Shown piece by piece: positions 1 to 64,000 of a DNA stretch of 64,000 nucleotides. Where the stretch lies: the NCBI RefSeq assembly GCF_900093605.1, contig NZ_FLYE01000003.1, positions 62,001 to 126,000 of the forward strand, written 5' to 3'. The stretch comes from Candidatus Terasakiella magnetica. Lineage in GTDB: Bacteria > Pseudomonadota > Alphaproteobacteria > Rhodospirillales > Terasakiellaceae. Position 1 is the first letter of the stretch. Each line of letters opens with the position of its first letter. A program made the translations under genes and the position numbers. The notes below the pieces were generated by a model. That model ran no database searches, had not been told where the DNA came from, and was given only the letters and a program-made list of their open reading frames with translations.

Positions 1-1
1 T

Positions 2-550
2 AATACGGCAACAAGCAGTTATGTAACGCTTGACCACCTTGCACAGATGGTAAAAGACGGCACGCAGTTTGCGGTATTTGATGCGAAAAGCGGTGATGAA
101 ATTACACGCACTGTTTTAACCCAAATTATTGTGGAAGAAGAAGCCAAGGGCCAAAACCTTTTGCCAGTAAGTTTCTTGCGCCACCTGATCAGTTTTTATG
201 GTGATAGCCTTCAGGGTCTCGTGCCAAGTTATCTTGAACAGTCCATGCAATCGTTTGCGACCAATCAAGAACAGATGCGCGATTATATGAAAGACACCAT
301 GGGCGGGATAAACCCGTTTGGCCAGTTTGAAGAAATGAACAAACAGAATATGGCCATGTTTGAAAATGCCATGCGTATGTTCACACCACCTTTTTATAAA
401 GAAGGTGAAACGCCAGCAACTTCTGAAGAAGGCGATAAGCCCTCTAAAGGCGAAGCCAAGGCACAGGAAAAAACTGTTGATGACTTGCAGGATATGAAAG
501 CCCAGCTTGAAGCCATGCAGCAACAACTTTCAAAACTGTCAGATAAGTAA
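2..550 (+). CDS. phaR: Polyhydroxyalkanoate synthesis repressor PhaR (5' end missing)
   Basis: The open frame is already running at base 2 and continues without a break through the ATG at 47, so the start lies outside the window. The visible N-terminus (YVTLDHLAQMVKDG) and the following VFDAKSGDEITRTVLTQII match the PHB/PHA accumulation regulator DNA-binding domain. A second segment (LPVSFLRHLISFYGD through FTPPFYK) matches the PHB_acc repeats. The C-terminus is a Lys/Glu/Gln-rich coiled-coil-like tail. PhaR binds PHA granules and DNA and represses phasin and PHA genes in this family. A strong terminator follows directly, so it ends its transcript. Identification is confident; the DNA target is not visible here. 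Confidence 0.93.
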   Translation, partial: NTATSSYVTLDHLAQMVKDGTQFAVFDAKSGDEITRTVLTQIIVEEEAKGQNLLPVSFLRHLISFYGDSLQGLVPSYLEQSMQSFATNQEQMRDYMKDTMGGINPFGQFEEMNKQNMAMFENAMRMFTPPFYKEGETPATSEEGDKPSKGEAKAQEKTVDDLQDMKAQLEAMQQQLSKLSDK

Positions 551-573
551 GAATCTTACAATTTGAATTAAAT

Positions 574-620
574 TAAACCGAATGAGCTGACAAACAGGCT
601 CATTCGGTTTATACTTTTTC
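574..620 (+). terminator. Rho-independent terminator after phaR
   Basis: Arms AAACCGAATGAGC (575-587) and GCTCATTCGGTTT (598-610) form a perfect 13-bp stem with a 10-nt loop, followed by the T-rich run ATACTTTTT. It lies 24 bases after the phaR stop. Confidence 0.9.
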
Positions 621-637
621 CCTCTTTTAAAATTTGA

Positions 638-1213
638 ATGTTTGAGAACATCGTGGTTTCTGTTGTTGACCCGAAGGTCTCTTTACCCGTTGGTATTGTA
701 AGGACCCCTCAAACCCGCGTGCAAAATACGGCACCCGGCACAAGTTCGGATTCCATTCAACGCTCTGCACAAGCCTTTGTTGAGCAGCTCCCCCCTGAGG
801 TGCGTGAACGGGTTGGTCAACAGCCCCAGCCACGCGACACTTATCGACGCAATCGCTTTGATGAAGCTTTGCGTAGTGAGGAGCAAGCCGCGGTTCAGGC
901 AAAGGGGCTTGAAGGACAAGCTTCTGCAAAACTTGCTCAAGCCACCCCAACAGAGCCGACTTATTCAGCACCGATTATTACAGCGGACCTGACTTTATTA
1001 CAGGCTCAATTGGCTGCCTTGGATGAAACAACATCGGGCAACGCATCATTAAGCCGAACCCAACATGGGGCATATCATGATGCCTATGTGAGTGCCGGGG
1101 CGCAACCGGGTGGGCAGACGGCGGCGCTTGAAGCCCAACTAAAGCGCGAAGAGCTTGAAAATAAAACACATATAGTACCACCGGTTTTAACAAGCCTGAA
1201 TACGCGCGCTTAG
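638..1213 (+). CDS. Hypothetical protein, unknown family
   Basis: A 191-residue open frame that I do not recognise. It is hydrophilic and Gln/Ala/Glu-rich, with no signal peptide, membrane segment or catalytic motif. The N-terminus starts MFENIVVSVVDPKVSLPVG; the middle is rich in Arg and Gln; the C-terminal half looks helical. No convincing ribosome binding site precedes the ATG, and in-frame GTG codons just downstream (for example 653) are alternatives. It stands alone between the phaR terminator and the AT-rich region upstream of the XRE regulator. Codon use resembles its neighbours, so it is probably real. Confidence 0.6.
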   Translation: MFENIVVSVVDPKVSLPVGIVRTPQTRVQNTAPGTSSDSIQRSAQAFVEQLPPEVRERVGQQPQPRDTYRRNRFDEALRSEEQAAVQAKGLEGQASAKLAQATPTEPTYSAPIITADLTLLQAQLAALDETTSGNASLSRTQHGAYHDAYVSAGAQPGGQTAALEAQLKREELENKTHIVPPVLTSLNTRA

Positions 1214-1230
1214 AACAGGTTCTTACAACC

Positions 1231-1255
1231 TGAAATATTATAGAAATATTTTGCC
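1231..1255. promoter_or_regulatory. Palindromic element, copy 1, upstream of XRE gene
   Basis: TGAAATATTA followed two bases later by GAAATATTT and then TGCC. The AAATATT and AATATTT halves are inverted copies separated by 5 bases. A nearly identical element lies at 1340-1366. Two copies in the AT-rich region upstream of an XRE-type repressor suggest operators. That role is inference. Confidence 0.45.
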
Positions 1256-1339
1256 TTCACTTTGGGGAAAGACTGAAAAACCTCGCATTTTTCCTTAAAA
1301 TTTTATCAATAATTTTACATTATCATGTGTGTATTTATT

Positions 1340-1366
1340 TGAAATATTAGGAAATATTTACTTGCC
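1340..1366. promoter_or_regulatory. Palindromic element, copy 2, upstream of XRE gene
   Basis: TGAAATATTA, one base, GAAATATTTA, then CTTGCC. AAATATT and AATATTT are inverted halves with a 4-base spacer. It shares almost every base with copy 1 and sits 82 bases before the XRE start codon, where an autoregulatory operator would be expected. Confidence 0.45.
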
Positions 1367-1447
1367 AAATGAGGGCGGAATCTATAATCATTGATAGAAA
1401 AATAATAAAAATGCGCAGTATGTAAGTTGAATAAGGAGCATGCTTTC

Positions 1448-1843
1448 ATGTCAAATGAAGCAAAAGAGGGTAAAGTGACGAATAGAGCCACGGATACAGA
1501 TCGCCATGTTGGTGCGCGTATTCGTGAGCGCCGAATTATGCTGGGTCTTAGCCAGCAGCAAATGGCTGATATGATAGGGGTAACATATCAGCAAGCGCAC
1601 AAATATGAGCGCGGCATCAACCGTATTTCAGCTGGTCGTCTATATGAGATTGCACAGGTTCTTAAAGTAGCTGTCGGCTTTTTCTTTGAAGGCTTGGATG
1701 AAGATGATGATACGGAAATTGATCTGACAGATCGCCAACGTATGTGTCTTGAGCTTGCTCGAAACTTCTCACATATTGATAATGACCGTCATCAAGACGC
1801 GCTTAGCCAACTGGCCCGCGCGCTCGCTGCAGAAAATAACTGA
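1448..1843 (+). CDS. XRE-family transcriptional regulator (Cro/CI helix-turn-helix)
   Basis: 131 residues from the ATG at 1448, chosen because AAGGAG at 1432-1437 lies 10 bases before it. The frame also opens at a TTG at 1427 with no binding site. Residues of about 20-80 form the HTH_3 domain: VGARIRERRIMLGLSQQQMADMIGV, then TYQQAHKYERGINRIS, then LYEIAQVLKVAVGFFFEG. The acidic stretch DEDDDTEIDL and a short helical C-terminus follow. This is the compact XRE type widespread in alphaproteobacteria (PhrR/SinR-like). Targets are unknown; the paired palindromes at 1231 and 1340 suggest autoregulation. A terminator follows. Confidence 0.88.
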   Translation: MSNEAKEGKVTNRATDTDRHVGARIRERRIMLGLSQQQMADMIGVTYQQAHKYERGINRISAGRLYEIAQVLKVAVGFFFEGLDEDDDTEIDLTDRQRMCLELARNFSHIDNDRHQDALSQLARALAAENN

Positions 1844-1870
1844 TCTCTTTTAAAACGATCTTTTACTTTT

Positions 1871-1904
1871 GAAACCGGATGGACCAGTGTTCATCCGGTT
1901 TTTC
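1871..1904 (+). terminator. Rho-independent terminator after XRE gene
   Basis: AAACCGGATG (1872-1881) pairs with CATCCGGTTT (1892-1901) around a 10-nt loop and ends in TTTTTC. The remaining bases up to 2084 hold no other gene that I can support. Confidence 0.85.
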
Positions 1905-2084
1905 TATGCCCGCTTTTTGACGGGTAATTTGTCCCATAAGCGTCCTTAAAACGTGATAAACTGCTTTCTGTTGATGCAAACTTTTTAAAAGAGAGTGAAA
2001 TTGACAAATGTCATGGGCTTGCCACATTGTTTTTGGAATATATGAGCAACCTTTCATTTTCACATTAAGGGACACACGAGACAC

Positions 2085-3809
2085 ATGACATCCCAGAGCG
2101 TTTCTATTGCCATCACCGGTGCAGGTGGGGCAGGTGTAATGACTGCAGGCCAGATGCTTCTGGATGCTGCGGCCAAAGCAGGTCTTTATGGATTGATGAC
2201 CCGTTCAAGCGGCCCGCAAATTCGTGGTGGTGAAGCCGCGGCCTTTATCCGTTTGTCCGCTGAGCCCATTAATTGTCCCGATGACCATTTTGATGTGTTG
2301 TTCTGTTTTGACTGGATGAATGTGGACCGTTTTGCAGCCGAACTTCCCTTGCGCACAGATAGTGTGATCATTGGTGATGAGGCAGCGAAAAACCCACCTG
2401 AGATGATCACAGACTCCATTGCCCGCCAGGTGATGGTGCCTTTAAGTGAGGCCGCTAAAGAAATTGAAGGCGGTCGCCCCAATATGATCGGTCTGGGTAT
2501 CCTTGGGGAGCTCGCAGGTATTCCACTTGATGCCCTTCAGGCGATCTTGGAAAAAGTTCTTAAACGCAAAGGCCAAGCTGCTCTTGATGCATCCCTTGAA
2601 GGGATGAAAAAAGGCATGCAGGTTGCGCGTGATCTGGAAGCCGAAATTGGTATTGATCTCCATCTTGAGCGCAAAGAAAGTAAAAGCACACGCTGGTCTT
2701 TAACAGGTAATGAAGCCGCCGGTATGGGCGCTCTTCGCGGTGGTGTGCGTTTTTGTGCAGCTTATCCCATCACCCCGGCGACCGAGATTTTAGAATGGTT
2801 GGCCCCAAACCTTGAAAAAGTCGGTGGCACCTTGGTGCAGGCTGAAGATGAGCTCGCCTCTGTTAATATGATTATTGGCGGCTCTTTTGGCGGTGTGCCT
2901 TCCATTACCGCAACGTCTGGGCCGGGCCTTGCCTTGATGAGCGAAGCATTAGGTCTGGCCGTTTCAGCAGAAATTCCCATTGTGGTGGTGGATGTGATGC
3001 GCGGTGGGCCATCCACGGGTATCCCAACAAAATCTGAGCAAAGTGATTTAAACATCGCACTTCATGGCTTGCATGGTGATGCCCCGCATATTGTCACAGC
3101 GCCAAGCTCTATTTCGGACTGTCTTTTTACCACGCAATGGACTGTGCATTTGGCTGAAGCGATGCAGACAGCGGCAATTGTTTTATCTGATCAGTCTTTG
3201 GGTCAGTCACGAAATGTGATTGATAAGCCTGCTGATTTGGCCTTTGTGGCACAACGCGAGGTCGCGACAGGGGACTTAGAAGACTATAAACGCTATGCAC
3301 TGACTGACAGTGGTGTTTCTCCCATGGCGATCCCGGGCACAGCCGGGGGTGAATATGTCGCCGATGGGTTGGAAACAGCAGAAAATGCCCGCCCGTCTTC
3401 GTCAGCAGAAGACCATTATGCCCAGCTTGATAAACGCCAACGCAAATTAGACCAGTTTGATTATGGTCAGCATTGGGCGGAAATTGAGGGTGAGGGCGAG
3501 CTTGCGGTTATTACCTTTGGCTCGGTCACAGCGCCTGTTCGTGAAGCCATCAAGCGTTTGGAAGCAGAAGGTGAGAAGATCAAGATGATCTCTATGCGCC
3601 TGTTAATGCCTGCCCTGCCTGATAAAATGGATGAAGCCCTTGCGGGTGTCACGAAAGCGTTGGTGGTGGAGCAGACCCATTCAAAACAGTTCTATCGCTA
3701 TCTGCGCAGTGAGTTTGACCTGCCTGCACAGACAACTGTTCTGGCAAAACCGGGACCACTCCCGTTTCGACCAAATGAAATCGTTACTCAAATTAAGGAG
3801 CTGGGATAA
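2085..3809 (+). CDS. korA: 2-oxoglutarate:ferredoxin oxidoreductase, fused gamma/alpha subunit
   Basis: 574 residues. Residues about 1-190 are the gamma (POR/KOR accessory) domain, with GAGGAGVMTAGQML near the start and RSSGPQIRGGE. From about residue 205 the pyrimidine-binding alpha domain begins (GNEAAGMGALRGGVRF, AAYPITPATEILEWL). A C-terminal domain II follows (VITFGSVTAPVREAIKRL, MRLLMPALP). With KorB it oxidatively decarboxylates a 2-oxoacid, probably 2-oxoglutarate, to the acyl-CoA and passes electrons to ferredoxin. The gene overlaps korB by one base (TAATG), so the two are translationally coupled. AAGGGA lies about 12 bases before the start. Substrate choice is inferred from the fused gamma-alpha layout. 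Confidence 0.9.
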   Translation: MTSQSVSIAITGAGGAGVMTAGQMLLDAAAKAGLYGLMTRSSGPQIRGGEAAAFIRLSAEPINCPDDHFDVLFCFDWMNVDRFAAELPLRTDSVIIGDEAAKNPPEMITDSIARQVMVPLSEAAKEIEGGRPNMIGLGILGELAGIPLDALQAILEKVLKRKGQAALDASLEGMKKGMQVARDLEAEIGIDLHLERKESKSTRWSLTGNEAAGMGALRGGVRFCAAYPITPATEILEWLAPNLEKVGGTLVQAEDELASVNMIIGGSFGGVPSITATSGPGLALMSEALGLAVSAEIPIVVVDVMRGGPSTGIPTKSEQSDLNIALHGLHGDAPHIVTAPSSISDCLFTTQWTVHLAEAMQTAAIVLSDQSLGQSRNVIDKPADLAFVAQREVATGDLEDYKRYALTDSGVSPMAIPGTAGGEYVADGLETAENARPSSSAEDHYAQLDKRQRKLDQFDYGQHWAEIEGEGELAVITFGSVTAPVREAIKRLEAEGEKIKMISMRLLMPALPDKMDEALAGVTKALVVEQTHSKQFYRYLRSEFDLPAQTTVLAKPGPLPFRPNEIVTQIKELG

Positions 3810-4645
3810 TGGATCAAGCAGTTCAACAAAAGCCCCTGACGTTTAAAGATTATAAATCCGATTATAAGCCGGTCTGGTGTCCGGGCTGTGGGGATTTCTC
3901 GGTTCTCGCATCCATTACAAAAGCCTTGGCTGAACTTCAAATTCCGCGCGAAGATGCTGCAGTCATTTCTGGTATTGGCTGTTCATCGCGCATTCCGGCT
4001 TATACCAGTGTCTATGGCTTTCACGGCATTCATGGTCGTGCCTTGGCTTCTGCCACAGGTTTGAAGGTTGCGCGCCCTGATCTCACCGTTGTGGCAACAG
4101 GGGGCGATGGGGATGGTTTTTCCATTGGCGGGAACCATTTCCTTCATGCTTGTCGTCGCAATGTGGATATGACCTATATTGTCATGGATAATGAAGTCTA
4201 TGGCATGACAAAAGGCCAAGCATCCCCGACCACGGCTTCTGACTGGGATGGCTCCAAACTAACACCGCATGGCACAGGGGTATCCCCCTTTAATCCTTTA
4301 TCGGTTGCTTTATCAGCCGGAGCGGGCTTTGTAGCGCGTGGTTTTGCGGGTGACCCTAACGGGTCTGCGAAACTGATTGCCCAAGCCATGCAGCATAAGG
4401 GATTCTCTTTTGTGCAAATTCTCTCTCCTTGCGTGACCTTTCGCCCTGAACAGGCTGAGTGGAAGAAGATTGTGCGCAAAGGCGAGATTGATGGCACCAA
4501 TGCCTTGGCTGAGGCCATGACCTTTTTGGCAACAGATGATGGTTTTTCAACAGGTGTTCTTTATGAGACCCAGCGTCCGGTTTATGCACCGGATATGGAA
4601 GAGAAAATGTCGGTGAGTGACATTGAAGAAAGCTTTGAACTTTAA
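3809..4645 (+). CDS. korB: 2-oxoglutarate:ferredoxin oxidoreductase, beta subunit
   Basis: 278 residues, the thiamine-diphosphate-binding beta subunit. VWCPGCGDF (about residues 22-30) and GIGCSSRIPAY carry the cysteines expected for the iron-sulfur cluster. GDGDGFSIGGNH followed by VMDNEVYGMTKGQ is the ThDP/Mg motif. No separate ferredoxin-like delta subunit is next to it, as is usual for the two-subunit Kor type. It ends in a bidirectional terminator facing prs. Confidence 0.92.
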   Translation: MDQAVQQKPLTFKDYKSDYKPVWCPGCGDFSVLASITKALAELQIPREDAAVISGIGCSSRIPAYTSVYGFHGIHGRALASATGLKVARPDLTVVATGGDGDGFSIGGNHFLHACRRNVDMTYIVMDNEVYGMTKGQASPTTASDWDGSKLTPHGTGVSPFNPLSVALSAGAGFVARGFAGDPNGSAKLIAQAMQHKGFSFVQILSPCVTFRPEQAEWKKIVRKGEIDGTNALAEAMTFLATDDGFSTGVLYETQRPVYAPDMEEKMSVSDIEESFEL

Positions 4646-4665
4646 GCTTGCTTTAGTGCAGGCAT

Positions 4666-4703
4666 AAAAAAAGCGGTGAGGAAAAAACCTTCACCGCTTT
4701 TTT
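4666..4703. terminator. Bidirectional terminator between korB and prs
   Basis: AGCGGTGA (4672-4679) pairs with TCACCGCT (4691-4698). The stem is flanked by an A-run on the left and a T-run on the right, so it can end both the rightward korB and the leftward prs transcripts. Confidence 0.88.
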
Positions 4704-4725
4704 CTTTATTCTTTATCAGCAGACC

Positions 4726-5658
4726 TTAATCAAACAGGCAGGAGACCGACTGTTCGTCATGGATGCGTTTCATCGCTTCTGACAGGATTGGCGCGATTGA
4801 GATGTGACGGATATTTTCCGCATCAATCACTTGATCCGTACCTTGGATGGAGTCTGTAATGGCAAGTTCTTGCAAAGAAGAAGACGTGATGCGAGATACC
4901 GCACCGCCAGAAAGAACACCATGTGTGATGTAAGCTGATGCACTTTTTGCACCGTTTTCCAACAGGGCTTGTGCCGCGTTACACAGGGTGCCACCAGAAT
5001 CGACAATATCATCAATCAGGATACAGTTTTTACCTTCAACATCACCAATGACGTTCATGACTTCAGAAACGCCTGCGCGCTCACGACGTTTGTCGATGAT
5101 GGCAAGGTTACAGTCTAGACGTTTGGCAATGGCGCGTGCACGTACCACACCACCCACATCAGGTGATACGATCAGGAGGTTTTCTGTATCGTAATTTTGC
5201 GCAATATCGCGGGCAAAAACGGGGGCTGCATGTAGGTTATCAACCGGAATATCAAAGAAGCCCTGAATTTGGCCTGCATGTAAATCCATGGTCAAGACGC
5301 GATCAGCACCTGCTGTGGTGATCAGGTTGGCCACCAGCTTTGCCGAAATTGGCGAGCGTGGTGCGGATTTACGATCTTGTCGTGCATAGCCGAAATAGGG
5401 AACCACAGCCGTGATACGGCGTGCTGATCCTCGACGCGCAGCATCAATAGTGACCAGAAGTTCCATCATATTATCGTTTGCAGGATAAGATGTTGGCTGA
5501 ACGACAAAGACATCTTCACCACGGACGTTTTCGAGAATTTCTACGAAAACCTCCTGATCAGAAAAGCGCTTTACGCTCGCTTCAGTGAGAGGGTAGCCAA
5601 GCTCTTTAGAGATAGCGTCGGCCAAAGGACGGTTTGCATTGCCAGTAAGGATTTTCAT
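4726..5658 (-). CDS. prs: Ribose-phosphate pyrophosphokinase
   Basis: 310 residues, the usual length of class I PRPP synthases. It makes 5-phosphoribosyl 1-diphosphate from ribose 5-phosphate and ATP for nucleotide, histidine and tryptophan synthesis. Visible motifs: [20 protein letters not shown], the flexible-loop [19 protein letters not shown]-type segment ([19 protein letters not shown]) and the PRPP-binding [18 protein letters not shown] lies about 12 bases before the ATG. It has its own intergenic space of about 140 bases upstream, in which I found no clear -35/-10 pair. Confidence 0.95.
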
Positions 5659-5800
5659 GAGAAAATCAGATCCTTAAGTTGATGTGCCCAAATCAATATT
5701 TTTCGGAACATATCAACGGGTTTGGATGCTGTAAATGCCTTATTAAGCTAAGTTTGAATCTTTATGACAGAACGAAGACAAACTGCGCCTTTGCGAAGGC

Positions 5801-6754
5801 TTAAAAGGGTGGGGCAACCAGACGTTTTCGCCGTCCCGGTGCTGCGGTGTGGCTTGGTTGGGTGCGACTCCGTTCAAATCGGATTTCTTCGCGGTGGCGC
5901 TCCACCATCTGCCCAACCCCGCCCATGGCTGCGCGCGCAATATTATAGGCCATGCGCCCTAATGGTTTTTCAAGACGGCCCTCATTTAAGCGGTTATTTT
6001 GGCGCGCACGTCCGAGCTCTTTACCCGATGCATCTTTCACAATCCAAGCGACCTTAATGCGTTGCTTGCCTTCATAAGGTTCCAACACATCAATTTCACA
6101 GCTGAGTTGATAGCCTTGTGGGCTAAGGGAAGGGCGCACAATCGCACCTGCTTGGCGCAGCGTGAGTGCCATAGCTTTATAAAGCTCTTTTTGCGCAGAA
6201 GGCTTCACCCCTTTGATCGAGGCGATTTTAAAGACAACCTGTTGATTACGCTCATCCAGTTTGACCGCTTCGCGCTCAGCTTTATCCTGTATGTAATCGG
6301 CAAAGGTCTCAGCCGCATTTTCAACCAGCTGATTGATCATATGTTGGTCGCCATAATCCCAGCGATAGCGATCCACATTTATAGCTTGGGAGGATTCATG
6401 AACGATTTTGTCATCCCGACTAAAGAAGGTCCAATAAATCTCGCCTGTGTATTTTTTTGCATTGCGCGCGCGTTTCAAAACGACCTGACCGCGCACTTTA
6501 TAAGCTGTATTTGTCACTGGATTTGAGGTGGAGGGAATATTGCGCACGCCTAAACTATCTGCCAGTGAGGCTGCCATGATCTTTGCCAGTGGGCGCGCTG
6601 CCCCTTCAATAGGTTGGATTAACACCGTGCCACTATCGCGCAGGCGCAAAGGGGTGGTGTCAAAGCCCGTGCGGCTGTGGCGCATGGGTTGCGGGGCTTG
6701 TGTGCAGGCGACAACTAATAAAAGCAGGCTCAGGCAAATAAGACGTTTAAGCAT
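5801..6754 (-). CDS. Putative lipoprotein, unknown function
   Basis: 317 residues from the ATG at 6754; a TTG two codons earlier also keeps the frame open. MLKRLICLSLLLLVVAC is a signal peptide with a lipobox ending at Cys17, so it is probably an outer-membrane or periplasmic lipoprotein. The mature part has segments such as LIQPIEGAARPLAKIMAASL and ALTLRQAGAIVRPSLS, which hint at repeated alpha/beta modules, and an Arg-rich C-terminus. I do not recognise the family. It follows recR on the same strand, with only a tiny candidate reading frame between them. Confidence 0.72.
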   Translation of the reverse strand: MLKRLICLSLLLLVVACTQAPQPMRHSRTGFDTTPLRLRDSGTVLIQPIEGAARPLAKIMAASLADSLGVRNIPSTSNPVTNTAYKVRGQVVLKRARNAKKYTGEIYWTFFSRDDKIVHESSQAINVDRYRWDYGDQHMINQLVENAAETFADYIQDKAEREAVKLDERNQQVVFKIASIKGVKPSAQKELYKAMALTLRQAGAIVRPSLSPQGYQLSCEIDVLEPYEGKQRIKVAWIVKDASGKELGRARQNNRLNEGRLEKPLGRMAYNIARAAMGGVGQMVERHREEIRFERSRTQPSHTAAPGRRKRLVAPPF

Positions 6755-6772
6755 GATCAAAGAAACGCTGCT

Positions 6773-6844
6773 TTACACAGCCATGACACAGGAAAACATC
6801 AAAGCAGCAATGCTCATCAATAGCATCATCATTAGATAGGGCAT
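6773..6844 (-). CDS. Possible 23-residue hydrophobic peptide
   Basis: A complete ATG-to-TAA frame of 24 codons lies 5 bases after the recR stop and 18 bases before the lipoprotein start. It begins MPYLMMMLLM and continues into a Leu/Ile/Ala/Met-rich segment with one Cys, long enough for one membrane span. The end of recR provides a GGAA sequence about 10 bases upstream. Chance frames of this size are common, so only its position and strong hydrophobicity support it. It could be a small membrane protein of the recR unit or nothing. Confidence 0.3.
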   Translation of the reverse strand: MPYLMMMLLMSIAALMFSCVMAV

Positions 6845-6849
6845 TTGCT

Positions 6850-7446
6850 TTATTCCATTTTTCTGCGTGCTGAAAGCGCTGCACTTAGGGTGCCGTCATC
6901 AAGGTAATCCAGCTCCCCCCCAACAGGAACACCATGGGCGAGACCTGAAACACTCACATCACAATTTTCAAGACAGTCTGCGATATAGTGCGCGGTGGTC
7001 TGTCCGTCAACCGTTGCACTGGTGGCAAGGATAACTTCTGTGACTAAAGAGCTTTGGGCGCGGTTGACCAACGTGTCGATTTTTAAATCTTCAGGACCAA
7101 TGCCATCAAGGGCCGAAAGTGTACCGCCGAGCACATGATAGCGCCCCTTAAAGCTGTTGGAACGCTCCAAAGCCCAAAGGTCTGCCACATCTTGTACCAC
7201 ACAAATCACACTGTCATCGCGCCGCCCATCTGTGCAGATGGTGCAAGGGTCAGTGGCATCAAGATTGCCGCAGGTCGAACAGGTTTTGACCGTTTCTTCC
7301 ACACGCTGCAAGGCATGGGAAAGCGGGCTTAAGAGGACTTCTTTTTTCTTCACCAAATGCAAAGCCGCCCGGCGTGCTGAGCGCGGGCCCAGACCGGGAA
7401 GCTTGGAAAGAATTTGGATCAGCTGTTCAATTTCTGTTGCGGCCAT
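6850..7446 (-). CDS. recR: Recombination mediator RecR
   Basis: 198 residues, normal length. The N-terminal helix-hairpin-helix ([20 protein letters not shown]), the four-cysteine zinc finger ([16 protein letters not shown]) and the Toprim domain ([38 protein letters not shown]) are all visible. RecR acts with RecO and RecF to load RecA on gapped DNA. It lies downstream of dnaX and ybaB, as in most bacteria. Confidence 0.96.
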
Positions 7447-7458
7447 TTAGGTCTCTAT

Positions 7459-7540
7459 CAATTGTCACTCTGGCAATTGTCACTCTGGTAAATGCCAAAG
7501 CCCAGAAAAGTGTGGATTCTGGATCAGCTCCAGAATGACA
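7459..7540. repeat. Tandem 15-mer and TTCTGG/CCAGAATGAC palindrome between ybaB and recR
   Basis: CAATTGTCACTCTGG occurs twice in perfect tandem (7459-7473 and 7474-7488). Further on, ATTCTGGA (7516-7523) and TCCAGAAT (7529-7536) form an 8-bp stem with a 5-nt loop, followed by GACA. The CCAGAATGAC end is shared with elements near 19635 and 45649, which marks a dispersed intergenic repeat family. Confidence 0.7.
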
Positions 7541-7545
7541 TAATC

Positions 7546-7868
7546 TTAAAATGGCAACTGCATACCCGGTGGTAATTCTAGGCCACCTGTCATATCAGCC
7601 ATACGTTTGTTGACTTCAGCTTCCATTTTGGATTTGGCATCGGCAAGGGCTGCCACGATCAAATCTTCCATGACTTCTTTGTCTTCTGGATCAACGAGGT
7701 TTTTATCCACGTCGATTTTTTCACATCGGCTTTACCGTTGATGACAACATTGACCATACCGCCACCAGAGGTGCCATAGATTTCCAGATCGACGAGGCCG
7801 TCTTGGAATTCTTGCATCTTGGACTGCATTTTCTGCGCCTGTTGCATCATTTTTGCCATATTCTTCAT
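7546..7868 (-). pseudogene. ybaB: YbaB/EbfC nucleoid-associated protein, interrupted by a 1-base frameshift
   Basis: Two frames together give a full YbaB of about 107 residues. The first runs from the ATG at 7868 (MKNMAKMMQQAQKMQSKMQE, then GTSGGGMVNVVINGKADVKK). The second runs on to the stop at 7546-7548 (IDVDKNLVDPEDKEVMEDL, then KMEAEVNKRMADMTGGLELP). The switch is in the A6 run (7716-7721, T6 on the given strand); a seventh A would restore one frame. As written the product ends after 69 residues with an unrelated tail. The gene starts 4 bases after dnaX. Sequencing error, a real mutation, or slippage on the A-run are the options. Confidence 0.85.
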
Positions 7869-7872
7869 GGGA

Positions 7873-9678
7873 CTATTCTTCTCCGTTGTCACTATGGTCT
7901 GGGTCGCCGGGATTTTCTTCGATTTGAATCGCAGCGTCCATACTATCAAGTTTAATTTCGTGTACTTTTTCAATCACGCTGCCGGGAAAGGACGATAAAA
8001 TATCGCTGACCAGCGGGTGTTTTGCCAGTTCGGCTTTGCGTTTGGCAATGGCTTCATCGCGCACTTGGGCCAAGGTGATATCACCAGAAGCATGGCGCGA
8101 AACACTCACCGCCCAGATACGCGATGTATGGGTATCAAGGAATTTTTTCAAGTCCCCCGCCAATGTGGATGGGGCATGGTCACCGGGGCGAAACTCGATC
8201 TTGCCGGGTTCAAAAGAAACCAGATGAAGGTTATTCATCAAATTGGCTTTTAAGATGATGTTGCGCTTTTCTTCACTTAAGGCAACCACGGCGGGGAAAT
8301 CTTGCGGATCAGCTTTTGTCTCATCCTGCACCTTGGGTTGGCACACGGTGCGCCCGCCATTGACCACACGCATATTGGCTTGGGGTCCCGGATTTGGCGG
8401 ACCGCCTGCGCCCATATTTGGTGCGCCAACCGCTTGGGCCATTTGTGACCCCCCACCAGAACCACCGCCTGTGGGCACGCCGCCACCGCCACCACCAGTA
8501 GGGGCAGGCGGATTGTTTTGGATCATGCGCACGGCTTCTTCCGGTGTGGGCATATCAGCCACATAACACAGGCGGATGATAACCATTTCCGCAGCTTGTT
8601 GGGGGTGCGGTGCATTGCGCACTTCGCCCAATCCCTTCATTAAAATCTGGTAGGCACGTGCAAGAACGGACATGGCAAGCGTGTCAGACATTTCTTTGCC
8701 GCGCACACGCTCCATTTCAGAAACAACGGCATTTTGCGCTGCATCAGGCACGACTTTAACCCGTGTGAGCCAATGGGTGAGTTCCAGCAGGTCTTGTAAA
8801 ACAACACTGGGATCAGCACCGGCGGCATAAAGCGTGTCCATAACCTCAAGGGCTGCGGCTGCATCGCCTTTCATAATGGCGTCAAACAGATCAAAGGTGC
8901 GCCCGCGATCAGCAAGGCCGAGCATGTCACGCACTTGTGCTTCACCCACTTCGCCGTGGCAATGGGCAATGGCTTGATCCAGCAGGCTCAGCCCGTCACG
9001 AACAGACCCATCAGCAGCACGTGCGATCATGGCAAGGGCGCTCTCATCAACCTTGGCATCTTCTTTTTCAGCCACTTTATTGAAGTGGGAGGCAAGCAAT
9101 TCTTGGTCAATGCGGCGCAAATCAAAACGTTGGCAGCGCGATAAAACCGTGACCGGAACTTTGCGAATTTCTGTGGTCGCAAAGATGAATTTTACATGCT
9201 CTGGCGGCTCTTCCAATGTTTTTAGAAGGGCGTTAAAAGCGCCTTTTGAAAGCATGTGAACTTCATCGATGATGTAGATTTTATAACGTGCTGAGGTCGG
9301 ACGATAGCGCACCGACTCGATCACTTCGCGGATATCATCCACCCCTGTGCGCGACGCCGCATCCATCTCAATCACATCGACATGGCGGTCTTGGGCAATG
9401 GCGGTGCATTGATCACACACACCACAGGGGGTGATGGTTTCGCTGCCTTGTCCATCTTCACCCACACAGTTAAGCGCGCGCGCAACAAGGCGCGCCGTTG
9501 TAGTTTTACCCACACCGCGCACACCCGTGAGCATGAAAGCTTGGGCAAGACGACCCGATTCGATGGCATTGGACAGGGTGCGCACCATGGCGTCCTGTCC
9601 GATCAATTCCTCAAAAGTTGACGGGCGGTATTTACGCGCAAGAACGCGATATGCACCATTATCTTCTGTTTCAGTCAT
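7873..9678 (-). CDS. dnaX: DNA polymerase III subunit gamma/tau
   Basis: 601 residues. The AAA+ clamp-loader ATPase is clear: RVLARKYRPSTFEELIGQ, Walker A GVRGVGKTTTAR (about 52-63), a zinc-binding cysteine set (including CGVCDQC), Walker B IIDEVHMLSKGAFNALLKTL, and the sensor segment FIFATTEIRKVPVTVLSRCQ. After domain III comes a Gly/Pro-rich flexible stretch (about residues 395-440) and a tau-type C-terminus, which binds polymerase alpha and DnaB in the family. I saw no slippery A-rich heptamer with a stop nearby, so only the long form is expected. It heads dnaX-ybaB-recR. Confidence 0.95.
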   Translation of the reverse strand: MTETEDNGAYRVLARKYRPSTFEELIGQDAMVRTLSNAIESGRLAQAFMLTGVRGVGKTTTARLVARALNCVGEDGQGSETITPCGVCDQCTAIAQDRHVDVIEMDAASRTGVDDIREVIESVRYRPTSARYKIYIIDEVHMLSKGAFNALLKTLEEPPEHVKFIFATTEIRKVPVTVLSRCQRFDLRRIDQELLASHFNKVAEKEDAKVDESALAMIARAADGSVRDGLSLLDQAIAHCHGEVGEAQVRDMLGLADRGRTFDLFDAIMKGDAAAALEVMDTLYAAGADPSVVLQDLLELTHWLTRVKVVPDAAQNAVVSEMERVRGKEMSDTLAMSVLARAYQILMKGLGEVRNAPHPQQAAEMVIIRLCYVADMPTPEEAVRMIQNNPPAPTGGGGGGVPTGGGSGGGSQMAQAVGAPNMGAGGPPNPGPQANMRVVNGGRTVCQPKVQDETKADPQDFPAVVALSEEKRNIILKANLMNNLHLVSFEPGKIEFRPGDHAPSTLAGDLKKFLDTHTSRIWAVSVSRHASGDITLAQVRDEAIAKRKAELAKHPLVSDILSSFPGSVIEKVHEIKLDSMDAAIQIEENPGDPDHSDNGEE

Positions 9679-9771
9679 GGAATTTTGCCCGTCGTCTTAA
9701 TCTTTGAATTTAAGTTGCATCAAATTAGCAGGGCTGAGGGTGACATACCAGATGGGAATTGAAGAATTCTT

Positions 9772-10146
9772 TTATTTCTTCTTGTTTTTCTTGCGGCCTT
9801 TGAGCTCCTTCTTGGTGCGCTTGGCCTGTTTTCGCAGCATGGCTTTTAAAATATATTGCTCAAAAGTTCTCAGCTTCTTCCAGATTTTATCTTCACTGAT
9901 ATCTAGGCCAGCTTTTTTGAAATCCTTGCGGATGCGTTTAACAACGGGCTTGGGGCCAGCTTGGGAAATATCTTCGCTGATGAGTTCGAGGAAATATTCT
10001 TTTTTATTACGGCCCAGTTTTTTTGCCGCCCAGTTGGCCGCTTTTTTATTGCGCCGTGCTTCTAAATAGAAATATTCCAGTTCCGTATTGGCATGGCGAA
10101 TTTCATCGCATGTTCTCTTGGAATTCATGGTTCTTACGACGGACAT
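9772..10146 (-). CDS. DUF1476-like protein (ATPase inhibitor zeta-related) with lysine-rich tail
   Basis: 124 residues; GGGGGAT lies about 9 bases before the ATG. The centre, YLEARRNKKAANWAAKKLG, then ISQAGPKPVVKRIRKDF and DISEDKIWKKLRTF, follows the pattern of the alphaproteobacterial F1-ATPase inhibitor zeta family (EARRNKLLGLWAAELLG, EEAG, and so on). It differs from typical members: the N-terminal inhibitory segment is replaced and the C-terminus ends in a very basic KRTKKELKGRKKNKKK. That tail suggests binding of nucleic acid or acidic membranes. The family assignment rests on pattern comparison by eye. Confidence 0.55.
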   Translation of the reverse strand: MSVVRTMNSKRTCDEIRHANTELEYFYLEARRNKKAANWAAKKLGRNKKEYFLELISEDISQAGPKPVVKRIRKDFKKAGLDISEDKIWKKLRTFEQYILKAMLRKQAKRTKKELKGRKKNKKK

Positions 10147-10164
10147 TGAGTGATCCCCCTGTTT

Positions 10165-10902
10165 TTATGTTTTCGCATCCCTTAGTGCTTGCGCTTTTGC
10201 GTAACGATTTTGCAGGTCATCCATTTGTTCAAGAAACACCATAGCAGCGCTCTCAGCATCTTGGTCTTCAATGGCCTTCAACATACGTTCATGTTGCGCA
10301 ATGGTTTTTTCTTTATCCCAAAATTTGAAAACGATCAAGTTCACAATGGGTTGCACGGCCTCAATCACCGAGGACATCATAAAACGCAACATGGCATTTT
10401 GCGTGGCATCCACAAGGGTGCGGTGAAAGCGCACGTCTGAGGCACAAAAATCCTGATCGGCCAAATTGGGGGTTTTCTGGATATGAATTTCTGCACGCAG
10501 GCGCTCTAGATGGCTTTCTTCGCGGCGCTCAGCGGCAAGACGTACGCAGACAAGTTCAAGCTCACGTCGAGCCTCAGCAATATCGGAAAGGTCAAACTCG
10601 CCCATGGTGGTCAAGAGGGAGGTGATATTGGTGAGGGAGTTTTGCGCCTCATCACTATCAGGGCGATTAATAAAGGTCCCACCTGTTGGGCCGCGGCGCG
10701 AACGAATAAGATTTTGCGCGGCAAGACGTTTTAAAGCCTCGCGAATTGTCGGGCGCGAGACACCAAAGCGTGCAGCCAGCTCCGGTTCTGTGGGCAGGCG
10801 TTCATCCACTTTAAGCTCGCCTTCTAAAATGGCGAGACGGATTGTCTCTGAGATTTGTTTTGCCAAACTCTCAGTCACCAGTGGTTCGTATTTCATGCCC
10901 AT
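10165..10902 (-). CDS. FadR/GntR-family transcriptional regulator (FCD domain)
   Basis: 245 residues. The N-terminal winged helix (ISETIRLAILEGELKVDERL, PTEPELAARFGVSRPTIREA, LKRLAAQNLIRSRRGPTGGT) is classic GntR. The C-terminal half is an all-helical FCD ligand-binding domain; D-V-R-FH-R near residue 155 and the later His residues are candidates for metal binding. It is divergent from the acuI-like gene at 11061. Between them lies a palindrome that fits the FadR-type half-site rule T-N-G-T-N3-A-C-N-A. It probably controls the neighbouring reductase and itself. The ligand is unknown. Confidence 0.88.
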   Translation of the reverse strand: MGMKYEPLVTESLAKQISETIRLAILEGELKVDERLPTEPELAARFGVSRPTIREALKRLAAQNLIRSRRGPTGGTFINRPDSDEAQNSLTNITSLLTTMGEFDLSDIAEARRELELVCVRLAAERREESHLERLRAEIHIQKTPNLADQDFCASDVRFHRTLVDATQNAMLRFMMSSVIEAVQPIVNLIVFKFWDKEKTIAQHERMLKAIEDQDAESAAMVFLEQMDDLQNRYAKAQALRDAKT

Positions 10903-10996
10903 AAATTTTATCTAGCTTATTTCTATTTACTCAATGCGCGAAGCGCTACAATGCGCCCAAAGGGGCAGTTTTTCAAGCTTATTTTGACATTTGTTA

Positions 10997-11031
10997 ATTT
11001 GTTTGACAAATATATAAATTAGGGTACCATA
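10997..11031 (+). promoter_or_regulatory. Candidate FadR-type operator overlapping a promoter
   Basis: ATTTGT (10997-11002), TTG, ACAAAT (11006-11011) is a perfect 6-bp inverted repeat with a 3-base spacer, matching the GntR/FadR rule TNGTNNNACNA. A -35-like TTGACA (11003-11008) lies inside it. A weak -10-like TACCAT (11025-11030) follows at a spacing of 16. Binding here would block RNA polymerase at the acuI-like gene. Confidence 0.6.
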
Positions 11032-11060
11032 GGGTCAAATTTAATCAATTGAGGTGTTTC

Positions 11061-12050
11061 ATGTTTAAAGCGTTAGTTCTGTCTAAAAACGATGACGGTG
11101 TTTCTTCTGAAATTCAGGAAATGAATGCTGACCAGTTGCCAGAAGGTGATGTGGTGGTAAATGTTGAATATTCAACATTGAACTATAAAGACGGTCTCGT
11201 GTTAAACGGTCTTGGTGGTCTGGTGCGTAACTACCCGCATGTGGGTGGTGTTGATTTTGCCGGCACAGTTGAGACAAGCACCCATGCAGACTTCAAAGCA
11301 GGTGATAAAGTTGTTTTGACAGGCTGGCGCGTTGGTGAAGTTCACTGGGGCGGCTATGGTCAAAAAGCACGTGTGAGCGGTGACTGGTTGGTGCATTTGC
11401 CAGAAGGTCTGGATACGCGCCAAGCCATGGCTGTTGGAACTGCTGGTTTTACCTCCATGTTGGGTGTGATGGCGCTGGAAGATCAAGGTCTAAGCCCTGA
11501 AAAAGGCGAAGTTTTGATCACAGGTGCTGCGGGTGGTGTAGGTTCTGTTGCCGCCGCAATCCTTGCCAAGCTTGGTTATGATGTTGCAGGCTCAACAGGG
11601 CGCGCAGACACACATGATTATTTGCGCGAGATGGGTGTGAAAAACATTATTGGACGTGATGAACTTTCAGAAGCTTCAAAACGCCCATTGGAAAAAGAAC
11701 TTTGGGCAGGCTGTATTGATGCGGTTGGTGGCACAACATTGTCACGCGTTTTGGCGCAAATGAAATATGGCGGCTCTGTTGCAGCCATCGGCCTTGCGGG
11801 TGGTAACAAACTGGATGCGACAGTCATTCCGTTCTTGTTGCGTGGTGTAAATTTGTTGGGTATCGATTCTGTTATGTGCCCGAAAGAGCGTCGCGTTAAA
11901 GCATGGAACCGCATTGTCACAGACCTGCCAATGGAAAAACTGGACGGTATGATTTCACAAGCCAAACTTCAAGACTTGCCGCAATTGGGCAAAGACATCA
12001 TTGCAGGCCAAGTACGTGGTCGTGTGGTTGTGGATGTTGCTGGCAGCTAA
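11061..12050 (+). CDS. acuI: Acrylyl-CoA reductase (NADPH)/YhdH-type quinone oxidoreductase
   Basis: 329 residues from the ATG at 11061, chosen because GAGGTG lies 6 bases before it; a TTG at 11049 also keeps the frame. It is a zinc-independent medium-chain dehydrogenase: YSTLNYKDGLVLNGLGGLVR and YPHVGGVDFAGTV (N-terminal catalytic fold), then VLITGAAGGVGSVAAAILAK (Rossmann NADPH loop AAGGVG), GSTGRADTHDYLREMG and the C-terminal MEKLDGMISQAKL. The AcuI/YhdH group reduces acryloyl-CoA to propionyl-CoA, for example in DMSP breakdown. No other DMSP genes are nearby, so the substrate is inference. Confidence 0.85.
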   Translation: MFKALVLSKNDDGVSSEIQEMNADQLPEGDVVVNVEYSTLNYKDGLVLNGLGGLVRNYPHVGGVDFAGTVETSTHADFKAGDKVVLTGWRVGEVHWGGYGQKARVSGDWLVHLPEGLDTRQAMAVGTAGFTSMLGVMALEDQGLSPEKGEVLITGAAGGVGSVAAAILAKLGYDVAGSTGRADTHDYLREMGVKNIIGRDELSEASKRPLEKELWAGCIDAVGGTTLSRVLAQMKYGGSVAAIGLAGGNKLDATVIPFLLRGVNLLGIDSVMCPKERRVKAWNRIVTDLPMEKLDGMISQAKLQDLPQLGKDIIAGQVRGRVVVDVAGS

Positions 12051-12135
12051 GCCAACAACGCAGTATTACGTATTGTAATTACGCTTTAAAGCGGACTAGA
12101 TTGGTATCAGAACTGACTCATTTGGGAGACATCTG

Positions 12136-12801
12136 GTGATCAATCTGGTCCGCTTTTCTTTTTTGGCCTTTATCCTCTTTTCTGCACCACAGGCATGGGC
12201 TGATAGCAATGCTGCGCGTGAGCTGGCAGAACGCCTTGAAGCCAAGGCCATGAACGGGGATATCAGAGCAACCTATAAATTGGGTTTGCTTTTTTCCCAA
12301 GGCAAAAAAGTTCAGGTGGATTATGTCACCGCCTTTGAATGGTTTTTGCGCGCAGCCAAACATGATGATGTCAAAGCCATGATGAAAGTCTCTGACATGT
12401 ATTTGGCAGGCAAGGGCATTGACCCAAGCGTAGAAGAAGCCACTAAATGGAATGAAAAGGCCGCGAAAAAAGGCTCTCGCAAAGCTATGGTCAAGCTTGG
12501 GGCCATGGCGGTTTCGCAAAAAAAATATGCAGACTCGGCTTATTGGTACAAAAAGGCCGCTGTCATGGGTGATGTGACGGCTATGCGGGAAATTGCACGC
12601 TATTATTATAACGGTACAGGCGTGCATTTTAACCTGACATTGGCCTTTGCTTGGTATGAGCTCGCTGTCAAAAGAAAAGACAGAAGTGCGCGCACCTTGC
12701 AGCTTAAAATGATTGAGGAAAAAGGCCAAGACTGGGCCAATGAAATCCGCAGTCTTGTTGAAAACCGCATGATCCCGAAAGAATATTGGGACGAGCGTTA
12801 A
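12136..12801 (+). CDS. Secreted Sel1-repeat (SLR/TPR-like) protein
   Basis: 221 residues from a GTG start with GGGAGA 7 bases before it. A signal peptide (LVRFSFLAFILFSAPQAWA) ends near residue 22. The mature protein holds about four Sel1-like repeats: GDIRATYKLGLLFSQGKKVQ, DDVKAMMKVSDMYLAGKGID, KGSRKAMVKLGAMAVSQKKY and GDVTAMREIARYYYNGTGVH. Sel1 proteins act as periplasmic scaffolds; partners are unknown. Its stop codon directly abuts the stop of yjbQ on the other strand, with no room for a terminator. Confidence 0.82.
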   Translation: MINLVRFSFLAFILFSAPQAWADSNAARELAERLEAKAMNGDIRATYKLGLLFSQGKKVQVDYVTAFEWFLRAAKHDDVKAMMKVSDMYLAGKGIDPSVEEATKWNEKAAKKGSRKAMVKLGAMAVSQKKYADSAYWYKKAAVMGDVTAMREIARYYYNGTGVHFNLTLAFAWYELAVKRKDRSARTLQLKMIEEKGQDWANEIRSLVENRMIPKEYWDER

Positions 12802-13221
12802 TTATTGTCCCATTAAATGGGCGATAACATTGCGCCGATGGGGCTGGGCACGATGTTCAAACAGGTAAATCCCTTGCCATGTGCCCAATGTGGGATGCCC
12901 GTTTGAAACCGGAATGGTTAAAGATACGTCTGTTAGCGCTGATTTTATATGGGCAGGCATATCATCGGGGCCTTCCATGGTATGGCGCAACCATTCCATA
13001 TGTTCAGGCACCATGCGGGCAAAAAATTCATTAAGATCAAGCTGTACATCAGGATCAGCATTTTCCTGAATGGTCAGGCTTGCGCTGGTATGTTTACAAA
13101 AGAGCGTCAAAAGCCCCGTTTCAATGCCTGTCTCGTTGACCCACGTGCTCACATCATGGGTGAATTCATACAGACCTTGGCTGCGTGTTGAAATTTGAAA
13201 TGTGGTCTGGGCTTGTTGCAT
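12802..13221 (-). CDS. yjbQ: UPF0047 family protein (YjbQ)
   Basis: 139 residues, full length for the family. Signature segments are FCKHTSASLTIQENADPDV, VPEHMEWLRHTMEGPDDMPA, HIKSALTDVSLTIPV, and GTWQGIYLFEHR. His and Glu residues in the first and last segments form the conserved pocket. E. coli YjbQ has weak thiamine-phosphate synthase activity; the physiological role is unclear. The stop abuts the Sel1 gene. Confidence 0.9.
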   Translation of the reverse strand: MQQAQTTFQISTRSQGLYEFTHDVSTWVNETGIETGLLTLFCKHTSASLTIQENADPDVQLDLNEFFARMVPEHMEWLRHTMEGPDDMPAHIKSALTDVSLTIPVSNGHPTLGTWQGIYLFEHRAQPHRRNVIAHLMGQ

Positions 13222-13251
13222 GGGGGCTCTCCTTAGGCTGGAGAGATGATA

Positions 13252-14004
13252 TCAATCAAATCGCGCCGCTGCCATAGACAAGTTTTTATGTTCAAACCCG
13301 CGATGAAGCAAACTCGATGTTGATTGCGCTGCCCCCATTGCCATGTAGATCGGTTTCCAATGTTCATCTCTGGGGTGGGCTTTGGCAAAATGGGGCATTT
13401 GTGTTGCGGCCTTGAGCAAGGCGTGGTGGTCATTTTCTTTGATCTTATGCGCAAACCAGTCCTCAGCCTCTATGGCCCAACGCTCAGCTTTTGATGAAAA
13501 GAATTCCAATTCCCCAAGGTTATGGGTCATAGCCCCAGAAGCCATAATCAGGATGTTCTCATTGCGCAAGGGCGCAAGCTTTTGCCCGATCTCATAAAGG
13601 GCTTGGGCAGATAGATTTACAGGCAGGCTTAATTGAATGACAGGGATATCGCTTTGCCCATAGATCAAGGCCATGGGAATCCATGCCCCGTGATCAAGTC
13701 CGCGTTTATGATCCAGTTTTGCCCCCGTTAAGGTGCTCACACGCTCGGCGATTAAAGCAGAGCCTTTGAAAGAATAGTCCTGTTGGTAAAGCTCTTTGGG
13801 AAAACCATAGAAATCATTGAGGGTCTGTGGCGTCTCAGTTGCGCTCACCTGAAGATCACGGGTTTCCCAATGGGCGCTGATGATGACAATGGCTTTTGGG
13901 GTGGGGAGATCATCGGCTAATGATTTTAAAAATTGATGGCCTGCGCTGTCTTGTTCAATCAAAACAGTGGGGGAACCGTGGGAAATAAAAAGGGAGGGCA
14001 ACAT
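13252..14004 (-). CDS. ygiD: DODA-type class III extradiol dioxygenase (YgiD-like)
   Basis: 250 residues. It belongs to the LigB/DODA fold: MLPSLFISHGSPTVLIEQ, IVIISAHWETRDLQVSATE, GLDHGAWIPMALIYGQSDIP, LIMASGAMTHNLGELEF and AHPRDEHWKPIYMAMGAA. The His residues in SHGSP, SAHWE, DHGAW and DEHWKP provide the metal site. The E. coli relative YgiD cleaves L-DOPA to 4,5-seco-DOPA. GGAG lies about 10 bases before the ATG, but the ATG itself is inside a long inverted repeat (13990-14058). Confidence 0.88.
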   Translation of the reverse strand: MLPSLFISHGSPTVLIEQDSAGHQFLKSLADDLPTPKAIVIISAHWETRDLQVSATETPQTLNDFYGFPKELYQQDYSFKGSALIAERVSTLTGAKLDHKRGLDHGAWIPMALIYGQSDIPVIQLSLPVNLSAQALYEIGQKLAPLRNENILIMASGAMTHNLGELEFFSSKAERWAIEAEDWFAHKIKENDHHALLKAATQMPHFAKAHPRDEHWKPIYMAMGAAQSTSSLLHRGFEHKNLSMAAARFD

Positions 14005-14058
14005 CTTTCATACTCCAGCTTGTGTGTTCTTAAGGAATATAAGATGTCGCCCTCCCTT
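13990..14058 (-). promoter_or_regulatory. 18-bp inverted repeat covering the ygiD start codon
   Basis: On the minus strand the arm AAGGGAGGGCGACATCTT (14058-14041) can pair with AAGATGTTGCCCTCCCTT (14007-13990) with one mismatch around a 33-nt loop. The second arm contains the ygiD ATG and is followed by further T residues, so it looks like a terminator placed over a start codon. The ribosome binding site stays in the loop. It could end the transcript coming from the U32 gene, attenuate ygiD, or hide its start. Confidence 0.6.
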
Positions 14059-14097
14059 TGATTAGGAGGAGAAATGGAAACAGTCTGTTTACGTCTT

Positions 14098-15759
14098 TCA
14101 AGAAACTTCTGTTACTTCCAACATTTCGCCGATTTTCTTTTCTTTCATTTTTTCACGTGCTTTGGCGTATTTATCATCCTGCCAGAACATCAAACAACCG
14201 TTACACCCTTTACCACAACAGCTATCAAGCCCCTGTTTGGGCGCACGGTGGCCTGTGTTGGCTTTCATGGAAATACGTTTGCCCAAAAGTTCAGGGTCAT
14301 CCATGATGGCGCGATATTCTTCTTCGCTGATCAGGCCGCGCTCAAGCTCTTGGGCACGGATTTCAGAAAGGCGACTGACGCGTTCTTCTTCACTCATGGG
14401 TGTTTCACGACGTGCAACCGTAAGCGCTGGAATGCGTTTTTTCAGCTCTTCTGGGTTTTCTTGATCAAAAACAGAAATGGGCACGCGGATGGCTTTGCCC
14501 TGACCGGGGTTGACCTTATGGGTGATCTCACCTGTTTTGGCATCTTCAAATTCGTAAAGACGCAGGCGGATGGGCTCAATCTCTTTGGGCGGCAAGAATT
14601 CAATCACGTCACCGGGCAAAAGGAAATTGCGGATTTCAAAGATCATGTCATCCCCATCCCATTTGGTGATTAGCCCGCCATATTGCCAACCGCCCACAGG
14701 TTTGGTGCGATCATAGTTATGGGCCACACCAGTTAGGCGACCTTCATGAAAGCCCATGGTAAAGCCACGGTTTTGCAAGGTGTAAAGTTCACGCAAATAA
14801 GGCTCAGGGTCCCAATTTTCAGGGTCTTTATACCAATCATCAATAGCCAAGCGATAAGCACGCGCGGTGATGGCAGCGTAATATTCAGACTTGTTGCGTC
14901 CTTCAACCTTGAGACTATCCACCCCAAGCTTGAGATATTCCGGCAGCACAGGCATGAGACAAAGGTCTTTGGAGTTTAGGATATAGGAGCCAAAGTTATC
15001 TTCCTCAATGGGGAAAAGCTCACCGGGGCGGAACTGTTCTTCCATGAGGAATTCAAACAGGTCAGCATTTTGATCGGTGATTTCAATGGCCTTATCGGTG
15101 CCATCCTTAAGCTTGAGGTTCAGCTTATATTTCCAGCGACAAGAATGCGCACAGTTACCTTGGTTGGCCCCGCGCTCAGACATGAAGTTAGACAGCAGGC
15201 AACGACCGGAATAGGTCATGCACATGGAACCTTGAACGAAAGCTTCCAGCTTGATCTCAGGCTGTTTTTCACGGATTTCAGCAAGTTCTTCAAAGCTGGT
15301 TTCACGCGCAAGCACGACCAAAGAGGCCCCTTGGTTGCGCCAGAAATCGACCGTTAGCCAAGAACAAACATTGGCTTGTGTTGAGACATGGGCTTCCAGC
15401 TCTGGTGCATGTTGGCGCACAAATTGGAATACACCCGGATCAGCAATGATAACGCCGTCAGGTTTAACTGTGCGGATAGTTTCGATAAACTTTGGGAGTT
15501 TTTCGATATCTGAGTTATGGGTAAACAGGTTAAGCGTTAAATAGATACGCTTGCCATGTTCATGAACAAATTTTACCCCTTCGATCAGTTCTTCCAGTGT
15601 AAAGGAAGATTGCGTGCGCAGTGAGAGATCGGGCGTGCCAGCATAAACGGCATCTGCGCCATAAAGGATGGCGGTTTTTAGCTTGGTCAGTGATCCTGCC
15701 GGCATCAACAGTTCTGAACGTTTTGGTCTGCTCACATGGGGTAAAGAGGGCATGTTCAT
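14098..15759 (-). CDS. trhP: U32 family hydroxylase, TrhP/YegQ-like (tRNA or rRNA hydroxylation)
   Basis: 553 residues, longer than E. coli TrhP. The barrel domain (SELLMPAGSLTKLKTAILYG, ADAVYAGTPDLSLR) is followed by the cysteine cluster GSMCMTYSGRCLLSNF and GNCAHSCRWKY, which binds iron-sulfur in this family. The C-terminal beta domain (LLPGDVIEFLPPKEIEPI) is also present. TrhP makes 5-hydroxyuridine in tRNA with prephenate. An added C-terminal part contains SCCGKGCNGCLMFWQ, a second cysteine-rich patch. Its start overlaps the DUF1289 stop by 4 bases (ATGA). Choice between TrhP and RlhA relatives is from overall resemblance. Confidence 0.82.
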   Translation of the reverse strand: MNMPSLPHVSRPKRSELLMPAGSLTKLKTAILYGADAVYAGTPDLSLRTQSSFTLEELIEGVKFVHEHGKRIYLTLNLFTHNSDIEKLPKFIETIRTVKPDGVIIADPGVFQFVRQHAPELEAHVSTQANVCSWLTVDFWRNQGASLVVLARETSFEELAEIREKQPEIKLEAFVQGSMCMTYSGRCLLSNFMSERGANQGNCAHSCRWKYKLNLKLKDGTDKAIEITDQNADLFEFLMEEQFRPGELFPIEEDNFGSYILNSKDLCLMPVLPEYLKLGVDSLKVEGRNKSEYYAAITARAYRLAIDDWYKDPENWDPEPYLRELYTLQNRGFTMGFHEGRLTGVAHNYDRTKPVGGWQYGGLITKWDGDDMIFEIRNFLLPGDVIEFLPPKEIEPIRLRLYEFEDAKTGEITHKVNPGQGKAIRVPISVFDQENPEELKKRIPALTVARRETPMSEEERVSRLSEIRAQELERGLISEEEYRAIMDDPELLGKRISMKANTGHRAPKQGLDSCCGKGCNGCLMFWQDDKYAKAREKMKEKKIGEMLEVTEVS

Positions 15760-15956
15760 ACGGCGATCTTTCTACCTTCAGCTAAATCTTTGATGCGACC
15801 TTCAACGCGCACCATGGCTTCATCACGTTCTTCATCGCTCATTTTGCGCCAGTTGGCGAGCTCAACGCGGCTTCTGTAACAGCCAATGCAGTATTTATCT
15901 TCATCATCAAGCGTACATACGCCTGTGCAAGGGGAGGAGGCCTTTGCATCTGCCAT
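15756..15956 (-). CDS. DUF1289 family protein
   Basis: 66 residues. SPCTGVCTLDDEDKYCIGCY holds the four conserved cysteines of DUF1289 (CxxxCxxD...CxGC), followed by R-x-E-x-x-N-W and the E-R-D-E-A helix. The cysteines suggest a small metal or iron-sulfur site. It is translationally coupled to the U32 gene (ATGA overlap). It may assist that iron-sulfur enzyme, which is inference. Confidence 0.85.
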   Translation of the reverse strand: MADAKASSPCTGVCTLDDEDKYCIGCYRSRVELANWRKMSDEERDEAMVRVEGRIKDLAEGRKIAV

Positions 15957-16036
15957 AATCTAATTCCTTAATGTCTGACTAATTTTGTCGGTCATATAGC
16001 ATGAACCAAAGAAAGCGTAAACTCAAAAAAAAGGGT

Positions 16037-16729
16037 TTAGCGACCTGCTTTTTGCAGCAAAGCCCCGTGTTTTTTCAACCAATGGCGCGATTTTTTGGCA
16101 TCGACATTGAAGCTGGCAACCGTCTCCCAAAAGGCGGGGCTATGATCCATATGCCTGAGGTGGGAGACTTCATGGGCGATGACATATTCAAAAATATCCT
16201 CAGGGGCCATAATCAAGCGCCAGTTAAAAGACAGGTTGCCTGTGGAAGAACACGAGCCCCAACGCGAGACCGTATCGCGCACGCTGATGCGTTTGACCTC
16301 TTTACCCAATTGAGCCGCCATATCATGGGCTAGGGCATGAATGTCAGATTTGGCCTGTTTTTTAAGCCAGTCGGTTAAGCGGCGTTGAAAAAATTCCGTC
16401 TTACCAGCAATAAAAATCTGATCACCTTCGCGCCACACAGTCCCGCGTGCTTCTGGTTGATGGATGAGCGTATGGGGGCGCCCGCGCAAAGATATTTCTT
16501 GTCCATGGGCGAATTTCATGGCTTGGGGCTGTTTGGAAAACTGGTTGGCAATCCAGACTTTATTGCGACTTGCCATTTCCAAGCCTTCATGGGTCGAAAC
16601 CCCATGGGGCAGGGTGACGATAATGCCGTCTTCTTTGAGGTTAAGGCGTAAAATTAAGCGTCGGGCTTGTTTATTCCAGCGTAAAGTAACGGGAATGGAT
16701 TGACCATCCAGCTCGATAAAGTGGCTCAA
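16037..16729 (-). CDS. YgjP-like metallopeptidase domain protein (DUF45/M48-related)
   Basis: 230 residues. The zinc motif HEXXH appears as AHEVSHLRHMDHSPAFWETV, preceded by RDTVSRWGSCSSTGNLSFNW, the usual hallmark of the YgjP/DUF45 group. N-terminal RWNKQARRLILRL is also typical. It shares a 4-base overlap with truA upstream, so it is co-translated. Function of the family is not settled. Confidence 0.86.
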   Translation of the reverse strand: MSHFIELDGQSIPVTLRWNKQARRLILRLNLKEDGIIVTLPHGVSTHEGLEMASRNKVWIANQFSKQPQAMKFAHGQEISLRGRPHTLIHQPEARGTVWREGDQIFIAGKTEFFQRRLTDWLKKQAKSDIHALAHDMAAQLGKEVKRISVRDTVSRWGSCSSTGNLSFNWRLIMAPEDIFEYVIAHEVSHLRHMDHSPAFWETVASFNVDAKKSRHWLKKHGALLQKAGR

Positions 16730-17463
16730 TATTTCGCCTCAACGAAATAAAGCCCATAAGCTGGTGCGGTCTCGCCACCTTTGGCGCGGTCCTTGGCATC
16801 AAGGGCATTTTGCAAATCTTCTGCCGACCATTTGCCCCGCCCAATCAAGGTGAGTGTGCCGACAATGTTGCGTACTTGGTGATGTAAGAAAGAGCGCGCA
16901 CGACAACGCACATGGATTTCTTTGCCAACCCGCTCAACGCTAAGTTCATCAAGCGTGCGAAAAGGGCTGTCTGCTTGGCATTGAGAAGCACGAAAGGTGC
17001 TGAAATCATGATGACCGATGAGAAGCTGGGCGGCCATATTCATGGCTTCCACATCTAATTCGCGCTGAAACCACCAGACACGTCGGTCATCCAAAGCCGG
17101 GCGACCTGAGCGACATAGAATGCGATAAAGATAGCTGCGCTCTATACAGCTAAAACGCGCATGAAATTCTTCATCTACTTCTTCGCAATGCAGGATGGAA
17201 ATCTTATGGGGTTTGATATGGTGATTAATCGCCAGTTGAACTTTATTGGCAGGGATGTTTTTTGCCATATCGAAATGGGCAACCATGCCTAAACCATGGA
17301 CACCCGCATCCGTGCGCCCGGCAACATGAAGGCGCACCTCTTGTCCGGCAAAAATGACACAAGCATCTTCAATGGCCTGTTGTACGCTCATTCCATTGTT
17401 TTGACGTTGCCAGCCCACAAGGCCCGTGCCGTCATATTCTATGGTTAATTTATATCTTGGCAT
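16726..17463 (-). CDS. truA: tRNA pseudouridine(38-40) synthase
   Basis: 245 residues, full length. The catalytic aspartate lies in AGRTDAGVHGLGMVAHF, with YDGTGLVGWQRQNNGMSVQQ at the N-terminus and RSFLHHQVRNIVGTLTLIGR near the C-terminus. It isomerises uridines 38-40 in the anticodon arm. In many alphaproteobacteria it follows def and fmt on one strand; here an unrelated gene on the opposite strand lies between. Confidence 0.95.
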   Translation of the reverse strand: MPRYKLTIEYDGTGLVGWQRQNNGMSVQQAIEDACVIFAGQEVRLHVAGRTDAGVHGLGMVAHFDMAKNIPANKVQLAINHHIKPHKISILHCEEVDEEFHARFSCIERSYLYRILCRSGRPALDDRRVWWFQRELDVEAMNMAAQLLIGHHDFSTFRASQCQADSPFRTLDELSVERVGKEIHVRCRARSFLHHQVRNIVGTLTLIGRGKWSAEDLQNALDAKDRAKGGETAPAYGLYFVEAKY

Positions 17464-17579
17464 GGGCTTCTTTTAACGTTTTTGGAAAAAAAAGGCGATA
17501 TTTTTTCGTCTTATACATAAATATATGTTAGGAATAATATAAGCGCTTGTAATAGATCAAAGAATTAAGGAAGTTTCCC

Positions 17580-18671
17580 GTGGCAAAAAAAGGCGTACGC
17601 TTACCTGAAGCGGAAGCAAGAGACTACGACGCAGAGGACCGCAAACGTATACAGGATGATATGGATTCCATGTATGCTGTGCCTTTGTCGATCTTACCGC
17701 TTGAGACAACAGGGCTTAAACGCGCCCGTATGGTTAAGAACGTTAAGCTACAAAGCGCTATTGAGGTTTTTGCCGATAAGGAAACAGGCTCTGGCCAACT
17801 TGACGTTGAGGATTTACCCGGTGAATTTGATTGGCCGGATGATAAAACGCATCCTGATCTGATCATCATGCGCAAACTCTCTGTTCTACAGAGTTATGAT
17901 ATTTATTCTTTGCGAATCACACTTCGCGAACATGGCATTCCGGTGAATGACGATGTCTCCCTTTCGCTGTCTGCTGATAAGCAGGCGGAATTGGCAGGCT
18001 ATATGCGCAGCTTCACCATGCCCTTGATCATGCAGATTTATGGCTCTGAAGATGCATCCATTCAGTCTTTTCAGGATGTGGTTGGTCTGTTTAAAGACCC
18101 CGATGTGAAAAAGGCCCGTGATAAGCTGCAGCAAATGGCGGAAAAGCTTGATATTGATCTGATGGAAATTCCAAAATTCCTTGAAGATTATGGTGATATC
18201 TTCCTATCCCTTTCTTATTACCGCCAAAATATGGATAACATCATGCCGGTGGTAAATGAATTCCTCGATTCTATGGAAGGCATTCGTTCAAACTGGCAGT
18301 TACGTAATGACCCGGCTTTGATGAAGACCTGCACAATGGTTGAAAACACCATTAACGAGACCTGTGCGTCTATTTCCGGTCGATTTGAAACGTTCAATAA
18401 AGCTTCTAAAAGCATGTGGAAAAACCTGAATGCGGAACGTTTCCGTCAGGTGAAAGGCATGATTGAAAGTTACCATACGGTCATTGGTGGTATTTTGTGC
18501 GGCCTGACCGTCAAGATGATTCACTGGAAACGCCTCTTCCCAGACCCAGAACTTGGTGGCCCGGTGCGTCGTGCTGAGTTCATCATGTCTGAGATGAAAC
18601 AGGGTATCAACCGTATGCGTGACCTTGAACAGGCCCAGCCTATGGGTGCTGCGCTGGATGTGGATGAGTAA
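17580..18671 (+). CDS. Hypothetical protein, unknown family
   Basis: 363 residues from a GTG with AAGGAAG about 7 bases before it. I do not recognise it. It is soluble and largely helical, without a signal peptide. The N-terminal 90 residues are polar; the middle has DLIIMRKLSVLQSYDIYSLR and repeated Leu/Asp-rich helices; the C-terminal third has FETFNKASKSMWKNLNAERF and VIGGILCGLTVKMIHWKRLF. The helical pattern recalls cytoskeletal-adaptor or signalling coiled-coil proteins, but no domain can be named. It sits on the opposite strand between truA and fmt, and its TAA abuts the fmt stop (TAATTA). Confidence 0.75.
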   Translation: MAKKGVRLPEAEARDYDAEDRKRIQDDMDSMYAVPLSILPLETTGLKRARMVKNVKLQSAIEVFADKETGSGQLDVEDLPGEFDWPDDKTHPDLIIMRKLSVLQSYDIYSLRITLREHGIPVNDDVSLSLSADKQAELAGYMRSFTMPLIMQIYGSEDASIQSFQDVVGLFKDPDVKKARDKLQQMAEKLDIDLMEIPKFLEDYGDIFLSLSYYRQNMDNIMPVVNEFLDSMEGIRSNWQLRNDPALMKTCTMVENTINETCASISGRFETFNKASKSMWKNLNAERFRQVKGMIESYHTVIGGILCGLTVKMIHWKRLFPDPELGGPVRRAEFIMSEMKQGINRMRDLEQAQPMGAALDVDE

Positions 18672-19625
18672 TTAATCCAGCTTTTCACCAAGCGCAATAT
18701 CAAACCCTCTGAGGAAGCTTTCAGCATCAGTGGCACCTTTGCCACTGCGTTGAACGCGCGTGAGTTTTAAGGCCCCTTTTGCACAGGCAATGACAAGCCC
18801 GTGCGTATCAAGACGGGTGCCGGCCTCACCGTCCATGTCCACAATCTCGGCTTCAATCACTTTGATGCGGTCTTTGCCTTTGGCAAACCAAGTGCCGGGC
18901 CATGGGGTGAAGGCGCGAATTTTGCGATCAATCTCAAGCGCATTTTGTGACCAGTCAATCTGGCTTTCGCCTTTTTCCAGTTTTTTAGCGTAGGTTACGC
19001 CCTCTTCAGGCTGGGCTTGAGGTTTGGCAAAGCCACCTTCAACTGCGCGCAAAGCTTCAAGGGTGAGCTGTGCACTTTCCATAGATAGGCTATCATGTAG
19101 GCTCTCGCCCGTTGTTTCAGGGGTAATGGGCACAGGCTGGACCAGTAACATATCCCCCGTATCAAGCCCCACATCCATCTGCATAATGGTGACACCTGAG
19201 ACATCATCGCCTGCTTCAATGGCGCGCTGGATGGGGGCTGCACCTCGCCAACGTGGCAGGATAGAAGCATGGGCATTAAGGCAGCCATATTTGGGCGCAT
19301 CCAAAATGACTTTGGGCAGGATCAATCCATAAGCCGCTACAATGGCACAATCAGCATTTAGATCAGCAAAGGCTTGGCGGTCTTCCTCGCTTTTTAAGTT
19401 AAGCGGGGTGCGCACCTCAATGCCTTGGCTTTCAGCATAGGCATGAACGGGCGTCAGATTAACCTTTTGCCCGCGTCCACTTTTGCGCGGAGGTTGGCTA
19501 TAAACACACACAACCTCATGGCCTGCATCAATGAGGGCGGCGAGAATCGGCACGCTGAAATCCGGCGTCCCCATAAAAATAAGACGCATGGGTTTTTCGA
19601 CTTTTTGGAATTCTTCTTCGCTCAT
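18672..19625 (-). CDS. fmt: Methionyl-tRNA formyltransferase
   Basis: 317 residues from 19625. The typical family start is MRLIFMGTPDFSVPIL, which would place it at the ATG at 19589 and remove 12 residues; neither start has a strong ribosome binding site. Motifs: NAHASILPRWRGAAPIQRAI (formyl-folate catalysis, with N, H and the distal D in MDVGLDTGDML) and PWPGTWF in the C-terminal domain. It formylates initiator Met-tRNA. It follows def across a short gap that contains a repeat element. Confidence 0.94.
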   Translation of the reverse strand: MSEEEFQKVEKPMRLIFMGTPDFSVPILAALIDAGHEVVCVYSQPPRKSGRGQKVNLTPVHAYAESQGIEVRTPLNLKSEEDRQAFADLNADCAIVAAYGLILPKVILDAPKYGCLNAHASILPRWRGAAPIQRAIEAGDDVSGVTIMQMDVGLDTGDMLLVQPVPITPETTGESLHDSLSMESAQLTLEALRAVEGGFAKPQAQPEEGVTYAKKLEKGESQIDWSQNALEIDRKIRAFTPWPGTWFAKGKDRIKVIEAEIVDMDGEAGTRLDTHGLVIACAKGALKLTRVQRSGKGATDAESFLRGFDIALGEKLD

Positions 19626-19634
19626 GATGCTCTC

Positions 19635-19659
19635 GTCATTCTGGCAAAGGCCAGTATCT
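19635..19659. repeat. Short palindrome of the CCAGAATGAC family between def and fmt
   Basis: GTCATTCTGGC (19635-19645), AAAG, GCCAG (19650-19654): CTGGC and GCCAG form a 5-bp stem with a tetraloop. Read on the minus strand it ends GCCAGAATGAC, the same end as the elements at 7516 and 45649. Confidence 0.6.
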
Positions 19660-19708
19660 TTATTTTAAGGGCTTTGTCTCTGGGCGGTGTGCCAGATAGG
19701 GCAGGGTA

Positions 19709-20218
19709 TTAACCTGTCTTTTTAAGCTTGGTCAGTTTTTTAATGATAATGGCGCGTTTGAGGCGCGAGATATGATCGATAAAAAGTTTGCCGTTAAGGT
19801 GATCAATCTCATGCTGGATGCAGGTTGCAAGCAGGCCGTAGGCCTCCATTTCCTGTGGGGCACCATTTTCATCAAGGTATTTCACCTTCACTTTTTCTGG
19901 ACGTTCCACATCCCCAAAGCTTTTGGGAACCGACAGGCAGCCTTCTTCATAAGAAGCCAGCTCTTCAGAGGCCCATGTGATTTCAGGATTGATCATTTTG
20001 ACAGGCTTGGCACCTTCATCATCCTCTGAAACATCAATGACAATCACTTGCTGCAAGATACCCACTTGCGGGGCAGCCAAGCCAATGCCCGGGGCATCAT
20101 ACATGGTTTCCAGCATGTCATCGAGAAGGGCGCGAATACTGTCATTAACATCAACAACAGGGGCGGCCTTCTTCTTTAAAACAGGGTCCGGTGCAGTCAG
20201 GATTTCTAAAATAGCCAC
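19709..20218 (-). CDS. def: Peptide deformylase
   Basis: 169 residues. All three class I motifs are visible: [17 protein letters not shown] (zinc Cys) and QHEIDHLNG (zinc His residues and catalytic Glu). It removes the formyl group from nascent proteins, paired here with fmt that adds it. The C-terminus is Lys-rich. Confidence 0.97.
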
Positions 20219-20284
20219 GACAGGGTCTCTTTGCTTTGTTCAAACTTTGCTCTGGACATAAGAGGATCAGGCCCAAAGGTCAAG

Positions 20285-20926
20285 TTAAAGCGGGCCAAAT
20301 TCACCTGATTTGCGGTCATAAGCGCGCAATTGCCCGCTTTCGATATCAAAATGCAAACCATAGATTTTGAGCTCTTTATTCTCAACGCGCTCATTTACAA
20401 AATCAAAGGTCAGTAGATTGTTCATGGAATTGACAATAGAAGCATATTCAATTTCACGCGGGATACGTTTGCCGGACTTGATGGAATCTGCACAACAGCA
20501 CGGGTTTTTGAAAACTTCATGGGCGATATCAACCCAGTGATGGACAAATTCAGTTCCCAGCTTATCAGGATCATTTTCCGTATCAATCGCGGCTTGAATG
20601 GCCCCGCAATGGGCATGGCCCATAATCATGATATTTTCAACTTTAAGCACCTTAACCGCATATTCAAGGGCTGAACTTACCCCATGATAGTGGGTGTCAT
20701 TTTCATGGGGCGGCACAAGGTTGCCCACATTGCGAATGGCAAAAATTTCACCGGGCTCATTTTGCAAAATAATGGAAGGCTCCACACGAGAGTCCGCACA
20801 GGAAATCAATAGAGTTTTTGGATGCTGACCGTTTTCGACCAAGTCATGAAAGGTGTCTTTATGATCCAGATAGTATCCTTGCAGAAATTTCAGGTAACCT
20901 ACTTTAAGCTTCGCTGTTGCTTCCAT
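20285..20926 (-). CDS. Beta-class carbonic anhydrase
   Basis: 213 residues from the ATG at 20926, chosen because GGGAG lies about 10 bases upstream; the frame stays open for 34 more codons to 21028. Zinc ligands are in ISCADSRVEPS (Cys, and the Asp-Arg dyad) and GHAHCGAI (His and Cys). FAIRNVGNLVPP is typical of the family. A cysteine triplet (NPCCCADS) lies at about residues 140-150. It interconverts CO2 and bicarbonate. It lies upstream of def on the same strand. Confidence 0.92.
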   Translation of the reverse strand: MEATAKLKVGYLKFLQGYYLDHKDTFHDLVENGQHPKTLLISCADSRVEPSIILQNEPGEIFAIRNVGNLVPPHENDTHYHGVSSALEYAVKVLKVENIMIMGHAHCGAIQAAIDTENDPDKLGTEFVHHWVDIAHEVFKNPCCCADSIKSGKRIPREIEYASIVNSMNNLLTFDFVNERVENKELKIYGLHFDIESGQLRAYDRKSGEFGPL

Positions 20927-21114
20927 CTTCTTCACTCCCAATTTGCCACACGGGCTATAGCCAATGTCCATGTCGATTAGAACGAATGTAATGTTTTTTG
21001 CCAAGGGGTCAAGAGGGTGAAAGCGCAATTCGGTATTGCAATGCGTATTTTTGATGACATGTGTATCTTTGATTGTATAATTACAAAAGGTTTAGCGTTG
21101 AGATAGGTGATGAT

Positions 21115-22173
21115 ATGGATCAGGATAGCAGAAAGCAGGTAAAAGTAGGTGTACTTATTACTGTGATTGCAGCCGCTATAATTGGTGGTGGTACGTTTGT
21201 TTTTAATAAGCTCACTGATAAGCCGGAACAAATATCAATAGGACCTGTTCTTGATCGATATGAAAAAGCAATTGGGCAAGTTGCTGAACTAAAAAAAGCC
21301 CTCGCCGCGGCACAAACAGAAGCCAGCCGTGACGAGCGTGCTGAAATTCAGGCTGAACTTGAAAAAGGTAAAACGACCAAATCAGAAGAGATTCTAGAAC
21401 GGGTTCTTGAACGCGAGAAAAACCATTTGGAACGCGCGGCTGAAGCTGCTTTTCATATCGGTGTTTTAGCCTATTTGCATGATAATCATAAAGCATACAA
21501 AAATTTCAAACGCGCAACAGAACTTAATCCTGAATATGCCGCGGCGTGGAATCGTCGTGGGAGTATTGAAGGTCGTTTAGGTGAGCTGGCTGCTGCTGAG
21601 GACTCTTATCAAAAAGTATTGAGTTTTGGGCGAGAACAGCAAGATAAAGAAGCTCAGGCGGTTGCCTATGATAATCTTGGTATTGTGGAGCAAACCCGAG
21701 GTAACCTTGATGCAGCAGTTGATTATTATGAAAAATCCTTGGCATTAAATGAGGAGCTTGGTCGCAAAGAGGGTATGGCTATTCAATATGGTAATCTTGG
21801 GGTTGTGGAGCAAAACCGGGGCAAGCTTGATGCGGCAATTGAGTATTATGAAAAATCCTTGGCAATAGAAAAAGAACTTGGTCGCAAGGAGGGCATGGCC
21901 TCTAATTATGGTAATCTCGGAATTGTGGAGAAAACCCAGGGCAATCTTGATGCGGCAATTGAATATTATGAAAAATCCTTGGCATTAAATGAGGAACTTG
22001 GTCGCAAGGAGGGTATGGCCTCTGATTACGGGAACCTCGGTTATTTGGAAGAGGTGCGGGGCAATAAAGAAGCAGCGCGGGCCTATTTCATAAAGGCGCT
22101 GGATCTTTTTAAAGATATTGGGGCAAAGCTTTTGATCAAGCAGATGGAAGAGGCTTTAGCTTCTGTACAGTAA
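21115..22173 (+). CDS. Membrane-anchored tetratricopeptide repeat protein
   Basis: 352 residues from the ATG at 21115, preceded by AGGTGATGAT; a frame extension begins at 21073. An N-terminal membrane helix (VGVLITVIAAAIIGGGTFVF) follows a short charged start. A coiled coil comes next (residues about 45-100). The C-terminal half has TPR units, including three and a half nearly identical 40-residue repeats of the type YGNLGIVEQ...GNLDAAIEYYEKSLALNEEL. The repeats are of the kinesin-light-chain/TPR_12 type and probably bind a peptide partner. The partner is unknown. Confidence 0.8.
   Translation: MDQDSRKQVKVGVLITVIAAAIIGGGTFVFNKLTDKPEQISIGPVLDRYEKAIGQVAELKKALAAAQTEASRDERAEIQAELEKGKTTKSEEILERVLEREKNHLERAAEAAFHIGVLAYLHDNHKAYKNFKRATELNPEYAAAWNRRGSIEGRLGELAAAEDSYQKVLSFGREQQDKEAQAVAYDNLGIVEQTRGNLDAAVDYYEKSLALNEELGRKEGMAIQYGNLGVVEQNRGKLDAAIEYYEKSLAIEKELGRKEGMASNYGNLGIVEKTQGNLDAAIEYYEKSLALNEELGRKEGMASDYGNLGYLEEVRGNKEAARAYFIKALDLFKDIGAKLLIKQMEEALASVQ
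21661..22065 (+). repeat. Direct 120-bp repeats encoding TPR units
   Basis: Within the TPR gene the 120-base unit that encodes AIEYYEKSLA...LGRKEGMA and the following NLG helix occurs three to four times with few base differences (for example TATTATGAAAAATCCTTGGC at about 21723, 21843 and 21963). Such close DNA copies mean recent internal duplication and possible copy-number change. Confidence 0.85.
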
Positions 22174-22180
22174 GGGCGGC

Positions 22181-23038
22181 TTAGCTGGCGAACTCTGACT
22201 TTTTATAGCCTTGGGCATAAAGCAGGGCGGTTAAATTCCCGTTTTGTACATTATGTTTGGCTTTGGCGATGACGCTTGGTTTGGCGTGATAGGCGATGCC
22301 AAGTCCGGCTTCTAAAATCATCGGCAGGTCGTTGGCACCATCACCCACAGCGACAGCCTCATCGGTGGTGAAACCTTGATCTTGAGAGAGGGATTTCAGA
22401 TAGGTCAGTTTGGAATCTTTGGTCACGATGGGGTCGATCACATTGCCTGTGAGCGTACCCTCAAGGATTTCCATATTATTGCCCGCATTAAAATCAAACC
22501 CGACTTGGTCTGCCACGCGTGAGGTGAAGAAGGTAAAGCCCCCAGATACAAGCGCGCAATAGGCCCCGTTTGCTTTCATGGTTGCCACAAGTTCTTTGGC
22601 TCCATTGGTGAGATGGACCATCTTCATGGCCTCTAACAAAAATTCTTCAGACAGGCCTTTAAGCATGGCAACGCGTTCGCGCAAGGCTTCGCGAAAGGGG
22701 ATTTCACCGTTCATAGCACGCGTGGTGATTTCTGCCACTTGGTCTTTTAATCCGGCAAATTCTGCCAAATCATCCAATGTCTCGCCCGTTACAATGGTCG
22801 AATCCATATCGGCAATCAGCAGCTTTTTCTTTCGCAGCGATGTGCTTTGAAAGATCAAATCCACATGGGGCAAGGTCTCTTGCAAGGCGGTGAGATTAAT
22901 GACGTCTGTAATCTCGACATCATAGGCTTCGCCTTCTGATAAGCAGCGCGGATCGGCCCCTTTAATATGGGCGATAATTTCTTTTGGAGAAATTTGTTGC
23001 TTGTCAGGATTTGCAATAAGGGTCAGAACGTAGGACAT
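22181..23038 (-). CDS. serB: Phosphoserine phosphatase
   Basis: 285 residues. HAD motifs: the nucleophile in LLIADMDSTIVTGETLDDLA, motif II in ALVSGGFTFFTSRVA, and motif IV in VAVGDGANDLPMILEAGLGI. The N-terminal 70 residues are an ACT-like domain. It makes L-serine from phosphoserine. The gene is divergent from miaA with a 62-base gap, a frequent arrangement in alphaproteobacteria. Confidence 0.95.
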   Translation of the reverse strand: MSYVLTLIANPDKQQISPKEIIAHIKGADPRCLSEGEAYDVEITDVINLTALQETLPHVDLIFQSTSLRKKKLLIADMDSTIVTGETLDDLAEFAGLKDQVAEITTRAMNGEIPFREALRERVAMLKGLSEEFLLEAMKMVHLTNGAKELVATMKANGAYCALVSGGFTFFTSRVADQVGFDFNAGNNMEILEGTLTGNVIDPIVTKDSKLTYLKSLSQDQGFTTDEAVAVGDGANDLPMILEAGLGIAYHAKPSVIAKAKHNVQNGNLTALLYAQGYKKSEFAS

Positions 23039-23100
23039 TATATCGGTGCTGTTTGTTTTCGCAGTGCGTCATTTTATGCCAGAGGAAGTCGTTAAAGTCT

Positions 23101-24048
23101 ATGGCTGAGACAGGGAAAAATAAGGTTGTTGTCATTGGTGGCCCGACAGCAAGCGGAAAATCCGCCACCGCATTGGATGTGGCACAAGAATTTAATGGGG
23201 TCATTATCAATGCGGATTCCATGCAAATTTATAAAGGCCTGCCTGTGGTTACGGCCTGCCCCACCCCTGAAGATGAGGCCCGCATTCCCCATCGCTTGTA
23301 TCAGGTGATGGACCCGGCAGAGACCTGTTCAGCAGGGCTTTGGGAAAAAATGTGCATTGAAGAAATTAACAAAGCATGGGCTGAAGGCAAGCTGCCCGTG
23401 GTGACCGGAGGTACTGGTCTTTATATAAAGACATTGGTGGAAGGCATTTCTCAATTGCCACCGATTCCCGATGATATCCGCAATGCTGTGCGAAAACGCG
23501 GTGATGAAGATGGGGTAGAGGCGCTTTATAAAGAGCTTTGTGAAAAAGACCCTGAAATGGGTGCGCGTTTAAAACCACGCGATATGCAGCGAATCTGTCG
23601 TGCCTTGGAAGTTTTGGAAACCACAGGCAAATCATTGGCAGTGCTGCAACGAGAGATCAAGCCGCAGCCGGTACTCAAAGCCGATTACGCCACCCATGTG
23701 ATTATGCCGCCGCGCGATATTTTGTATGGGCGTTGTGATAAACGTTTTGATATCATGCTGGATCAAGGCGCTATTGAAGAAGTGCGCGCCCTTGAGGCCA
23801 TGAAATTGGACCCTAAAGTCCCTGCTATGAAAGCCTTGGGTGTGCCCGAGCTGTTATCATATGTGCGCGGGCAAACCAGCCTTGATGAAGCACGCGAAAA
23901 AGCCCAGATGCAGACACGACGCTTTGCAAAAAGACAATGTACTTGGTTTAGAAATCAGATTTCCCACCCAAAAATCCATTCTGCGCAATATTCGGAAAGT
24001 TTGTGTGATGAAATTTATAATATAATTCGTCAATTTTTGTTGACCTAG
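23101..24048 (+). CDS. miaA: tRNA dimethylallyltransferase
   Basis: 315 residues from the ATG at 23101; an upstream frame to 23053 lacks family resemblance. P-loop VVVIGGPTASGKSATALDVA, the DSMQIYKGLPVVTACPT segment (catalytic Asp), VTGGTGLYIKTLVEGIS, and the C-terminal QMQTRRFAKRQCTWFRNQ identify it. It adds dimethylallyl to A37 of tRNAs reading UNN codons. GAGGAAG lies upstream at a somewhat long spacing. Confidence 0.95.
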   Translation: MAETGKNKVVVIGGPTASGKSATALDVAQEFNGVIINADSMQIYKGLPVVTACPTPEDEARIPHRLYQVMDPAETCSAGLWEKMCIEEINKAWAEGKLPVVTGGTGLYIKTLVEGISQLPPIPDDIRNAVRKRGDEDGVEALYKELCEKDPEMGARLKPRDMQRICRALEVLETTGKSLAVLQREIKPQPVLKADYATHVIMPPRDILYGRCDKRFDIMLDQGAIEEVRALEAMKLDPKVPAMKALGVPELLSYVRGQTSLDEAREKAQMQTRRFAKRQCTWFRNQISHPKIHSAQYSESLCDEIYNIIRQFLLT

Positions 24049-24082
24049 GGGACGCGACCCATTAGGTTGCGCAGCTCGAAGT

Positions 24083-24131
24083 CCGCGCAGGTGTGCGGGC
24101 GTACGTTGTTGTGCCCAGTGATTGGGTGCAC
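24083..24131 (+). promoter_or_regulatory. Structured leader upstream of ilvI
   Basis: Two hairpins lie between miaA and the ilvI ribosome binding site: CCGCGC (24083-24088), AGGT, GTGCGG (24093-24098), and GTGCCCA (24111-24117) against TGGGTGCAC (24123-24131). No T-run follows either. They may be a regulatory leader of the ilv operon or a processing site; no leader peptide with its own stop is visible. Confidence 0.4.
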
Positions 24132-24160
24132 AAGAATTCGTTGAGACGGAGGATAATTGC

Positions 24161-25942
24161 ATGTCCACGAAAGAAATGACCGGTTCTGAAATCATCATTC
24201 AAGCTTTGAAAGATCAAGGTGTGGATGTGATGTTTGGCCTACCGGGTGGCGTGCTTCTTCCGCTGTATGACGCGCTGTTCAAACAAAATGGTCTTCGCCA
24301 CATTCTGGTGAAACACGAACAAGCTGCTGTCCACGCCGCGGAAGGGTATGCACGCTCTACCGGAAAAGTGGGTACGGTGCTTGTGACATCAGGTCCGGGC
24401 GCGACCAATACGGTCACGGGCCTTGTTGATGCCATGATGGATTCTGTCCCCTTGGTTTGTTTGACAGGTCAGGTCCCTTCAAGCTTGATTGGGAATGACG
24501 CCTTCCAAGAAGCCGATATCACCGGGATCACGCGCGGTATTACAAAACATAACTATCTTGTAAAAGATGTGAACGATCTGGGCCGTGTTCTGCACGAAGC
24601 TTATTATGTGGCACGTTCGGGCCGTCCCGGTCCGGTTTTGGTTGATGTACCTAAAGACGTGCTTTTGGCCTTGGGCAGCTATACAGCGCCTGCCAAAAAT
24701 GCACAGGTGGAACATAAATCTTATAAGCCACAGATCAAAGGCGAGACCGCTGCGATCAAAGAAGCTCTTGAGCTGATTAAAAATGCCAAGAAGCCATTGT
24801 TCTACGGTGGTGGCGGTATTGTGAACTCTGGCGATGCAGCGTGTACGTTATTTAGCCAGCTGGTGAAAATGACGGGCATTCCTTGTTCCTTGACGCTGAT
24901 GGGCTTGGGTGCATTCCCGGGTTCTGATGATCAGTTTTTAGGCATGATGGGTATGCACGGCACGTATGAGGCCAACATGGCGATGCATGACTGTGATGTC
25001 ATGATCAACATCGGGGCGCGTTTTGATGACCGCGTAACTGGCGCGCTTGAAGGTTTTGCCCCGCATTCTAAGAAAATCCATGTGGATATTGATCCTTCTT
25101 CCATCAACAAAAACGTTGTTGTGGATGTGCCAATCATTGGTGATGTGGCCCATGTTTTAGATGAATTGATCAAATACTGGAAAGCCGATCAGGCCCAAAT
25201 TGATGCTAAAGCACTGGATAGCTGGTGGAATGAGATCAATGAGTGGCGCAAAGTTGATAGCTTGAAATATACCAAGTCCAACAAAGTGATTAAGCCGCAA
25301 TATGCGCTTGAGCGTATTCGCGACCTTGCTTTGGAAACGGGTAAAGACACCTTCTATACAACAGAAGTAGGTCAACACCAGATGTGGGCGGCACAACATT
25401 TGTCCTTTGAAAAACCAAAACGCTGGATGACTTCTGGTGGCTTGGGCACCATGGGCTATGGTTTCCCCTCTGCCATGGGTGTGCAAACAGCTCATCCTGA
25501 TGGCTTGGTTGTGGCGATTGCGGGTGATGGTTCCTTCCAGATGAACTTGCAAGAAATCGCAACATTGATGGCTTATCGCCTGCCGGTGAAATGCTTCATC
25601 CTGAACAACAAGTTCTTGGGTATGGTGCGCCAGTGGCAGGAAATGTTCCATGGCGAGCGTTATTCTGAAAGTGTGATTGATGTTCAGCCTGATTTTGTCA
25701 AGCTGGCGGAAGCTTACGGCGCTTTGGGTCTTCGTGCTGAAAATCCGGGTGACTTGGATGATGTGATCAAGCAGGCTTATGCCTCTGATCTACCGACAAT
25801 TGTGGATATTCGCACGGATGCGGAAGAAAATGTCTTCCCGATGATCCCATCGGGTGCTGCACATAACGAAATCATTCTTGGCCCTGAAGGCACAGAAGCT
25901 TCCGAAGACGGCGGCAGCGTCGAATCCGGCGTTTTGGTGTAA
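24161..25942 (+). CDS. ilvI: Acetolactate synthase, large (catalytic) subunit
   Basis: 593 residues from the ATG at 24161, preceded by GGAGG at 24148. ThDP enzyme: the catalytic Glu53 is in LVKHEQAAVHAAEGYA; the FAD-binding middle domain and the ThDP motif GDGSFQMNLQEIATLMAYRL with NNKFLGMVRQWQ are clear. It condenses pyruvate (or pyruvate with 2-oxobutyrate) in valine, leucine and isoleucine synthesis. The gene heads ilvI-ilvH-ilvC. The name ilvB would be equally valid. Confidence 0.95.
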   Translation: MSTKEMTGSEIIIQALKDQGVDVMFGLPGGVLLPLYDALFKQNGLRHILVKHEQAAVHAAEGYARSTGKVGTVLVTSGPGATNTVTGLVDAMMDSVPLVCLTGQVPSSLIGNDAFQEADITGITRGITKHNYLVKDVNDLGRVLHEAYYVARSGRPGPVLVDVPKDVLLALGSYTAPAKNAQVEHKSYKPQIKGETAAIKEALELIKNAKKPLFYGGGGIVNSGDAACTLFSQLVKMTGIPCSLTLMGLGAFPGSDDQFLGMMGMHGTYEANMAMHDCDVMINIGARFDDRVTGALEGFAPHSKKIHVDIDPSSINKNVVVDVPIIGDVAHVLDELIKYWKADQAQIDAKALDSWWNEINEWRKVDSLKYTKSNKVIKPQYALERIRDLALETGKDTFYTTEVGQHQMWAAQHLSFEKPKRWMTSGGLGTMGYGFPSAMGVQTAHPDGLVVAIAGDGSFQMNLQEIATLMAYRLPVKCFILNNKFLGMVRQWQEMFHGERYSESVIDVQPDFVKLAEAYGALGLRAENPGDLDDVIKQAYASDLPTIVDIRTDAEENVFPMIPSGAAHNEIILGPEGTEASEDGGSVESGVLV

Positions 25943-25959
25943 GGCAAAGGAGAGAAAAA

Positions 25960-26478
25960 ATGACAAATAACGATAAAGATGACCTCTTGAGCCACACAGT
26001 TTCTGTTCTGGTAGATAATGAATCTGGTGTTCTTGCCCGCGTGGTTGGCCTGTTCTCAGGTCGCGGCTATAACATTGACAGTTTGACGGTGGCCGAAGTC
26101 GACCATGAGGACAATTTGTCAAAGATTACAATCGTTACCAGCGGTACACGTCAAGTCATTGAACAGATTAAAGCACAGCTTGATCGCCTTGTTCCGGTGC
26201 GTCGTGTGGTCGATTTGACCATCGATGGACCAAGCGTTGAGCGTGAAATGGCGTTGGTAAAGGTTGCAGGCGAGGGGGAACATCGTGTAGAAGCTTTGCG
26301 CATTGCCGATATTTTCCGCGCACGCGTTATCGACAGCTCGAATTCATCCTTCGTCTTTGAGGTCTTTGGTAAGGCCGGCAAAGTCGATGCATTTATTAAA
26401 CTGATGGAGCCATTGGGGCTGGTTGACGTATCACGTACCGGTGTCGTGGCGATCTCTCGCGGGGCCGAAGGTCTCTAA
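25960..26478 (+). CDS. ilvH: Acetolactate synthase, small (regulatory) subunit
   Basis: 172 residues, with AAGGAGAG just before the ATG. The N-terminal ACT domain (HTVSVLVDNESGVLARVVGL, FSGRGYNIDSLTVAEVDHED) binds the feedback inhibitor valine in the family. The C-terminal ALS_ss_C domain (VERELALVKV-like segment, FRARVIDSSNSSFVFEVFG) activates the large subunit. It is 17 bases after ilvI. Confidence 0.95.
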   Translation: MTNNDKDDLLSHTVSVLVDNESGVLARVVGLFSGRGYNIDSLTVAEVDHEDNLSKITIVTSGTRQVIEQIKAQLDRLVPVRRVVDLTIDGPSVEREMALVKVAGEGEHRVEALRIADIFRARVIDSSNSSFVFEVFGKAGKVDAFIKLMEPLGLVDVSRTGVVAISRGAEGL

Positions 26479-26513
26479 GAGAAATCGATTCTAAATTATT
26501 ATTCTTACTTTAG

Positions 26514-27551
<1,038 letters not shown>

Positions 27552-27712
27552 GCAAATCCCGCATGCCCTTGATAAAAGGGGGCGGGGAGACGCATTTGCG
27601 AAGAAACACAACTAAGCCTTTTGGGTTTAGATGTGCGTGACTCCATTCAAGTAAATGGAGTCTGCATGCACTGCAGAAAAGGGAGGTTCCTTAACGGGAA
27701 CCTCCTTTTTTG
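27552..27712 (+). ncRNA. Structured ilvC 3' UTR, possible small RNA
   Basis: Three hairpins follow the ilvC stop at once. First, GCAAAT (27552-27557) and CCCGC pair with GCGGG and ATTTGC (27594-27599), enclosing CCCTT/AAGGG. Second, GACTCCATT (27639-27647) pairs perfectly with AATGGAGTC (27654-27662). Third is the terminator at 27682-27711. A 160-base segment built like this may be kept as a stable 3'-UTR-derived RNA. That step is inference; the hairpins are directly visible. Confidence 0.45.
27682..27711 (+). terminator. Rho-independent terminator of the ilvIHC operon
   Basis: GGAGGTTCC (27682-27690) pairs perfectly with GGAACCTCC (27697-27705), followed by six T residues. Confidence 0.93.
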
Positions 27713-27841
27713 TTAGGGTGTTTGAGGTACTGGAAAAAGAACATCATAGCCCCAGTTAAAACCAAAAGCCTGCTACAGGTTTGTCTCAAGCCACCAAGCC
27801 ACAAGAAGCAAATAAGGCCCCTTCAAACAAGACAGTATGCA

Positions 27842-27855
27842 CTCTGCGCGCAGAG
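27842..27855. promoter_or_regulatory. 14-bp perfect palindrome upstream of the leuA leader
   Basis: CTCTGCGCGCAGAG reads the same on both strands. It lies in the roughly 260 bases between the ilvC terminator and the leader peptide, where no gene is visible. It could be a regulator site for leuA or chance. TTGACT at about 27909 may be a -35 element but no well-placed -10 is obvious. Confidence 0.35.
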
Positions 27856-27973
27856 CAAGGGTCTCGTGGAAAATCTGGGGTAAGACGCGCGCTTGTGTGA
27901 AAAACAGTTTGACTCTGCGAAATAAATCCCCTTTTATAAAGAGGTAACAAACATTCTTAAGGTTCAGTCGACC

Positions 27974-28096
27974 ATGACTATGATTGAAATCAGCGCTGTA
28001 ACAATGATCGCCGCTTCTTTAAGCGCTGCGGTTGCTTTGCGTGTATATGGTCAAAAACGACTTTCTCTCCTCCTTGCACGACTTACTCGCCCCTGA
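27974..28096 (+). CDS. leuL: Candidate leucine-rich leader peptide of leuA
   Basis: A 40-residue frame (ATG 27974, TGA 28094-28096) ends 128 bases before leuA. AAGG lies about 11 bases before the ATG. Five of the residues 30-37 are Leu (LSLLLARL), encoded by CTT, CTC, CTC, CTT and CTT, close to the stop. The N-terminal part is Ala/Ile/Val/Met-rich. Leader peptides with a run of the end-product codon just before the stop are the hallmark of ribosome-mediated attenuation. Competing stems right after it support this. No homology claim is made. Confidence 0.7.
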   Translation: MTMIEISAVTMIAASLSAAVALRVYGQKRLSLLLARLTRP

Positions 28097-28177
28097 GCGA
28101 AGCAAACTTCTCGTCCATTATTGAAAAAGTGACCTGAAGTGAGCGTTCAGGGGACAAGGCTTGTTGCATTTACAAGC
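28090..28177 (+). promoter_or_regulatory. Candidate leuA attenuator with competing stems
   Basis: Stem 1: 28090-28099 (CCCCTGAGCG, including the leader stop codon) pairs with 28144-28153 (CGTTCAGGGG) over 10 bp with one G-U. Stem 2: CCTGAA (28133-28138) pairs with TTCAGG (28146-28151), sharing bases with stem 1, so they exclude each other. A third hairpin is GCTTGT (28159-28164) with ACAAGC (28172-28177), followed by ATATTTC, only a weak T-run. A ribosome at the leader stop would mask one arm of stem 1 and favour stem 2. Whether the output is transcriptional or translational is open. Confidence 0.6.
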
Positions 28178-28224
28178 ATATTTCACTAATTAATATCCAA
28201 ACATATTTTCTTAGGATGAGAAGA

Positions 28225-29784
28225 ATGACAACCGATTCAAACCGCGTAATTATTTTCGATACCACTTTGCGTGATGGCGAACAAAGCCCCGGCGCTTCCA
28301 TGAATTTGGAAGAAAAGCTGCGTATTGCTGAAACGTTGGAAGAGATGGGCGTTGATGTGATTGAAGCGGGTTTCCCGATTGCATCGGAAGGTGACTTTGA
28401 ATCAGTCAGCGAAATTGCAAAACGTGCAAAAAATTCCTCGATCTGTGGCTTGTCACGTGCTTCACAAGGCGACATTCAGCGTTGCTTTGATGCGGTAAAA
28501 CACGCCCCGATCCATCGTATCCATACCTTCATTTCCACATCTCCATTGCATATGAAATATAAATTGCAAATGGAACCGGATGCGGTTGTGGAAAAAATCA
28601 AAAGCTCCGTCACATTTGCCCGCTCTTTGGTGGAAGATGTGGAATGGTCAGCAGAAGATGGCACACGCACAGACCCCGATTTCTTGTGTCGTTGTGTGGA
28701 AACCGCCATTGCCGCGGGTGCACGCACGATCAATATTCCCGATACGGTGGGCTACACGGTGCCGGAAGAATATTACAAGATGATCGACATGTTGATGAAC
28801 CGCGTGCCAAACATCGATCAGGCCATCATTTCAACCCATTGTCACAATGACTTGGGCTTGGCTGTGGCAAACTCTTTGTCAGCAGTCCAAGCTGGGGCAC
28901 GCCAAGTGGAATGTACCATCAACGGTTTGGGCGAGCGTGCAGGTAACGCCGCCTTAGAAGAAATCGTTATGGCCTTGCGCACGCGCAAAGATTTCATGCC
29001 TTATGAAACAGGCATTAAGTCAGAATTGATCACGCGTGCTTCGCGCATGGTCTCTGCCATTACGGGTTTTTCTGTGCAGCCTAATAAGGCAATTGTGGGT
29101 AAAAACGCCTTTGCCCATGAGTCAGGTATTCACCAAGATGGCATGTTGAAACATGCAGGCACGTACGAAATTATGACGCCTGAAAGCGTTGGACTTGATA
29201 ACGCCAATAAGATCGTCTTGGGTAAACACTCTGGTCGCCATGCCTTTAAAGATAAATTATCTGCATTGGGCTATGAGTTGGGTGATAATGCCTTAAATGA
29301 TGCCTTTAAGCGTTTCAAAGATTTGGCAGATCAGAAAAAAGACGTTTATGACGATGACATTATTGCCTTGGTTGATGATGAGGTCATGCGCGTTAATGAA
29401 CGTGTGAAATTGACCCATTTCCAAGTGACGTGCGGCACCCATGTGAAAAGCCAAATTGCGGCCTTGTCCCTTGAAATTGATGGGGATGAGCGCAAAACCA
29501 TTGCAGAAGGCGATGGGCCCGTTGATGCAGCCTTTAAAGCGATTAAAGAGATCGTGCCGCTGCCAAATGCTCATTTGGAACTGTATCAGGTTCATGCTGT
29601 CACCCAAGGTACCGATGCCCAAGCAGAAGTGACTGTGCGTCTGGAAGAAGAAGGCAAAACGGTTAATGGTCGCGGGGCCGATACCGATACGATGGTAGCC
29701 TCTGTGAATGCTTATTTAAACGCGGTTAACAAATTACTGGTTAAACGTGAAAAGGGTAAGCCTGAAGACGTGGGTAGTATTTAA
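28225..29784 (+). CDS. leuA: 2-isopropylmalate synthase
   Basis: 519 residues from the ATG at 28225 with AGGATGAGAAG upstream; the ATG at 28216 is too close to that site. The DRE-TIM barrel is clear: VIIFDTTLRDGEQSPGASM, HTFISTSPLHMKYKL, and the metal His pair in STHCHNDLGLAVANSLSAVQ. The C-terminal LeuA allosteric domain (from about residue 395, VTCGTHVKSQIAALSLEIDG) is complete, so leucine feedback is expected. It starts the leucine branch from 2-ketoisovalerate. A strong terminator follows. Confidence 0.96.
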   Translation: MTTDSNRVIIFDTTLRDGEQSPGASMNLEEKLRIAETLEEMGVDVIEAGFPIASEGDFESVSEIAKRAKNSSICGLSRASQGDIQRCFDAVKHAPIHRIHTFISTSPLHMKYKLQMEPDAVVEKIKSSVTFARSLVEDVEWSAEDGTRTDPDFLCRCVETAIAAGARTINIPDTVGYTVPEEYYKMIDMLMNRVPNIDQAIISTHCHNDLGLAVANSLSAVQAGARQVECTINGLGERAGNAALEEIVMALRTRKDFMPYETGIKSELITRASRMVSAITGFSVQPNKAIVGKNAFAHESGIHQDGMLKHAGTYEIMTPESVGLDNANKIVLGKHSGRHAFKDKLSALGYELGDNALNDAFKRFKDLADQKKDVYDDDIIALVDDEVMRVNERVKLTHFQVTCGTHVKSQIAALSLEIDGDERKTIAEGDGPVDAAFKAIKEIVPLPNAHLELYQVHAVTQGTDAQAEVTVRLEEEGKTVNGRGADTDTMVASVNAYLNAVNKLLVKREKGKPEDVGSI

Positions 29785-29827
29785 AAGATTCTCTCAGGCT
29801 TTGGATAAAGCTAGAGCATGAATAGTG

Positions 29828-29866
29828 AAAAAAGAGGCTGGAAACCCGTGTTTCAGCCTCTTTTTT
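29828..29866 (+). terminator. Rho-independent terminator of leuA
   Basis: GAGGCTG (29834-29840) and the following AAAC pair with GTTTCAGCCTC (ending 29860), with one bulged G, flanked by A6 and T6 runs. Confidence 0.92.
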
Positions 29867-31125
<1,259 letters not shown>

Positions 31126-31132
31126 ACACAAC

Positions 31133-31164
31133 AAAGCGCTTCACATAGGTTGAAGCGCTTTTGA
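31133..31164 (+). terminator. Hairpin between mreB and mreC (partial terminator)
   Basis: AAAGCGCTTCA (31133-31143) pairs perfectly with TGAAGCGCTTT (31151-31161) with a 7-nt loop; only four T residues follow. It could end part of the transcripts so that MreB exceeds MreCD, or protect the mreB 3' end. Confidence 0.7.
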
Positions 31165-31191
31165 CTTGAGGATGAAGGGGAACTTCCTTTG

Positions 31192-32166
31192 GTGAAATCA
31201 GGGCCAGGTGCACAAACACGGGTTGATATGATCCGTAATCTGCTGCAGAGATTTGCATATCTCGGGCTGATATTGGCAGCCTTTGGCCTGATGATGCTGG
31301 GTAAAGCAGAAACCATCATTGTTGAAGAAGCCCGTGCACGCATTAATGATGCCTTTGCACCTATCCTTGAAGCCATTGCTGAACCTGCTGAAACCGTGCG
31401 TAATTATTTGGATGAAGGGCGTCAGTTCCTTTCCATCCATAGTGAGAATGTGCGTTTAACCAAAGAAAATCAGCGTTTGCTGCAATGGCAGACAGTTGCG
31501 CGTAAAGTGCAGTCGGAAAATGAAACATTGCGCGGTTTGCTTAATTATCAGGTCGGTCCTGAAAGCAGCTATCAGGCTGCGCGGGTGATCTCTGATGATG
31601 GCGGTATTTATTCTGAAAGTATGCTGGTCTATGCCGGAAATCGCGAGGGCCTGAAAAATGGTCAAGCGGTTGTTACAGGCGAAGGTCTTGTGGGGCGTAT
31701 TGCCGGTGTGGCCCATCGTTCTGCCCGTGTGTTGTTGTTATCTGATTTAAACAGCCGCATTCCGGTGATGATTGAAAGTTCACGTGCGCGCGGCATTATG
31801 GCAGGGCGCAACGAAGATAAGCCAATTTTAACCAAACTGCCCCCGGGCACTATTGTCTCACCGGGCGACCGTATTGTGACATCGGGTCATGGTGGGGCTT
31901 TTCCGCAAGGTATTCCGGTTGGGCAAATCTCAGCTGTGGATGATATCTCGGTTGAAGTGACGCTTTATGTGGATACCACGCGCCTTGAGATTGTACGCAT
32001 TGTGGATTACGGCCTTGAGGGTATTTTGGACCGCAACCGTTTAAGAACGGACCTGCCCAAAAATGATATTCCGGTGAAAAAAGTAACACCGATTGCACCC
32101 AAGACACCGGAAATGAAAACCGTTGTGCCCAAACCGGGTACGGAGAGGAGACCGTCTGAGCCATGA
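31192..32166 (+). CDS. mreC: Rod shape-determining protein MreC
   Basis: 324 residues from the GTG at 31192, with AAGGGG about 11 bases before it; the TTG at 31189 is the alternative. One membrane helix near residue 20 (AYLGLILAAFGLMMLGKAET), a coiled coil (ENVRLTKENQRLLQWQ), then the beta-barrel MreC core (VITGEGLVGRIAGVAHRSAR, LLLSDLNSRIPVMIESSRAR). The C-terminus is Pro/Lys/Thr-rich. It links MreB to PBP2 in the periplasm. It overlaps mreD by 4 bases. Confidence 0.94.
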   Translation: MKSGPGAQTRVDMIRNLLQRFAYLGLILAAFGLMMLGKAETIIVEEARARINDAFAPILEAIAEPAETVRNYLDEGRQFLSIHSENVRLTKENQRLLQWQTVARKVQSENETLRGLLNYQVGPESSYQAARVISDDGGIYSESMLVYAGNREGLKNGQAVVTGEGLVGRIAGVAHRSARVLLLSDLNSRIPVMIESSRARGIMAGRNEDKPILTKLPPGTIVSPGDRIVTSGHGGAFPQGIPVGQISAVDDISVEVTLYVDTTRLEIVRIVDYGLEGILDRNRLRTDLPKNDIPVKKVTPIAPKTPEMKTVVPKPGTERRPSEP

Positions 32167-32672
32167 AACCGGCCTTCTGGCAGCGTCTAGACCTTTGGGC
32201 GCGCAATATTTCTCCTGTGGGGTTGTCGGTTGTCTTGATTTTGCTCAGTGTCATTCCCACACATGTTCCCGGCTATGGCTCGATCGTGCCGCAACTGGCG
32301 TTGATGGGGGTTTTCCACTGGACGGTATTTCGTCCTGACCTATTTCCCATCTGGGCTGTGTTTGTCATTGGTATTTTGCAAGATGCGTTGGGCGGTGCGC
32401 CCATGGGGCTTAATACCATTGTCTATCTCACGGTTTTTGGGGTGGTTTTGGGCCAGCGCCGTTTCTTCTTGGGGAAAACCTTCTGGGTGGAATGGCTCGG
32501 TTTTAATATTATTGCCGCAGGGGCCGCCCTTCAGGCTTGGCTTTTGCTATCGGCCTACCATGTACATGTTTTGGCACCGGGCCCGGTGTTTTTCCAATAT
32601 CTAATGACCATGGGGGTCTATCCCCTTTTGGCATGGGTGATGGGGCGTTGGCAGCGTTCCGTTTTGAGATAA
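32163..32672 (+). CDS. mreD: Rod shape-determining protein MreD
   Basis: 169 residues, five or so membrane helices (for example SVVLILLSVIPTHVPGYGSI, FVIGILQDALGGAPMGLNTI, WLGFNIIAAGAALQAWLLLS). GILQDALGGAPMGLN is the family signature. It starts inside the mreC stop (ATGA), so translation is coupled. Confidence 0.92.
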   Translation: MKPAFWQRLDLWARNISPVGLSVVLILLSVIPTHVPGYGSIVPQLALMGVFHWTVFRPDLFPIWAVFVIGILQDALGGAPMGLNTIVYLTVFGVVLGQRRFFLGKTFWVEWLGFNIIAAGAALQAWLLLSAYHVHVLAPGPVFFQYLMTMGVYPLLAWVMGRWQRSVLR

Positions 32673-32687
32673 GAGCGACAAAAAGAG

Positions 32688-34574
32688 ATGCAAAGAGGAA
32701 GTGATAGATCAAAACTTTTCAGTCGCCGGGCAGCTGTGCTCGGTGGGGGAAAGCTTGTCTTGCTCTCAGCTCTTGTGGGGCGGATGTATTATCTCCAAGT
32801 GGTTGAAGCGCCGCGCTTTAAAACCATGGCAGAAGAAAACCGAATTTCCATTCGCTTATTGCCGCCGCCACGGGGGCGTATCGTTGATCGTTTCGGTGAA
32901 GAATTGGCGGTTAATGAGCAGAATTACCGCGTGATTATTACGGCTGAGGACACCAATGGTAACCCCACGGGAACATTAGATACCTTGGGTCAAGTCATTG
33001 AAATTAGTGAAAAAGAAAAGAAGAAAATCCTCAAAGAGATTAAGCGCAAACGCAGCTTTGTACCAGTAACTGTGCGCGAAAACCTAACGTGGGAAGAAGT
33101 TGCGCAAATTGAGGTTAACACACCGGACCTGCCCGGAAGTGAAATCGATGTGGGTCAAACGCGTCATTATCCCAAAGGCACACATTCTGCCCATGTGCTG
33201 GGCTATGTGGCATCAGTAACGGAAAAAGATGCCAAGGATGATCCGTTGTTGGAACTACCGGGTTTTCGCATTGGTAAATCCGGTGTTGAAAGGCTCCATG
33301 ATTTAAAATTACGCGGCTCAGGCGGGACCTCACAGGTGGAAGTGAATGCCTTGGGCCGTGTCATTCAGGAAGTTGAGCGCCAAGAAGGCCAACCGGGCGC
33401 TGAAGTTACCCTGACACTGGATGCGGGCTTGCAAGAAATGACGGCTGAGCGTTTGGGTGAAGATGCTGCTGCCTCAGTCGTGCTGGATATCCATACGGGT
33501 GAAGTGCTGTCGATGGCGTCAAACCCAAGCTATGACCCCAACGCCTTTAACCGTGGTCTGTCTCATAAAGAATGGCAGAACCTTATTACCAATCCACGTG
33601 GGCCGCTTACCAATAAGGCGATTGCCGGGCAATATGCGCCGGGGTCGACCTTTAAAATGGTTGTGGCACTTGCCGCCCTTGAAAAAGGGGTGATTACGCC
33701 TTCACAGCGTATCACCTGTGAAGGTCATATGGATTTGGGCAATGCGCGTTTTCATTGTTGGAAAAAGGGCGGTCACGGCCCGATGAATATGATTGAAGCC
33801 CATATGCATTCTTGTGATATTTATTTTTATGATATTGCCAAACGCATCGGGATTAACCGTATCCATGATATGGCGCGTCGCCTTGGCATTGGTGATAAAA
33901 CCGGATTGGATTTACCGGGGGAACGCACAGGCTTGATGCCGTCGCGCGATTGGAAGCTGGCAACGATTGGCGCACCATGGCAGGGCGGGGAAACCCTGAT
34001 TACGGGGATCGGTCAAGGCTATGTTCTGGCAACACCTTTGCAGCTTGCGGTGATGACAGCGCGTTTGGTTAGTGGCAAGAAAGTTGTGCCACACCTCACC
34101 CGCAAGATCAGCACCAGCCAAGGTATTGAAGTACCCGTGCGAAAAGAGTTTGAGCCCTTGGGCATTAACCCGCACCATTTGAAGATTATTCATAAAGGCA
34201 TGAATGCGGTAACGAATATTCCCGGTGGTACGGCCTTTCGGGCGCGCATTAAAGAGCGTGAATTCACCATGGCGGGGAAAACGGGGACCGCGCAGGTGCG
34301 CCGTATTTCCAAGGCAGAACGCGATGTGCGCGTTCTTAAAAATAATGAATTACCGTGGGAGCTGCGCGATCATGCCCTCTTTGTAGGTTTTGCACCCTAT
34401 GATAATCCGCGCTATGCAGCAGCGGTGGTTGTCGAGCATGGCGGGTCTGGCTCTAAAGCCGCCGCGCCAATTGTGCGCGATATTTTATTAGAAGCTCAAC
34501 GCCGTGAATCAGCACGTGGTGAGCCTTTGGTTGCCCCAAGCCCGGCAGATAAAAAAGATGATAAGGAGGCATAG
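32688..34574 (+). CDS. mrdA: Penicillin-binding protein 2 (peptidoglycan transpeptidase)
   Basis: 628 residues. One N-terminal membrane helix (AVLGGGKLVLLSALVGRMYY), the pedestal with LLPPPRGRIVDRFGEELAVN, and the transpeptidase domain with SxxK in YAPGSTFKMVVALAAL, SxN-type SCDIYFYDIA and KTGT in MAGKTGTAQVRR. The charged C-terminal tail is typical. It crosslinks peptidoglycan during elongation together with RodA, next in the operon. Confidence 0.97.
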   Translation: MQRGSDRSKLFSRRAAVLGGGKLVLLSALVGRMYYLQVVEAPRFKTMAEENRISIRLLPPPRGRIVDRFGEELAVNEQNYRVIITAEDTNGNPTGTLDTLGQVIEISEKEKKKILKEIKRKRSFVPVTVRENLTWEEVAQIEVNTPDLPGSEIDVGQTRHYPKGTHSAHVLGYVASVTEKDAKDDPLLELPGFRIGKSGVERLHDLKLRGSGGTSQVEVNALGRVIQEVERQEGQPGAEVTLTLDAGLQEMTAERLGEDAAASVVLDIHTGEVLSMASNPSYDPNAFNRGLSHKEWQNLITNPRGPLTNKAIAGQYAPGSTFKMVVALAALEKGVITPSQRITCEGHMDLGNARFHCWKKGGHGPMNMIEAHMHSCDIYFYDIAKRIGINRIHDMARRLGIGDKTGLDLPGERTGLMPSRDWKLATIGAPWQGGETLITGIGQGYVLATPLQLAVMTARLVSGKKVVPHLTRKISTSQGIEVPVRKEFEPLGINPHHLKIIHKGMNAVTNIPGGTAFRARIKEREFTMAGKTGTAQVRRISKAERDVRVLKNNELPWELRDHALFVGFAPYDNPRYAAAVVVEHGGSGSKAAAPIVRDILLEAQRRESARGEPLVAPSPADKKDDKEA

Positions 34575-34583
34575 GGACATATC

Positions 34584-35759
34584 ATGATGCGTTATCGCCT
34601 CGGTCAGGACAAACTCACATTAGGGCGCAAAATTCTGGAACTTAACTGGGGTTTTGTCTTTTTGTTGATCATCACGGCCTGTGTGGGTTTTGCCATGCTG
34701 TATTCCGCAGCACCTGCTGACCCCAATGTGGCGGGCTCTGTTGGGAGTTGGAATCCATGGGCCAAGCGGCAACTTATTCGTTTTTGCGGCGGGTTGGTCA
34801 TCATGTTTGTGGTGGCCTTAACCGATATTCGCATCTGGTTGCGCTATTCCTATGTGCTTTATTTTATCGCCCTTGGTCTGTTGATTGGGGTCGAGGTTAA
34901 AGGCTCCATCGGGATGGGCGCGCAGCGTTGGATCAGCCTTGGGTTTTTCCAGTTACAACCCTCAGAATTGATGAAAATCACCATGATTTTGGCCTTGGCG
35001 CGTTATTTTCACGGGCGAAGTCTGGAAGAAATTCAAAGTATTCCATATCTTTTTGTTCCGCTCTTTATGGTGGCGGCACCTTCGGTATTGATCTTGCGCC
35101 AGCCTGATTTGGGTACGACCTTGATGTTGATCTTGGGCAGCGGGGTGATCTTTTTCCTTGCCGGTGTGCGCTTGTGGAAATTTGCCCTTGTAGGCATATC
35201 GGCCTTGGCGGCTATTCCCGTTGCGTGGCAATTCTTACATACTTACCAAAAGAAAAGGGTGCTGACCTTTTTAAACCCGGAAAATGATCCGTTAGGCGCA
35301 GGCTATCATATCATGCAGTCTAAAATCGCTTTTGGATCAGGTGGTATGACGGGGAAAGGCTTTGGCCAAGGTTCGCAAAGTCACTTGAATTTCTTACCGG
35401 AAAAACAGACCGACTTTATCTTTACCATGCTTGCGGAAGAACATGGGCTCATGGGTGGTTTGGCGGTGATGGGGCTTTACTTGCTCTTGTTGATCTATGG
35501 CTATGCCATTGCCATGCGTTCGCGCAATATTTTCGGGCGTCTTGTTGCCCTTGGGGTGGTGACGACCTTCTTCCTTTATATTTTCATTAATATCGGGATG
35601 GTCATGGGCTTGTTACCGGTTGTGGGTGTGCCATTGCCGTTGATTTCTTATGGTGGGACGGTGATGATTTCCATCCTGTTTAGCTTTGGTTTGTTGCTGA
35701 GTGTGTCGGTTCACCGCGATGTGACCATATCGCGCAAAGGCGAACACGAAGAGTTGTAG
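34584..35759 (+). CDS. mrdB: Peptidoglycan glycosyltransferase RodA
   Basis: 391 residues with about ten membrane helices. SEDS signatures: FFQLQPSELMKITMILALAR, RQPDLGTTLMLILGSG, and the loop FLPEKQTDFIFTMLAEEHGL; VPLPLISYGGTVMISILFSF near the end. It polymerises lipid II with PBP2. Two adjacent ATG codons (34584, 34587) are possible starts. It ends the operon, converging on the next gene with a 9-base gap. Confidence 0.96.
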   Translation: MMRYRLGQDKLTLGRKILELNWGFVFLLIITACVGFAMLYSAAPADPNVAGSVGSWNPWAKRQLIRFCGGLVIMFVVALTDIRIWLRYSYVLYFIALGLLIGVEVKGSIGMGAQRWISLGFFQLQPSELMKITMILALARYFHGRSLEEIQSIPYLFVPLFMVAAPSVLILRQPDLGTTLMLILGSGVIFFLAGVRLWKFALVGISALAAIPVAWQFLHTYQKKRVLTFLNPENDPLGAGYHIMQSKIAFGSGGMTGKGFGQGSQSHLNFLPEKQTDFIFTMLAEEHGLMGGLAVMGLYLLLLIYGYAIAMRSRNIFGRLVALGVVTTFFLYIFINIGMVMGLLPVVGVPLPLISYGGTVMISILFSFGLLLSVSVHRDVTISRKGEHEEL

Positions 35760-35768
35760 CGATACTCT

Positions 35769-37469
35769 TTAATGACCCAGTAGTTTTTCAACAGGAACCG
35801 GGATGACTTTTCCCGGTTTGGGCATATCTTTTGCCAATGCAGGACCATTGATAAAACCACTGCCTTCTTGAAGGGCAAGTTGCAGCTCGGTTTTACTGCG
35901 CAAACCCCATGTACAGATATCCATTTTATAGCTCGTCGCAATTTTATTGAGGTTGGCTAACTCGCGATCAAGGTCATGGGTTTGTAGGTTGGAGCTTGCA
36001 AGGTCAGCACTTAAAAACTCTGCTTGGGATTGGGCTTCTTTAATTAAAGAGGGGCTAATATCTACAAGGTCACAGCGTATACCAAAATGGCTAAAGCTGT
36101 CTTGTTGGTTTTTAATGGCCTCAATGAGTTGGCTTGGGGAGGTTGCGGGCGTAATCCCGATAATCTCAATCCAAATAGATTGACGCTGTTTATCATTGAG
36201 TGTGCGCAAGGCCTTAAGGGGGGAGCGTTGCGCCTTAAGGCGCAAGCTGGAAATATGAAACGGCAGGATAATGCGTTTCCCATCTAGTTTTGTGACTTGT
36301 TCAAGATGAAGGGCTGCCTGTTTGGCAACGGCCTTGTCAATGCGGGTAATGGCTTTTTCGTTTCCATCTAGGGGATAGATGTCTTCACCTTGAAAGGTTG
36401 AGCCTTCATTTTGGCGATAGATATAGCCGGCATAGCTGTTGATGGTCTGGTTCTTGGTCTGCCAAGACGGTCTAAAGGCAAGGGCAATGGTGCCAAGTTG
36501 GCGCAAGGTGGTGGGCTGAACAGTTATTTTACTTTTGGTTTGAGCAGGAGGCGTTTTCTTTTTAACGCCAGGAACTTCTTTAGGGCTTTCAGGAGTTGGA
36601 GACAGCCAAGACTGTTCTGTGGTTTTTTCCGGGCTTTCTTTTTCTAAAGGCTCCCATTGTTTTTCTTCTTTTTGTTTCGGTTTATGCTCAATGCTTTCCC
36701 ATTGTTTCTTGTCCTCTTCCTCTTTTTTCTGATGCTCTAAAACTTGCCACTCTTTTTGTTCTTTTTCTTTCTTTTTAAGGACTTGTTCTTCCCATTCACC
36801 TTGGTCTTTTTCAATTTTCACCACTTCATTTTGAACCCAGTCTTTTGATCCTTGTGCGGCTGTGACTTCACTCTTTTTCACATCAACTTGGGCAGGTCCA
36901 TGGGTTTTGGTTTCGCGCACCAACTTGATGGCTTTTTTGGCTTTTTTTACATTAAAACGACCGTTCTTGTTGATGATATCTTCTGGCATAACCTCAGCAA
37001 TAGGGACTTGAACACGTTTTTCACCTGTGAGGTAGCGATCACCCAATAAGCTGCGTCCAATTTCATCAATAATGGTAATGGCGGCGTTATATTCTTCAAC
37101 AGGGTCACCATGATCAATGTGAAAAGCGTAAAATGCGTCTACATGCATATACCCAGTCCCCTTATCGCCACATCTAGTTTTTAAAATGCCTTCACAAACA
37201 GGGGCGACGCTGGCGCGTAATTCTTTGACAATTGCTTTAGAGAAATCACTTGTATCCAGCAGATAGGCTCGCATGCCATGCTTGCCTTGTTGGACATGCA
37301 AAACATCTTCGGCTTTTACCGAGGGTTTTTTGCCGAATTTTTCTTCTTCTTCCAGTTGCTTGGCAAGGTTTTTGGCAAATTCAGCCAAGCCGCCATCATC
37401 GGGCATTTCTTCTTCGGTCTCATTTGACCCAAAGATGCGATCAATTATGGATTGGAAAAAGCTGGTCAT
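35769..37469 (-). CDS. Protein with W-repeat charged linker and degenerate EAL-like domain
   Basis: 566 residues. Residues 1-185 form an unrecognised N-terminal region (KHGMRAYLLDTSDFSKAIVK, then CEGILKTRCGDKGTGYMHV). Residues about 205-310 are a Lys/Glu-rich linker with a repeated W-x-x-(V/I/L/P)-(L/I/E) pattern: KEWQVLEHQ, KQWESIEHK, KQWEPLEKE. Residues about 325-555 follow the outline of an EAL domain: IWIEIIGI for the E-x-T/E strand, SHFGIRCDLVDIS where active enzymes have ALDDFG, and LALQEGSGFINGPALAKDMP for the C-terminal GC-x-Y-x-QG-x-x-x-S-x-P. The catalytic EAL and DDFG residues are missing, so it would bind a partner or c-di-GMP rather than hydrolyse it. EAL assignment is by eye. 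Confidence 0.65.
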   Translation of the reverse strand: MTSFFQSIIDRIFGSNETEEEMPDDGGLAEFAKNLAKQLEEEEKFGKKPSVKAEDVLHVQQGKHGMRAYLLDTSDFSKAIVKELRASVAPVCEGILKTRCGDKGTGYMHVDAFYAFHIDHGDPVEEYNAAITIIDEIGRSLLGDRYLTGEKRVQVPIAEVMPEDIINKNGRFNVKKAKKAIKLVRETKTHGPAQVDVKKSEVTAAQGSKDWVQNEVVKIEKDQGEWEEQVLKKKEKEQKEWQVLEHQKKEEEDKKQWESIEHKPKQKEEKQWEPLEKESPEKTTEQSWLSPTPESPKEVPGVKKKTPPAQTKSKITVQPTTLRQLGTIALAFRPSWQTKNQTINSYAGYIYRQNEGSTFQGEDIYPLDGNEKAITRIDKAVAKQAALHLEQVTKLDGKRIILPFHISSLRLKAQRSPLKALRTLNDKQRQSIWIEIIGITPATSPSQLIEAIKNQQDSFSHFGIRCDLVDISPSLIKEAQSQAEFLSADLASSNLQTHDLDRELANLNKIATSYKMDICTWGLRSKTELQLALQEGSGFINGPALAKDMPKPGKVIPVPVEKLLGH

Positions 37470-37540
37470 TTAATTGCTCTCATTTCTTAAGAGACCTATA
37501 CATAAGTATAATAAACTTTAAAAGAAAGGACTAATTTTTC

Positions 37541-39352
37541 TCAGGCAGAAGGTAAGGTAATGCTGAAGGTTGAACCCTCGCCTTCTTTGGAAATGACATT
37601 GATGGTGCCGTTCATATTTTCAACCATGGCCTTGGAAATGGTCAGGCCAAGCCCTGTTCCCCCTTTGTGGCGTTGATCTGAACTATCGGCTTGAGTGAAC
37701 TTATCAAAGATTTTGTCGCGCATTTCACGTGGGATGCCGCGCCCCGTATCAATGACAGAAATAGCGACTTTCTTGTTGCGCAGATAAGCGCGCACTTTGA
37801 CCGTATCTTTTTCATCGGAAAATTTAATGGCATTGGAGACTAGATTTGCCATGACCTGCATCAACCTGTCTTGGTCAGCGAGTACCTGAAGATCTTCACC
37901 ATTTGTATCACAATGAAGTGAGACGCCGAATTGGTCACCATATGTGCGGTGGTTGTCAATCACGGTATTGAGAAAGCTGTTGATTTGAATGGGCTGGATG
38001 TCTAAATCCATTCGCCCTGATTGCAGCTTATCCATATCTAAAATATCATTGACCAACAGGGTCAGGCGCTCGCAGTTGTTATTGGCGAGTTCCACCAGCT
38101 TTTTAACCTGATCAGAAAGTTCTGAATTGTAGTGGGAATTAAGCAAGCCAATTGCGCCGCGAACAGCGGTGATGGGGGTGCGCAATTCATGAGATACGAT
38201 GGAGGTGAATTCTGATTTCGCCTGTTCGAGCTTTTTAATCTCGGTAATATCGGTATGGGCACCGATCATTCTGATGGCGCGGCCTTCTTCATCGCGCAAG
38301 GCATAGGCACGCACAAGGATAAAGACCGTATGGCCTTTTTTATGGCGAAAACGCTGGATCATTTCAAAACGATCGGTTTTGCCTTGGCAGTGCGCGTCCA
38401 GTTCATTCATGGCTTTGAGGCGGTCTTCTTCAAAAACCAGATTAGCCCAACTGTCAAAACGATTGACGATTTCATCATCAGCATAGCCAAGCTGGGCTTT
38501 CCATTGCGGCGAGAACCAGACTTGGTCTGACACCAGATCCCAATCCCAAATGCCATCGGATGTTGCGCGAAAGGCCATAGAGAGAAGCTCTTCTTTATTG
38601 CGCAGGCTTTTTTGATGGAGACGCTCTTCTGTGACATCCTGAATAATGCCAAACATGCCCTTAATCACCTGATTGGCATCGCGCTCACACACCGCTCGCA
38701 CAATCACACTTCGTCTTTGGGTATCTTCGCGTTTGATGACCAGCTCGGTATTGATCTCGCTGGCATCATTGAGAGCTTGTTGGATTAAGGTCCAAAGCTG
38801 TTTTTGATGGCTGCCGGAAAATGCATCGATAAAATCATCCAGTGTGATTTCTGTTTTATTAGGCCGCCTGCCAAAGATGTTGAAGACCTCTTGGGACCAA
38901 TCAAACAAGCCGGATGCCGTATCTAAATGCCAGTGACCAACCCGTGCGGTCTGTTCTGCCATTTCAAGCAGGTTAAGCTTATAAAGGGTGTGGATTTCAC
39001 TTTGTTTTTTGGCATCAATATTATGACCATTGCCATAAAGCTGCTTGCCTTGGCGCGTGACAGACCAGCTAAACCAAATATATTGTTCGTCACGGTTTTT
39101 ACAGCGACATTCAAAATGCGCAGCCTCACCTGTTTTTAAGCAGTTTGATAAGGCTTTTTCCACGCTCTTAATATCATCACAATGAAGAAGCTCAAGCACA
39201 GTGAGGGACGTAAGTTCCCCTAGGGGCCAGCCCAAACTGTGTGACCAAGATGCACTCGCTTTTTCAAAGCCCATTTGATCATTAAGAATACAAAGCAGGT
39301 CTAATGATGTTTCAAACCAATGATCAAGGCCAACAGATTCTTTTTCTGACAT
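37541..39352 (-). CDS. PAS-domain sensor histidine kinase
   Basis: 603 residues, no membrane segment, so probably cytoplasmic. Three PAS domains precede the kinase: about residues 10-115 (SLDLLCILNDQMGFEKAS), 135-250 (GHWHLDTASGLFDWSQEVF) and 265-380 (ATSDGIWDWDLVSDQVWFSP). The kinase core has the H-box FTSIVSHELRTPITAVRGAI, the N-box VMANLVSNAIKFS, G1 VIDTGRGIPREMRDKIFDKF and G2 GGTGLGLTISKAM. No response regulator is adjacent, so it is an orphan kinase; the signal is unknown. Confidence 0.92.
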   Translation of the reverse strand: MSEKESVGLDHWFETSLDLLCILNDQMGFEKASASWSHSLGWPLGELTSLTVLELLHCDDIKSVEKALSNCLKTGEAAHFECRCKNRDEQYIWFSWSVTRQGKQLYGNGHNIDAKKQSEIHTLYKLNLLEMAEQTARVGHWHLDTASGLFDWSQEVFNIFGRRPNKTEITLDDFIDAFSGSHQKQLWTLIQQALNDASEINTELVIKREDTQRRSVIVRAVCERDANQVIKGMFGIIQDVTEERLHQKSLRNKEELLSMAFRATSDGIWDWDLVSDQVWFSPQWKAQLGYADDEIVNRFDSWANLVFEEDRLKAMNELDAHCQGKTDRFEMIQRFRHKKGHTVFILVRAYALRDEEGRAIRMIGAHTDITEIKKLEQAKSEFTSIVSHELRTPITAVRGAIGLLNSHYNSELSDQVKKLVELANNNCERLTLLVNDILDMDKLQSGRMDLDIQPIQINSFLNTVIDNHRTYGDQFGVSLHCDTNGEDLQVLADQDRLMQVMANLVSNAIKFSDEKDTVKVRAYLRNKKVAISVIDTGRGIPREMRDKIFDKFTQADSSDQRHKGGTGLGLTISKAMVENMNGTINVISKEGEGSTFSITLPSA

Positions 39353-39498
39353 TTTTATCTCTTTAGCACCGTATTTTTTTCTTAAAGATACAGTATTAAT
39401 AACAAAAAAACTATTTATGAGTTTGCACCACGGGTAATCGCTCGGCTACACTGCATTTTAAATAAAAGACGATGTGATAAAAAACTAAAGGAATTCAA

Positions 39499-41205
39499 GT
39501 GGCTGCTTTGGGCATGAAAAAGATTTTTGTGAGTGCACTGATCTGTGCGCCGCTTTTAATGACAGGCTGCACAACAGCAAGTGAGCCAAGCGCAAAGCCA
39601 CTTACGCCGGGGGCATCTTCTTTTTCTGATTATCTTGTGGGGCAATATGCCGTGCGACATCGCCAGATGCGCGATGCAGCAGATTTTCTTTCTTCTGTGA
39701 AATCCAGCGAAGACCTGCCAACCACCTTGGATAATAACCTTGATCGCCAGCTTTTCACCATTTTAGCAGGCGAGGGTCGCATCAGTGAAGCCGCGCAAAT
39801 TGCGAAAAGGCTGAAACAAGACAATCTTATGTCTCATGTGCTTTTGATTGTTGATCATGTGGCACAGGGTCAGATGAAGTCGGCTTATGAACTGGCAGAA
39901 ACACTATCTTCAAAAGGTCTTGGAGCTTACGTTAAGCCGTTGGTCCATGCTTGGTTAATTGCAGGTGAAAAAGGGGTGGATGCGGCGCTTAAATCCATGG
40001 ATGGTTTTAAAGAACAAAAAGGTCTGGAAGCGCTTTATCATCTTCATAGTGGGTTATTAAACCAATATGGGGAGCGTTTTGAAGAGGCGGAAAAACATTA
40101 TAAACTAGCCTCGGTTGGCCCCAATGGCATGTCGCTTCGCCTAGCAGAGCTTTATGGCACATTGTTGGTGAAGCAAAACCGTCTGGCTGAGGCCGAAAAA
40201 GTCTATCAGGACTATTCACTGGCCCATCCCGACTCACTTTATATCCAAGCTATGCGTGATGAATTGGAAAGCGGGGTTCTGGCAACACGCACGGAACTTT
40301 CCATTAAAGATGGGATTGCGGAAACCTTATTTGGCCTGTCTTCATCGCTGCGCTCACACAGTACGCGTCAGGCCGGTTTGATCATGGGGCGTTTGGCGCT
40401 GCATATCAAAGCTGATTTTCCCATTGCGCAGATTTTGGTAGCAGAAATCCTAGAAACGGATGGACGTTTTCTTGATGCCAATGCGGTTTATAACACCATC
40501 CCTAAAACCAACCCATTTTCATGGTCTGCACGTTTGCGCATGGCGCTGAACCTTGATGATATTTCACGCAGTGACGAAGCCATTGATGTTTTAGAAGAGA
40601 TGGTCGCCCAGCATCCTGAACGCCTTGAAGGGTTGATGACCTTGGGCGATGTGTTGCGCCATCGCGACCATTTTGATAAAGCCCAGGCGGTCTATGCCCA
40701 AGCAATTGACCTGATTGGGCAAGGGATTGGGCGCCACCATTGGAACCTGTTTTATTCCCGCGCCATTACGCTAGAGCGTTTAAAACGTTGGGATGAGGCG
40801 GAACCTTTATTTCTAAAAGCCTTAGAGCTGGAACCAAATCAACCTTTTGTGTTGAACTATCTTGGTTATTCATGGATCGAGATTGGGCGCAATATGGATA
40901 AAGCCCAAAAGATGATTGAAGAAGCCGTGGCCCAACGCCCGCGCGATGGCTATATCGTGGATAGTCTGGGCTGGGTTTTATACCGTATCGGCGAGTATGA
41001 AAAAGCCGTTGTTCATTTAGAGCGCGCGGTTGAACTTCAAGCTTCTGATCCTGTCATTAATGATCATCTTGGTGATGCCTATTGGAAGGTGGGGCGCAAT
41101 CGTGAAGCGCGTTTTCAATGGTATCGCGCACGTAGTCTAAACCCTGAAAAAGATGTTCTGGAAAAAATTGAAGAAAAAATCAAAAACGGCCTGATTGAAG
41201 AATGA
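39499..41205 (+). CDS. TPR-repeat lipoprotein
   Basis: 568 residues from a GTG with AAGGAA about 6 bases upstream; the ATG at 39514 is an alternative. The signal peptide ends in the lipobox LLMTGC. The rest is a long solenoid of TPR motifs (AEKHYKLASVGPNGMSLRLA, AEPLFLKALELEPNQPFVLN, YLGYSWIEIGRNMDKAQKMI, AVVHLERAVELQASDPVIND). This architecture is common in alphaproteobacteria in front of ispE, with which it overlaps by 4 bases. Probably an outer-membrane assembly or scaffold protein; the role is not known. Confidence 0.88.
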   Translation: MAALGMKKIFVSALICAPLLMTGCTTASEPSAKPLTPGASSFSDYLVGQYAVRHRQMRDAADFLSSVKSSEDLPTTLDNNLDRQLFTILAGEGRISEAAQIAKRLKQDNLMSHVLLIVDHVAQGQMKSAYELAETLSSKGLGAYVKPLVHAWLIAGEKGVDAALKSMDGFKEQKGLEALYHLHSGLLNQYGERFEEAEKHYKLASVGPNGMSLRLAELYGTLLVKQNRLAEAEKVYQDYSLAHPDSLYIQAMRDELESGVLATRTELSIKDGIAETLFGLSSSLRSHSTRQAGLIMGRLALHIKADFPIAQILVAEILETDGRFLDANAVYNTIPKTNPFSWSARLRMALNLDDISRSDEAIDVLEEMVAQHPERLEGLMTLGDVLRHRDHFDKAQAVYAQAIDLIGQGIGRHHWNLFYSRAITLERLKRWDEAEPLFLKALELEPNQPFVLNYLGYSWIEIGRNMDKAQKMIEEAVAQRPRDGYIVDSLGWVLYRIGEYEKAVVHLERAVELQASDPVINDHLGDAYWKVGRNREARFQWYRARSLNPEKDVLEKIEEKIKNGLIEE

Positions 41206-42056
41206 CCATCACACGTGAGGCATTTGCCAAGGTTAACCTCTATCTACATGTCTGTGGGCGGCGCGATAATGGCTATCATGAGCTTGATAGTCTGATTGTT
41301 TTTGCCCAGACGGGGGATATTTTGAGCTTTGAAGAGGCTGAAGATATCACCTTGGAGGTGAGCGGGCCGATGGCACCTTTTTTGGATGGGGAACCGGCAG
41401 ATAATCTGGTTTTAAAAGCAGCCCATGGTTTGCGTGCTTTAAGCGGCCTTGAAAAAGGCGCGCGTATCACCCTTGATAAAAGACTGCCTGTGGCGGCGGG
41501 AATCGGTGGGGGGTCTGGCGATGGCGCAGCGGCCCTTAAAGGTTTATGCGAACTTTGGCAGATTTTTCCAGACCCAATGGGGCTTGAAGAGCTTGCCTTG
41601 TCCCTTGGCGCAGATGTACCAATCTGTATGAAAGCCCATGCCAACCATGTGGCGGGAATTGGGGAAAAAATCACGCCCTTGCCGCCCTTGCCTGATTGTT
41701 GGATGGTGTTGGTGAACCCCATGGTTGCGGTTTCAACGCCTGCTGTTTTTAAAGCGCGCACAGCTGAGTTTAGCCCTGCGGCCCCCATGGGTGGGGAATA
41801 TGGTTTTGAGGGCTTTATTGAGGCCCTTAAAGAACGCCAGAACGACCTTATGGCCCCGGCTATGGAAATTGCCCCAGAGATCAAACCAGTGTTGGAAGCA
41901 ATATCAGCGCAGCCCGCCTGCCGTTTGTCCAGAATGTCGGGCAGTGGCGCAACTTGCTTTGGTTTGTTTGAGCATGAAGAAGCTGCAAAAGAGGCCTTGG
42001 ACCAATTAAAATCCATCCAGCCTTCATGGTGGGTCTCACTGGGTAAAATAATTTGA
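41202..42056 (+). CDS. ispE: 4-diphosphocytidyl-2-C-methyl-D-erythritol kinase
   Basis: 284 residues. GHMP kinase motifs: AFAKVNLYLHVCGRRDNGYH (substrate), PVAAGIGGGSGDGAAALKGL (ATP loop) and RMSGSGATCFGLFE. It phosphorylates CDP-ME in the MEP isoprenoid pathway. The start ATG overlaps the TPR lipoprotein stop (ATGA). Confidence 0.95.
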   Translation: MTITREAFAKVNLYLHVCGRRDNGYHELDSLIVFAQTGDILSFEEAEDITLEVSGPMAPFLDGEPADNLVLKAAHGLRALSGLEKGARITLDKRLPVAAGIGGGSGDGAAALKGLCELWQIFPDPMGLEELALSLGADVPICMKAHANHVAGIGEKITPLPPLPDCWMVLVNPMVAVSTPAVFKARTAEFSPAAPMGGEYGFEGFIEALKERQNDLMAPAMEIAPEIKPVLEAISAQPACRLSRMSGSGATCFGLFEHEEAAKEALDQLKSIQPSWWVSLGKII

Positions 42057-42075
42057 TTTTTTTTAAATTATCCTC

Positions 42076-42104
42076 TTGCACTTTCGAAAATTAGGTCGTA
42101 TGTT
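42076..42104 (+). promoter_or_regulatory. Promoter of tRNA-Gln
   Basis: TTGCAC (42076-42081), 17-base spacer, TATGTT (42099-42104), placing the start about 10 bases before the tRNA. It overlaps the region just after ispE. Confidence 0.7.
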
Positions 42105-42120
42105 CCGCGCCACCAAGTAA

Positions 42121-42195
42121 TGGGGCATCGCCAAGCGGTAAGGCACTGCTTTTTGGTAGCAGTATTCCCAGGTTCGAATCCTGGTGCCCCAGCCA
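42121..42195 (+). tRNA. tRNA-Gln (anticodon TTG)
   Basis: A complete cloverleaf: acceptor arms TGGGGCA (42121-42127) and TGCCCCA (42185-42191), D-arm with AAGCGGTAAGGC, anticodon stem CTGCT/AGCAG with loop TTTTGGT, T-arm CCAGG-TTCGAAT-CCTGG. Discriminator G at 42192 and a genome-encoded CCA (42193-42195). It has its own promoter and terminator. Confidence 0.97.
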
Positions 42196-42196
42196 A

Positions 42197-42231
42197 AAAA
42201 AGCCGATCGGATTTTCCGGTCGGTTTTTTTG
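42197..42231 (+). terminator. Rho-independent terminator of tRNA-Gln
   Basis: CCGATCGGA pairs with TCCGGTCGG (one G-U) around a TTT loop, followed by a run of seven T. Confidence 0.9.
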
Positions 42232-42407
42232 TTTATTGAGACTTTCCGGGATATTTCCCTTATCTGATGATTTTGGGGGTATGGGAGAGATTTTATAAAA
42301 AAAAGAATCCAAAGCTTGGCAGGGCGTTGCACTTAAGAGTATTATAAATATCACTATAAAAAAGACAGTAGGGTTACATAATATAACCCGTTTCAATGGA
42401 GTTTTTA

Positions 42408-43232
42408 ATGGCCGAACAGGTACCCGTTCAGTTATTGGCAGAGCAAATTTTACATCTGGTGGATTATATCACTAAGATTAAGTCTGAGCTTGCCGCCATT
42501 AAACACCCAAAATCTTCGGTTGATCACTTTAATACGGTGTCCGATCAGCTCAATACGATCTGTGAAACCACCGAAGATGCGACCAACACGATTATGGAGT
42601 CTGCTGAGGATATTCTCAATTCAGTTGAGGACCTAAGCGCAAATGTAAAATATCCAGAGGCGCAAAATTCTTGCAATAATATTCAAGACAGCACCAACAA
42701 GATTTTTGAATCCTGTTCTTTCCATGATTTGACAGGGCAGCGTATTTCTAAAATCGTGCGTATTATGAACAAGCTCGAAGGCACGCTTGATAGCTTGGTT
42801 GAGATTGTTGGGCGCAAAGGGCTGGAAGAAATGCCCGTTGATGAGAATGAAACCATTGAAGATGCCATTGGCATGCGCGATGGCGATATTGCCATGCACG
42901 GGCCCGATGTGGTTGGTCAGGAAGTCTCTCAAGACGATATTGATGCCTTGTTTGGTAATGATGCCGCGCCAGCACCCAATGCTCAGGTCTCACAAGATGC
43001 CATTGATAATCTGTTTGATTCACCCGCTCCTGTTTCGCCACCCGCAAAAGAACCCGCTGCGCCCGCATCTGCTGTCTCTTCTCAAAGTGAAGTTGATGCC
43101 CTGTTTGATGCAGAACCTGCGCCAGCTGCCAAAGAACCTGCACCTAAGCCTAAAGAGCCGAAAAAAGAAGCCGCAGCCCCAGCACCGGGTGGACAAGTTT
43201 CCCAAGACGATATTGATAAGTTATTCGGCTAA
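42408..43232 (+). CDS. cheZ: Chemotaxis phosphatase CheZ with four FliM-like CheY-binding motifs
   Basis: 274 residues from the ATG at 42408, where TGGAG lies 6 bases upstream; an ATG at 42396 has none. The long helical bundle carries the catalytic segment SFHDLTGQRISKIV, with the Asp and Gln (about residues 107 and 111) that match CheZ Asp143/Gln147. After residue 145 comes an Ala/Pro-rich disordered tail holding SQDDIDALF, SQDAIDNLF, SQSEVDALF and SQDDIDKLF. FliM binds phospho-CheY through the same LSQxEIDALL pattern. The protein probably dephosphorylates CheY-P while its tail tethers several CheY-P molecules; the tethering is inference. Confidence 0.87.
   Translation: MAEQVPVQLLAEQILHLVDYITKIKSELAAIKHPKSSVDHFNTVSDQLNTICETTEDATNTIMESAEDILNSVEDLSANVKYPEAQNSCNNIQDSTNKIFESCSFHDLTGQRISKIVRIMNKLEGTLDSLVEIVGRKGLEEMPVDENETIEDAIGMRDGDIAMHGPDVVGQEVSQDDIDALFGNDAAPAPNAQVSQDAIDNLFDSPAPVSPPAKEPAAPASAVSSQSEVDALFDAEPAPAAKEPAPKPKEPKKEAAAPAPGGQVSQDDIDKLFG
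42924..43229 (+). repeat. Four-copy FliM-N-like motif block in the cheZ tail
   Basis: Motif copies lie at about residues 173-183, 194-203, 224-233 and 264-274 of CheZ, separated by Pro/Ala/Lys-rich linkers of increasing length. The motif reads (V)SQ(D/S)(D/A/E)(I/V)D(A/N/K)LF. The last copy is the very C-terminus. Confidence 0.8.
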
Positions 43233-43242
43233 AACCCACGCC

Positions 43243-44319
43243 TTAGAAAAAACGCCATTTTTTCTTTTTATTCGCGGTCTGGGTTAACCAGCTTTCAGGC
43301 TCATCTGCCTGCGCGCATAAGTCATCTGGGGAGGTGATCGCGCGGTTCTTTTTGCTGTGATATTCCACATCCACCATATAGTTGATGGCTTGAAATTCCG
43401 CCATGGGCAGGGCAGCTTGGGTATAAAGGGCTTTAAAGCCTTTTTCGCCTTTGTCTTTAATGAGGGCTTGGGCATTTTGCACAGGGATTTTTACGCGCTG
43501 AGCCAAGCCATATTCAAAGAAGGTGCGGTCTCCGATTTCTAGCGCTCTGATGATCAGCTCATTACTGAGTTTCCCTTGTTTATCCAACGCAATCACGAGC
43601 TTTTGCGCATCGCGTTTGGATAAAGGGTTCTGAAAGAACCGCTGTTTGGCATCTTCGCGCGATTCAAGGACCATTTTTTCCAGTTGAACGGGGCTGATAT
43701 CGTTGGTTCCAAGGAGATGTGCCTTGATTTGATCACTGATCAGATCAACCATTTGATCAATGATTTGGGCAGGTAGTTCTGCGCGCGAAGCCATGCTGGA
43801 TTGAATCTGTGCGCTTTGATTAAAGCGTTGTAAAACAAGCTCATAAGTTTGCTCAATAAATTGGGCACCCTCATTTTTTAAGGCATGATCAACAACTTCT
43901 TCACTACCTTGGCTGCAAAGATTATGGGTGACGTTGGGGCTTAATGCGGGGCGATGGGCAATGGCTAATTGGCGCTTAACATCCCCTGTTTTGATCAAGG
44001 TAATCAGGTCTGCATCATCGAGAAGCTCATTAAACTCCAGCATAGGCAAAGAGACATCTAAAACATCTTGAGCCAGTTTTAGAGCAAGTTCTTTGGGAAT
44101 GTCAGTTGAGTTCTTCAGGGCTTGGGAAAGGGAGCAGCGAACCGTTTCATCAATATCATCGGCCAGTTTTTGGCAGATGGCGAGGGCCAGTTCAAATTCT
44201 GTCTCCGATAAGGTCTCGCTATTCATATTATAGGCGATTTTCTGCGCCAGAACAGCGCGGCGTTCCGGTGACGCATCCCCATATAAAATCTTCACATCAT
44301 TTTGTGTGACTTCAGACAT
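43243..44319 (-). CDS. DUF2336 family protein
   Basis: 358 residues of HEAT-like helical pairs: DASPERRAVLAQKIAYNM, IDETVRCSLSQALKNS, GDVKRQLAIAHRPALSPNVT, and SSMASRAELPAQIIDQMVDL. This matches the DUF2336 family of alphaproteobacteria (known only by sequence). The stop is 10 bases from the cheZ stop, in the convergent direction. It could belong to a transcript beginning at ygiB and ygiC, although about 130 bases separate it from ygiC. Confidence 0.78.
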   Translation of the reverse strand: MSEVTQNDVKILYGDASPERRAVLAQKIAYNMNSETLSETEFELALAICQKLADDIDETVRCSLSQALKNSTDIPKELALKLAQDVLDVSLPMLEFNELLDDADLITLIKTGDVKRQLAIAHRPALSPNVTHNLCSQGSEEVVDHALKNEGAQFIEQTYELVLQRFNQSAQIQSSMASRAELPAQIIDQMVDLISDQIKAHLLGTNDISPVQLEKMVLESREDAKQRFFQNPLSKRDAQKLVIALDKQGKLSNELIIRALEIGDRTFFEYGLAQRVKIPVQNAQALIKDKGEKGFKALYTQAALPMAEFQAINYMVDVEYHSKKNRAITSPDDLCAQADEPESWLTQTANKKKKWRFF

Positions 44320-44449
44320 AACAAGTATCCCTATAACCCTGAAAAATTATAACAGATTTGTAAATCTATCCCTAGGGTAGAATAGAATTATCTTAATGTA
44401 TGTGACGGCGCACACATAAAGATGAGTTTTTTGAAGAGCTTGCTTTAGA

Positions 44450-45610
44450 TTAATCGCGTATCACATGCGGGATAAAGCGCGATGTATCCTTGGTTATGGC
44501 TGAATTATCTTCGCGAATCCCCATGCCGCAGGGTTGGCTGGCCACAAGCCAACTGCCAATCACTGTATGGTTGCCCTCAAAAATGGGCAAAGGGTGTAAA
44601 GCTTGTACGATTGAGCCTTCTTCCCCATAAGGGCCAGTGACGCTTTCAATTGCTTCGCCGTCTTGATGAATGGTGACATTAGCACCTTCGCGCGAAAAGA
44701 GCGGCTTTTGAACAAAACCACCGCTTAAGCTGGACGCTTTTGGATCATCAGAAAAATAAGCCGGTAAAAGGTTCGGATGACCTTCATACATATCCCATAA
44801 TACGGGTAGGATGGCTTTGTTGGACAGGACCGTTTTCCAAGCAGGCTCAATGAAGGTTGCACCACAGTCTGCCATGGCGGCCCCAAATTCATCCTGCATC
44901 ATCCATTCCCATGGATAGAGTTTGAAGAGATTGGTGATGACATGGTCATGCAGGTCTGTGAGACGCCCTTGTTCATCAATACCAATTTCTTCCATATGGA
45001 TGAAGTGTGTCTCGATTTGGGCCTGATTGGCACATTCTTCGATATAGCGAACGGTGCCTTCATCTTCAAGGCTACCTTGGCAGGCGGCTAAATGAAGAGT
45101 GTCTTTGATCTCCATCGTGCCAAAGGCACCAACCATGGCTTCATGAAGGGAGTTAAACTGGTCACAATCAGGCGGGATGAGCCCCTGTTCCATGGCTTGT
45201 TCCAGCCAGACCCATTGAAAGGCGGCACTTTCATAAAGCGAGGTGGGGGTGTCAGCATTATATTCTAAAAGCTTGGCAGGCCCTGATCCATCATAGGAAA
45301 AATCCATGCGACCATAGAGATTTTTTTCACGGTTTAACCAGCTTTGGCGCACAAAGTCCCAATAATGTCTGGGGATGGCAAATTTTTGCAGCAGGCTTTC
45401 ATCGTTGATGACGCGTTCCACCACTTCAAAACACATCTGCTCCAACTCGGCTGTTGGGTCTTCGATGTGGGTTTCAATCTGCTCTAGGGTGAAGCGATAA
45501 CACACGCTTTCATCCCAATATTTCTCACCATCAATGGTGTGAAACTGGAAGCCGACCTCTTTTGCCAGGTCCTGCCAGTTGGAACGTTCTTCAATCTCAA
45601 TACGATGCAT
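44450..45610 (-). CDS. ygiC: Glutathionylspermidine synthase-like ATP-grasp protein (YgiC)
   Basis: 386 residues. GSP_synth family features: FVRQSWLNREKNLYGRMDFS, LLEYNADTPTSLYESAAFQW, PWEWMMQDEFGAAMAD, EPAWKTVLSNKAILPVLWDM, and the C-terminal GGFVQKPLFSREGANVTI that contributes to the ATP site. It lies directly after ygiB, as in enterobacteria, separated by a double-hairpin repeat. The substrate of YgiC is not established; it lacks the amidase domain of full glutathionylspermidine synthase. Confidence 0.9.
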   Translation of the reverse strand: MHRIEIEERSNWQDLAKEVGFQFHTIDGEKYWDESVCYRFTLEQIETHIEDPTAELEQMCFEVVERVINDESLLQKFAIPRHYWDFVRQSWLNREKNLYGRMDFSYDGSGPAKLLEYNADTPTSLYESAAFQWVWLEQAMEQGLIPPDCDQFNSLHEAMVGAFGTMEIKDTLHLAACQGSLEDEGTVRYIEECANQAQIETHFIHMEEIGIDEQGRLTDLHDHVITNLFKLYPWEWMMQDEFGAAMADCGATFIEPAWKTVLSNKAILPVLWDMYEGHPNLLPAYFSDDPKASSLSGGFVQKPLFSREGANVTIHQDGEAIESVTGPYGEEGSIVQALHPLPIFEGNHTVIGSWLVASQPCGMGIREDNSAITKDTSRFIPHVIRD

Positions 45611-45623
45611 TTTTTTTCCTGTT

Positions 45624-45670
45624 ACACTGGTGAAGACCAGTGTCTAGTTTCTGGCCTGTGCCAGAATGAC
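45624..45670. repeat. Double-hairpin intergenic repeat between ygiB and ygiC
   Basis: ACACTGGT (45624-45631), GAAG, ACCAGTGT (45636-45643) is a perfect 8-bp stem with a tetraloop. TTCTGGC (45649-45655), CTGT, GCCAGAA (45660-45666) is a perfect 7-bp stem, followed by TGAC. The second hairpin is a member of the CCAGAATGAC family also seen at 7516 and 19635. Confidence 0.75.
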
Positions 45671-45671
45671 A

Positions 45672-46229
45672 TCAGCCACCATAGCTCTTAAAGCCACCCG
45701 TCTTGCGCATGGCTGTGCTGCCAAAACCACCGCGACGCACGGTTGAAGTTTTGGTTGTTGGGCGTTTGGTCACGTTTGAGGGGACTTTTTGCACACCCGT
45801 TTTGCCAGAGACTTTTTGGTTATCACCCGTGCGGAAGTTTTTAGGATCATCTTTGGAGCGATAAAGCGGCTGTGTTGCCACGTTGGAACGTCCACCCCCT
45901 GACAGCATGGAGCCCATCATATAGCCCATCATCATCGGCATGAAGATAGAACCACCTGTGGAGGTTTGTTGCGGGGCCTGTTCACATTGTGCTTCACCAA
46001 AGTCAGCTTGGCAATCTTCAACGGAGGTGTATTTCGGTGCTGTGCGCACATGTTCTTCAGCAGCTTTTTCCCAACCTTGGCGGCATTGATCAAGGTCTTG
46101 TCCTTCAAACTTTGCACATTCATCCACGTCTTCGAAAATAGAGGCAACCTCATCGGGGTTGTCACATGCCGTCATGGTGAAAAGTGTTGCACCCATGAGG
46201 GCCAGTTTTAAAGATTTTGAGCGTTTCAT
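45672..46229 (-). CDS. ygiB: DUF1190 lipoprotein (YgiB-like)
   Basis: 185 residues from the ATG at 46229, preceded by AAAGGT; an upstream frame reaches 46283. The signal peptide (LKLALMGATLFTMTAC) ends in a lipobox. Then come the cysteine-containing repeats DVDECAKFEGQDLDQCRQGW and EDCQADFGEAQCEQ typical of DUF1190, a Met/Gly-rich hydrophobic stretch (FMPMMMGYMMGSMLSGGG) and a Thr/Arg/Gly-rich tail. It pairs with ygiC downstream. Function is unknown. Confidence 0.87.
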   Translation of the reverse strand: MKRSKSLKLALMGATLFTMTACDNPDEVASIFEDVDECAKFEGQDLDQCRQGWEKAAEEHVRTAPKYTSVEDCQADFGEAQCEQAPQQTSTGGSIFMPMMMGYMMGSMLSGGGRSNVATQPLYRSKDDPKNFRTGDNQKVSGKTGVQKVPSNVTKRPTTKTSTVRRGGFGSTAMRKTGGFKSYGG

Positions 46230-46298
46230 TTTGAATACCTTTTGACCTGTCTGCAAAACAATGTAATCAGAATAGAAAATCAAACAAGTGAAAGTTCA

Positions 46299-46775
46299 AT
46301 GGAAAGACCAAATTACATCACTCCAGAGGGTCTTGAGGCCCTAAAAGATGAAAAATACGCGCTTTGGTCGGTTGAAAGACCCAAAGTGGTCAAGGTGGTT
46401 TCATGGGCTGCGGGTAATGGTGATCGCTCAGAAAATGCCGATTATCAATATGGTAAAAAACGCCTGCGCGAAATTGATCGTCGCGTGCGTTTCCTGACTA
46501 AACGTATTGAGGCGGCGGTTGTGGTTAAGGTCGAAGAGCAAACCAACCGCGATCAGGTCTTTTTTGGCGCAAGCGTTATTTATGAAAATGAGCGTGAAGA
46601 AGAAGTTTCTGTGCGCATCGTTGGTGAAGATGAGGTCGATTCCACCAAAGGCTTGATCAGCTGGGTCTCGCCCGTTGCGCGTGCGCTCAATAAAGCGCGG
46701 GTGGGGAACTTGGTAACAGTAAAGACCCCCAAGGGCGCAGAAGAGCTCGAAGTTATCGAGATTTCTTATAAGTAA
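46299..46775 (+). CDS. greB: Transcription elongation factor GreB
   Basis: 158 residues from the ATG at 46299 (MERPNYITPEGLEALKDE); a frame extension to 46242 overlaps the ygiB start and lacks resemblance. The coiled-coil tip carries the acidic residues in GNGDRSENADYQYGKKRLRE, and the C-terminal FKBP-like domain contains GEDEVDSTKGLISWVSPVAR. It stimulates transcript cleavage by backtracked RNA polymerase. It is divergent from ygiB across 69 bases. Confidence 0.95.
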   Translation: MERPNYITPEGLEALKDEKYALWSVERPKVVKVVSWAAGNGDRSENADYQYGKKRLREIDRRVRFLTKRIEAAVVVKVEEQTNRDQVFFGASVIYENEREEEVSVRIVGEDEVDSTKGLISWVSPVARALNKARVGNLVTVKTPKGAEELEVIEISYK

Positions 46776-46806
46776 GAGCCCCCCCGCATATGGTGGGAGG
46801 CTCTTA
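46773..46806. terminator. Stem-loop between greB and the chemoreceptor gene
   Basis: TAAGAGCC (46773-46780, including the greB stop) pairs with GGCTCTTA (46799-46806), extended inside by C-rich and G-rich strands. It is symmetric and lies between convergent genes. No long T-run follows, so terminator activity is likely but not certain. Confidence 0.55.
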
Positions 46807-46814
46807 ACGATAAT

Positions 46815-48101
46815 TTACAGCATTTTAAAGAAGGTCTTGAGGTCTGTGTTGAGTTCTTCCACAGGTTCAATCTGGTCACCAGCGGCCCAAATTACGGCAA
46901 TGGCCCCTGCATAAGACCCGGCTGAAGCTTGGGCAATATCACCGATGCGATCAGATACTTTGGTGGATTGATCGGCAACATGGCTGACTTTGGTTGAAAT
47001 GTCACTGGTGGCTGCACCTTGTTCTTCAACTGCTGCTGCGATGGCGGCTGAGACTTCATTAATTTCATGAATGGTGCGGCTGATATCGCGTGATTTATGG
47101 ACAACACCATCTGTGGCCTCTTGAATATTGCCGATTTGCTCTGCAATTTTATCAGTGGCTTTACTGGTTTGATCTGCAAGATTTTTAACTTCAGCTGCCA
47201 CAACGGCAAAGCCTTTACCAGCCTCGCCTGCACGTGAAGCTTCTACAGTCGCGTTTAGGGCAAGGAGATTGGTTTTTGCTGCAATGTCAGAAATCAACTG
47301 GATGACTTCACCAATGTTTTTGGCTTCATCAGAAAGCATGGTGATATCACTTTGAATACTTTCCACATTATCCATGGCTGTTTTGGACGTTTCACTGGCG
47401 TAAGAAACCTGACGGGTAATCTCAGCAACAGAAGAGGTTAATTCTTCGGTTGCAGCAGCAACAAGCGTGATGCTTTGTGAGGTTTCAAAGGCAGAATCCG
47501 CAACTTCAATGGTGCCTGATGAGCTTTTATCGATTTTGCCGCCCATGCTTTCGGCTTCTTGAACGATAGAATTGGAATTTTCCACAACACGGCCAACCAC
47601 TTCATGCACTTTTCCTTGCAGTTCAATAGATGATCTTTGCATTTCAGAAAGGTTATGGATGGAGCCATTGATATCGCGTGAGGCTTTTAAGAATGCCCCT
47701 GTCATGCCGCGCTCAAAAATACGACGGAAGTATTTTTTATCAGCAACATATTCCATAGCCGCAGCTGATTCACGAACAAAGGCATCTGTTCGATCAATGG
47801 CAGCGTTTACCGCATCATAAAGCTCTTGGGTTTTTCCCGAGCTTACAGACGTGATACGGGCTTCGAAATTACCTTTGTCAATTTCATGACATACACGTGT
47901 AACTTCATCCATGCCTGCACAAGAAGCAGCACTTTCACCCGAAGAAAGCAGGAGAAATAGACAAACAGACGTGAGCACGATCAAGACAACAGGAAGCAGG
48001 GAAAACCCGCTTACAACAATCGTCTGGATGAAAAGGGCGATCAGCGCGCCAAAGGCAAGAATAGTTAAAAACGTAGTCCTAGATTGAGAGGATAAACTCA
48101 T
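46815..48101 (-). CDS. Methyl-accepting chemotaxis protein with no periplasmic domain
   Basis: 428 residues from the ATG at 48101; a GTG/TTG region just upstream keeps the frame. Two closely spaced membrane helices ([20 protein letters not shown] and [20 protein letters not shown]) leave almost nothing outside. A HAMP-like/linker segment follows, then the signalling hairpin with the tip [38 protein letters not shown]. The gene overlaps the end of the upstream PAS gene by 23 bases. That pairing suggests a redox or energy receptor split over two proteins, like Aer. Confidence 0.9.
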
Positions 48102-48606
48102 CGTAGGCAACACCTTTCTCGTTTAAGATGCCCATTAAATGCTGAGTTGAGGCTTCCATACCTTCTTTTCTATTTTGATGGGACTGTTCAATTTGTAACA
48201 GTTGGGCATAAAGCGGAATGATGATGTTATCCAGCGTGTCGCGTTTTGGAACGCGGCGGTTTGAATGATATCCCACAATATTGCCACTCACATCAAAGCT
48301 TGGCGTAACATGCGCCAAAACCCAGTAATGGTCACCGTTTTTGCAGCGGTTCATGACATAAGCAAATAGCTCTTTCTTCTGTGCCATTGTGTCCCAAAGG
48401 AGTTTGAAAACACATCGTGGCATATCTGGATGACGGATCATGCTGTGGGGTTGACCCATGACTTCAGGCAGGATGTAGCCCGCAACATCAAGGAAAATTT
48501 TATTAGCGTAAGTAATGCGGCCTTTTAAGTCCGTTTTACTAACGATAATCTCATCGTCACCAAATGTACGTTCTTCCCCGGTCAAAATATTATTGGCGTT
48601 CGTCAT
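48079..48606 (-). CDS. Aer-like PAS domain protein
   Basis: 175 residues from the ATG at 48606; a TTG at 48642 is less likely. One PAS domain ([60 protein letters not shown]) of the type found in Aer, where it binds FAD, followed by a helical tail ([20 protein letters not shown]). Its 3' end overlaps the receptor gene downstream. It probably feeds redox state to that receptor; cofactor and partner are inferred. Confidence 0.85.
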
Positions 48607-48730
48607 CTTTTGAGAACCTTTGTTGGTTTTTGCTTTGTACAAGACATTTTATAAAACAAATTCCATTTGTACACAAAAAACTCATAAAATTTATGTGGTT
48701 ATACATATGTGGTAGTAAAACAGACAAATA

Positions 48731-48758
48731 TTGACTCTTTGGCAAATATAAGTATATT
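48731..48758 (+). promoter_or_regulatory. Promoter of rplU-rpmA
   Basis: TTGACT (48731-48736), 16-base spacer, TATATT (48753-48758). This predicts a leader of about 120 bases before rplU. Two GACTC (GANTC) sites, at about 48733 and 48764, flank or overlap it. Confidence 0.7.
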
Positions 48759-48888
48759 GCGCCGACTCTGGATAAAGATGTTTTTCTTTGTCCATTTTAT
48801 CAGCACGCTGCTTGGGGTAATTTTTAAGTTGGCAAGTTCTGCATGATGCAGGCACCGTAAAGCGCGTATATTAAAGGGTATGTGAACC

Positions 48889-49200
48889 ATGTTCGCTATC
48901 GTTAAAACAGGCGGCAAGCAGTATACTGTCGCTGAAAACGACGTAATCGTTGTTGAAAAATTGGCTGGTGAAGCCGGTTCTGAAATCAAGCTGGAAGACG
49001 TTCTTCTGGTTGGTGCAGAAGGCAAAACCACAGTTGGCACGCCACTTGTTAAAGGCGCTGCAGTTACTGCAGAAGTTCTTGAGCAAGGCAAAGGTGATAA
49101 AGTTATCATCTTTAAGAAAAAGCGCCGTCAAAACTATCGCCGCACAAAAGGTCACCGCCAAGAGCAGACTGTTTTGCGCATTAAGTCTATTAAAGGCTAA
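48889..49200 (+). CDS. rplU: 50S ribosomal protein L21
   Basis: 103 residues. [20 protein letters not shown] at the start and [20 protein letters not shown] near the end are diagnostic. The first gene of rplU-rpmA. Confidence 0.98.
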
Positions 49201-49226
49201 GGCCGTTAACCTCAGGAGATTAAGTT

Positions 49227-49484
49227 ATGGCTCATAAGAAAGCTGGTGGCTCGTCCCGTAACGGTCGCGATTCAGAAAGCAAACGCCTCGGCGTAAAAAA
49301 ATACGGTGGTGAAGCTGTTCTCGCTGGTAACATTTTGGTCCGTCAACGCGGCACAAAATTCTACCCAGGCGAAAACGTAGGCATCGGTAAAGATCACACT
49401 CTGTTTGCTACAGCAGAAGGTAAAGTGAACTTCCGCACCAAAGCCAAAGGCCGCACCTACGTAAACGTAGACGCTGCTGAATAA
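49227..49484 (+). CDS. rpmA: 50S ribosomal protein L27
   Basis: 85 residues. [20 protein letters not shown] is the classical N-terminus that reaches the peptidyl-transferase centre; [20 protein letters not shown] follows. AGGAGA lies about 9 bases before the ATG. Codon use is typical of ribosomal proteins. Confidence 0.98.
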
Positions 49485-49503
49485 GCTTTTTCAAAGCTTA
49501 TGA

Positions 49504-50739
<1,236 letters not shown>

Positions 50740-50792
50740 CAACGCATTTCTAATCCCCTATAAAAACATCAAGAATATATCAGGGTAATTTT

Positions 50793-51926
50793 ATGAGTGA
50801 TCTTCTCAAAAGTACGCAGGTTCAAGATGCCAAGCGTATTGTCATTAAAATCGGCTCTGCCTTGTTGGTGGATGAAGCCCATGGCACGGTGCATCGCAAA
50901 TGGCTTGATAGTCTAGCTGCTGACATTGCAGCTGTGCGTGCACGTGGTCAAGAAGTGGTGATCGTTACTTCTGGTGCCATTGCGGTGGGAAGACGCCATC
51001 TTGATTTACCTAAAACAAGCCTGCGCCTTGATGAAAAACAAGCCGCTGCGGCCTGTGGTAATATCCGCCTTGCCCATGCCTATCAGGAAGTTCTTGGTCA
51101 TCATCAAATTACTGTGGCGCAAATTTTGGTGACCTTGGAAGATAGTGAAAATCGTCGTCGCTATATTAATGCGCGCAATACCATTGAGACATTGCTGAAA
51201 GTCGGCGCGGTGCCCTTGATTAATGAAAATGACTCTGTGGCAACCGATGAAATCCGTTTTGGTGATAATGATCGTTTAGCCGCACGGGTGGCTGCGATGA
51301 TCAGTGCGGATACGCTTGTGTTATTTTCAGATATCGACGGACTTTATACGGCTGATCCTTCTAAGGATGAAAATGCCACTTTTATTCCCGTAGTTGATAG
51401 TATTAATGCTGATATTGAGGCCATGGCGTCTGGTTCTGCCAGCGATGTGGGCTCAGGCGGTATGACGACAAAAATCGCTGCTGCTAAAATTGCCATTAAT
51501 GCGGGCTGTCGCATGGTGATTACCAAAGGAGAGCGCGAGCATCCTTTAAAAGCCTTGGAAGATGGCGCAAAATGTACATGGTTCTTACCTGCTGCCACAC
51601 CCAAGAAAGCGCGCAAACAATGGATTTCGGGCAGTCTTAAACCTGTTGGCGAAGTCATTGTTGATGGCGGGGCGATCAAGGCCTTAAAGGCGGGGAAAAG
51701 TCTCTTGCCCATTGGGGTGAAGGAAGTTAAAGGCGATTTTATGCGCGGTGAGGCTGTTACGGTTAAAGGACCGGACGGGGTGGAGATCGGGCGCGGCTTG
51801 ATTGCCTATGGCTCAGAAGATGCGCGCAAAATCGTTGGGGTAAAATCTAGCGAGATTAAAGATAAGCTTGGTTATATAGGGCGTGATGAAATGATCCATC
51901 GTGACCATCTGGTGGTGGAACTATGA
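50793..51926 (+). CDS. proB: Glutamate 5-kinase
   Basis: 377 residues. The amino-acid kinase domain ([84 protein letters not shown]) is followed by a PUA domain ([20 protein letters not shown]). First step of proline synthesis. Its stop overlaps the next gene by 4 bases; proA is two genes away beyond an inverted transporter gene. Confidence 0.96.
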
Positions 51927-52846
51927 TTGATATTTCTTACGTTATCACGGTTTATAATAAAGCCCCTTATATGGAACCCATGCTCAATGGGTTGGAGCGC
52001 CAAAGCGGTGATTTTTCGCGCGAATATATCTTTGTTGATGATGGCTCCACAGATAATTCAGTTGAGATGATCCGGGAGCGCACAAAAGGCTGGGATAACG
52101 TGCGTATCATCACGCGAGAAAATGGCGGCATCAGTGTGGCAACCAACACAGGTGGTTTTGCGGCATCTGGTGAATTTATCAAAATCGTTGATGCCGATGA
52201 TGTGCTGACTTCTTATGCCTCAAGGCGCATGTTAGAAATGATGCGCGAACATAAGCTTGATCATCTTTCCGCCAAATGGGTTTTAAGTGATGATGTGGAA
52301 GCTGAAGCCTTAAAGCAAGAAGATGAGAGCGGTAGCGTTCATATCATTAATGATCCACTTCGTGAGTTTATTAAACGCGGTATGGCAGGCTCAACCTCCA
52401 CCATGGTGCGTACCAGTATGTTTAAGGAAATGGGCGGGGCGGACCCTGAAGTCTTTGTGCAAGATGTTTCCATTCCCTTGCGTGTGGCTGGGCGTGGGCG
52501 CATGGGCTCAACCGACCTTTTGGCTGTTATTGGCCCGCGCGATGTGGATGGGCGCATGATGGGGGCACATCCCACCATGGTCTATACCATGAGTGCCAAT
52601 ATGTATCATTTCTTGCGCGATAACCCCGATGTGCCAACGCAATTGCAACGTTTGGCGTTTAAACGCTGTGCGGGGCGGGCATGGAAATGGGCCAAGCGTG
52701 AACAGAAGAAATCCATGTTTTCAAAGGATTTCTATCTCTATCTTATGGCGCAACTGCCCATTTGGTATAAGACGGCAAACTGGATTAAAGAAACCTTGCA
52801 TACATGGGATAATGAAGAGATCCGCCATCCGCCCAAACGCGGTTAA
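51923..52846 (+). CDS. Family 2 glycosyltransferase
   Basis: 307 residues. GT-A fold: [37 protein letters not shown], and the nucleotide-sugar DxD in [21 protein letters not shown] conserved HDHLSAKW-like acceptor region and [16 protein letters not shown] follow. The acceptor is unknown (cell-surface glycan is likely). It is translationally coupled to proB by an ATGA overlap, which is an unusual pairing, and its stop overlaps the convergent MFS gene. Confidence 0.87.
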
Positions 52847-54063
52847 GAGCCGGTCATCATCTTCATGTTTTTTTGCTGGATACCCAACCAGATGACGCTG
52901 AGTAAAGCGAGCAGGAGCGGTAAGCCAATGACCATATTGACCCAATCCCAGCCCATGGCATTTTGAATGGCCCCGCTTGAAAAGCTGCCGATGGCAACAA
53001 CGCTAAAGACAATCAGGTCATTTACCGCTTGAACTTTGGAGCGTTCCGTCTCGCGGTAACATTGGGTGAGCAGGGATGATCCGCCAATAAACATGAAGTT
53101 CCACCCCACCCCAAGCGCGACAAGCGCAAACCAGAAATTCATGAGATCAAGTCCGCTTAAGGCAAAAGCCATACAGGCGACATTTAACAGTGTGCCGATA
53201 AAGATAATGCGCAGCACCCCGTATTTTTTAATCAGTTTTCCGGTAAAGAAACTGGGCAGGAACATGCCGACCACATGCCATTGAATGACAAAGGCTGCAT
53301 CTTTAAATTCAAGCCCGCATCCCACCATGGCAAGTGGGGTAGCTGTCATGACAAAACTCATCACCCCATAGCCCATGGCGGCAGCGAGAACAGCGGTGAT
53401 AAAGGCGGGTTGTTTGGCAATTTCGCTTAACGGGCGGGCGGGTCCGTGATGGTCTTCATGGGGGACATCATTTCTAAAACGCACCAGACAGACAACGAAA
53501 ATAGCGGCGATATAGACAAGGGTGAGAGACGCAAAGCCCCCGGCAAAAAGCACAGGCTCAAAATAATCCTTGGTCTGGGTTGCCAGCCATGGCCCTAAAA
53601 AGGCTGCGATGATCCCACCTGCCATCACATAGGAAATGGCTTGGGGGCGGTGTTGAGCTTCGACCACTTCGGTTGCGGCAAAACGAAGATACTGACCAAA
53701 GGAATTTGTTATCCCAAGGCCAAAACTGCCCGCAGAGAATAACCAGAAAGAACCTTCAAAAATGCCCCATGTGGCAAGGCCTGCGGAGAGAAAACCAATG
53801 AAGAAACCAACGCTAAAGCCAATCTTCCTGCCGACTTTCCCCATAAAGAGGGAAGCGGGAACAGCGGCGCACATCATGCCTACAAACTGGATCGCCAAGG
53901 GCAGGGTGGACATGGACGGATCATCAGCCAAGTAGGTACCCGTAAGGGCTGTCATGGTCATGATCAAGCTGCCCGCACTCATGACTAAAGCCTGACAAGA
54001 AGACAGTAAAAAGACCTGAAAACGGTCCCTTGACCAGTTGTATGTATATTCGTTTGTACTCAT
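52843..54063 (-). CDS. Major facilitator superfamily transporter
   Basis: 406 residues from the ATG at 54063 (MSTNEYTYNWSRDRFQVFLL). The open frame runs on to 54237, but that part lies opposite the start of proA and has no resemblance. Twelve membrane helices; the cytoplasmic loop SLFMGKVGRKIGFSVGFF is the MFS motif A. The substrate cannot be told. Its 3' end overlaps the glycosyltransferase stop by 4 bases and it is divergent from proA, so it breaks the proB-proA order. Confidence 0.88.
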   Translation of the reverse strand: MSTNEYTYNWSRDRFQVFLLSSCQALVMSAGSLIMTMTALTGTYLADDPSMSTLPLAIQFVGMMCAAVPASLFMGKVGRKIGFSVGFFIGFLSAGLATWGIFEGSFWLFSAGSFGLGITNSFGQYLRFAATEVVEAQHRPQAISYVMAGGIIAAFLGPWLATQTKDYFEPVLFAGGFASLTLVYIAAIFVVCLVRFRNDVPHEDHHGPARPLSEIAKQPAFITAVLAAAMGYGVMSFVMTATPLAMVGCGLEFKDAAFVIQWHVVGMFLPSFFTGKLIKKYGVLRIIFIGTLLNVACMAFALSGLDLMNFWFALVALGVGWNFMFIGGSSLLTQCYRETERSKVQAVNDLIVFSVVAIGSFSSGAIQNAMGWDWVNMVIGLPLLLALLSVIWLGIQQKNMKMMTGS

Positions 54064-54144
54064 GAAATAGTGATACAGGTTGCCAGAGGGAATTGAAATG
54101 CTTATTTTGACGCACATATATGTAAAAATAAGGAAATGAGTGCA

Positions 54145-55410
54145 ATGAGCGCGCAAGATATTAAAGCAATGATGGCAGAACTTGGTGAAAAGGCGAAAGC
54201 CGCAGCCCTGGAATTGTCCATTGCCCCAAGTGAGCAAAAAAACGATGCCCTGTTAAAAGGGGCAGCCTTGCTGCGCGCTAATGCACCGATGATTAAAGAA
54301 GCCAACGCCAAGGATATGGCAGCAGGCCAAGAAAAAGGCTTAAGCGGCTCTATGCTGGATCGCCTCATGCTGGATGATGCGCGCATTGAAGGTATGGCAA
54401 AAGGTCTTGAAGCGATTTCCCAGCTGGATGACCCGGTCGGTGAGATCATGTCTCAATGGGATCGCCCTAATGGTTTGAATATCACGCGTGTGCGTGTGCC
54501 CCTTGGTGTTATCGGCATTATTTACGAATCGCGCCCAAACGTAACGGCGGATGCGGGGGCTTTATCATTAAAGTCAGGTAATGTGGCGATTTTGCGTGGT
54601 GGCTCGGAAAGCTTTCATTCCAGCCATGCGATTATGGATTGTCTCGCCCAAGCGCTGGAACAAGCGGGCCTGCCCAAGACCTGTATTCAAATGATCCCCA
54701 CAACCGACCGTGCAGCCGTTGGTGAAATGCTCACCATGTCTGAAACCATTGATGTGATTGTGCCCCGTGGCGGTAAAGGTTTGATTGAGCGCATTACGCG
54801 CGAGTCGAAAATTCCGTTGTTTAAACATTTAGATGGTATTTGCCATATCTATGTGGATGCGGCCTCGGATTTGGAAAAAGCCCGCAAGGTGATTGTAAAT
54901 GGTAAAATGCGCCGCACAGGAATTTGCGGGGCAACTGAAACCGTGTTGATTAATCGCTCTGTTCTTGAAAGTCAGGCCAGTGCCATTTTAGGTGACCTGA
55001 TGGATGCGGGCTGTGAGGTCCGCGGTGATGGGGATATTCAGGCCCTTGATGATCGTGTGGTTGCAGCGAGCGAAGAAGATTGGGGCATGGAATATCTTGA
55101 TGCCATCGTTTCTGTCAAAGTGGTTGAGGATGTGAAAGAAGCGGTGAGCCATATTAATAAGTATGGCTCACATCATACCGATTGCATCATCACCGAAGAT
55201 AACCAAGCTGCGGAAGATTTCCTCAATCAGGTGGATAGTGCGATTTGTGTGCTTAATGCCTCAACTCAATATGCCGATGGTGGTGAGTTTGGCATGGGCG
55301 CTGAGATCGGCATTTCCACGGGTAAAATGCATGCGCGTGGGCCCGTTGGTGTGGAACAGCTCACCAGCTTTAAATATAAAGTGCGCGGTGATGGGCAATG
55401 TCGTCCATAA
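54145..55410 (+). CDS. proA: Gamma-glutamyl phosphate reductase
   Basis: 421 residues from the ATG at 54145, which has AAGGAA at a good spacing; the ATG at 54136 is too close to it. An aldehyde-dehydrogenase-like enzyme: [40 protein letters not shown], and the catalytic Cys in [18 protein letters not shown]. It reduces glutamyl phosphate in proline synthesis. It heads the plus-strand run proA-nadD-rsfS-rlmH. Confidence 0.96.
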
Positions 55411-55448
55411 GCGTGCGTTTTTTTGACGCCCTTTTGTGGAATTAGGCA

Positions 55449-56048
55449 ATGCGCATTCCTTCTTTTGGACCTCAGACAAAATTAACAGTCGGCCTTTTGG
55501 GCGGGTCGTTTAACCCCGCCCATGAAGGTCATGTCTATATTTCTGAGACAGCATTGAAGCTTTTGGGGCTAGATCAGGTTTGGTGGCTGGTGAGCCCGCA
55601 AAACCCGCTGAAATCCAAAAAAGGCATGGCTTCAATCGAAAACCGGGTGAAATCTGCACAAAAAGTGGTGCGAAATCCCCGCATTCAGATCACAACACTT
55701 GAAACTCGGCTCAACACCCGCTATACCGCCGACACGCTAAAAGCATTAAAGCGGCGTTATCCTCATATTCGCTTTGTCTGGATTATGGGGGCTGACAATC
55801 TGGCCACGTTTCATCGTTGGAAAGATTGGCAGGCGATATTCAAGACCTGCCCAATTGCAGTCTTTCATCGCCCGACCTATGCTTTAAAGGCTATATCGTC
55901 GATGACAGCAAAATGTTTTGCATCATATAGACTGCCCCAAAAGCAGGCATCTGTGTTAAAATGTAAAGATACTCCGGCTTGGGTCTTTCTGCCCATACGG
56001 GGAATGGCGATCTCGGCGACCCAGATCAGGCAACAAATGAAGGACTAA
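55449..56048 (+). CDS. nadD: Nicotinate-nucleotide adenylyltransferase
   Basis: 199 residues. Nucleotidyl-transferase motifs GLLGGSFNPAHEGHVYIS and the C-terminal AISATQIRQQM (the ISxTxxR motif) are clear, with FVWIMGADNLATFHRWKDWQ between. It makes deamido-NAD. The N-terminal dozen residues precede the usual start, as in many alphaproteobacteria. Confidence 0.95.
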   Translation: MRIPSFGPQTKLTVGLLGGSFNPAHEGHVYISETALKLLGLDQVWWLVSPQNPLKSKKGMASIENRVKSAQKVVRNPRIQITTLETRLNTRYTADTLKALKRRYPHIRFVWIMGADNLATFHRWKDWQAIFKTCPIAVFHRPTYALKAISSMTAKCFASYRLPQKQASVLKCKDTPAWVFLPIRGMAISATQIRQQMKD

Positions 56049-56100
56049 GACCATAGCACGCAAAAAAAACGGCCAGATAAGCTCCAAGGAAATCCTGGAA

Positions 56101-56445
56101 ATGGCTGTCACTTCCCTTGACGACGATAAAGCAAGAGATATCGTAACGATTGATCTGGCTGGTAAATCCAGTCTTGCTGACCATCTTGTTATTGCGTCTG
56201 GTACGTCTCAACGCCAAGTGGTTGCTATGGCGGATCATTTGATGGAAAAACTAAAAGCCCAAGGCCTGAAAGGTCTGTTTGCTGAAGGTAAAGAGCAAGG
56301 CGATTGGGTTGTGGTTGATGCCTTTGATGTGATCATCCACCTGTTCCGCCCAGAAGTTCGCGATTTCTACAATCTTGAAAAAATGTGGAATGTTGAACTG
56401 CCTGAAAGCGGTGCCAGCGAAGAAAACTCCGAACATATCGGTTAA
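56101..56445 (+). CDS. rsfS: Ribosome silencing factor RsfS (start uncertain, possible AUA at 56053)
   Basis: From the ATG at 56101 it has 114 residues: LDDDKARDIVTIDLAGKSSL, ADHLVIASGTSQRQVVAMAD, EGKEQGDWVVVDAFDVIIHL and FRPEVRDFYNLEKMW identify RsfS, which binds L14 and blocks subunit joining. That start has AAGGAA upstream but leaves part of the first helix out. The frame continues upstream without a stop as ARKKNGQISSKEILE, a sequence resembling the N-terminus of relatives. Its first codon would be ATA at 56053, placed 8 bases after an AAGGA. No ATG, GTG or TTG lies in this extension. Coupled to nadD in either case. Confidence 0.9.
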   Translation: MAVTSLDDDKARDIVTIDLAGKSSLADHLVIASGTSQRQVVAMADHLMEKLKAQGLKGLFAEGKEQGDWVVVDAFDVIIHLFRPEVRDFYNLEKMWNVELPESGASEENSEHIG

Positions 56446-56450
56446 AAACC

Positions 56451-56915
56451 GTGCATGTGCGCACACATATTATCGCCATGGGAAAATGGAAAAAAGGCCC
56501 GGAAAAGGACCTTTTTGAAACCTATGGCGCCCGCATGCGTCCCGCCCCCGTCCTAAAAGAACTGGATTTTCGCAAAAAACTATCTGGCGCGGAGCTGAAA
56601 CAGGCTGAGGCGGAGCTTTTGCTCAATGCGGTGCCTAATGGCGCGGTGATTGTGGCATTGGATGAGCGCGGTAAAACATTTTCGAGTCGCGAATTTGCTG
56701 GAAAAATCCAGAAATGGCAGGATCAGGGCCGCGGTGATATTGCCTTTATCATCGGCGGGGCTGATGGGCTGGATGAAAGCGTGCGCGCCCGTTCTGATTT
56801 GCTCATAAGTTTTGGGTCAATGACATGGCCCCACATGCTGGTGCGCCCCATGTTGGCTGAACAGCTCTTTCGCGCATCGGCGATTTTATCGGGTCATCCT
56901 TACCATAGGGACTGA
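56451..56915 (+). CDS. rlmH: 23S rRNA (pseudouridine-1915-N3) methyltransferase RlmH
   Basis: 154 residues from the GTG at 56451; the GTG at 56457 is an alternative. SPOUT fold with the AdoMet knot: NGAVIVALDERGKTFSSREF, IAFIIGGADGLDESV, and SFGSMTWPHMLVRPMLAEQL with the terminal GHPYHRD. It methylates pseudouridine 1915. It follows rsfS after 5 bases, the usual order. Confidence 0.96.
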   Translation: MHVRTHIIAMGKWKKGPEKDLFETYGARMRPAPVLKELDFRKKLSGAELKQAEAELLLNAVPNGAVIVALDERGKTFSSREFAGKIQKWQDQGRGDIAFIIGGADGLDESVRARSDLLISFGSMTWPHMLVRPMLAEQLFRASAILSGHPYHRD

Positions 56916-56993
56916 TTTATTCGCCTTTAGGTTATACTTACCCAAAAAAAACCGGATATTATACTTTATTTCCCAATAAAGACGTTTGCGGTT

Positions 56994-57023
56994 TTGACGA
57001 AAACGGGCATAATCCCCTATAAC
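56994..57023 (+). promoter_or_regulatory. Promoter upstream of the receptor-tip-like gene
   Basis: TTGACG (56994-56999), 18-base spacer, TATAAC (57018-57023), about 40 bases before the ATG at 57065. A small hairpin (CTTTAT/ATAAAG) precedes it. Confidence 0.6.
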
Positions 57024-57064
57024 TTGAGAAACGACTTTTACTAACTAGGGGCGAAGCGATAAAA

Positions 57065-57772
57065 ATGCAAGATTCTGTCAGCTCATATGCGTTGGAAGCT
57101 GCTGACCAACAGGTTGCGCAATACCAACAAGAACTCTTTGGACAATGTAGAAATACATTTGAAGCCTTTCAGGGGCTTGGCGATGTTGCCGAAGATATGC
57201 GGATTCTTTCCTTGAATGCGGAATTAGCAGCCGGCCGTGCTGGTCAATATGGTGTTTCTATTCGTGCCTTGACGCAATATACGCGTGAGTTGGTAAACCG
57301 CTTGGAACAGATCAATCTTGAAATGCAAAAGATTGAAGCCTTCAATGCAGCCGAAGAAGAAGTCCAAGAAGAAGCCGCTGCGGTTGAATATGCTGAAACT
57401 GTTGAAGCTGTGGAAGAATACCCACAGGAATATAGCGAAGAATATGCGGCTGAAGAAGCCACCTATAGCGAAGCTGATGATATTGCTTATGCGCTGGAAA
57501 GATTTGCCAGTGATAATGGTGGTGTGAAATACCTTAACGAACAAGCAAAACGCATTGCTGAGGTTGTTTCACAATCCAACTCTATTGCGACAAACATGGC
57601 GATTGAGGCCGCAACGGCTGGTCAATATGAAGATACATTTACCAATGTGGCAAATGATATGCGCGGTTTCGTAGATACCTTGAAAAACATGGTGACACGT
57701 GCGCAGGATTCTATTGAAAAAGCATTCCGTGCAGAAAAAAGCCTTAAAGAGATTGATGCAGCCGGTCGTTAA
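57065..57772 (+). CDS. Soluble protein with two chemoreceptor-tip-like segments
   Basis: 235 residues, no membrane helix. Residues about 46-85 (RILSLNAELAAGRAGQYGVS, IRALTQYTRELVNRLEQ) and 170-210 (SNSIATNMAIEAATAGQYED, TFTNVANDMRGFVDTLKNM) each recall the LLALNAxIEAARAGExGxGFAVVAxEVRxLA tip of methyl-accepting proteins. Between them is a Glu/Ala/Tyr-rich linker (EEYPQEYSEEYAAEEATY). The first copy keeps the NAE-AAGRAG pattern better. No methylation helices are present. It may dock on receptor arrays or be a stand-alone four-helix bundle; both are inference. Confidence 0.75.
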   Translation: MQDSVSSYALEAADQQVAQYQQELFGQCRNTFEAFQGLGDVAEDMRILSLNAELAAGRAGQYGVSIRALTQYTRELVNRLEQINLEMQKIEAFNAAEEEVQEEAAAVEYAETVEAVEEYPQEYSEEYAAEEATYSEADDIAYALERFASDNGGVKYLNEQAKRIAEVVSQSNSIATNMAIEAATAGQYEDTFTNVANDMRGFVDTLKNMVTRAQDSIEKAFRAEKSLKEIDAAGR

Positions 57773-57799
57773 TCGACTGCTCATCAGCTCAGTATTTAT

Positions 57800-57864
57800 T
57801 ATGTGGGTCGTTGTTGGTTGAAGTGTCAAAATATCTGGCATTTTTGCGGGCAACGACCCACATA
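57800..57864. repeat. 14-bp perfect inverted repeat upstream of gpmI
   Basis: TATGTGGGTCGTTG (57800-57813) and CAACGACCCACATA (57851-57864) are perfect inverted copies separated by 37 bases. No T-run follows. It lies between the receptor-tip-like gene and gpmI and could be a terminator, an mRNA-protecting stem or a leader for gpmI. Confidence 0.7.
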
Positions 57865-57904
57865 CATTACGACTATGACACGAACCTTGAGACCCTAAAG
57901 CGCT

Positions 57905-59467
57905 ATGACCAACATTAAAGCTGCCCGCCCAACGATCCTTTGTATTCTTGATGGTTGGGGAGAGAGAACAGAACAAGCAGACAATGCGATTGCGATTGCC
58001 CAAACACCAACGTGGGACCGTTTGTATCAGGACTGTCCAACAACACGTCTGGATGCTTGTGCTGAAAAAGTTGGTCTGCCCAGTGGTCAGATGGGGAATT
58101 CTGAAGTCGGTCATATGAATTTGGGTGCGGGCCGTGTGGTTATGCAAAACCTTCCGCGCATTGATAAAGCAGTGGCTGATGATGCGCTGGGGGATACCCA
58201 GGCCATGACCGATTTGGTCACTTCCTTGAAGAAAACGGGTGGAGCGTGTCACCTTATGGGCTTGATGTCGCCCGGTGGTGTGCATTCTTCCCAAGACCAT
58301 ATGGTTGCCTTGGCAAAGACGCTGGATGAGCAAGGTGTTGAAGTGCATCTTCATGCCTTTTTAGATGGGCGTGATACTCCACCGAGCAGCGCCAAAGAGT
58401 TTGTTGCCAAGTTTGAAGATGATATTTCCAACTGTAAGAATGTGAAAATCTCAACGATTTCAGGGCGTTTTTATGCCATGGATCGCGATGAACGTTGGGA
58501 ACGTGTCTCTAGTGCTTATGAGGTGATGACCCAAGGCAAAGGCGAGCAGGCTGAAACTGCTTTAAACGCGATTACCCAGTCCTATGATAAGGGTGAAACC
58601 GATGAATTTGTTTTGCCCACAGCCATTAACGGTTTTGATGGGATGCAAGATGGTGATGCGCTTTTGATGGCAAATTTCCGGGCAGATCGTGCCCGTGAAA
58701 TTTTGGCGGCACTAGCGGACTCTTCATTTGATGGGTTTGAACGTTCCAAGGTTGTTTCATTTGCGGCAACAACGGGCATGGTGGAATATTCAAGCCACCA
58801 TAATACATTTATGAGTGCTTTGTTTCCGGCACAAAAGCTGAGCAATATTTTGGGCCAAGTTGTTTCAGAAGCGGGCATGACCCAGTTACGTATTGCAGAA
58901 ACAGAAAAATATGCCCATGTGACTTTCTTTTTAAATGGCGGGGAAGAAAAAGTCTTTGAAGGTGAAGACCGTATTTTGGTTCCTTCACCCAAAGTGGCGA
59001 CTTATGACCTTCAGCCAGAAATGTCTGCACCGGAGCTGACTGATAAACTGGTGGGGGCCATTGAGGCTGAAAAATATGACCTCATTGTTGTGAATTATGC
59101 CAATGGCGATATGGTCGGTCACACAGGTGTACTTGACGCCGCAGTCAGTGCAGCCCAAACGGTTGATGGGTGTCTGGCACGTCTTGAAAAAGCGATTGAA
59201 AAGACAGGCGCGACCATGTTGATCACGGCTGATCATGGCAATGCGGAAATGATGAAAGATCACCAAACAGGCCAAGCCCATACCGCCCATACACTTAATC
59301 CGGTTCCGGTTGTTTTGGTCAATGCCCCTGAGGGAGTAAATGATCTGGAAGACGGTTCATTAGCTGATGTGGCGCCGACCTTATTGCAGTTGATGGGGCT
59401 TGCCCAACCCGCTGAGATGAGTGGACGCACATTGATTAAAGGTGCAGGACTTCGTGCAGCACAATAA
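57905..59467 (+). CDS. gpmI: 2,3-bisphosphoglycerate-independent phosphoglycerate mutase
   Basis: 520 residues. The catalytic Ser is in SGQMGNSEVGHMNLGAGR, metal ligands in ILDGWGERTEQADNA, VHLHAFLDGRDTPPSSA, NYANGDMVGHTG and LITADHGNAEMM. Interconverts 3- and 2-phosphoglycerate. No good ribosome binding site precedes the ATG. The end overlaps the envC start. Confidence 0.96.
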   Translation: MTNIKAARPTILCILDGWGERTEQADNAIAIAQTPTWDRLYQDCPTTRLDACAEKVGLPSGQMGNSEVGHMNLGAGRVVMQNLPRIDKAVADDALGDTQAMTDLVTSLKKTGGACHLMGLMSPGGVHSSQDHMVALAKTLDEQGVEVHLHAFLDGRDTPPSSAKEFVAKFEDDISNCKNVKISTISGRFYAMDRDERWERVSSAYEVMTQGKGEQAETALNAITQSYDKGETDEFVLPTAINGFDGMQDGDALLMANFRADRAREILAALADSSFDGFERSKVVSFAATTGMVEYSSHHNTFMSALFPAQKLSNILGQVVSEAGMTQLRIAETEKYAHVTFFLNGGEEKVFEGEDRILVPSPKVATYDLQPEMSAPELTDKLVGAIEAEKYDLIVVNYANGDMVGHTGVLDAAVSAAQTVDGCLARLEKAIEKTGATMLITADHGNAEMMKDHQTGQAHTAHTLNPVPVVLVNAPEGVNDLEDGSLADVAPTLLQLMGLAQPAEMSGRTLIKGAGLRAAQ

Positions 59468-60689
59468 GCTTTTTCATAAATTTGTCTTGGTCTGCGCACT
59501 CTTTCTTTGGGGTGTGCAGCAAGAAGGTGTTGCGCAAAGCCAAACAGATGAGCTGCAACAAATTGAAAAAGATATTCAAAAGCAAAAGCAACAAAGTAAC
59601 CAGCTGAAAAGCAAATCGGAAAGCTTGAAAAAAGAAGCGGTTGCTTTGCGTGCAGAACTTATTGCCTTGTCGCAATCTGTTCAACAACGCGAAGCCAACG
59701 TCACGCGCCTTGAAGATTCGCTTGCCATTATCAAGCTGGATGAAAATCAAGCCCGTCTTGCGCTGGAAGAACGCCACGGGCAATCGGTTGAAACTTTGAT
59801 GGCGCTGCAACGTTTGGCGCTTAACCCACCAGAAGCCATTATTGCCTTGCCCCAACCGCCTGCCGATATGGTGCGCAGTGCGATTTTGCTGCGCTCCATT
59901 GTGCCGCAAATTCAAGAACAGGCCACGGTTTTGCGCCGCGAAGTCACGCTTTACGCCCAAAAACGCAAACAGTTGGAAGTGCAAAAAGAACAGCTCAGCC
60001 TTGCCAATGTGAATTTGGATGATGAACGCAGGCGCTTAAATGCCCTGATTTCTGAGAAAAAGAAACTCAGCAAACGCTTTTTAACAAAAAGCCGCAACGC
60101 CCAAAAACGCATCGCATCTTTGAGTAAAAAAGCCAAATCCCTGCGCAGCCTGATTGATAAGATCAATCGTGAGAAAAAGGCCCAAGCCGCACGGGTAAAA
60201 AAAGCCAAACCTGCGAGTCGTGATGTTAGGCAAGAACGGGATGTGGAAATCGTTTTGGGCAAGCCGCCAAGTGGCAAACCCATTGCTAAAGCTAAGGGTA
60301 AATTATCTCGCCCGGCATCGGGCAAGCTCGTGATGAAATTTGGCCAGCGTGAAAAATTAGGCGGTAAACACAAGGGTGTGAGCTTTAAAACACGCCGTGG
60401 TGCACAGATTGTTGCCACATATGATGGACAAATTGCCTTTGCAGGGCCTTTTCGTGGCTATAAACAGCTGTTAATCATTGATCATGGCGGTGGATATCAT
60501 ACACTACTGACTGGGATGGATCGCATTGATGTGTCTGTGGGGCAATGGCTTTTAAGCGGTGAGCCTGTAGGCATCATGTCGCAAAGCAGATCAGGGCGTG
60601 ATACTCTCTATTTCGAACTGCGCAAAAATGGCGCACCAATTAATCCGTCGTCTTGGATGAGACGACAAAACGCAAGGGCGCGAGGATGA
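59454..60689 (+). CDS. envC: EnvC-like murein hydrolase activator (degenerate LytM/M23)
   Basis: 411 residues from the GTG at 59454; the GTG at 59442 is an alternative. Both lie inside the end of gpmI. A signal peptide (LFHKFVLVCALFLWGVQQEG) is followed by two long coiled coils and a C-terminal M23 domain (HKGVSFKTRRGAQIVATYDG, LLIIDHGGGYHTLLTG, TLYFELRKNG). The zinc site is broken: HKGVS lacks the Asp of HxxxD and TLYFEL replaces HLHFEL. As with EnvC it should activate an amidase rather than cut peptidoglycan. Overlaps ctpA by 4 bases. Confidence 0.9.
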   Translation: MQHNKLFHKFVLVCALFLWGVQQEGVAQSQTDELQQIEKDIQKQKQQSNQLKSKSESLKKEAVALRAELIALSQSVQQREANVTRLEDSLAIIKLDENQARLALEERHGQSVETLMALQRLALNPPEAIIALPQPPADMVRSAILLRSIVPQIQEQATVLRREVTLYAQKRKQLEVQKEQLSLANVNLDDERRRLNALISEKKKLSKRFLTKSRNAQKRIASLSKKAKSLRSLIDKINREKKAQAARVKKAKPASRDVRQERDVEIVLGKPPSGKPIAKAKGKLSRPASGKLVMKFGQREKLGGKHKGVSFKTRRGAQIVATYDGQIAFAGPFRGYKQLLIIDHGGGYHTLLTGMDRIDVSVGQWLLSGEPVGIMSQSRSGRDTLYFELRKNGAPINPSSWMRRQNARARG

Positions 60690-62002
60690 CCATTCGATTT
60701 TCCAAGGCGGTAGCTTTTCTGGTGAGTTTCCTTTTCATTGCACCTTCTTTCGCAGAAGAGGCAAAACAGGAAGATCCGGCAAAAACCTATCAACTGCTCA
60801 ATCTCTTTAGTGAGGTTTTTGAAAAGGTACGTAGTGATTACGTTGAAGAAAAGACCGATCAGGAAATTATCGAAGCCGCGATCCAAGGGATGCTTAGCTC
60901 GCTTGACCCGCATTCAAGCTTTTTAAATGCAGATCATTTTAAAGATATGCAGGTCCAGACCAAAGGCCAGTTTGGTGGTCTTGGTATTCAGGTTTCCATG
61001 GACCCAAGCGGTTTGATCAAGGTGATTTCACCTATTGATGACACGCCTGCCTATAAAGCAGGGATGAAAGCGGGTGATTTGATCAGCCATCTTGATGGTG
61101 AAGGTGTCAGTGGCCTGACGTTGAGCCAAGCGGTTGATAAAATGCGCGGGCCAGTAGGGGCTGACATTACCATGACGGTGCGTCGCAATGGCGAAAAGCC
61201 CTTTGATGTGACCATCACACGTGCTGTCATTAAGGTGCCAAGTGTGCGCAATCGTATGGAAGGCGATATCGGTTATATCCGCATCACCAGCTTTACAGAA
61301 CAAACCGAGCGCGGCCTGAAAAAAGCCATTGATAAATTCAATAAAGAAAAGGGTGATCGCTTAAAAGGGATCGTTCTTGATTTGCGCAATAACCCGGGTG
61401 GTTTGCTTGATCAGGCCATTGCGGTTTCTGATGCCTTCTTAAGCCGTGGTGAAATTGTTTCAACGCGTTCGCGCCGCAGCGAAGATATCCAGCGTTATAA
61501 CGCCCGTCCCGGTGATCTGGCCGATGGGCTACCGGTCGTTGTGTTGATCAACGGCGGCTCGGCTTCTGCTTCTGAAATTGTGGCCGGTGCCTTGCAAGAC
61601 CATGCCCGTGCTTTGATCTTAGGCACACGTTCCTTTGGTAAAGGGTCTGTTCAAACGATCTTGCCACTGGGTGTGCATGGGGCCATGCGTTTAACAACAG
61701 CGCGTTATTATACGCCAAGTGGACATTCAATTCAGGGCGTTGGGATTGATCCTGACATCAAGGTTGAGATTGCCAAGATTGAAAAAATCGGCGTAGGTGT
61801 TGGTACGCGTGAAGCTGATCTTCGTGGCTCATTGAAAAATACCGATGAAGATGCAAAACAGCGCAAAGACAAGGCTGATGAAGAACGCAACGGTAAGAAA
61901 GAGGACGTGAAAAAGCAGGAAGATTACCAGCTTAGTCGCGCCCTTGATCTGATTGAAGGTATTTCGCTTTATTCAGAAATGCCAAGAAATACAGAAGAAT
62001 AA
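60686..62002 (+). CDS. ctpA: Carboxy-terminal processing protease (S41)
   Basis: 438 residues from the ATG at 60686, which overlaps the envC stop (ATGA). A signal peptide (AVAFLVSFLFIAPSFA) is followed by PDZ (GQFGGLGIQVSMDPSGLIKV, DDTPAYKAGMKAGDLISHLD) and the catalytic domain: Ser in INGGSASASEIVAGAL and Lys in RSFGKGSVQTILPL. The C-terminal tail is charged. A periplasmic protease; the pairing with envC is conserved. Confidence 0.95.
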   Translation: MTIRFSKAVAFLVSFLFIAPSFAEEAKQEDPAKTYQLLNLFSEVFEKVRSDYVEEKTDQEIIEAAIQGMLSSLDPHSSFLNADHFKDMQVQTKGQFGGLGIQVSMDPSGLIKVISPIDDTPAYKAGMKAGDLISHLDGEGVSGLTLSQAVDKMRGPVGADITMTVRRNGEKPFDVTITRAVIKVPSVRNRMEGDIGYIRITSFTEQTERGLKKAIDKFNKEKGDRLKGIVLDLRNNPGGLLDQAIAVSDAFLSRGEIVSTRSRRSEDIQRYNARPGDLADGLPVVVLINGGSASASEIVAGALQDHARALILGTRSFGKGSVQTILPLGVHGAMRLTTARYYTPSGHSIQGVGIDPDIKVEIAKIEKIGVGVGTREADLRGSLKNTDEDAKQRKDKADEERNGKKEDVKKQEDYQLSRALDLIEGISLYSEMPRNTEE

Positions 62003-62017
62003 TCAAAGGTAAGTAAG

Positions 62018-63466
62018 ATGGCTGAAGACGATCTTGACGACACTCTTGATGATGTGGATATGGACGATGCTCCAAGTGGGGAAAGTGGTGTCCCTTCACC
62101 CACAGACATGGCAGATGACGATGATGATTTCGACTTCGGCGATGATGACTTTGATTATGATGGTGAAGGGGGCTCTAAATCAAAGTTCGATTTTAAAGCC
62201 CTTCTTCAGGATAAGAAAAAACTCGCCATTTTTGGCGGGGTCGGGCTTGTTCTTCTCGGCGCTATTGGCGGTGGGGCCTTCTGGTTCTTATCGGGTGATG
62301 ATGAAGAAGACGTTGCTGAAGAAAGTGGTGCTAAGGTAAGCGCTGGTGTTGGCGGTGCGGTTGGCATGGCGCTTAATAGTGTGGCGACTTCGGGTTTGAC
62401 ACCGCAATCAAAACTCACAGCTGGTTCTAAGCTGACAGCGGGCAGTAAATTAACTGCGGGTGCTGGCAAATTGAGCGCAGGCGGGGGCAAACTCACTGCT
62501 GGTGGTGCAGCCATGGTTGCCAGTCAAGTCAGTGGTGGCATGGGGGGGTATGACCCTGAAAATAAACAAAACCCGCTTTCAACAGCTGCGGTTGGTGATG
62601 TAGGTATTAATATCCCCGCTGTTTTACCGCGCGCGGTTGCCAGCCTTGGGGGGGTAAAAGCGCCTCAGCCGATGGCCCAAGGCGTTGATAAAGATTTGAT
62701 GGAAGTGACCCAAAATGGGTTGATCCCGGCTGTTTCAAAAGATGGTCGAGAGGCTTGGAAAACATATGCACGCCCCTTTGCAGGCCAACCCAAGGACCCT
62801 GTTGTTGGGCTTGTGGTCACGGGTTTGGGGTTGAGCAAAAGCTTAACAGAAGCTGCGATTAACCATCTGCCTCATGATGTCACATTGTCTTTTAGTGCCT
62901 ATGGTAAAGGGATTAAGGCGTGGGTTGAACAGGCACGCGCAATGGGCCATGAGGTGCTTTTGGAACTCCCCTTAGAATCTGATAGTTTCCCAGCCGATGA
63001 TCCGGGGCCCATGTCTATGTTGACGACAAAAAGTGCCACTGAAAACTTAAAGCTTTTAAACCTATTGATGGGAACGGCCCAAGGCTATGTAGGCTTTGTT
63101 GGGCAATATGGCTCTAGGTTTTTGCGCGATCGCAAATCGGTTTCTCCTGTTTTAGGTGAAATTAAAACACGTGGTCTATTTTATATGGACCCGCGCAGTG
63201 TAGATGGTGGCGTCGGTTTGGAAATGGCGGATGAAATGCAGCTTGCACGCGCTGTTTCAGATATGACTATCAAGACGGATGCGAGTATGACAAAAATCCG
63301 CGCTCAACTTGAAACGGTGGCAACCATGGCGAAAAATCGGGGCGCATCTGCTGCTCTTATTCGCGCAACACCCAATAGTATTAAAACGATTAAGGCATGG
63401 GCGGGGGCCTTAAGTGGGGTGAAAATTGCACCCATGACCAGCTTGGCGGGACGTCAGAAGTCTTAA
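62018..63466 (+). CDS. Divergent polysaccharide deacetylase (YibQ/DUF610) with acidic N-terminus
   Basis: 482 residues. An Asp-rich cytoplasmic segment (DDLDDTLDDVDMDD) precedes one membrane helix (LAIFGGVGLVLLGAIGGGAF). Next is a low-complexity linker with SKLTAG in three tandem copies (about residues 130-150). The C-terminal 220 residues form the deacetylase-like barrel (VVGLVVTGLGLSKSLTEAAI, VLLELPLESDSFPADDPGPM, YGSRFLRDRKSVSPVLGEIK, GLFYMDPRSVDGGVG). The usual Asp of the metal site appears altered (TGLG where others have DDLG), so activity is doubtful. Between ctpA and rppH as in relatives. Confidence 0.88.
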   Translation: MAEDDLDDTLDDVDMDDAPSGESGVPSPTDMADDDDDFDFGDDDFDYDGEGGSKSKFDFKALLQDKKKLAIFGGVGLVLLGAIGGGAFWFLSGDDEEDVAEESGAKVSAGVGGAVGMALNSVATSGLTPQSKLTAGSKLTAGSKLTAGAGKLSAGGGKLTAGGAAMVASQVSGGMGGYDPENKQNPLSTAAVGDVGINIPAVLPRAVASLGGVKAPQPMAQGVDKDLMEVTQNGLIPAVSKDGREAWKTYARPFAGQPKDPVVGLVVTGLGLSKSLTEAAINHLPHDVTLSFSAYGKGIKAWVEQARAMGHEVLLELPLESDSFPADDPGPMSMLTTKSATENLKLLNLLMGTAQGYVGFVGQYGSRFLRDRKSVSPVLGEIKTRGLFYMDPRSVDGGVGLEMADEMQLARAVSDMTIKTDASMTKIRAQLETVATMAKNRGASAALIRATPNSIKTIKAWAGALSGVKIAPMTSLAGRQKS

Positions 63467-63472
63467 AATACC

Positions 63473-63946
63473 ATGGTGAAAAAAGAGAAGAAAAAACGCC
63501 CTTATCGCCCCTGTGTGGGGATTTGTCTCTTTAATGAAAAGGGACAGGTTTTTGTGGCTGAACGTATCGATACCCCCGGTGCATGGCAGATGCCCCAAGG
63601 CGGTATAGATAAAGGTGAAGACCCCCATGATGCGGCCTTGCGCGAACTAGAAGAAGAAATCGGCACCAATAAGGCGGATTATCTGGCGCGCACAGATGAT
63701 TGGCTGGCCTATGACCTGCCGGATCATTTGGTGGGGAAGGTCTGGAAAGGGAAATATCGCGGGCAAAAACAAATCTGGTTTGCATTTCGTTTTACAGGTG
63801 AGGATCGCGAGATCAATATTGACACCAAACATCCAGAATTTGCCCGTTGGCAATGGGTGGAACTGGAGGAAATTGTGGACCTGATCGTGCCGTTTAAGCG
63901 TGATATCTATGTGGAAATCGTCAACCAGTTTAAAGGTTTAGTTTAA
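63473..63946 (+). CDS. rppH: RNA pyrophosphohydrolase
   Basis: 157 residues. The Nudix box GGIDKGEDPHDAALRELEEE followed by IG is complete; PYRPCVGICLFNEKGQVFVA and WQMPQGGIDKGE are typical of RppH. It removes pyrophosphate from 5' ends of mRNA and starts decay. It is 6 bases after the deacetylase gene and its 3' end overlaps a convergent frame. Confidence 0.95.
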   Translation: MVKKEKKKRPYRPCVGICLFNEKGQVFVAERIDTPGAWQMPQGGIDKGEDPHDAALRELEEEIGTNKADYLARTDDWLAYDLPDHLVGKVWKGKYRGQKQIWFAFRFTGEDREINIDTKHPEFARWQWVELEEIVDLIVPFKRDIYVEIVNQFKGLV

Positions 63947-64000
63947 CTGGTCTGGTGTGGGAAGATTTTCAATATCGCTTGGCACGCCAAGGGGATCAAC
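63938..64000 (-). CDS. C-terminal end of a minus-strand gene (rest outside window)
   Basis: The minus strand is open from the window edge to a TAA at 63938-63940 and reads VDPLGVPSDIENLPTPDQLN, with natural-looking codons. The overlap with the rppH end is 9 bases, convergent. Too short to identify; it could be chance. Confidence 0.35.
   Translation of the reverse strand, partial: VDPLGVPSDIENLPTPDQLN

Follow-up and report, generated by a model that had tools for sequence, protein, structure and literature searches.

The window, by which we mean the whole 64,000-nucleotide stretch of DNA presented above, carries a short leader frame followed by leuA, the gene for 2-isopropylmalate synthase (Table 1), and 5' of the leader are genes that we take, from their sequences, to be ilvIHC. 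A stem followed by a run of T after ilvC is a probable intrinsic terminator, and on sequence grounds it probably separates the ilvC transcript from leuA; the promoter and terminator scan placed this stem on the minus strand only, that is, it missed the one on the plus strand. The likely promoter of the leader was not reported by the consensus scan. A TTGACA or TTGACT box lies 5' of the leader in all six members of the genus, and the box at 27909, with these counterparts, suggests that leuA has a promoter of its own.

A first-pass annotation of the locus had proposed a 40-codon frame with its own ribosome binding site, five Leu codons among residues 30 to 37, a 10-bp stem (here P2) containing the leader stop codon, and a local 6-bp stem competing with P2. 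Each of these features is present. The Shine-Dalgarno (SD) sequence of the leader is weak, the Leu codons were confirmed by direct reading (CTT at 28061, CTC at 28067 and 28070, CTT at 28073 and 28082), one of the ten P2 pairs is G-U, and the local stem is as it had been described. The N-terminal half of the leader (27974-28045, TMIAASLSAAVALRVYG) is hydrophobic and has changed little within the genus, which is more than a plain attenuator peptide would need. In the hairpin called P3, one U-A pair is replaced by C-G in two genus members and the other pairs are irregular (81% of cells paired). The leuA frame is open from 28216, and we take the start to be probably 28225 because this second ATG is better spaced from the SD AGGA at 28213-28216, which is immediately preceded by a T-rich stretch (ATTTTCTT, 28200-28212). 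In two genus members a second leuA-like stretch lies a few hundred bases 3' of leuA (L006, G001:C4:37206-38102; L005, G003:C193:4476-5177); the matches are partial, with 72 and 74% identity, and the stretch is perhaps a tandem paralogue.

Table 1. Features of the leader and leuA region, in coordinates of the window.
Feature	Position	Strand	Basis or remark
Probable intrinsic terminator after ilvC, 9-bp stem and six T	27682..27711	+	read from sequence
Likely promoter, TTGACT, 17 nt, TTTTAT	27909..27937	+	inference
Leader SD, AAGG, weak	27959..27962	+	sequence
Leader ORF, 40 codons, MTMIEISAVTMIAASLSAAVALRVYGQKRLSLLLARLTRP	27974..28096	+	ATG 27974, stop TGA 28094-28096; conserved, dN below dS
Leu codon cluster, residues 30, 32, 33, 34 and 37	28061..28084	+	sequence
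Predicted anti-SD strand of base stem, UUCUC 28063-28067 and UCCU 28068-28071	28063..28071	+	fold of 28045-28242; context dependent
P2 5' strand, contains leader stop codon	28090..28099	+	stem finder, covariance model, folding
Predicted hairpin within P2 loop, 28107-28110/28136-28139 and 28113-28115/28131-28133	28107..28139	+	fold; invariant in genus
Possible second anti-SD in P2 loop, UUCUCGUCC with GGAUGAGAA 28214-28222	28108..28116	+	folds with P2 blocked
Local competitor stem, 28133-28138/28146-28151	28133..28151	+	in 6/6 genus members, not conserved beyond
P2 3' strand	28144..28153	+	stem finder, covariance model, folding
Hairpin P3, 28159-28164/28172-28177	28159..28177	+	fold and genus alignment
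leuA SD AGGA (28213-28216) and GAGAA (28218-28222), predicted partner strand of base stem	28213..28222	+	fold
leuA, 2-isopropylmalate synthase	28225..29784	+	start 28225 probable, from SD spacing

Distribution and conservation of the leader

LeuA homologues were taken from relatives and from genome contigs, and 110 leuA loci were examined with a stem finder; 82 of the upstream regions (78 distinct) passed and 28 failed. The typical motif is a Leu-rich frame that ends CTT-A..-..C-CCC-TGA within the stem CCCCTGAGCG/CGTTCAGGGG. A covariance model composed of P2 and the 24 nt on its 5' side (R1) has one credible place in the genome of the window; at E<=0.01 it matched 131 of the 385 genomes of Alphaproteobacteria that were scanned. 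In a sample of the phylum, 78 of 398 genomes had matches at E<=0.001, 75 of them in the class Alphaproteobacteria, and the three outside the class are weak (5.5e-4 to 9.5e-4). R1 underestimates the spread of the element, because two Paracoccus leaders with the same layout score only about 12 bits. Loci were read for 110 of the 131 genomes with a match, of which 109 gave a stem and one (L111) none. LeuA is encoded beside 107 of these 109 matches, at more than 60% identity in 104 cases and at 30-31% in three. In L162, L164 and L220 the element stands 5' of a distant gene of the isopropylmalate synthase kind, with 30-31% identity to the LeuA of the window; because the genes that it precedes there are only distantly related, the switch may have moved between enzyme families.

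The comparisons below use a non-redundant set of 155 alphaproteobacterial sequences, found either by LeuA homology together with the stem finder or by R1. Thirteen of the 109 R1 matches were excluded manually, in most cases for a mis-set stem finder or a low score (L128, L155, L164, L168, L187, L188, L193, L196, L204, L207, L210, L217 and L218), as were L162 and L220 for a LeuA identity below 50%, L200 for lying too far away and L219 for having no start; 15 near-duplicates were then taken out of the 170 sequences.

The frame is open over the last 12 codons in 155 of 155 sequences, whereas the other two frames are open in 120 and 68. These codons hold on average 4.89 Leu codons, against 1.65 and 0.28 in the other frames, the last eight being partly selected by construction (R1 holds the last 24 bases) and the earlier ones not. 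The first-pass annotation had proposed to look for Leu codons in relatives, and its reading that ribosomes sense leucine on this leader is supported by this class-wide conservation of the frame and its Leu run. The leader stop falls within the P2 region in 153 sequences, at the same base as in the window in 146. CTT makes up 46% of the Leu codons in the last 12 codons of the leaders and 5% of those in the leuA stretches examined; it is the last Leu codon in 150 sequences, the other five having CTA. The sequence CTTA at positions -8 to -5 before P2 is near invariant (CTT in 150, the A in 149), beyond what coding, or the variable pairing of the leader with the strand before leuA (P1, below), would need.

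Among close relatives, where the earlier reading would lead one to expect both frame and Leu cluster, the leader is present in all six genus members. Their dN/dS values range from 0.20 to 0.44 across 15 pairs, every one of which has dN below dS. On the evidence of its sequence the leader is translated, and it has the short translated frame, rich in codons for the amino acid product, that belongs to a classical attenuator. Against the libraries searched, leader peptides gave only matches far below the cut-off (eight peptides against NCBIfam and three against Pfam).

A different reading is that the stems bind a protein or a ligand and that translation of the leader is incidental. In favour of it, the outer P2 pairs hardly vary and CTTA is more invariant than P1 pairing needs, and Seliverstov et al. 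(2005, PMC1262725) put forward a binding protein for the LEU element of actinobacteria. However, a frame that is open throughout the set and is the only one rich in Leu, together with the dN values below dS in the genus, makes this reading highly improbable.

The stop-codon hairpin and terminator signals

Over 59 sequences, 92% of the P2 cells are paired, the seven outermost pairs being near invariant and the three inner ones less regular. Its covariation is modest, and because P2 hardly varies, P2 alone can give little. In the window the probability of P2 is 0.95 in each of 32 folded segments, and that of the local stem is 0.00-0.01 in free RNA. The local stem (CCUGAA/UUCAGG), which cannot form together with P2, does not vary among the six genus members, but outside the genus it was found in 20 of 149 sequences, against 28.1 expected from shuffled loops, and it was rejected as a conserved terminator for the class. 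The earlier proposal of an output step made by competition between P2 and the local stem is thus unsupported outside the genus. Compensatory changes in the two stems, which had been suggested as a check, amount to the modest covariation of P2, the local stem being invariant where it is conserved.

A T-rich tail follows P2 directly in only 7 of the 155 sequences, and in the window no T-run stands directly after either stem. T-rich stretches anywhere between P2 and leuA are above chance, with 20 of 155 against 5.3 expected. They occur in five of the six genus members (the window, L002, L003, L004 and L006), and for this reason the genus of the window may have a terminator. For the class as a whole, the U-run terminator hairpin excluded by an antiterminator, by which a classical attenuator is recognised, was not found. 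One sequence, L011, has a run of seven T in the P2 loop, inside a small hairpin.

These observations bear on classical ribosome-mediated transcription attenuation, in which P2 would be the antiterminator and the local stem, or some other structure before leuA, the terminator. The leader, the Leu codons and P2 all fit such a mechanism, as do the invariance in the genus of a local stem that excludes P2 and the excess of T-rich stretches before leuA, five of the six genus members included. We nevertheless consider it unlikely, as the local stem is found less often than expected beyond the genus and a T-rich stretch right after P2 is so infrequent. The scan listed no plus-strand terminator between the leader and leuA, an absence that counts little, given that the one after ilvC was also missed.

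Predicted pairing of the leader with the Shine-Dalgarno of leuA

In the fold of segment 28045-28242, the strand UUCUC-UCCU (28063-28071), which corresponds to codons Leu30, Ser31, Leu32 and Leu33, pairs with AGGA-U-GAGAA (28213-28222) and so encloses P2, its inner hairpin and P3. The probability that AGGA pairs with the leader is 0.93 in this segment, against a mean of 0.07 for recoded leaders, of which 2 of 500 reach as high a value; over 32 choices of segment ends it ranges from 0.04 to 0.94. The alternative folds of the window are long-range or local, with a local hairpin that competes for the SD, and the full-length minimum free energy fold for the window lacks the helix between SD and leader. 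The overall stability of the window leader is unremarkable, since 427 of 500 recoded leaders equal or surpass it. Pairing between leader and SD is favoured in five of the six genus members, with probabilities of 0.56-0.77 over the stretch from SD to start; in L002, of the same genus, it reaches only 0.12.

Across the class, the leader ends in codons complementary to the strand before leuA, in many species up to and including the SD; in L026, for example, GCCTTCGACTTAGGTG pairs with CACCTGAGTCGAAGGA. The caution in the first-pass annotation that the output step might differ from the enterobacterial model was apt; the conserved partner strand had gone unnoticed there. The duplex between the leader and the strand before leuA has a mean energy of -18.99 kcal/mol, against -14.76 when partners are permuted across species (z -16.7, n=155), and the corresponding z values of the controls are -3.1 for an upstream segment, -0.8 for the P2 loop and +0.8 for the leuA coding sequence. 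The ratio of exact 6-mer complements to their number under permutation lies between 2.3 and 5.8 at 14 of 15 positions from -19 on and is 1.2 at -11 to -6, a stretch of almost constant sequence. The inner part of P1 both varies and covaries; the SD is near invariant and cannot covary. In the best duplexes the fraction of the SD that is paired is 0.50 in real and 0.45 in permuted combinations (n=78), so that permutation was not beaten on this measure. The involvement of the SD itself is therefore carried by controls in which leaders were swapped or recoded.

For the codon control, leader codons were replaced at random by synonyms drawn according to the leuA usage of each species, and six such variants were folded for each. 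Pairing between SD and leader has a probability of 0.63 in real sequences and 0.28 in recoded ones (n=155), and of 0.43 when the leader is swapped between species. With longer flanks (four recodings per species) the values are 0.57 and 0.19, and the probability exceeds 0.5 for 93 of the 155 real leaders and, after recoding, for 14 of 155, the other 62 real ones being at or below 0.5. Two Paracoccus records from outside the set, which are closely related to each other and were the two folded out of four named plasmid records fetched, give 0.98 each, against 0.06 and 0.09 for recoded leaders, 0 of 200 of which are as high. The leader Leu codons of Paracoccus denitrificans match the SD region of leuA over 9 bp. 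As real leaders pair more than recoded ones, codon choice in these folds appears to favour SD pairing beyond what a run of Leu codons alone gives. A test of the third base in CTNCG was clear only for T (19 of 49 with the complement; G, 2 of 29; A, 0 of 11). Taken over the 155 sequences, folding and the codon controls place the downstream SD under the coding region of the leader, as in a translational attenuator.

Ribosome-controlled, Rho-dependent termination between the leader and leuA, with P1 and P2 hiding or exposing a Rho site, would be compatible with the small number of candidate intrinsic terminators and with the length of the stretch from stop to start (median 93 nt). Seliverstov et al., in the part of their paper that deals with terminator-less mycobacterial cysteine leaders, proposed Rho for these (PMC1262725). 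A codon choice favouring SD pairing is, however, unneeded for Rho control, and we hold this explanation to be improbable. Rho may also be triggered secondarily by masking of the SD, or act together with it.

When the leader was covered, as a stand-in for a stalled ribosome, the mean accessibility of the SD rose from 0.27 to 0.51 in folds that simplify the ribosome footprint and co-transcriptional folding; changes larger than 0.1 were increases in 103 of 155 sequences and decreases in 10. With the ribosome placed at the stop codon the SD becomes just as accessible, with a mean of 0.50 against 0.51 for one on the Leu codons. When P2 cannot form, for example because a ribosome occupies the stop codon, loop segment 28108-28116 can take the SD in L001, L003 and L004. 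In the folds concerned, this segment may hold leuA in the off state while the leader ribosome terminates, which would be no more than a local refinement: a second anti-SD in the P2 loop was dismissed as a general feature, having been seen in three of six genus members.

Known leaders and a proposed mechanism

The Leu operon attenuator of enterobacteria, presumably the Rfam family Leu_leader (RF00512), likewise has a Leu-codon leader peptide before leuA. In contrast to it, the element described here has no conserved intrinsic terminator and no Rfam match. At the gathering threshold of Rfam release 15 only tRNAs were detected in the window and 26 loci, and no LEU-type match was obtained in these 27 sources; at E up to 10, the region 27700-28300 gave three low-scoring matches of eukaryotic type, which were taken as chance. 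Translation attenuation of the erm/cat type is a leader-based relative of the mechanism proposed below. The cysteine leaders of mycobacteria are reportedly the subject of Canestrari et al. 2020. From both of these the present element would differ in that the signal would be leucyl-tRNA and the sensing codons would themselves be the mask. For Gram-negative bacteria, attenuators of branched-chain amino acid genes are said to be covered by Vitreschak et al. 2004, and although full-text searches of the open literature gave no description of an alphaproteobacterial leuA leader, a prior mention is possible, most likely in that work.

In translation attenuation in general, a ribosome stalled in the leader frees a masked SD, according to the cited account (PMC13236596). 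Leader peptides as a means of controlling branched-chain amino acid genes have been reviewed (PMC6123439), and ilvB leaders are known in the class Alphaproteobacteria from the relevant passage of PMC1273637. The Caulobacter ilvBN leader shares this kind of control with the leuA leader and differs from it in having, as described in PMC4117421, a rho-independent terminator. The nearest likeness in layout is the LEU element predicted for actinobacterial leuA, whose run of Leu codons forms a base stem with the leuA SD, with a conserved pseudoknot inside; in the sections concerned with this element, the authors favoured a binding protein and noted that leader mutations of Streptomyces coelicolor leuA were inconsistent with classical attenuation (Seliverstov et al. 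2005, PMC1262725). Both elements, so far as the LEU element is set out there, have a Leu-run leader 5' of leuA and a base stem between Leu codons and SD that is not a terminator, and in our sequences folding and the codon controls recover this pairing of the Leu run with the SD. They differ in that the alphaproteobacterial base stem encloses the stop-codon hairpin P2 (CCCCTGAGCG/CGTTCAGGGG) and in that the phylum is another. Some alphaproteobacterial leaders end in LLLLSCP and resemble the leuA leader of Streptomyces lividans, MRFGLLLLSCRGEGL, which is without a terminator in the passage that presents it (PMC8079986).

We consider it likely that leuA is widely controlled in Alphaproteobacteria by a translational attenuator that responds to leucine, in which the Leu codons act as anti-SD. 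The computed support consists of the conserved frame, the Leu run, P2, P1 complementarity beyond permutation and a codon choice that favours SD pairing. The last Leu codons of the leader would double as an anti-Shine-Dalgarno, pairing with the strand before and including the leuA SD to form the base stem P1, and the enclosed stop-codon hairpin P2 would bring the two strands of P1 together. With leucine present, ribosomes would clear the leader quickly, P1 and P2 would refold and leuA would be masked; with leucine absent, a ribosome stalled on the Leu codons would cover the anti-SD strand and leave the leuA SD exposed. We infer the stalling on uncharged tRNA-Leu, the direction of the regulation and its translational output. 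Because a ribosome at the stop codon also opens the SD, the model needs termination to be quick relative to stalling. The interpretation offered by the first-pass annotation is, overall, partly supported.

Leu codons can serve both purposes because CUCCUU is the complement of AAGGAG. More tentatively, and with slightly less than an even chance in our estimation, CUC and CUU codons are sensor and anti-SD at once in Alphaproteobacteria, as predicted in Actinobacteria, an arrangement reached independently or inherited in two phyla, and for a large share of the class they are the principal means by which leucine controls leuA. The attenuator proposed here would account for the control of leuA in a large bacterial class that lacks a conserved terminator before this gene, and it would be an amino-acid switch of minimal design, its sensing codons also being the mask. 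It would also move the question raised by the LEU element, whether translation of the leader is the signal, into testable organisms such as Paracoccus denitrificans.
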